Virus record (IMG/VR): IMGVR_UViG_3300022674_000053
Span: 1-21,623 of that record
Direction: 5' to 3' (one strand)
Source of the DNA: a virus
DNA: 21,623 nucleotides
In this document: positions 1 through 21,623 of the stretch, in pieces
Layout: each line of letters opens with the position of its first letter
Numbering within the stretch: the first letter of the stretch is position 1
Made by a program: the position numbers and the translations under genes
Notes under the pieces: generated by a model
What the model saw: the letters and a program-made list of their open reading frames with translations, nothing else
Database searches by the model: none
What the model was told of the DNA's origin: nothing

Positions 1-225
1 TCAGGATCTTCAGGATCAAGTGGAACTTCCGGAAGTTCAGGATCAAGTGGTAGTTCTGGCACAGGCGGCACCTCGGGATCAAGTGGATCTTCGGGGTCTT
101 CAGGATCTTCTGGCGTAAGTGGAACTAGTGGTAGTTCAGGGACATCGGGGGTAGATGGCAATGACGGCACATCAGGAAGTTCAGGATCTTCTGGTTCATC
201 AGGAACTAGTGGAGCTGATGGTAAT
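1..225 (+). repeat. Gly-Ser/Thr collagen-like repeat tract 1
   Basis: Degenerate 9-bp units encoding Gly-Ser-Ser or Gly-Thr-Ser run from the window edge to about 225, with short Val-Asp-Gly-Asn-Asp-Gly interruptions. Synonymous codons vary between units (TCA, TCT, AGT; GGA, GGT, GGC), so the repeat is held at protein level. Confidence 0.8.
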
Positions 226-2400
226 GGTTTAGTAACACACGTTGGTTATTTTGATGGGGATGATGGTTCTACAATAAAAGCAGTTGGTATTTCATGTACA
301 AGAAATAGTGCTGGTTTTTATACTATTAGTTTTGACAGTACAAGAGGTTCAAATGATTATATAGTAACCGGACAAGTTATCGAGTCTAACTCAACAAAAG
401 ATGATGTAAAAATTCATGTTGTTGAGGGAAGTCAAACTGTAAATGACTTTGATGTTAATATATATGAAGGCGATAATGGTGGAACTCCAGATGTTAATGT
501 TGATAGAGATTTTTACATTATGATTTCTGATCCTGGTGATGATATTGTTATAAATGGAACTAGCGGAACATCAGGCACATCAGGAAATAGTGGAACTTCG
601 GGCAGCTCAGGTACCAGTGGCTCTTCTGGCACATCGGGATCGTCTGGTTCATCAGGTACCAGTGGCTCTTCTGGCACATCGGGATCTTCTGGTTCATCTG
701 GCACAAGTGGCATTTCGGGAACTAGCGGATCTTCTGGTTCATCTGGCACATCTGGAGTTGATGGAGATGATGGAACCTCAGGCACGAGTGGAACATCAGG
801 ATCAAGTGGCAGTAGTGGAACATCATCACTTCCAGAAGATTTGCCAGTATGTCAGACAAGAAGATCAACCAACCAAACATTAACAACAAGTTGGGCAGAT
901 ATAGTTTTTGATACAACAGATATTGAAAACGACGATACAGTATTAGAGCATAATACTACAAACACTCAACGTATTGATATTAAAGAAGATGGTTTATATA
1001 TGTTGTCATATGCTATTTCAGTAGATGCTGACGGTGGAGAAGATGAATTTCAATTCCGCATATATAAAAATGGAACAACTGTAATACCAGGTAGTTTAAG
1101 ATTGATCAGTGAAGATGATGAAGTTAACGATGCTGGCTCTGTTTGTTATGCTGAACTGGAAGATGGGGATTATGTAACATTCCAAGGTATTACAGATGGC
1201 GGAACAAATATAATAATTCCTGAAAGTGTATATTCTGTAATGAAAGCTCAAGGACCAAAGGGTGATACTGGCCCAACTGGTTCTGGTTCAAATATCAATG
1301 TTCAGGAAGAAGGAACTAATTTAGCAAATACACCTCACTCAACATTGAATTTTAAAGGGGCATCTGTTACAGCAACAGATCAAGGAAGTGGTGTTGCATC
1401 AATAGAAATTGATATTGGAGCTTCAGAATACTTTGATGGATATTATTCAGGCACTGCGGCAATTGGTACTGGCTGGACTGATATGCCAATTAATAATGAA
1501 AGAGAAAAGACATCAGCTTTTACACACACCTCCCCATCAGCGGAAGTTACAGTAGCTACAGCGGGTAAATATATTGTTCATTATAAAGTATCATCATTGG
1601 GCGGTGGTAGAAGTCAATCTGCATGTCGTCTTGTTTTAGATACAGGAACAGGATATGCTTTAGTTTCTGGTAGTACAGGACAGATGTATAATAGACAGAC
1701 AGATCATGGTGCTAGTGCTACATCTCCTATGATTCTTGATTTAGATGTTGGTGACAAACTAAAAGTTCAAGCTATAAAAACACAAGGCACTACAAATACA
1801 GTATTATTTGCTGCTGATTCAGAATTAGTTATTCATAGTGCTCCTGCAAAAGGTGCTAAAGGAGATACCGGACCAGCAGGTTCAGGAACAACTATTAATA
1901 TTCAAGAAGAAGGAAGTAATTTAGCAAATACGCCTCATTCAACATTAGATTTTAGAGGAGCATCTGTTACAGCAACAGATCAAGGAAGTGGTGTTGCAAG
2001 AGTAACTGTAACAGCAGGAGCTTCTACTTTTGGTTCACACTTTTCACAATCTGTTAGCGACGCAGAAAGTACCACAACAAGTACTACATTTCAAGAAAAA
2101 TTAACATTGCAGGTAAGTGGTTTAACAGCTGGAAAATATAGAGTCGGTTGGCATTGTGAGATGAACACGTCTACAATTGCAGATTTCATGTATATGCAAA
2201 TACAATTGGATAATACTACAACATTAGCTGCCCCGATTATAGAAGCAAAGGATACAGGTAATTATTATCCTTTTAGTGGTTTTGCATATGTTGATTTAAG
2301 TGCTTCTACTACATATGATTTTGATATGGATTATAGAAGTGAAAATGGAGACACAACAAGGATAAGACGAGCTAGATTAGAATTTTGGAGGGTAAGTTAA
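1..2400 (+). CDS. Collagen-repeat tail fibre/adhesin, 5' end outside window
   Basis: The reading frame is open from base 1, so the gene starts upstream; 799 residues are visible. Visible order: a Gly-Thr/Ser-Ser collagen-like tract (residues 1-76), a globular block (80-172), a second Gly-X-Y tract (182-275), a C1q/TNF-like beta block (about 280-415), a GPKGDTGPTG collagen triplet run with a linker (418-472), a second beta block (477-615), a second GAKGDTGPAG linker (617-672), and a C-terminal beta domain (677-799). The two linkers are paralogous copies exactly 600 bp apart. Gly-X-Y stalks alternating with jelly-roll-like heads are typical of trimeric phage fibres and receptor-binding proteins, so a role in host attachment at the tail is likely. 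The ATG at 520 lies inside the frame and is not the true start. Fibre-type architecture is clear; the receptor and exact position on the virion are unknown. Confidence 0.8.
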   Translation, partial: SGSSGSSGTSGSSGSSGSSGTGGTSGSSGSSGSSGSSGVSGTSGSSGTSGVDGNDGTSGSSGSSGSSGTSGADGNGLVTHVGYFDGDDGSTIKAVGISCTRNSAGFYTISFDSTRGSNDYIVTGQVIESNSTKDDVKIHVVEGSQTVNDFDVNIYEGDNGGTPDVNVDRDFYIMISDPGDDIVINGTSGTSGTSGNSGTSGSSGTSGSSGTSGSSGSSGTSGSSGTSGSSGSSGTSGISGTSGSSGSSGTSGVDGDDGTSGTSGTSGSSGSSGTSSLPEDLPVCQTRRSTNQTLTTSWADIVFDTTDIENDDTVLEHNTTNTQRIDIKEDGLYMLSYAISVDADGGEDEFQFRIYKNGTTVIPGSLRLISEDDEVNDAGSVCYAELEDGDYVTFQGITDGGTNIIIPESVYSVMKAQGPKGDTGPTGSGSNINVQEEGTNLANTPHSTLNFKGASVTATDQGSGVASIEIDIGASEYFDGYYSGTAAIGTGWTDMPINNEREKTSAFTHTSPSAEVTVATAGKYIVHYKVSSLGGGRSQSACRLVLDTGTGYALVSGSTGQMYNRQTDHGASATSPMILDLDVGDKLKVQAIKTQGTTNTVLFAADSELVIHSAPAKGAKGDTGPAGSGTTINIQEEGSNLANTPHSTLDFRGASVTATDQGSGVARVTVTAGASTFGSHFSQSVSDAESTTTSTTFQEKLTLQVSGLTAGKYRVGWHCEMNTSTIADFMYMQIQLDNTTTLAAPIIEAKDTGNYYPFSGFAYVDLSASTTYDFDMDYRSENGDTTRIRRARLEFWRVS
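544..830 (+). repeat. Gly-Ser/Thr collagen-like repeat tract 2
   Basis: About 94 codons of Gly-Thr-Ser and Gly-Ser-Ser triplets, with one Val-Asp-Gly-Asp-Asp-Gly interruption near 760. Longer near-identical DNA blocks recur inside it: the run around 618-660 (accagtggctcttctggcac and what follows) appears again about 42 bp later, consistent with unequal exchange or slippage. Confidence 0.8.
1255..1999 (+). repeat. Paralogous fibre module, copies at 1255-1399 and 1855-1999
   Basis: The segment encoding the KGDTGP triplets and the linker with QEEGTNLANTPHSTL recurs exactly 600 bp downstream with QEEGSNLANTPHSTL. The final ~39 bp of each copy (ending at 1399 and 1999) are identical or nearly so, while the middle has diverged mostly at silent sites. 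This indicates an in-frame 200-codon internal duplication, with the intervening beta domains having diverged more. Confidence 0.8.
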
Positions 2401-2402
2401 AA

Positions 2403-3260
2403 ATGGCGCAGACACAATATATCTACAGTATAACTGGAGATTTTCCAAATAAGAAAGTTAATTCTGATACGCTGACTTATGAAATAAATGAGTCAGAAAT
2501 AGTAACGGCATTATCACATATTGATACTGATACAACTGATTGTTTTATATGGTTTAAAGATCAATTGTCGGGTAGTGATTCAACATCATTACTTACAGTG
2601 GTTCAGAATCACCAAGGTAATGCTCCATTGGAATCATCTTCTCCGGAAACTCCAGATGGTGTTCCTATTGTAAGATCTGACTCACGTCCTTTGGGAACAG
2701 AAGTTTATTTTACAATGTGTGGGGATAGTACAGGATTCGGAGATGGTGCAGAATTTTCTTGGGATTTTTCAAATGATGATGATGAATTTGTAAATCCTCT
2801 TTGGGTTCCTTCTGGATTTAAAGCTAAAAAAATCACAGCAAAATTTAATTGTCCAGTTTGGATGAAGGATGGAACAATGTATTTCTATGATGCTCCTTGG
2901 GGACAAAATATTAGTATGTTTGTTGGAGTACCAGCAGGAAATTATTATCCCAATCCAGCAGGGATGATTCCAGCATCAAATCTCGGTTTAACTACAGGAG
3001 GTATGTATTCTTATGCTGAAGAAGATACTCCATATAGTTCATATGTAATGAAGCATAGAATGTATGGAAACTGTTCAATGGGAGATGAGTTAAATGCTGA
3101 AGGAGCTGCATTATACCCAATACCAGTTGGTTGGCATATTTGTGGATTAATTATAACTCCTGAAAGCGATAACATAAGTAAGGGGTATGCATCATTAGAA
3201 ATGTACAGATGTCATACCATGTTGTTACCAGGTCAAACAATAGAAAGTTTACATAGTTAA
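2403..3260 (+). CDS. Probable virion protein, unknown family (285 aa)
   Basis: I do not recognise the family. The protein is acidic, rich in Ser, Thr, Gly, Pro and aromatics, and has no membrane segment or nucleotide-binding motif, as is common in secreted or virion beta proteins. The start is placed at the ATG at 2403 behind GGAGG at 2386-2390. A TTG in the same frame at 2385 would overlap the fibre gene and consume that ribosome-binding site. The gene follows the fibre gene by 2 bp and precedes the next gene by 13 bp, so all three are probably co-transcribed. A role in fibre attachment or as a small tail-tip or capsid component is inference from position only. Confidence 0.7.
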   Translation: MAQTQYIYSITGDFPNKKVNSDTLTYEINESEIVTALSHIDTDTTDCFIWFKDQLSGSDSTSLLTVVQNHQGNAPLESSSPETPDGVPIVRSDSRPLGTEVYFTMCGDSTGFGDGAEFSWDFSNDDDEFVNPLWVPSGFKAKKITAKFNCPVWMKDGTMYFYDAPWGQNISMFVGVPAGNYYPNPAGMIPASNLGLTTGGMYSYAEEDTPYSSYVMKHRMYGNCSMGDELNAEGAALYPIPVGWHICGLIITPESDNISKGYASLEMYRCHTMLLPGQTIESLHS

Positions 3261-3273
3261 AAGGAGAATATAA

Positions 3274-3795
3274 ATGATTCACGGAGAAAGAAATGTACCA
3301 GTTGATGAACACTTTACTGTCTTTGATAGTACAGGTGGTTTCATTATTGGATTGGATTGTACAAACGAATGTACGGTACATGTATATGATCCGAATGGAA
3401 ATGAAGTGACATCATCGACAAGTGGTTTCTATACAGAGTTGGGCGATGGTAATTATAAATATACATTTACTCCTAACTTAAATGGTGTGTGGTATGTTAT
3501 TGTAACACATCCTGTATATTTTCCTTGGGGCAAAACTGATGATGTTAAAGTCGATGAGGGAAGTCAGACAGAGATATATGAAACAGTTATCAGAACACTT
3601 GGTTTGGTACATCATAATATTCATATTGATAACCCAACATATGATGAGCATGGAAATATGATTTCAGCAAGAGTAAGAATCTATTCTGATGCGGCATCGG
3701 TTGGCACAAATAACAATGTAATAGAATCATATCTAATTACATCTGATGGAACAGAATGTGGCCAGTTCTCTTATTGGGAACAGGTTAAAATATAA
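3274..3795 (+). CDS. Probable virion protein with Ig-like beta domain (173 aa)
   Basis: The N-terminal ~100 residues alternate hydrophobic and polar residues with turn motifs such as YDPNGNEVTSS and TFTPNLNGVWYVIV. This resembles the Ig-like or bacterial-type beta-sandwich domains common in phage structural proteins. The C-terminal part (about 105-173) contains NPTYDEHGNMISARVRIYSD, which also reads as a beta-hairpin, and ends near a Cys-containing strand. AAAGGAG sits just upstream (about 3260-3266). No catalytic motif is visible. It lies in the fibre gene block, 13 bp from both neighbours, suggesting a virion role. Confidence 0.7.
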   Translation: MIHGERNVPVDEHFTVFDSTGGFIIGLDCTNECTVHVYDPNGNEVTSSTSGFYTELGDGNYKYTFTPNLNGVWYVIVTHPVYFPWGKTDDVKVDEGSQTEIYETVIRTLGLVHHNIHIDNPTYDEHGNMISARVRIYSDAASVGTNNNVIESYLITSDGTECGQFSYWEQVKI

Positions 3796-3807
3796 GGAGA
3801 TAATAAT

Positions 3808-4218
3808 ATGGGGGCAATTGCAATAGCAATTAAAAAAACAGTAGAGCCAGTAGAAACCTGGTACGCACCATTCGATAACACATATTGGTCTGTTACTTTT
3901 CCGGGTGCTTCTTGGGACGGATCAAAGTGGGTAAGCTCTTTTTCAGCAACCCTACCTCTTGATGAATTAGGAACTTGGGTAGAAGGTTATCGACCAACAA
4001 AAATTAGAGTTACAGCAACAGCGGGAACTGGACCCCTGCAATTAATTTTGGCAGATGGGGATTCAAACATAGTAAATGAAAATCCGTATGTTTCTGGAAC
4101 TGAGGTTGATATTACTGGTCAAGTCAGTGATATTGCAAGTCTCACAGTAAGTGCCAGTGGACAACCTATTAATATTACAAATATAGAATTTTATTCAACG
4201 ACAGATCCAACAGCATAA
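3808..4218 (+). CDS. Probable small virion/decoration protein (136 aa)
   Basis: I do not recognise the family. After a short hydrophobic N-terminus (MGAIAIAIKKT) the protein is predicted all-beta: Trp-rich strands near residues 15-45 (ETWYAPF, YWSVTFPG, GSKWVSSFSATLP), then Val/Thr-rich strands to the end. It has no Cys and no motif for catalysis. AAGGAGATAATA precedes the start. It closes a run of closely spaced genes (13 bp from the previous one). A 56-bp gap follows, so this may be the end of a translational block. A carbohydrate-binding or capsid-decoration role is possible but not shown. Confidence 0.65.
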   Translation: MGAIAIAIKKTVEPVETWYAPFDNTYWSVTFPGASWDGSKWVSSFSATLPLDELGTWVEGYRPTKIRVTATAGTGPLQLILADGDSNIVNENPYVSGTEVDITGQVSDIASLTVSASGQPINITNIEFYSTTDPTA

Positions 4219-4248
4219 AGTTTATAAAGTGTATAGTCGTAAAGACAA

Positions 4249-4256
4249 TACAAATA
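4249..4256 (+). promoter_or_regulatory. Possible late-promoter core TACAAATA
   Basis: TACAAATA differs at one base from the T4 late core and lies 18 bp before the start of the 46-residue membrane protein gene. The upstream AAAGACAA resembles the AGAACAA half of the four strong motifs in this window, but the spacing is 2 bp shorter. Weak candidate. Confidence 0.25.
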
Positions 4257-4274
4257 CACATGGAGGGCATATAA

Positions 4275-4415
4275 ATGAACAATACAGTAAAGTATATCTT
4301 TATTGCAGTTGTATTGGGCCTACTCGGGTTGTTTATCATAAACGATTTTGTTTTAGATGAACCGTGGTGGCATAATCAAGTTACTGTAGAAGATACAACA
4401 CAAGAAGGTAATTAA
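4275..4415 (+). CDS. Small single-span membrane protein (46 aa)
   Basis: A short reading frame with start ATG at 4275, GGAGGG at 4262-4267 as ribosome-binding site, and TAA at 4413-4415. Residues 7-25 (YIFIAVVLGLLGLFIINDF) form one membrane span after a short N-terminus. The remaining ~20 residues are acidic with a DEPWWHN patch, which could lie at the membrane interface. By length and topology it could be a small holin, an antiholin or a lysis or superinfection-control peptide, but nothing in the sequence separates these. It lies about 1.2 kb upstream of the lysis-like genes. Confidence 0.65.
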   Translation: MNNTVKYIFIAVVLGLLGLFIINDFVLDEPWWHNQVTVEDTTQEGN

Positions 4416-4433
4416 ATAACAAAGGGGGTTAGA

Positions 4434-4646
4434 ATGAGCGTATCAATAGCAACCATGGGAATGTTTCGAACTTGCTGTGGAGGAACTGGGACCGGTGGTG
4501 GGGCGCCCCCTGTTATGCAATATGAGGCACGTGGCGAAGACCCTCCTATTCAAGTCACAGTAAAGAATGCTAAAATGTTAAAACCGAAAGCAATGCCGAG
4601 TATTAGCATCGATGTTGGACGAGTATCAAGTGACCGTAAAATTTAG
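4434..4646 (+). CDS. Unknown small protein with Cys-Cys-Gly-rich start (70 aa)
   Basis: AAAGGGGG about 8 bp upstream of ATG 4434 supports translation. The N-terminal third contains FRTCCGGTGTGGGAPP, a flexible Cys-Cys/Gly segment. The rest is basic with no hydrophobic span. I cannot assign a family. Its last codons overlap the late-type promoter motif at 4642-4659, so it ends the first rightward unit while the next begins inside its 3' end. Confidence 0.55.
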   Translation: MSVSIATMGMFRTCCGGTGTGGGAPPVMQYEARGEDPPIQVTVKNAKMLKPKAMPSISIDVGRVSSDRKI

Positions 4647-4659
4647 AACAAAATATAAA
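4642..4659 (+). promoter_or_regulatory. Late-type promoter, extended motif copy 1
   Basis: TTTAGAACAAAATATAAA matches the copies at 11599, 14319 and 20265. The TATAAA part corresponds to the T4-type late core TATAAATA; the TTTAGAACAA part 2 bp upstream is an additional conserved block. It lies 29 bp before the start codon at 4689 and would drive the 4689-11500 unit. Confidence 0.7.
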
Positions 4660-4688
4660 ATTATTATTATAATGACGAGGACAGAGTT

Positions 4689-5495
4689 ATGCTATACATT
4701 AAAGCAGACGAACCCAGAACACTTACCTTTGAAGTAGATATTAGGGGCGTTGGAAAAGGTGAATTAAAAGGGTATGTACGCATGTTTATCAATGATGCGG
4801 AACATGGTTTTCCGGTATCAATTGATGATGGCGTAATAACTGCTGACATTCCTCCGTTGACAGAAATTATTCGTTTAAAAACGATGGATGATGGAGATGT
4901 AATAGAAGCAAGATTGGACCTTATGACAGACCAACATATCTTCACACCTTGGGAAGGTGAAGTGAAAGTTAGTGTTCCAATGGGTATTAAAGCAAAACTT
5001 TCAAATGAGTCAATGAAACCAGTTAATAAAAATCCTGTAGTAGCAAAAGTTGTTGAAACAAAAGAAGATAAAGCTGCTGCAAAAGCTGAACCTGTTGAAG
5101 AAGGATTGGTCGATATGAAAACTGATGAAACAGATGAAGTTAAATATAAAAAAGACTTGGCTGAATTAGTTGCAGCAACAATCAAACAGATGGGTTTGGT
5201 GCCTGCACAACAAGCTCAACCTGAAGCATTAATGGAAGAAAAACCAGCTAATAAAACAAAACCTCTTCCACCAAAAAAGAAACCTAAGAAACAAATCAAT
5301 GAAAAAGAAGAGTTAATGAAAAAATTGAGAAATGTTACTGAAGCTCAGGTTTATAAATATATGGAAAGAGCTGGTACAAAAAATAAAAAGATTCAAGAAT
5401 TAGTATATGAGCAAGCAGCCGCAGCAGCACAAAGTGGCGAACCATATAAAATTCTAAGAAAAGTTGTAGAGATTCTAAAAAAACGCCAACAGTAA
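4689..5495 (+). CDS. Two-part beta/coiled-coil protein, scaffold-like (268 aa)
   Basis: Residues 1-105 read as a beta domain (LTFEVDIRGVGKGELKGYVR, then FTPWEGEVKVSVPMGIKAKL). Residues 108-205 are a low-complexity Lys/Glu/Ala/Pro linker, including KPLPPKKKPKKQ. Residues 205-268 are strongly helical and basic, suited to a coiled coil or winged helix that binds a partner. No enzyme motif is present. Charged, Ala/Lys/Glu-rich proteins of this size occur among phage prohead core or scaffold components and head- or tail-assembly factors, so assembly is a reasonable but unproven role. It is first in its unit, 29 bp after a strong late motif, so it is probably made late and abundantly. I do not recognise a named family. 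Confidence 0.7.
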   Translation: MLYIKADEPRTLTFEVDIRGVGKGELKGYVRMFINDAEHGFPVSIDDGVITADIPPLTEIIRLKTMDDGDVIEARLDLMTDQHIFTPWEGEVKVSVPMGIKAKLSNESMKPVNKNPVVAKVVETKEDKAAAKAEPVEEGLVDMKTDETDEVKYKKDLAELVAATIKQMGLVPAQQAQPEALMEEKPANKTKPLPPKKKPKKQINEKEELMKKLRNVTEAQVYKYMERAGTKNKKIQELVYEQAAAAAQSGEPYKILRKVVEILKKRQQ

Positions 5496-5509
5496 TTGGA
5501 GGTGATTAA

Positions 5510-5656
5510 TTGCCAGTTAAACTCATTTGGAGATTAAGGCGGAAGCAACAAATTACTAAAAGATATTTTACAAAAGAATCAAAACAAAAAATGAATTGTT
5601 ACTATGGAGATTGTGAACATGCGACAGGTAAAGTTATTCAGGTTACGAAGGAGTAA
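5510..5656 (+). CDS. Short basic protein with TTG start (48 aa)
   Basis: A 48-codon frame starts at TTG 5510 with a strong ribosome-binding site, GGAGGTGA, about 4-5 bp upstream, and stops at TAA 5654-5656. It begins MPVKLIWRLRRKQQ and has a CYYGDC element, which could be a small metal or disulfide site. It overlaps the start of the following DUF5675 gene by 38 bp in another frame, so the two may be translationally coupled. The well-placed Shine-Dalgarno sequence, which has no other start codon to serve, is the main evidence that it is a gene. Confidence 0.55.
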   Translation: MPVKLIWRLRRKQQITKRYFTKESKQKMNCYYGDCEHATGKVIQVTKE

Positions 5657-6038
5657 CCAGGGTACTGAAGGTTTGCTTGTAACCAATGGTTACAATTGCA
5701 GGACATTAGAATTGCCTTGGAGGGATAATAAAAAACAAATATCATGTATCCCTCCTGGAACTTATAATGTGGAAATAAGACTTTCAAATAAGTATGGTCG
5801 TGTTTACTGGGTAAGAAAAGTACCAAATAGAACTTATATATTAATTCACTCCGGAAATTATGCGGGAGATAAATCACAAGGATACAAAACTCATGTAATG
5901 GGTTGTATTCTTTTGGGAAAAAAGAGCGGGTTTCTTGGAGGTCAAACTGCTGTTTTAAATTCTAGGATAGCGGTTAGACAATTTGTTAGTCATATGGAAT
6001 ATGAACCATTTGAACTTAACATACAAGAAGCATTTTAA
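5619..6038 (+). CDS. DUF5675 family protein, probable lysis-associated enzyme
   Basis: The sequence fits the DUF5675 pattern: LELPWRDNKKQISCIPPGTY near residues 26-45, then KYGRVYWVRKVPNRTYILIHSGN (58-80) and a GCILLGKKSGFLGGQ loop (about 95-110). This family of about 130-150 residues is common in phages and prophages next to holins and is suspected of acting on cell wall, but I know of no demonstrated reaction. The start at 5619 is preferred because GGAG at 5606-5609 is correctly placed; an ATG at 5604 in the same frame would lack a site. The conserved His (LIHSGN) and Cys (GCILLG) are possible catalytic residues. The next gene is holin-like, which supports a lysis cassette. Confidence 0.8.
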   Translation: MRQVKLFRLRRSNQGTEGLLVTNGYNCRTLELPWRDNKKQISCIPPGTYNVEIRLSNKYGRVYWVRKVPNRTYILIHSGNYAGDKSQGYKTHVMGCILLGKKSGFLGGQTAVLNSRIAVRQFVSHMEYEPFELNIQEAF

Positions 6039-6053
6039 TAGGAGAATAAAGAA

Positions 6054-6725
6054 ATGATACCAGGTCTAGATATTATACTTGGCGGTGTAACAGGATTAAT
6101 TGGTAATGCATTTACTACTTGGTTCAAATATAAAAACGCCAAAATGGAATTTGACCACGAAGAAAAAATGGTCAATCTTGAAACTCAAGCAATGATTCAA
6201 GAAGCACAAGCGCAAATTCAAGTAACCAAAGCAAGAATTGAAGGTGAAGTTGAATTGGCAGATTCTGCTGCTTTTGATACTTCACAGAAAGTAGGTAATG
6301 CACGACTTTTCCATGAGAAGTGGATTGATATGATTATGGCAGCAGGCGATGGAAAATGGACGGGTTGGTTTTTCAAATTGCTTGGTTCTTTAATCAGTGC
6401 AGGTTTTGCATTTACTGATTGGTTGAATGGTATGATGCGTCCGGCATTAACTGCATATCTTATTGGAGGTGCAACATATATAACATACCTAGCTTGGAAA
6501 ATAATGGAAGCATCTGGTCTTGGTATAATGACTGCTGATCAAGCTATTGGTATTTTTCAACAAGTAACATCAACAATGATATATTTGGCAGTGTCTGCTG
6601 TAACATGGTGGTTTGGAGACAGAACAATGTCAAAATATTTACAAGATAAAGGAAAGAAAAATAATAACAATACTCCACCTGTAAAACATGGTGGAAAACG
6701 AGGCGGCGGAGATGTGGGGGTTTAA
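6054..6725 (+). CDS. Three-TM holin-like membrane protein (223 aa)
   Basis: The N-terminal 95 residues include an amphipathic Glu/Gln/Ala-rich helix (about 28-70, EEKMVNLETQAMIQEAQAQI). Three hydrophobic spans follow at about 100-122, 127-148 and 170-192, and a Lys/Asn/Gly-rich basic tail ends the protein. This matches the holins of the 3TM type associated with gene-transfer-agent release (PF11351-like). In that role it would form lesions in the inner membrane and time lysis. GGAG sits 10 bp before the ATG, 15 bp after the DUF5675 gene, and its last 14 bp overlap the next gene. Assignment rests on topology and neighbours. Confidence 0.7.
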   Translation: MIPGLDIILGGVTGLIGNAFTTWFKYKNAKMEFDHEEKMVNLETQAMIQEAQAQIQVTKARIEGEVELADSAAFDTSQKVGNARLFHEKWIDMIMAAGDGKWTGWFFKLLGSLISAGFAFTDWLNGMMRPALTAYLIGGATYITYLAWKIMEASGLGIMTADQAIGIFQQVTSTMIYLAVSAVTWWFGDRTMSKYLQDKGKKNNNNTPPVKHGGKRGGGDVGV

Positions 6726-7233
6726 GAAAACACCGCCACCACCAAAAAAAGGAGTACCAACTTGGGTTATTCAAATGATAACTCCATTGGCGTTTGCTTT
6801 ATTTATGGGGTTAGTAACATTTATTGGTAGTGGATTTTCAGAAGATATAAAAGATTTAAAAACTCAAGTTGAAACAGTTGATAAAGAAAAGGTCGATAAC
6901 CAAACTCTTCAACTAATGATTAAAAATCAAGAACTTTTAATCAGACAACAACAAAAAGAAGCTAAAATGCAAAGAGAACAAGATGCTGAGAAGTTTGAAC
7001 AAATACAGAGAACACAAACTAAAACGCTTGAAAGAATAGAAGCAATAAAAGCACCAGCTAATGTAAGAATTGCACCTATGATGAAAACGGCACCCGTTGT
7101 TGTTCCTCAAACTAATAAGTTGGTTTTAACTCCAGATGAGTTTGAAAAATACATGGCTATGGAGCCAGATGTAAGAGTTAAATATAAAAGATATTTAGAA
7201 AAAATAGGTAAGGACGTTTCAGGATTACCATAA
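6712..7233 (+). CDS. Membrane-anchored coiled-coil protein, spanin-like position (173 aa)
   Basis: A Pro/Lys-rich start (KKTPPPPKKGVP) is followed by one membrane span (about residues 18-40, MITPLAFALFMGLVTFIGSG). A long Lys/Gln/Glu coiled coil follows (about 44-112), then a C-terminal domain with LTPDEFEKYMAMEPDVRVKY. One N-terminal span plus a coiled coil is the layout of i-spanins and other inner-membrane lysis or tail-assembly proteins. The place after a holin-like gene favours lysis, but no lipoprotein partner (o-spanin) is visible. I chose ATG 6712, which has GAGGCGG upstream and overlaps the previous stop by 14 bp. ATG 6688 in frame would overlap further and has no site. Confidence 0.65.
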   Translation: MWGFKKTPPPPKKGVPTWVIQMITPLAFALFMGLVTFIGSGFSEDIKDLKTQVETVDKEKVDNQTLQLMIKNQELLIRQQQKEAKMQREQDAEKFEQIQRTQTKTLERIEAIKAPANVRIAPMMKTAPVVVPQTNKLVLTPDEFEKYMAMEPDVRVKYKRYLEKIGKDVSGLP

Positions 7234-7250
7234 TAAAGAAAGGAAGTTCG

Positions 7251-7823
7251 ATGAATTACAAAGAGAAAGTTATAAAAATATTAGAAGCGAATATGTCTGA
7301 AAGGGGGTTTAAACTCTGGAAGGGTATCAATCAAATACTTCCAGATATATGGGATAAACCAACATCATCAACTGGTAAATACCATAAGAAGCAAAACGGC
7401 GATGTTCCAAATATTTCGGAACATGTTTATCAAATGTTATATGCAGCAGTTAAGACTTTGAGAATGTTTAATGCAACTCCAAAGACACCTGATGCAGATA
7501 AAATTTTAATGGCTGTTGCTTTACATGATTCATTAAAATATGGAAATATGGGCACAAGAAAACATACAGATAAACAGCATGATAAACTTGCTGCTGATAT
7601 GATAGCTTCTAATAGAGATACATTTTCAAAATTATTTTCTGATGACCAATTACATACTTTAGAGGAAGCTGTAAGGTTTCATTCTGGACAATGGAGTACA
7701 GATATTCCAAAGAATGAAAAATTTGAATGGTCTAAATCTGAATTAAAAACGGAAACATTTTTTGTTCATTTATTAGACATGTTTAGCACTGCAGATTTAA
7801 TTCAAACAGATGTGAGGGAATAA
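7251..7823 (+). CDS. HD-domain phosphohydrolase (190 aa)
   Basis: HD-superfamily metal ligands are visible in order: His58 in SEHVYQMLYAAVKTL, the His92-Asp93 doublet in ALHDSLKYG, a following His near 110 (KQHDKLAADMI), a His in VRFHSGQW near 143, and an Asp in the LLDMFSTADLI helix near 175-183. HD proteins cleave phosphate esters, including nucleotides, cyclic nucleotides and alarmones; the substrate cannot be read from sequence. AAAGGAAG precedes the start. It lies between the lysis-like genes and the tail genes in one unit, with a 2-bp gap to the next gene, so it is probably made late. Similar HD genes occur in other large phages. Confidence 0.8.
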   Translation: MNYKEKVIKILEANMSERGFKLWKGINQILPDIWDKPTSSTGKYHKKQNGDVPNISEHVYQMLYAAVKTLRMFNATPKTPDADKILMAVALHDSLKYGNMGTRKHTDKQHDKLAADMIASNRDTFSKLFSDDQLHTLEEAVRFHSGQWSTDIPKNEKFEWSKSELKTETFFVHLLDMFSTADLIQTDVRE

Positions 7824-7825
7824 GT

Positions 7826-8539
7826 ATGTCATGTGGTCTTTCGGATTCACTTGATTCGACTATTGTTGTTCCAGAATTACAACTATGGTCTAATCGCTTC
7901 GTATTGAGTTCAAGTGTAAATAAATACGAAGTACCCTATCCGTTTTATGATCTCACCCACTGTTATCCCGTAGGTTCTTTTATTAGCATGTTATTCGATG
8001 ATGATTATGCGTATGATTATTACGAATATCTATATGCTGAAAAAACTGATAGATTATCGTGGCCATGGGTTGTCAGACAACGGTTATTGATATATCCGAG
8101 GTCCGCTAAATATATGATTATCAATAATCAAACAGGCGAGAATCTATTCAGGTTACAACAAGATGATTTTACAATGCTTGATGCACTCTTAGCGTTTCGT
8201 ATTGCTACGTTCGATTCAACTGCATCTGATACAACATCTGTTGTTCTAATCGACGATTCAAGTAGCCCTGTGGCTGTTTCATTTGATTCTACATCAGGTA
8301 TAACAACTATAATTGCGAGCTTGGATACATTGAATACTGAACTCTCAAAGTTAATATTTGTTTTCTTGGATTTATGTTTGAATCAAAATACTTCAAATTA
8401 TGATACGACAGTTCCTATATCTACCAGTCATGCGTTACAGACTATATATGAATTGTACGTCATTGATAAATACTTTGATGTTGTTTCGGCGCGACTTACA
8501 GATGTTGCGCCATACTGTCCTATTAGGGGAGAAGAATAA
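7826..8539 (+). CDS. Probable tail/baseplate protein, unknown family (237 aa)
   Basis: The protein has an acidic, Asp/Ser/Thr-rich composition with a Tyr-rich segment (DDDYAYDYYEYLYAEKTD, about 58-75), followed by WPWVVRQRLLIYP. The second half contains several FDST repeats also seen in the next gene. It has no membrane span or catalytic motif. Its stop codon is directly followed by the TTG start of the 986-residue baseplate protein, suggesting tight coupling and assembly together. GAGGGA lies just before ATG 7826. A baseplate wedge or tail-completion role is inference from position and composition. Confidence 0.65.
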   Translation: MSCGLSDSLDSTIVVPELQLWSNRFVLSSSVNKYEVPYPFYDLTHCYPVGSFISMLFDDDYAYDYYEYLYAEKTDRLSWPWVVRQRLLIYPRSAKYMIINNQTGENLFRLQQDDFTMLDALLAFRIATFDSTASDTTSVVLIDDSSSPVAVSFDSTSGITTIIASLDTLNTELSKLIFVFLDLCLNQNTSNYDTTVPISTSHALQTIYELYVIDKYFDVVSARLTDVAPYCPIRGEE

Positions 8540-11500
8540 TTGGCTGATAATAGTATATTAGAACTTTTTTGGAAACTTTTCGAGATTGCAGGTGGTGGGT
8601 CCGATGATGATATAACGAAAGTTCTAGATTCGATAGTTAAATCAGACAGAGCAAAATTAGATCAATATTTTACAGACGCCATTGATCAGATTGCATTTGA
8701 TACTCAGGATTGGAAACGTCTAAGAGAATTTTTGATTGATTTATTTTCATCACATAGGGCTTTAATCACAAACAGTGCTGGAATCTCTGATCCACATCTA
8801 TTATCAAATGATGATCTTGATGAATTGTTTAGAAGCTTTGGATTTACTGAATCTGTAAGTTTAAAAAATTATGACAACAATCCGTTGGAAAATAAAGTTC
8901 AATTATTCCTTGACCTTGTTAATTTATATAAAATAAAAGGAACACCACGATCAATTCTTGAAGTCCTACAGTATTATGGTATTCCTGAATTAGATATATT
9001 TGAATTTTGGCTACAGAAAGAAGATCCAACCAAGCTAATATTTAAAGGAGATGTTATTGTTGGAACATCTGTAGATCCATCGTCTGTATATTTACCTTAT
9101 GATTTATTGACAGAAGGCGATCCACATTGGATGATGAGTGAAAATCAGATATTACATCTTGATGCTCTTAATAAAATTAATCTTCCATCTAAGTCTCCTT
9201 ATTTTGCTGTTCAACCTGTTGTTGAAGTTGGTATTGAAAATTCACTTCTTGTAAGAAAGGTTCAAGATCAATATTTTGAATGGGATGATACTGGCGATCT
9301 TCCTCCACAGGATGCAGAGATTTCATTGCTTGGAGTCACTGTTTCATTATTAGAATTATATTTATTGACTCTATATTCATTCCAAAAGGATTATGATGTT
9401 GGATCTGAAATTGGAAGGTTTACATGTTATGATGGAACCAATACAGATTCTACAGAAATACTTCAAGAGTATCAAGACATAATTTCTCCTCCAATAACAA
9501 GAGATAATAAAGATGCTAAATGGGCACAATATATAGATTTATTTACAAGAGAAAGAGAAGAACATTTCTTATATAATTATCCTGGCGCAGTTAATAATGC
9601 TGCTGAAGTTGCTCTTAATGACATTAATCCTGCATTGATTCCAGAGATGGAAGCTCTTACATCAAACAATACTGTTATATTACAATCATTGTTAAAAGAC
9701 CTTGCTCTATGGGTAAGAAATAATATTGGTTATGGTTTTGTAAATCTTGGTTATATATTCTTTGGTTTAAATCAATTGTTTGAAGATTTAAAACCTGTTA
9801 TCAATTTCTTTAAACCATATCGTGCAAGATTGATTGTTTTAGAATTGATTCAGTTTAATAATATTTTATCTGAAAGTATTCCAATTGAAGATTCTTTTTC
9901 AATGGATATTGATACAGAATTTATGGATGTGCTTACAGCATCAACTTCTGATTGTTGGGATGGAACATCCTTATTGTGTCTTGATTCTACATCTCCAGCA
10001 TATACTACACAAAGAGATACATATGATTGTGATTCATTTTTTGATATTGGTGCTGTTGATGATGATATTTGTAGACCTATAGAAATACATGTTGATCAAT
10101 ATGACTATGACACCTTCAGATGTCCTACAGCACCATGTCCAGACTGTATTGATACATCGACATCACAATATGAAAATCAACGTATATTTGGCGATATGAG
10201 GTGTAGTGCAGATGAAGTTCCTTATTGGCTAGATGGAACTTCAAGAGTTATTTCTATACCTGTAGAGCAATATGTTGATGCAACAACAACGATTTCAACA
10301 ACTATAGATTATACTGAATCTGCATTTATACAAATACCTACATATTGTCCAACATGGGACTGGAAACTTGATCCAAACTATGTTGCTCCTGATGGAACAA
10401 CGATTCTTTGGGTCACAACATATCCTGATAGAATGGATTGTACGGCTACTATAGATTGTACGGCGGTTGTTCCATTGACCTGTGATAATGTTCCATATGT
10501 ATTTTCAGAAAATGTTTATGATACATTTGAAAAGATTGAGAATTTAGAAATTGGTACCGAAGAAATAACTGTTGTGTTTGACGTACCTCTTACTAATGAT
10601 AACTATCTTGTTAATGTAAATTTATTTAATAATTCTACAGATTCATATAAATCAATGTATGGTATTATTATTTCTGATAAAACAACAAATGGTTTTACTG
10701 TTAAATTCTCAAGTCCTCTTGATAGCGTTAATTATAAATTATCTTGGAGTGTAAATCCAAATGCGACTATTCGTAATTCTGATAATTTAACTATGGGCCA
10801 GGATACATATAGAGTTGATTTTGATTCTACTTCTGTAACTAATATACAAAATTATTCTGTTGCTACGGCTATAGTAAATGAAATTGATTCCGATCCTTCA
10901 ATCTATAATTTTGTTATATCAGAAAAAGATAGCTCGGGATTTGAAATTCAACTATCTGGTTTTATTGATTCTACTAATTATGATTTAGAGTGGAGTGTTT
11001 ATGCTAACAATGATAGTACATCATCTAGTTCAACTGGTTTAATTAATATACCAATACTTAGTTCGAGTGAAGATATATTTGAAGTTGAATTTGGACCTGG
11101 AGATTTACAAGAAAATGATAAATATAGTCTTGCATTATCAATTGTTAATACAGTAGATACAAATCCATCTGTTTATTCATACCTTGTAACTAAGAAAAAC
11201 AATACAGATTTTTCTGTTAAATTTTCTGGTGTTATGGATTCAACAAATTATTATCTATCTTGGCATGTAACGAATAGAGCAGAAGAAGAATATTTAACTA
11301 GACAAGAGAGTGGTTTCCGTCTGTTTGATACTATGGGTAGATTTGATTGTACACATGGATTTGATATGGTTGAAATATATTTAGAATCTGTTACACAAGA
11401 TGGTGTTATTATTCAAGAAGATACCAATGGAAATGGGTGGATTCTACAAGAAGCAGCTATTGACGAAGGTGTTGATGATTATGGTCTTCTTTGGGAATAA
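8540..11500 (+). CDS. Baseplate protein with P2 gpI-like region and C-terminal repeats (986 aa)
   Basis: Residues about 117-158 (LFLDLVNLYKIKGTPRSILE, followed by VLQYYGI) match the signature of P2 gpI-like baseplate proteins, in which an LY-x-KGT-x(5)-VL-x-x-YG segment packs the baseplate wedge. The middle, roughly 470-560, is Cys- and Asp-rich with CPTAPCPDC. The C-terminal third carries three tandem beta modules (about 670-742, 753-824 and 841-915), each ending in a DS-x-NY-x-LSW or ESW-like strand (SVNYKLSW, STNYDLEW, STNYYLSW). Such modules resemble the H-type lectin-like repeats in tail proteins. P2 gpI is about 180 residues, so this is a large fused version that may carry fibre-binding or host-binding modules. 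TTG is the start: it abuts the upstream TAA, and GGGGAGAAGAA is correctly spaced. Confidence 0.75.
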   Translation: MADNSILELFWKLFEIAGGGSDDDITKVLDSIVKSDRAKLDQYFTDAIDQIAFDTQDWKRLREFLIDLFSSHRALITNSAGISDPHLLSNDDLDELFRSFGFTESVSLKNYDNNPLENKVQLFLDLVNLYKIKGTPRSILEVLQYYGIPELDIFEFWLQKEDPTKLIFKGDVIVGTSVDPSSVYLPYDLLTEGDPHWMMSENQILHLDALNKINLPSKSPYFAVQPVVEVGIENSLLVRKVQDQYFEWDDTGDLPPQDAEISLLGVTVSLLELYLLTLYSFQKDYDVGSEIGRFTCYDGTNTDSTEILQEYQDIISPPITRDNKDAKWAQYIDLFTREREEHFLYNYPGAVNNAAEVALNDINPALIPEMEALTSNNTVILQSLLKDLALWVRNNIGYGFVNLGYIFFGLNQLFEDLKPVINFFKPYRARLIVLELIQFNNILSESIPIEDSFSMDIDTEFMDVLTASTSDCWDGTSLLCLDSTSPAYTTQRDTYDCDSFFDIGAVDDDICRPIEIHVDQYDYDTFRCPTAPCPDCIDTSTSQYENQRIFGDMRCSADEVPYWLDGTSRVISIPVEQYVDATTTISTTIDYTESAFIQIPTYCPTWDWKLDPNYVAPDGTTILWVTTYPDRMDCTATIDCTAVVPLTCDNVPYVFSENVYDTFEKIENLEIGTEEITVVFDVPLTNDNYLVNVNLFNNSTDSYKSMYGIIISDKTTNGFTVKFSSPLDSVNYKLSWSVNPNATIRNSDNLTMGQDTYRVDFDSTSVTNIQNYSVATAIVNEIDSDPSIYNFVISEKDSSGFEIQLSGFIDSTNYDLEWSVYANNDSTSSSSTGLINIPILSSSEDIFEVEFGPGDLQENDKYSLALSIVNTVDTNPSVYSYLVTKKNNTDFSVKFSGVMDSTNYYLSWHVTNRAEEEYLTRQESGFRLFDTMGRFDCTHGFDMVEIYLESVTQDGVIIQEDTNGNGWILQEAAIDEGVDDYGLLWE

Positions 11501-11598
11501 TAAAGATTCTAACTTGCCCCTTATATGCCCCGCAAAGTTTGTGAACCCTTACCATCAGTTTATTTCCCGATGTGCATGTTAGGTCGATGTCTCTGACA
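11501..11598 (+). other. Intergenic gap after baseplate gene
   Basis: About 100 bp with no convincing gene or U-tailed terminator. The only structure seen is the 13-bp palindrome ATGTCTCTGACAT at 11587-11599, abutting the promoter motif. Confidence 0.5.
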
Positions 11599-11616
11599 TT
11601 TAGAACAAATTACAAA
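11599..11616 (+). promoter_or_regulatory. Late-type promoter, extended motif copy 2
   Basis: TTTAGAACAAATTACAAA matches the other copies at the TTTAGAACAA block and has TACAAA in place of TATAAA. It lies 29 bp before the start at 11646. An in-frame ATG at 11616 lies inside the core and would be upstream of transcription start, which supports 11646 as the real start. Confidence 0.65.
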
Positions 11617-11645
11617 TGTTAAATTCATCGTTGGAGGTTTCATGT

Positions 11646-12560
11646 ATGTCGTATAAATCAGAGATACTTAAGTTAGCGGAAACAACCGCGCTCACGAACA
11701 AAGAGATTGCAAAGATTGTTGGTTGTTCTCCGAAAACTGTTACTCGGTATGCAGGTTCATTTGTATCACGATCACAAAGCAAAGCACAACTAGACGAATC
11801 CTCATGGGAGATTCAAAAAACTGTTTTACTTCCAGATATTCATTATCCACATTATGAAGAAAGGGTAATGAATGCTATTAATGAATTTATTTGGGATTAT
11901 GAACCAGATGAATTGTGTTATATGGGAGATCAAGTATCTTTAGATTGTATTTCAGGTTGGAATAAAAGAAAACCCTTATTAAAAGAAGGGCAAAGATTAT
12001 TAGAAGATTATGATGGTTTCGATTATCATGTATTAAAAACTCACGAAGAATATACTAAAGAAGATTGTCGAAGAACATTCATGATTGGTAATCATGAACA
12101 AAGAGTTAAATGGTACTGTGAAGAACATCCTGAACTTGAAGGAATGATCGATCTTGACAGACATTTACAACTTCAAGAACGTGGTTACAGAATTATTGAT
12201 TTCAATGAGATTCACAAAATTGGAAAGCTTAATGTTATTCATGGTTTCTATTGGAATAAATATCACGCTGCAAAAACACTAGATGCATTTGAAGGAAATG
12301 TTGCATATGCACATGTTCATAATCCTCAAATGTATGCAAAAGTTTCCCCAGTTGACCAAAAAGGTTATCACACCGCAACATCACTTCCTTGTATTTGTAA
12401 TATCAAACCAGACTATAAAAAGAACGCTCCAAACTTTTGGATTAATGGTTTTGGTATTGTTGAACATTTACCAGCTACAGGTTTCTTTAATTTATATACC
12501 ATTATTATCATTGAAGGTTCTTTTATGTATAATGGAAAGTATTACGGAAAAGATATCTAA
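11646..12560 (+). CDS. HTH-metallophosphoesterase protein (304 aa)
   Basis: Residues 14-36 (LTNKEIAKIVGCSPKTVTRY) form a helix-turn-helix of the terminase-small or resolvase type. Residues 58-230 carry calcineurin-like metallophosphoesterase motifs in order: D64-x-H66 (LLPDIHYP), G94-D95 (MGDQ), G148-N149-H150-E151 (IGNHEQR), H199 (IHGFYW) and H223-x-H225 (AHVHNPQ). These bind two metals and cleave phosphomonoesters or diesters, including nucleic acids in Mre11/SbcD-type members. The HTH suggests DNA-guided action, for example a repair, packaging or anti-host nuclease, but the substrate is unknown. GGAGG at 11632-11636 fits ATG 11646. It is a single-gene unit with its own late-type promoter. 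It converges on a leftward unit that ends at the terminator at 12563-12610. Confidence 0.85.
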   Translation: MSYKSEILKLAETTALTNKEIAKIVGCSPKTVTRYAGSFVSRSQSKAQLDESSWEIQKTVLLPDIHYPHYEERVMNAINEFIWDYEPDELCYMGDQVSLDCISGWNKRKPLLKEGQRLLEDYDGFDYHVLKTHEEYTKEDCRRTFMIGNHEQRVKWYCEEHPELEGMIDLDRHLQLQERGYRIIDFNEIHKIGKLNVIHGFYWNKYHAAKTLDAFEGNVAYAHVHNPQMYAKVSPVDQKGYHTATSLPCICNIKPDYKKNAPNFWINGFGIVEHLPATGFFNLYTIIIIEGSFMYNGKYYGKDI

Positions 12561-12562
12561 GC

Positions 12563-12610
12563 AAAAAAATCAGGGGGGAGGACGAGGCCGTGTCCAACTT
12601 CCCCCCTGAT
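12563..12610 (-). terminator. Strong minus-strand rho-independent terminator
   Basis: Read leftward, an 11-12-bp stem (ATCAGGGGGGA paired with TTCCCCCCTGAT) encloses a loop with its own GGAC/GTCC pairing, and the stem runs directly into seven T residues and GC. On the plus strand the A-tract lies before the stem and no T-run follows, so efficient termination is expected only leftward. Confidence 0.8.
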
Positions 12611-12790
12611 CGTGAGCGGTATGCTTCCACCTTTGCCGCACATACTCTAATTCGGGATGGCATTAACCCAATCAGGACTCACATAAGTAATTTGGTAGGG
12701 GTCATCACTATCGGGATAGAGGTCGAGGATGACCGCCCCGAAAACTCCCACCGACATGTGCCTACCAAAAACTATTCCACCGGACCTTGA
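12571..12790. other. GC-rich, inverted-repeat island at end of minus unit
   Basis: By my count about 52% G+C over 180 bp, clearly above the flanking AT-rich genes. Nested inverted repeats: TTTGGTAGG (12691-12699) with CCTACCAAA (12761-12769); GGTCATC (12700-12706) with GATGACC (12728-12734); CTAT/ATAG around CGGG (12708-12719); GTGAG (12612-12616) with CTCAC (12679-12683). It could fold as a multi-branched RNA on either strand; a leftward transcript ending at the terminator is more likely. It overlaps the possible 36-codon gene. Confidence 0.45.
12647..12757 (-). CDS. Possible small phage protein (36 aa) with SPDWV motif
   Basis: An ATG at 12757 opens a 36-codon frame ending in TAG at 12647. 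The product (MSVGVFGAVILDLYPDSDDP, then a YVSPDWVNAIPN tail) reads like the end of small SH3-like phage proteins that finish with a Val-Ser-Pro-Asp-Trp-Val strand. This is recollection of a family shape, not a database match. It starts 14 bp downstream of the 89-residue zinc-knuckle gene on the same strand and lies before the terminator. The start signal is weak: GGTAGG only 3 bp from ATG, inside a 9-bp stem. After the amber codon the same frame stays open for another 30 codons. A plus-strand GTG frame covers the same DNA, so strand is not certain. Confidence 0.45.
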   Translation of the reverse strand: MSVGVFGAVILDLYPDSDDPYQITYVSPDWVNAIPN

Positions 12791-13041
12791 AGATCACATC
12801 TGCAAGTAGGATTTCTACATATAAAACCTTTATTCGGCCTCGGTGAACGAAAACACGTTTCACTATTGATGTCCCAACCACAGTTCCAACAGTGATTGAT
12901 GTACGGTTTCTGCTCCGGTGCCAATTCTTCATGACCACACAAACATTCCCATTCACCCGGAAAAATTTCAAAAGGAACACAATTACAATCCGGGCATTCA
13001 TAAACTGGGGATGAAGCGTCATTCGATTTAAACAAATCCAT
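12772..13041 (-). CDS. Cys-rich zinc-knuckle protein (89 aa)
   Basis: Cys pairs occur at C16/C19 (ECPDCNC), C33/C35 (ECLCG), C51/C54 (CWNCGW) and C75/C80/C82 (CRNPTCRC). They are spaced like one or two rubredoxin-like or zinc-ribbon knuckles. There is no catalytic motif. Such short proteins can bind nucleic acid or act as transcription or host-takeover adaptors, but no target is visible. AAAGGAGA lies 7 bp before the start on the minus strand. It is second in the leftward unit, 12 bp after the 80-residue Cys-rich gene. A longer overlapping frame on the same strand (13022-12762) is out of phase and lacks a site. Confidence 0.7.
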   Translation of the reverse strand: MDLFKSNDASSPVYECPDCNCVPFEIFPGEWECLCGHEELAPEQKPYINHCWNCGWDINSETCFRSPRPNKGFICRNPTCRCDLQGPVE

Positions 13042-13053
13042 GTTAATCTCCTT

Positions 13054-13296
13054 TCAATAAAGTGAGTATCTCTTTCGGCGCATTAGTTTTTCTTTTCTCG
13101 CCTTCTTTATATATAAACGTATTTCATCACAAGATGCATCATCACAAGTCATCTTGATCAAACACGTTGAACATGGACATGGGTGACCATTTATTTTATG
13201 TGGCATTCCACACATGAACTTTTCATCGATAAACTGAAAAGTACAACACCCAGTACATATATCCTTTCTGATTTCTTTGACTTTTTTTATATTCAT
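13054..13296 (-). CDS. Small Cys-rich protein (80 aa)
   Basis: Nine Cys in 80 residues: C14/C17/C18 (CTGCC), C29, C40/C42/C45 (CPCSTC), C51 and C56. The central HPCPCSTCLIKMTCDDASC block looks like a metal-binding knuckle seen in small proteins of large phages. The C-terminus (KKARKEKLMRRKRYSLY) is strongly basic and may bind nucleic acid. It is the first gene of the leftward unit, preceded by GGAGA and by the shared 14-bp element at 13334-13347. The function is unknown. Confidence 0.7.
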   Translation of the reverse strand: MNIKKVKEIRKDICTGCCTFQFIDEKFMCGMPHKINGHPCPCSTCLIKMTCDDASCDEIRLYIKKARKEKLMRRKRYSLY

Positions 13297-13333
13297 AGTT
13301 CTCCAAAAGGTTAATGGTTTAGTTCTTTCATTG

Positions 13334-13347
13334 ATTTATATATATAG
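13334..13347 (-). promoter_or_regulatory. Shared minus-strand promoter element, copy 1
   Basis: On the minus strand this reads CTATATATATAAAT, identical over 14 bp to the element at 20224-20237. Both stand about 40 bp before the first start codon of a leftward unit (37 and 41 bp). A TTGTAT at a spacing of about 16 bp is visible here as a possible -35, so sigma70-like (early or middle) use is possible. Confidence 0.5.
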
Positions 13348-13364
13348 TTAGAACATATTAATAC
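13348..13364 (+). promoter_or_regulatory. Possible variant of the extended late motif
   Basis: TTAGAACATATTAATAC keeps TTAGAACA and the following AT but has TAATAC where the strong copies have TATAAA. It begins at the base next to the minus-strand element, giving a back-to-back arrangement, and lies 82 bp before the start at 13447. Confidence 0.4.
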
Positions 13365-13389
13365 AAGCGCATGTCTACATGAAATCCAA

Positions 13390-13428
13390 ACAGACTTTAA
13401 ACAAAATCGAGGTCTTAGTCTGTGACCT
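13390..13428 (+). promoter_or_regulatory. Overlapping hairpins in a 5' leader
   Basis: ACAGACT (13390-13396) can pair with AGTCTGT (13417-13423), and AGGTC (13410-13414) can pair with GACCT (13424-13428). The two pairings interlock and cannot both form simply. The second ends 3 bp before the AAAAGGAG site of the 13447 gene. Candidate leader structure; no regulator is identified. Confidence 0.3.
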
Positions 13429-13446
13429 GTAAAAGGAGACATAGTC

Positions 13447-14265
13447 ATGACATATAAAGATCAATTCGTCGTTGAAGTAAAAGTAGATGGACAAATTCTG
13501 CGTGTGAGAGATGGAGCAGTTTACCTACCTTATGGATGTGAATATTCAATCCTTCTCAAAAATCTTAATTCCAAAAGAGCTTCCGTCAATGTAACAATTG
13601 ATGGTGAAGATGTTTTGGATAACAAATCATTAATTATATTCCCACTAGTTACTCACGAATTAAAAGGTTATTTGAAAGATACGGTTGCAAGAAATCGTTT
13701 CCGTTTTATTCAAAAAACAAAACAAATTCAAGAGCATAGGGGCGATAAAGTTGATGATGGTTTATTAAGAGTTGAATTTGCATTTGAAGCTCCTAAACCT
13801 GAACCTGTTATCAAAAAGATCATTAAAGAGGTTCACGAACATCACCATCATCACCATGATTATTGGCCAAGATTCACTTATTATAATAGTAATAATGATT
13901 GGTCATATAATTCAAATGATATTGTTGGTGCTGCACATTTCGCATGTAATACAACAAGGGGAATGTCAAGTTCAGCTCCCGGAGTTGAAAGTTTGGGAGT
14001 TTCTGGTGATTTAAATGCTCCTTTGGCAGACGAAGGAATAACTGTTAAAGGAAATCAAATCCATGAGCAATATCATTATTCATCTATTGGTCAATTGGAA
14101 GAAGCATCTGTGATTGTAATCGCTTTAAAGGGAGTTCATCAAAGTCACGGCGTTTCAGTACAAGAACCAATAACTGTATCAAGGAAACTGACCTGTTCTT
14201 CATGTGGAACAAAGTCAAAATCATCATATAAATTTTGTCCTAATTGTGGGACATTTTTAGAGTAA
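13447..14265 (+). CDS. Virion-associated-type protein with polyHis run and C-terminal zinc ribbon (272 aa)
   Basis: Residues 5-115 form a beta domain (FVVEVKVDGQILRVRDGAVY, SKRASVNVTIDGEDVLDNKS). Its layout resembles uncharacterised proteins of large phages and bacteria that carry a VSVDGLSVLDGK-type strand; that is memory, not a search. Residues 130-137 contain His-Glu followed by six His (HEHHHHHHD), and residues 138-235 are Asn/Tyr/Ser/Gly-rich and likely flexible. A zinc ribbon with C250-x2-C253 and C264-x2-C267 (CSSCGTKSKSSYKFCPNCG) ends the protein. The metal-binding run and ribbon suggest metal-dependent assembly or protein contacts. AAAAGGAG lies 8 bp before the start. The 182-bp stretch after its stop holds the late promoter at 14319. 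Confidence 0.7.
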   Translation: MTYKDQFVVEVKVDGQILRVRDGAVYLPYGCEYSILLKNLNSKRASVNVTIDGEDVLDNKSLIIFPLVTHELKGYLKDTVARNRFRFIQKTKQIQEHRGDKVDDGLLRVEFAFEAPKPEPVIKKIIKEVHEHHHHHHDYWPRFTYYNSNNDWSYNSNDIVGAAHFACNTTRGMSSSAPGVESLGVSGDLNAPLADEGITVKGNQIHEQYHYSSIGQLEEASVIVIALKGVHQSHGVSVQEPITVSRKLTCSSCGTKSKSSYKFCPNCGTFLE

Positions 14266-14318
14266 TATAACAAACATGTAGATATGTCGCTTGTATTTTT
14301 TACCGATTGCTGTCAACT

Positions 14319-14338
14319 TTTAGAACAAATTATAAATA
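14319..14338 (+). promoter_or_regulatory. Late-type promoter, extended motif copy 3 with exact TATAAATA
   Basis: TTTAGAACAAATTATAAATA combines the shared TTTAGAACAA block with a perfect T4-type late core (14331-14338). It lies 32 bp before ATG 14371 and would drive the structural protein and tail sheath genes. Confidence 0.75.
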
Positions 14339-14370
14339 TAAACTACCTGTTATCTTGGAAGGAAAAAAGC

Positions 14371-15171
14371 ATGGAAAAAAAAGAAACTAGCACAATAGAG
14401 GTAGTCGCAAAAGATTTCTATGGCGAGAATTGTATTGTAGACTCTGCGATGTCTCGCCGAAACAAAAAACGTAGACCAGAAGGTATGGTTGAAATTTATG
14501 ATGTTACAGATAAAACAAATAGAAAGTTAGTTAGAAAAAACAATTTAGTTTTATACCAAGGGAGAGAAACTCTTGCTCAAATGTTAGTTAGAGTCAATAC
14601 GATTGATAGTAGCGGGCAACCTCCATTACAACCAGTTGCTGGAAATAAAGATCACTTCTTATGTTGGTTTGGTCTTGGACAAGGAGCGGCAGATACAGAA
14701 TGTTCACCAGGTAGCGGAGATGTATTTGCGCCCGAACCACCAACCAATGAAGATACAGAGTTATCATGCCCAATTATGATTAATGTAAGTGATGCTTCTT
14801 CTGCTGATTATCATATTATAAATGATCCTGGTTACCCAGGTGGAGATTGTCAAGGCACAGGAGGATTATACCCAGCTACAGGTTTTTATAAACATCCTTT
14901 TGGGGAAATAACATTTGAAGAAGATTCTTTAAATGACAACAGATGGATTGTTATAAGGATAAGTACAACTATGGGAGTTGATGATGCAAATGGAAGTACG
15001 ATGGGAGGTCAGCCATTAAATGAAGCAGGATTATATACGGCTGCATCTAATGTGCCAAATTATGGCTATCAAGATAATACAAAATTTGCATTATTTGCTA
15101 GAGTAACTTTTCCAACCCTATTAAAGAACAGTACGAGAAGGTTACAGTTTGTTTGGTATCTATTTATTTAA
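14371..15171 (+). CDS. Virion structural protein, probably tail-associated (266 aa)
   Basis: The N-terminus is basic and polar (SRRNKKRRPEGMVEIYDVTD). It leads to NLVLYQGRETLAQMLVRV (about 62-80), a Gly/Pro/Cys-rich central part (about 95-180), and a C-terminal beta region ending LNEAGLYTAAS (about 215-225) and LFARVTFPTLLKNSTRRLQF (about 240-260). The combination of an LVLY-x-GRE strand with an ARVTFPT-x(6)-R-x-L-x-F-x-WY ending is one I associate with phage structural proteins, often near tail genes. I chose ATG 14371, behind GGAAGG. The longer ORF from 14284 would place its start upstream of the promoter core. It lies 94 bp before the sheath gene in the same unit. Confidence 0.7.
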   Translation: MEKKETSTIEVVAKDFYGENCIVDSAMSRRNKKRRPEGMVEIYDVTDKTNRKLVRKNNLVLYQGRETLAQMLVRVNTIDSSGQPPLQPVAGNKDHFLCWFGLGQGAADTECSPGSGDVFAPEPPTNEDTELSCPIMINVSDASSADYHIINDPGYPGGDCQGTGGLYPATGFYKHPFGEITFEEDSLNDNRWIVIRISTTMGVDDANGSTMGGQPLNEAGLYTAASNVPNYGYQDNTKFALFARVTFPTLLKNSTRRLQFVWYLFI

Positions 15172-15231
15172 TTAAAGTAATAATTATATTTTTAGACCTG
15201 GAGAAAGGAGATTTTTGTTAGAGTAGATACG

Positions 15232-15251
15232 ATTAGAGAAAATAATATAAC
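15232..15251 (+). promoter_or_regulatory. Weak variant of the late motif before the sheath gene
   Basis: ATTAGAGAAAATAATATAAC resembles TTTAGAACAAAATATAAA with one inserted base and a G for the C-containing part. It overlaps the leader just before GGAGGAAA, leaving only about 14 bp to ATG, which is short for a promoter. It may be chance. Confidence 0.2.
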
Positions 15252-15265
15252 GGAGGAAACAAGAT

Positions 15266-17266
15266 ATGGCTAACGTATCTCCAGGTGTATTTAGTAAGAT
15301 TATCGACCTGTCTACTTTTGTACAAGCAGTACCATCCACTATAGGATTTCTATGTGGATACACCCAAAAAGGTCGGGACAATGAATTAGTGTTTGTTGGT
15401 TCTAGAGCAGAATTTATTTCTGAGTATGGAGAACCAAATATTGTAGATTTTGGAAAGAATTATGGTCAAGGTCCTTATGTTGCATATAATTATTTAGGTG
15501 AGTCTGGTGCGTTATTTTGGATGAGATGTCTTCCAGATGATGCAGCATATGCTCATCTAAGAATTGATTCTTCTATGGGAGTCAGTGATAGTTCAGCAAG
15601 TATTTTCTTGACATATGATGACTCACCAATTGAAGACAAAGATGAACTAAGATCTAGTCTTCTAACATCAGGCACAACAATGCCTGTAGGTATTTTATAT
15701 CCAATTGGTAGAGGTTCATTCTACAATCAAATCGGAGTAAGGTTAACGGAGCATTCTAATCCTACTCTGAACGGCATCTACGTTTTAGATGTCTATGAAA
15801 AGCAATCAGATGATGAGGATGTTATTATTGAATCATTTGAAGTATCATTTGATCCAAATGCCAGAGATAATGCTGGTGATTCAATTTGGATTACAGATGT
15901 ATTAGCTGTTTATTCATCTGTGCTAAGATGTGAAATGGTTCAAAAAGAAATTGATGGACAACCAATCTTTTCTGATGGTTATGATTTAGCTGTGAGAACT
16001 TATGACAAAAACTTGGGAACTGTAACTGTTGATTTAACAGCAGGTTCAGCATACATCGAAGATGTTAAACAAGACTTTGTTGATTGGGAAACTGATCCAG
16101 AAACTGGCAATGCAGAATATATTGTTATTGCAAAAGATGCTAGAGGTAATGAGATTTATGGTTGGCTTGGAGCATCTGGTGGAGCTGATGGAGAATCTAT
16201 TAATGTATTTCCTGATAGATCCCTTACTGGAGCTACACAAGGTTGGAGTGGAAGTGGTTTGACAGGTTTCGATGTAGATTCAATTATCACATATGAAATC
16301 AAGAAATCATATGCAAGTATGGCAACACCATTTATTGGAGATGTACCAATTCCACTAAGAAAAGGTTCTGATGGTTCCTTGTTCGACGCTGCTGGTGATC
16401 TTGATACAACAGTTGCAGAAACTCTATTAGAACAAGCATACTCTGGTCTATTATCAAGTCCAGATTATGGTGGTGGTTATGTTGATGAGATTCTGGATGA
16501 AGAATCAACATATTTCAGCTTAGTTTATGATGCAGGTTACCCAAGTGATGTTAAGAGTGCAATTGTAACTCTATGTCAAACTCGTAGAGATTGTGTTTGT
16601 ATTCTTGATAACGGAGATAACGCATCTGTCGAAGCTTCTCTGGATACAAGAAATGATAGTCATTTGTACAATACATATTTTGCTGCTATTTACGAATGTT
16701 ATAATAAAGTATCTGATGTATTCACAGGCGCGGATGTTTGGTTCTCTCCTGTTTATCATATGTCATATATTATTCCACGGAATGATAATGTGGCAGAACT
16801 TTGGTTTGCTCCTGCTGGATTCAACAGAGCTTCAATTAACACAATCAAGGAATTGAGATTCAATCCAAGACTTGGTCAAAGAGATCAAATGTACTTGAAA
16901 CAATTGAATCCAATCGTAAGATTTGCTCAAGGTTACACAGTTTGGGGACAATTGACATCTCAAGCTAAAGCAAGCGCATTACAGGATCTAAATATTGTTA
17001 GACTTGTTCTTTATATAAAGAGAGCTGTTGAACAGTTCTGCCGCTTCTTTATCTTTGAACAAAATGATCCTATTACATGGGGTCAAGTGTCAGCATCCAT
17101 TGTTGAGTTCCTTGAAGTAATTAAGGCAAAAAGAGGATTGACTGGATACACAGTTGAAGTAGGTGCTACTGATTATGAACAGAAAACTAAAAAGTTTCAT
17201 GTTAATATCACATTAACACCAACCAGAACTGTTGAACAAATCGAAGTTAACTTCTTTATTCAATAA
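15266..17266 (+). CDS. Contractile tail sheath protein (T4 gp18-like), 666 aa
   Basis: The start MANVSPGVFSKIIDLSTFVQ, then VPSTIGFLCGYTQKG, is typical of sheath N-termini, and the length (666) is close to T4 gp18 (659). The C-terminal domain contains RAVEQFCRFFIFEQNDPITW (about 590-610), followed by a helix leading to GLTGYTVEVGATDYE. It ends in a beta strand with TPTRTVEQIEVNFFIQ, as in sheath proteins where the C-terminal arms link neighbouring subunits. The sheath contracts around the tube to drive DNA delivery. GGAGGAAACAAGAT precedes ATG 15266. A bidirectional terminator follows. In T4 the tube gene comes next, but here a leftward cassette lies between them. Confidence 0.95.
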   Translation: MANVSPGVFSKIIDLSTFVQAVPSTIGFLCGYTQKGRDNELVFVGSRAEFISEYGEPNIVDFGKNYGQGPYVAYNYLGESGALFWMRCLPDDAAYAHLRIDSSMGVSDSSASIFLTYDDSPIEDKDELRSSLLTSGTTMPVGILYPIGRGSFYNQIGVRLTEHSNPTLNGIYVLDVYEKQSDDEDVIIESFEVSFDPNARDNAGDSIWITDVLAVYSSVLRCEMVQKEIDGQPIFSDGYDLAVRTYDKNLGTVTVDLTAGSAYIEDVKQDFVDWETDPETGNAEYIVIAKDARGNEIYGWLGASGGADGESINVFPDRSLTGATQGWSGSGLTGFDVDSIITYEIKKSYASMATPFIGDVPIPLRKGSDGSLFDAAGDLDTTVAETLLEQAYSGLLSSPDYGGGYVDEILDEESTYFSLVYDAGYPSDVKSAIVTLCQTRRDCVCILDNGDNASVEASLDTRNDSHLYNTYFAAIYECYNKVSDVFTGADVWFSPVYHMSYIIPRNDNVAELWFAPAGFNRASINTIKELRFNPRLGQRDQMYLKQLNPIVRFAQGYTVWGQLTSQAKASALQDLNIVRLVLYIKRAVEQFCRFFIFEQNDPITWGQVSASIVEFLEVIKAKRGLTGYTVEVGATDYEQKTKKFHVNITLTPTRTVEQIEVNFFIQ

Positions 17267-17272
17267 TTAGGC

Positions 17273-17315
17273 AAAAAAATGGGTCGTTCAGAATAACTCC
17301 TGAGCGACCCATTTT
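17273..17315. terminator. Bidirectional terminator between convergent units
   Basis: A stem of about 12-13 bp (ATGGGTCGTTCAG with CTGAGCGACCCAT) has one G-T pair and an AATAACTC loop. It is flanked by seven A on the left and TTTT on the right. This suits the end of the sheath unit on the plus strand and of the leftward five-gene unit on the minus strand. Confidence 0.85.
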
Positions 17316-17322
17316 CCCGTCG

Positions 17323-17844
17323 TTAAGACTTGTATATTTCCGCAGTATCGGTCATATCGTTTGCATACTCTTCGGCAGCTTGAACTGCAGCAATCACTGG
17401 TTCTAATACACCTTCCTCTACACACTTGTAAAGATTGATGAAATTGAATGTCATGTCGATTACTGGTTTTCCATCACGATTTGTAAATGTGGAATGTTTC
17501 AAAATCGATTCATATGATCTCACATCAGTAGGCATGAAATTTGAAAAAGATTTAATCTGCAAACCAGCCTGTTTAAAAATTTCAATCGTAAATATTGCAG
17601 CAGCAGCATATGTACCAGTTGGAGATGAGAGTGTAAATACAGGTCCTTCCTTTATTGCACTAGAGATCAACTGAACACTTGCTAATGTAATCTCATGGCT
17701 CATGAATATTCCAGTTACCTCTCTTATTGATAGGTAATGTTCTAATTCAAAGTAACTTGGTACGGCAAGAAATTCAACATGTACTGGATGTGTGTTTCCG
17801 CCGATCTTTCTTTCGTCTCCGTAATATTCGTATCTTCTTTCCAT
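17323..17844 (-). CDS. Unknown protein, last gene of radical SAM unit (173 aa)
   Basis: I do not recognise the family. It reads as a mixed alpha/beta soluble protein. It has a hydrophobic Ala-rich helix near 75-95 (GTYAAAAIFTIEIFKQAGLQ), a region KPVIDMTFNFINLYKCVEEG (about 125-147), and a helical, acidic C-terminus. It has no membrane span and only one Cys. AGGAA lies before ATG 17844, and it starts 8 bp after the tagged protein gene upstream, so it belongs to the same transcript. It ends 7 bp from the bidirectional terminator. A role linked to the radical SAM system is possible by position only. Confidence 0.6.
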   Translation of the reverse strand: MERRYEYYGDERKIGGNTHPVHVEFLAVPSYFELEHYLSIREVTGIFMSHEITLASVQLISSAIKEGPVFTLSSPTGTYAAAAIFTIEIFKQAGLQIKSFSNFMPTDVRSYESILKHSTFTNRDGKPVIDMTFNFINLYKCVEEGVLEPVIAAVQAAEEYANDMTDTAEIYKS

Positions 17845-17852
17845 AATTATTC

Positions 17853-18380
17853 CTAATGTTTATTAATGGTTATATGAGGCAGGCTATTAAATGTTCCACC
17901 ATGTTCCATTTCACCCATGAACTCACCGTCTTCATCTGCATAATGAAAAAGATATAAATACTTGTTTTCATTTTCTTTTATAAATTTCTCGGCTTGTTCG
18001 ATTCCAGCTTTATGACATAAGGCATTATATTCTTTATAAAACGCTTTCATCCATTGTCTGTTTTCATACAACTCATTGGTTGAAATGCCTTCACGTTCAC
18101 AAAAGGTATTTTGATATGTACCATAATCAAGGTGTCTATAACCAGGGCAAAATGATATATACCCATGATTTAATTGTTCAGTTATAAAAGTAACCAACGC
18201 CTTTACACCGGTTTTGATTTTCTTTGGTTTTTGCTTTTTACAATCTTTTAATACTTGAAGTGCTTTGCGGTCACCAAGAATTAAAAACTCAACGTCTTCG
18301 TGTGTTTTGACGATTTTATCAAACGCCACGATGAATGAGGAAGAGCTTGAATTTGTTACAAAATCTGATTTGATTTTCAT
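17853..18380 (-). CDS. Tagged protein B: MKIKSDFVTNSSSSSF N-terminus (175 aa)
   Basis: The first 16 residues, MKIKSDFVTNSSSSSF, are identical to those of the gene just upstream (18715-18380); the rest is unrelated. The remainder is mixed: a Lys-rich stretch (QKPKKIKTGVK, about 52-62), an aromatic segment GYISFCPGYRHLDYGTYQ (about 72-90) and a long Glu/Lys helix leading into an acidic end. It has no signal peptide or catalytic motif. Its ATG overlaps the previous stop in TAATG, a coupled arrangement. The Ser-rich start is a recurring motif I have seen in uncharacterised bacterial and phage proteins; I know of no demonstrated function. The radical SAM enzyme two genes upstream makes modification of this end a hypothesis. 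Confidence 0.75.
   Translation of the reverse strand: MKIKSDFVTNSSSSSFIVAFDKIVKTHEDVEFLILGDRKALQVLKDCKKQKPKKIKTGVKALVTFITEQLNHGYISFCPGYRHLDYGTYQNTFCEREGISTNELYENRQWMKAFYKEYNALCHKAGIEQAEKFIKENENKYLYLFHYADEDGEFMGEMEHGGTFNSLPHITINKH
18329..18380 (-). repeat. Ser-rich tag coding repeat, copy B (partner at 18664-18715)
   Basis: The first ~52 bp of this gene match those of the gene at 18715 with about four substitutions, nearly all silent, and the genes diverge sharply after codon 17. Confidence 0.8.
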
Positions 18381-18715
18381 TAATTATCCATCCATGCTTC
18401 TTCGATGTGATGTGGAGGTTTATCGATGTTGAATATTCTTTTGATTTCTGCATGAACCCTTTTCTTTAAATCTCCAAGGGTTTCATCATCTTTCATTTTA
18501 TCAAATTCAACACCAACCATTATATTATAAGCGTCCCATGAACCACCTGGTCCAAAAGAGAATGTAAGGAATGAATCTTCTAATAATTCATCAATATAGT
18601 CGTATCTATCATCGGCATCATCGGGAATGTTTATATCATCAAATTCTATATATCTTCCAATGGCGACGAACGAGGATGAGCTTGAATTTGTTACAAAATC
18701 TGATTTAATTTTCAT
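18380..18715 (-). CDS. Tagged protein A: MKIKSDFVTNSSSSSF N-terminus (111 aa)
   Basis: It shares its first 16 residues with tagged protein B, then continues with an acidic region (YIEFDDINIPDDADDRYDYI, about 21-41), a hydrophobic/Gly segment LTFSFGPGGSWDAYNIMVGV (about 50-70) and a helical end KRVHAEIKRIFNIDKPPHHI (about 84-103). No catalytic motif is visible. The beta-rich region with Asp-Ala-Tyr-Asn could be a small fold of its own. It begins 1 bp after the radical SAM stop and overlaps the next gene by 1 bp, so rSAM, A and B should be made in concert. It is too large for a classic RiPP precursor, but the shared start could act as a recognition leader for an enzyme. Confidence 0.75.
   Translation of the reverse strand: MKIKSDFVTNSSSSSFVAIGRYIEFDDINIPDDADDRYDYIDELLEDSFLTFSFGPGGSWDAYNIMVGVEFDKMKDDETLGDLKKRVHAEIKRIFNIDKPPHHIEEAWMDN
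18664..18715 (-). repeat. Ser-rich tag coding repeat, copy A (partner at 18329-18380)
   Basis: Near-identical to the start of tagged protein B over about 52 bp: ATGAAAATYAAATCAGATTT, then GTAACAAATTCAAGCTC. The sharp end at codon 17 suggests module exchange or recent conversion of this segment only. Confidence 0.8.
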
Positions 18716-18716
18716 G

Positions 18717-19745
18717 TTAAAATCCTATCGGGCAACAGTTGGGATTGTTTTGCAACCTGTTGCGAAATTCATTAAATTGGAATGCTGTATTCCAAATTGC
18801 ATGTATGTCATGATGTTTTAATATCTTAACACCACTTTTATCATGATCCGCAAAACTACATGGAATTAGTTGCATTGACGGACTTATATATACCGACATC
18901 CTTGATGACTCACATGTATCAACTGCCATTTTTTGTATCTCATTTGGTTTAGCGTATTGTAGTACATGATTTAAAAAACAACTATCCATACCAATTTTAA
19001 ATTTAGCTTTTGGTGTAAATACAACCTCGGAAAAACTTTTAAGTTGCCCTGTTGTTGGGATCAACTCTACTTTATCTTTTCCAGACCCTTGAGGTTTGAA
19101 CAAAAGAAAAACAACTGCGTTTAAACTTTCCAAATCTACTTTACCAGCCCATACATCAGTGCCGTTTACAATATCAAGGCATTTAGAAAAACTACTACGA
19201 TTGAATATCAAATGAATATTGGTCTTTAATCCAGCCTTCATTAATCGGTTAAGGGCATTAAATGTAAAATCACGACCATAATCACTTACAGCTACGGCAC
19301 CACATAGTTTGGATATTTCGATTTGTTCATCTGTTAAATTTCGTCCACTAGTTGTATAGTTTGGGACAACATTATTCATACGGGCATATTCCAAAATCTC
19401 TTTGAAATTAGGATGTAGATTTGGATCTCCACGCCCACCTAATGCAACTTGATTTGTATGATGTTTGACCTGATCAATAATAATTTTAAAGTTTTCAAGA
19501 GTCATGTGGGGTTCATATTTATTTCCCTGATAACAGAATGAACAAGAGTTCAAACAATGGCCCATGATACCAACATCAACTAATAAAGGAAGTTCTGTTT
19601 GAAAAGGGTCGTGCCCATTCTTTCCCTGAAGGACTTCAAAGCCATTTTTTGTATTGAAGCAAACGACATATTCATCGTTTTCAAATCGTTTGTCAAATAC
19701 ACCTTTAACAACCTTATTACCTTCTACAAAAATTTCTGTAAACAT
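18717..19745 (-). CDS. Radical SAM enzyme with SPASM-type C-terminus (342 aa)
   Basis: The radical SAM CX3CX2C cluster motif is at C64-C68-C71 (GHCLNSCSFCYQG), followed by GGRGDPNLHPNF (103-114) in the SAM-binding GGEP position. A C-terminal set of cysteines, C256, C278, C296 (SPSMQLIPCSFAD) and C337-C338, has the look of a SPASM auxiliary-cluster domain. SPASM enzymes are commonly peptide or protein maturases (for example sulfatase-maturing or RiPP-modifying types). They use SAM-derived radicals and need reduced, largely oxygen-free conditions. AAGGAGACAT precedes the start. It lies 8 bp after the membrane protein gene and 1 bp before tagged protein A, so the substrate is probably encoded nearby. 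The exact reaction cannot be deduced. Confidence 0.88.
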   Translation of the reverse strand: MFTEIFVEGNKVVKGVFDKRFENDEYVVCFNTKNGFEVLQGKNGHDPFQTELPLLVDVGIMGHCLNSCSFCYQGNKYEPHMTLENFKIIIDQVKHHTNQVALGGRGDPNLHPNFKEILEYARMNNVVPNYTTSGRNLTDEQIEISKLCGAVAVSDYGRDFTFNALNRLMKAGLKTNIHLIFNRSSFSKCLDIVNGTDVWAGKVDLESLNAVVFLLFKPQGSGKDKVELIPTTGQLKSFSEVVFTPKAKFKIGMDSCFLNHVLQYAKPNEIQKMAVDTCESSRMSVYISPSMQLIPCSFADHDKSGVKILKHHDIHAIWNTAFQFNEFRNRLQNNPNCCPIGF

Positions 19746-19753
19746 ATGTCTCC

Positions 19754-20182
19754 TTATAAAGATTTCATAGTATCTTCTGGTTGATTATCATCTAATGGTT
19801 CAAGTTCAGGTTCGCTTTTTTCTTCTTCTTGTATAACAGGAGGTGGTGTTTCTTTTGGTTTTTCATCTGGTGGGGGGTCATCTTTAGTTTTTCCAGAATT
19901 AAACTCAGTCTTGACCTCATCTGCCAACTTTTTAACTTCTTGTTTAACCTCTTGAATAACAACCGATGTTTCAATCTCATTTTTTATCTTGTTGATAGTT
20001 TCATCGATTTTGTTTCTGTTTTCTTTAAGTTGTTCATTTCCTGATTCGACCTGAACCGTTTCTTCAACGACCGTTTTATCTGATGGATCATCTTCGCCGA
20101 AAAAAACATTGTAACCGACTATCATGGCAATGATAAACGGCCAGCTAATTGTGAAACTTGCTCTACCACTCCTTCGTGCCAT
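19754..20182 (-). CDS. Membrane-anchored, acidic/coiled-coil protein (142 aa)
   Basis: ATG 20182 follows AAAGGAGATATA. A TTG in frame at 20197 lies inside that site and is not used here. After a short basic start (MARRSGRASF) one membrane span follows (about 13-30, WPFIIAMIVGYNVFFG). Next comes a Lys/Glu coiled coil (about 50-95) and a Pro/Glu-rich acidic tail (about 95-142, PPPDEKPKETPPPVIQEEE). Type of insertion: N-in, single span likely. It is the first gene of the leftward cassette, so it may anchor the system to the membrane, but no contact is visible. It could equally be an unrelated superinfection or lysis-control protein. Confidence 0.7.
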   Translation of the reverse strand: MARRSGRASFTISWPFIIAMIVGYNVFFGEDDPSDKTVVEETVQVESGNEQLKENRNKIDETINKIKNEIETSVVIQEVKQEVKKLADEVKTEFNSGKTKDDPPPDEKPKETPPPVIQEEEKSEPELEPLDDNQPEDTMKSL

Positions 20183-20216
20183 TATATCTCCTTTCAAAAA
20201 ATTGGCAATTGTTGTT

Positions 20217-20253
20217 ATTAGTAATTTATATATATAGGGATTTTATTACTAAT
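20217..20253. repeat. 9-bp inverted repeat around the minus-strand element
   Basis: ATTAGTAAT (20217-20225) and ATTACTAAT (20245-20253) are exact reverse complements separated by 19 bp. The pair brackets the element at 20224-20237. It could be an operator or an RNA stem in a leftward leader. Confidence 0.4.
20224..20237 (-). promoter_or_regulatory. Shared minus-strand promoter element, copy 2
   Basis: Identical to 13334-13347 over 14 bp (CTATATATATAAAT on the minus strand), standing 41 bp before ATG 20182. No clear -35 is seen at the usual spacing. Confidence 0.5.
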
Positions 20254-20264
20254 ATACTCTCCAA

Positions 20265-20282
20265 TTTAGAACAAAATATAAA
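20265..20282 (+). promoter_or_regulatory. Late-type promoter, extended motif copy 4
   Basis: TTTAGAACAAAATATAAA is identical to the copy at 4642-4659 over all 18 bp. It lies 21 bp before ATG 20304 and drives the phosphatase and tail tube genes. Confidence 0.72.
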
Positions 20283-20303
20283 TCTCATACTATCGGAATT
20301 TAA

Positions 20304-20861
20304 ATGAATCTAGATGCTATATTAGACAATTTACAGCAAGATGAATCGATGGCTGCATCAGGTGCAGCAGCGGCAACAACATCTTCAGGTAATGCATTTG
20401 GTATGGATTCATTTCCTGATACAAAAAAGAAGAAAAAGAAAAATATTTTAAGAACAGTATACCCAGAAATGTTAATGCTCTTAGATGAAAAAAGAGCAAT
20501 GATAGATCTCGATCAAACGATTCATAAATATTCAAAAGGTTGGCAAGATGGGAATGTTTATGATGAACCGTTTGATGGAGCAAGAGATGTAATTAATTGG
20601 CTTAAGGACAATGGGTATGAAATTGTTATATTTACAACTAGAGCTTCACCCGGAAATGCAGCGGAAATGGGTGGCGATGAGAATGATCAAATTGCAAAAG
20701 TTCAATCGTGGTTAAAACAACACGATATTTATTACGATAAAATAACAGCAGATAAAATAGCTGCTGATTTCTATATCGATGATAAAGCTATCCCCATCCA
20801 CAATGGAAACTGGGACGCTGTATTAAAAGTTATTAAAAAAAGAATGAAGTACATTTCTTAG
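20304..20861 (+). CDS. HAD-superfamily phosphatase (185 aa)
   Basis: HAD motifs are visible: I, D68-L-D70-Q-T72 (MIDLDQTIHKY), with the two Asp as nucleophile and acid/base; II, T111-T112 in IFTTRAS; III, K146 or K151 region (YDKITADK); IV, D159-D160 in YIDDKA. The cap-less, short layout resembles 5'-nucleotidase/NT5C-like or polynucleotide-kinase 3'-phosphatase domains, so a nucleotide or nucleic-acid 3'-phosphate substrate is likely, though not settled. The first ~45 residues are an unusual Ala/Ser/Gln tract with six Lys in a row. The ribosome-binding site is weak (CGGAA). It ends 12 bp before the tail tube gene and shares its promoter. Confidence 0.82.
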   Translation: MNLDAILDNLQQDESMAASGAAAATTSSGNAFGMDSFPDTKKKKKKNILRTVYPEMLMLLDEKRAMIDLDQTIHKYSKGWQDGNVYDEPFDGARDVINWLKDNGYEIVIFTTRASPGNAAEMGGDENDQIAKVQSWLKQHDIYYDKITADKIAADFYIDDKAIPIHNGNWDAVLKVIKKRMKYIS

Positions 20862-20873
20862 GAGGATACAATA

Positions 20874-21596
20874 ATGGCAGTAAAAAATTCATTTGCCAAT
20901 GTACCCAACAACGTTCTTAGCCGTAACTTCGGTGGTACGGTTGCTGGTGTGGCTGATCCATATGTAACTGGTTATCATTTTATTTGGTTTCCAAAGCTAC
21001 CGCCACAACTATTTGAATATGCTAATTTAGATAGTAACCCTGTAATTGCCAACTTACTTTCTGGCGCATGTTTATCGGTTACACCACCAGGCGGTACTTT
21101 GAACAAAGTTGAGTTCACTGGACTAGGTGGTATTAAATGGGCAGTACCTGCTAATGTTGATTACGGTAATTCAGTTTCAGTTAAGTTCTTAGAATTTAAC
21201 GGAACACCATTGTTAAACATTATGCATGGATGGGTAAAAATGATTAGGGATTATCGTTCGGGCGTTTCTAATCTAATCGATGGAGAACAAGGTAGTGGTT
21301 ATACAAAAGCTACATATGCCGGACTAATGTATTATTGGACAACAGCACCTGATGCAAAAACAGTTGAATATTATGCTGTTTATGATGGTGTATTTCCAAC
21401 AAAAGACCCACAAGATTTATTTGCTAGTGACGTTGAAACTGTTGGACGTCTAGATACAGAAATTGAATTTAATGTAGACTATGTATGGCATGAACCTTGG
21501 GTAAAAGAACAATGTCAAACATATGCCGACAATGTATTCAAAGTTAAAGCAGATGTCATTGAAAAATATGGCGATGCAATAAAATCATCAAGCTAA
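20874..21596 (+). CDS. Probable tail tube protein (T4 gp19-like), 240 aa
   Basis: The protein has the look of myovirus tail tube proteins: an N-terminal region with GYHFIWFPKLPPQLF (about 32-48) and a central GTPLLNIMHGWVKMIRDYRSG segment (about 115-135, split here as GTPLLNIMHGW and VKMIRDYRSG). That central segment matches the helix between the two beta sheets of the tube monomer. The C-terminal half has YYAVYDGVFPTKDPQ (about 167-181) and DTEIEFNVDYVWHEPW (about 192-207), again as in tube proteins, where an acidic strand precedes an EPW-type end. Length exceeds T4 gp19 (163), suggesting an insertion or extra domain. AGGAGGATACAATA precedes ATG 20874. It would polymerise as the inner tube of the sheath encoded upstream. 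Confidence 0.72.
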   Translation: MAVKNSFANVPNNVLSRNFGGTVAGVADPYVTGYHFIWFPKLPPQLFEYANLDSNPVIANLLSGACLSVTPPGGTLNKVEFTGLGGIKWAVPANVDYGNSVSVKFLEFNGTPLLNIMHGWVKMIRDYRSGVSNLIDGEQGSGYTKATYAGLMYYWTTAPDAKTVEYYAVYDGVFPTKDPQDLFASDVETVGRLDTEIEFNVDYVWHEPWVKEQCQTYADNVFKVKADVIEKYGDAIKSSS

Positions 21597-21623
21597 AAAT
21601 TATATTAAGTAAAGGAGACAAAA
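21597..21623 (+). promoter_or_regulatory. Ribosome-binding site of the next gene, cut by window edge
   Basis: The last bases include AAAGGAGA followed by CAAAA, a typical site for a rightward gene starting just beyond the window. The unit therefore continues past the tube gene. Confidence 0.6.

Follow-up and report, generated by a model that had tools for sequence, protein, structure and literature searches.

The stable RNAs C and D of phage T4 are small, phage-encoded molecules of unknown role that lie in a tRNA gene cluster, and the role of structured RNAs beside phage tRNAs has been an open question since then. In type III toxin-antitoxin systems, a ToxI-like pseudoknot RNA lies beside the gene for a ToxN-type endoribonuclease. 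Rfam holds twister families. Twister is described, in the available parts of PMC5408937, as a hairpin of P1, L1, P2, L2, P4 and L4, with a pseudoknot T1 joining L4 to L1. In the available parts of PMC6299227, xrRNA-D, an element of plant viruses, begins with the initial nucleotide of its P1 and ends with the final one of its pseudoknot; its L1 and L2B are more than 97% conserved and its stems covary. Besides these, comparative genomics has yielded the structured RNA candidates manA, wcaG (cyanophages) and the L17 downstream element (PMC2864571, in part). We found no description of the RNA reported here, element A, in the accessible text of PMC6299227, PMC5408937 or PMC2864571, or in the other literature looked through.

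The leftward unit and its GC-rich island

The window, that is the whole stretch of DNA analysed, is a viral record of 21,623 bases whose tail sheath gene is related to jumbo-myophage sheath genes. Its positions 12571-12790 contain 53.6% G+C, as opposed to 35.2% for the whole window, in good agreement with the GC-rich island of about 52% noted in the sequence-only reading of this DNA. Among 21,404 segments of 220 nt, 12 are equally GC-rich, and the others lie near position 600. The features around the island are as follows.

11616-12560, plus strand: phosphoesterase gene, the syntenic anchor (PHROG 221 metallo-phosphoesterase, E 1.9e-24)
13328-13347, minus strand: leftward promoter-like motif CTATATATATWAATNANTGA (0.04 sites expected at two or fewer mismatches)
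13054-13296, minus strand: cysteine-rich ORF of 80 aa in the leftward unit (from the ORF list)
12772-13041, minus strand: cysteine-rich ORF of 89 aa, zinc-ribbon-like by eye, its stop 2 nt before element A
12691-12769, minus strand: element A, 79-nt pseudoknotted structured RNA (covariance model R2, 91.7 bits, the window being a seed)
12609-12687, minus strand: element B, second structured RNA family (model R3, 92.2 bits, seed)
12563-12610, minus strand: intrinsic terminator (11-bp stem 12569-12579/12600-12610, 20-nt loop, U-run 12563-12569)

The leftward unit runs from the motif (13347-13328) through the 80-aa and 89-aa ORFs to the terminator (12610-12563), and the island is the span from the last stop codon (12772) to the end of that terminator. 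The strong terminator seen earlier was recovered with its 11-bp stem and U-run; an automated scan limited to loops of 3-8 nt did not list it, its loop being 20 nt long. The idea that the island is a structured RNA held as to structure, but two such elements, A and B, follow the last ORF, and the terminator after them also belongs to the island. Across 58 sources the motif CTATATATATWAATNANTGA has 46 minus-strand sites and 0 on the plus strand. Neither the 80-aa nor the 89-aa ORF matched Pfam or PHROG, and the latter was dropped as an anchor for finding relatives when it returned zero. In the searched phage records, all relatives of the phosphoesterase are below 60% identity, and a DNA-level search with the window gave zero matches.

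Known RNA families were searched as well. Rfam 15 at gathering thresholds gave 0 matches in the window, and in 14 loci from the initial 21 it gave two tRNAs and no other family. In E-value mode (window, L047 and L026) only sub-threshold matches appeared, the best being a snoRNA (E 0.004, 21.6 bits where the threshold is 40). A fluoride riboswitch was considered and rejected, its match being partial and far below threshold (13 bits, E 0.4). ARAGORN called no tRNA or tmRNA in the window and none at element A in L023-L079, and no ToxN-type Pfam match was found among the 10 window proteins scanned.

Predicted fold of element A

Element A comprises three helices and a pseudoknot. In the list below, cell percentages and double changes refer to the window-type alignment.

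12761-12769, minus strand: 5' strand of P1, pairing with 12691-12699 (9 pairs, 94.6% of cells paired, double changes in 9 of 9, n=17)
12691-12699, minus strand: 3' strand of P1 (exact 9-bp complement, covariation)
12751-12760, minus strand: 5' strand of P2 with a bulged A at 12757 (9 pairs, 92.2% of cells paired, 5 double-changed)
12706-12714, minus strand: 3' strand of P2 (covariation)
12736-12741, minus strand: 5' strand of P3 (6 pairs, 89.0% of cells paired, 4 double-changed)
12723-12728, minus strand: 3' strand of P3 (covariation)
12729-12734, minus strand: apical loop of P3, one strand of the pseudoknot (6 pairs, paired in 94.1% of cells, 4 double-changed)
12700-12705, minus strand: pseudoknot strand between P2 and P1 (covariation and fold)

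Folded alone, 12769-12691 forms P1, P2 and P3 at -31.4 kcal/mol (z -2.62, none of 200 shuffles as good), and the whole strand of 228 nt also folds more stably than its shuffled versions (z -2.37, with 3 of 200 equally good). The pseudoknot-free minimum-energy fold leaves both the P3 loop and 12705-12700 unpaired, and six bases of the former are complementary to the latter (GGUCAU/AUGACC). The alignments show element A, at the level of sequence, as a stacked P1-P2-P3 hairpin whose P3 loop would pair back to the spacer between P2 and P1, with P1 closing a compact core.

This fold replaces the nested arrangement first proposed for the repeats. The 9-bp inverted repeat is exact (12691-12699/12761-12769) and corresponds to P1. 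The 7-bp repeat GGTCATC/GATGACC also exists (12700-12706/12728-12734), but its pairing is the pseudoknot, so the repeats do not nest in order. The small inner repeat CTATCGGGATAG is present at 12708-12719; as a hairpin of the fold it shows no covariation (0.154 against 0.170 in shuffles), is not conserved in relatives and was rejected. Accordingly, the kind of molecule suggested earlier, a structured RNA, stood on covariation, synteny and stand-alone units, and the topology did not.

Covariation in relatives

Relatives were collected through the phosphoesterase, giving 21 contigs and then 57 (including some of the 21) with a 16-protein alignment. Their copies of element A fall into a window type and a second sequence type, and in relatives of both the fold is kept while the letters differ. 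Covariation analysis of homologous regions, proposed earlier as a check, found all helices covarying. In the window type (n=17, a misaligned row, L041, being kept in the counts), 92.6% of 502 cells are standard pairs and 22 of the 30 pairs show double changes; the covariation score is 0.590, compared with 0.260 in shuffles and no more than 0.190 when partners are slid. The second type (n=16) gives 92.1% of 407 cells paired and double changes in 17 of 26 pairs; it scores 0.531, compared with 0.278 in shuffles and no more than 0.140 with slid partners. Taken alone, the window-type pseudoknot (94.1% paired) scores 0.418 against 0.239, and P2 with P3 scores 0.576 against 0.274. In the second type the pseudoknot is paired in all cells. 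Shuffle counts are not to be read as probabilities, because the aligned phages are related.

The pseudoknot was included in neither covariance model, R1 being built on the second type and R2 on the window type. R1, made without the window copy, scores element A in the window at 23.5 bits (E 0.011). A pseudoknot descriptor script, which harvested copies, missed the window copy, by our reading because of the bulged A, and returned many chance matches; no count is therefore based on it. Taken together, element A is almost certainly a selected structured RNA, and what is under selection appears, from the pattern of change, to be the fold and not the sequence.

Comparison with described RNAs

Element A resembles twister in strand order and in that its apical loop pairs with the first internal loop, a likeness of topology only (PMC5408937, in part), and a self-cleaving ribozyme could be imagined on this ground. 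The P1-P2 junction, however, measures 0-1 nt in element A, where the available description of twister places the scissile U-A. Twister L1 and L4 are strongly conserved in the same description, unlike the loop bases of element A, which are not invariant and vary freely as covarying pairs of the pseudoknot; this pseudoknot has 6 bp compared with the 3-bp T1. Together with the lack of an Rfam match, these differences make catalysis by element A very improbable.

An exonuclease-resistant element comparable to xrRNA-D would act through a pseudoknot ring that stops a 5'-to-3' exonuclease and leaves a stable 3' fragment. As far as the accessible text of PMC6299227 goes, the order of stem, loop, stem and 3'-flank pseudoknot is comparable: both have two covarying stems, little conserved in sequence, and a pseudoknot with sequence 3' of the hairpin. 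On the other hand, element A has an extra helix P1 enclosing the knot, so that its P2 corresponds to P1 of xrRNA-D; its internal- and apical-loop columns vary, and equivalents of the more than 97% conserved L1 and L2B are lacking. Moreover, it occurs in a DNA phage, downstream of genes and with a terminator adjoining. Such a function is considered unlikely, and on the features tested element A appears, by sequence and predicted structure, to be a member of neither twister nor xrRNA-D.

Other likenesses are looser. As a phage small RNA beside tRNAs, element A recalls the T4 RNAs C and D by description. It shares covariation with manA, wcaG and the L17 downstream element, some of which are in phages and one in a 3' UTR; manA and wcaG, as far as the source describes them, are mostly in 5' UTRs, whereas element A is downstream of ORFs or alone.

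Coding potential

The same bases had also been suggested to encode a small protein, and a translated ORF (36 aa in the window) with pairing by chance would account for the island otherwise. Its frame is open in several close relatives of the window. In the set as a whole, 10 of the 49 copies of element A have no open frame at all (mononucleotide-shuffle expectation, 22.6%), in-frame stops occur in two relatives (L042 and L048) and a 2-nt insertion in L040 and L048. Codon-position entropies of the window frame are 0.676/0.869/0.869 bits in 12 of the 17 window-type sequences, with L041, L040, L048, L055 and L032 left out because they are misaligned or differ in length; third positions show no excess, and the pattern is not that of a protein. 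Homologues that keep the frame and lose the pairings had been named as refuting a structured RNA, and the reverse was found: pairings are kept, with strong compensatory change, and the reading frame is not conserved. The small ORF in this frame (12647-12757) was rejected on these grounds. Translation by chance overlap with the pairing is therefore hardly credible as an explanation; as the window frame stays open in those close relatives, we call a window peptide simply unlikely.

Distribution of element A

Searching the window and the 57 contigs at E up to 1, R1 matched 35 places and R2 32, and their union gives 49 copies (44 distinct) in 47 of the 58 sources. Of these copies, 33 are model seeds; the models turned up the other 16, which include near-duplicates of seeds. 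Relative to the phosphoesterase, all 49 are on the opposite strand and past the gene's 3' end, with inserted genes intervening in some loci, and all are richer in G+C than their loci (mean 56% against 34.4%). L053, L072 and L155 have two copies each, and the weakest copies, in L073 and L062, are shortened. Two contigs from outside the set also carry element A: L155 (R2 86.1 bits, a second copy by R1) and L149, with a sole copy in its 223-kb record. Among 20 records searched whole, each record with a match has it in one place only. A 15-mer pattern scan returned 51 stretches, four of which (L082, L094, L108 and L119) lie on contigs already in the set; the remaining 47 viral loci (455,250 bases), used as a negative control, gave zero element A matches.

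By both models, element A is absent from 11 of the 58 sources (L027, L030, L036, L037, L058, L065, L066, L067, L068, L074 and L079), indicating that it is dispensable. The leftward motif has a core that reads TATATATAG on the plus strand, and this core is present in 35 of 35 A-bearing loci with a delimitable intergenic region, compared with 4 of 9 A-less loci; L066 and L067 have no leftward unit and no TATATATAG there.

Two observations on individual loci may be added. The L155 locus lies on a contig in a Thermoplasmata-labelled MAG bin; a mis-binned phage contig is as likely, and no host is claimed. Past the phosphoesterase stop, L030, L033, L037, L061, L070, L074 and L075 carry extra plus-strand ORFs with a cysteine-rich start, which by eye look like free-standing homing endonucleases in element A's slot.

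Elements B and C

The GTGAG/CTCAC pair noted earlier (12612-12616/12678-12682) is present and forms P1 of element B. Six copies of this element were aligned (window, L052, two in L053, L072 and L074). Double changes occur in 5 of 16 pairs, the score being 0.388 against 0.121; in its P3 (12641-12645/12619-12623), 4 of 5 pairs are double-changed. As the sample is small, element B is a good candidate only. L149 has an element B with the same score and sequence context as that of L052, and L042 and L075 give weak matches. A loop-to-strand pseudoknot, GCGG/CCGC, looked possible but is not claimed, its bases overlapping two helices.

The third element, C (TTAGNCAACGTC...GAAACGCTCTGNAAACC), is small and conserved; it has the terminator on one side and, on the other, either a cloverleaf RNA or element A. 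Its sites are L050 2253-2308, L054 3983-4039, and 4005-4022 in L038 and L071.

Surroundings and proposed role of element A

The 3'-side context of the 49 copies was sorted by eye. In 25 of them a U-run follows within 5 nt of P1, so that P1 itself would be the terminator stem; the window copy is not among these, its terminator being the separate hairpin at 12569-12610. A separate hairpin terminator directly follows element A in nine copies. In nine others (L023, L024, L032, L038, L049, L050, L057, L071 and L072) a cloverleaf RNA begins 0-2 nt past P1. Three copies (L052, L053 and the window) are followed by element B, one by another element A and two by neither. Cloverleaf folds were computed for eight of the nine and for L155, L071 sharing a tRNA call with L038, and ARAGORN calls six of the nine. 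On the other side, most loci have element A a few to about 150 nt past an ORF. In L029 and L031 it stands alone: the motif is followed by 27 nt, element A and a hairpin terminator, and frames that begin between motif and element reach at most 29 codons (27 from ATG). L031 also has a 40-codon TTG frame that starts within element A and runs through the terminator.

These arrangements bear on two readings. Element A may be a module acting in cis at the 3' end of the leftward unit, an elaborate terminator and mRNA cap in which P1 is the terminator stem and the knotted top speeds P1 closure, blocks 3'-to-5' exonucleases and stabilises the upstream mRNA. The frequency of U-runs at P1 agrees with this, and so does the position of element A, which is usually just 3' of an ORF and always downstream on the leftward strand. 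However, the copies followed by a separate terminator, a cloverleaf or element B fit it poorly, and L029 and L031 offer no frame above 29 codons to protect. An ordinary hairpin would also do, and four covarying helices are left unexplained. A cis role is the less likely of the two, but it is a serious rival.

Covariation, synteny and the stand-alone units, all drawn from sequence comparison, strongly support a structured RNA, be it a small RNA or a stable product from the 3' end of the leftward transcript. We lean slightly towards one that acts in trans and is matured from the 3' end of the short leftward unit. The 3' end of this unit would yield element A as a free and stable RNA of about 80 nt, whose own 3' end would be set either by its terminator (P1 and the U-run) or by an RNase P cut at the 5' end of an abutting tRNA-like RNA. 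The free RNA would then act in trans as a protein-binding molecule recognised by its structure. Since the loops are poorly conserved and the helices are kept, recognition of shape by a protein partner is favoured over antisense pairing.

On a wider and more tentative view, elements A, B and C and the degenerate tRNA-like cloverleaves could form an exchangeable cassette of structure-selected phage small RNAs, occupying one promoter-driven slot in a jumbo-phage lineage, matured like tRNAs and acting in trans on a protein of the host or the phage. If so, they would represent phage RNA effectors of a new class, twister-like in fold but without catalysis. Element A gives an RNA family with a covariation-supported pseudoknot in phages for which the phage records searched contain no relative at the DNA level, and the locus offers a single slot whose contents, be they ORFs, tRNAs, tRNA-like RNAs or structured RNAs, are swapped between phages. 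A 79-nt unit that can be mutated in compensating pairs would also provide a handle on the role of structured RNAs beside phage tRNAs.

Some minor observations concern the cloverleaves and the rest of the window. The cloverleaf-forming RNAs at element A in L023, L049, L057 and L155 are not called by ARAGORN, and in some of the uncalled ones the anticodon loop or T loop looks unusual by eye. The window's other GC-rich spot is a long Gly-Thr-Ser/Gly-Ser-Ser triplet repeat in an ORF (520-2400, plus strand). A second window site of CTATATATATWAATNANTGA lies at 20218-20237 on the minus strand, just upstream of a leftward ORF (20197-19754), and two adjacent leftward ORFs at 17853-18715 (minus strand) have a common N-terminus, MKIKSDFVTNSSSSSF, and are adjoined by a radical SAM protein at 18717-19745.
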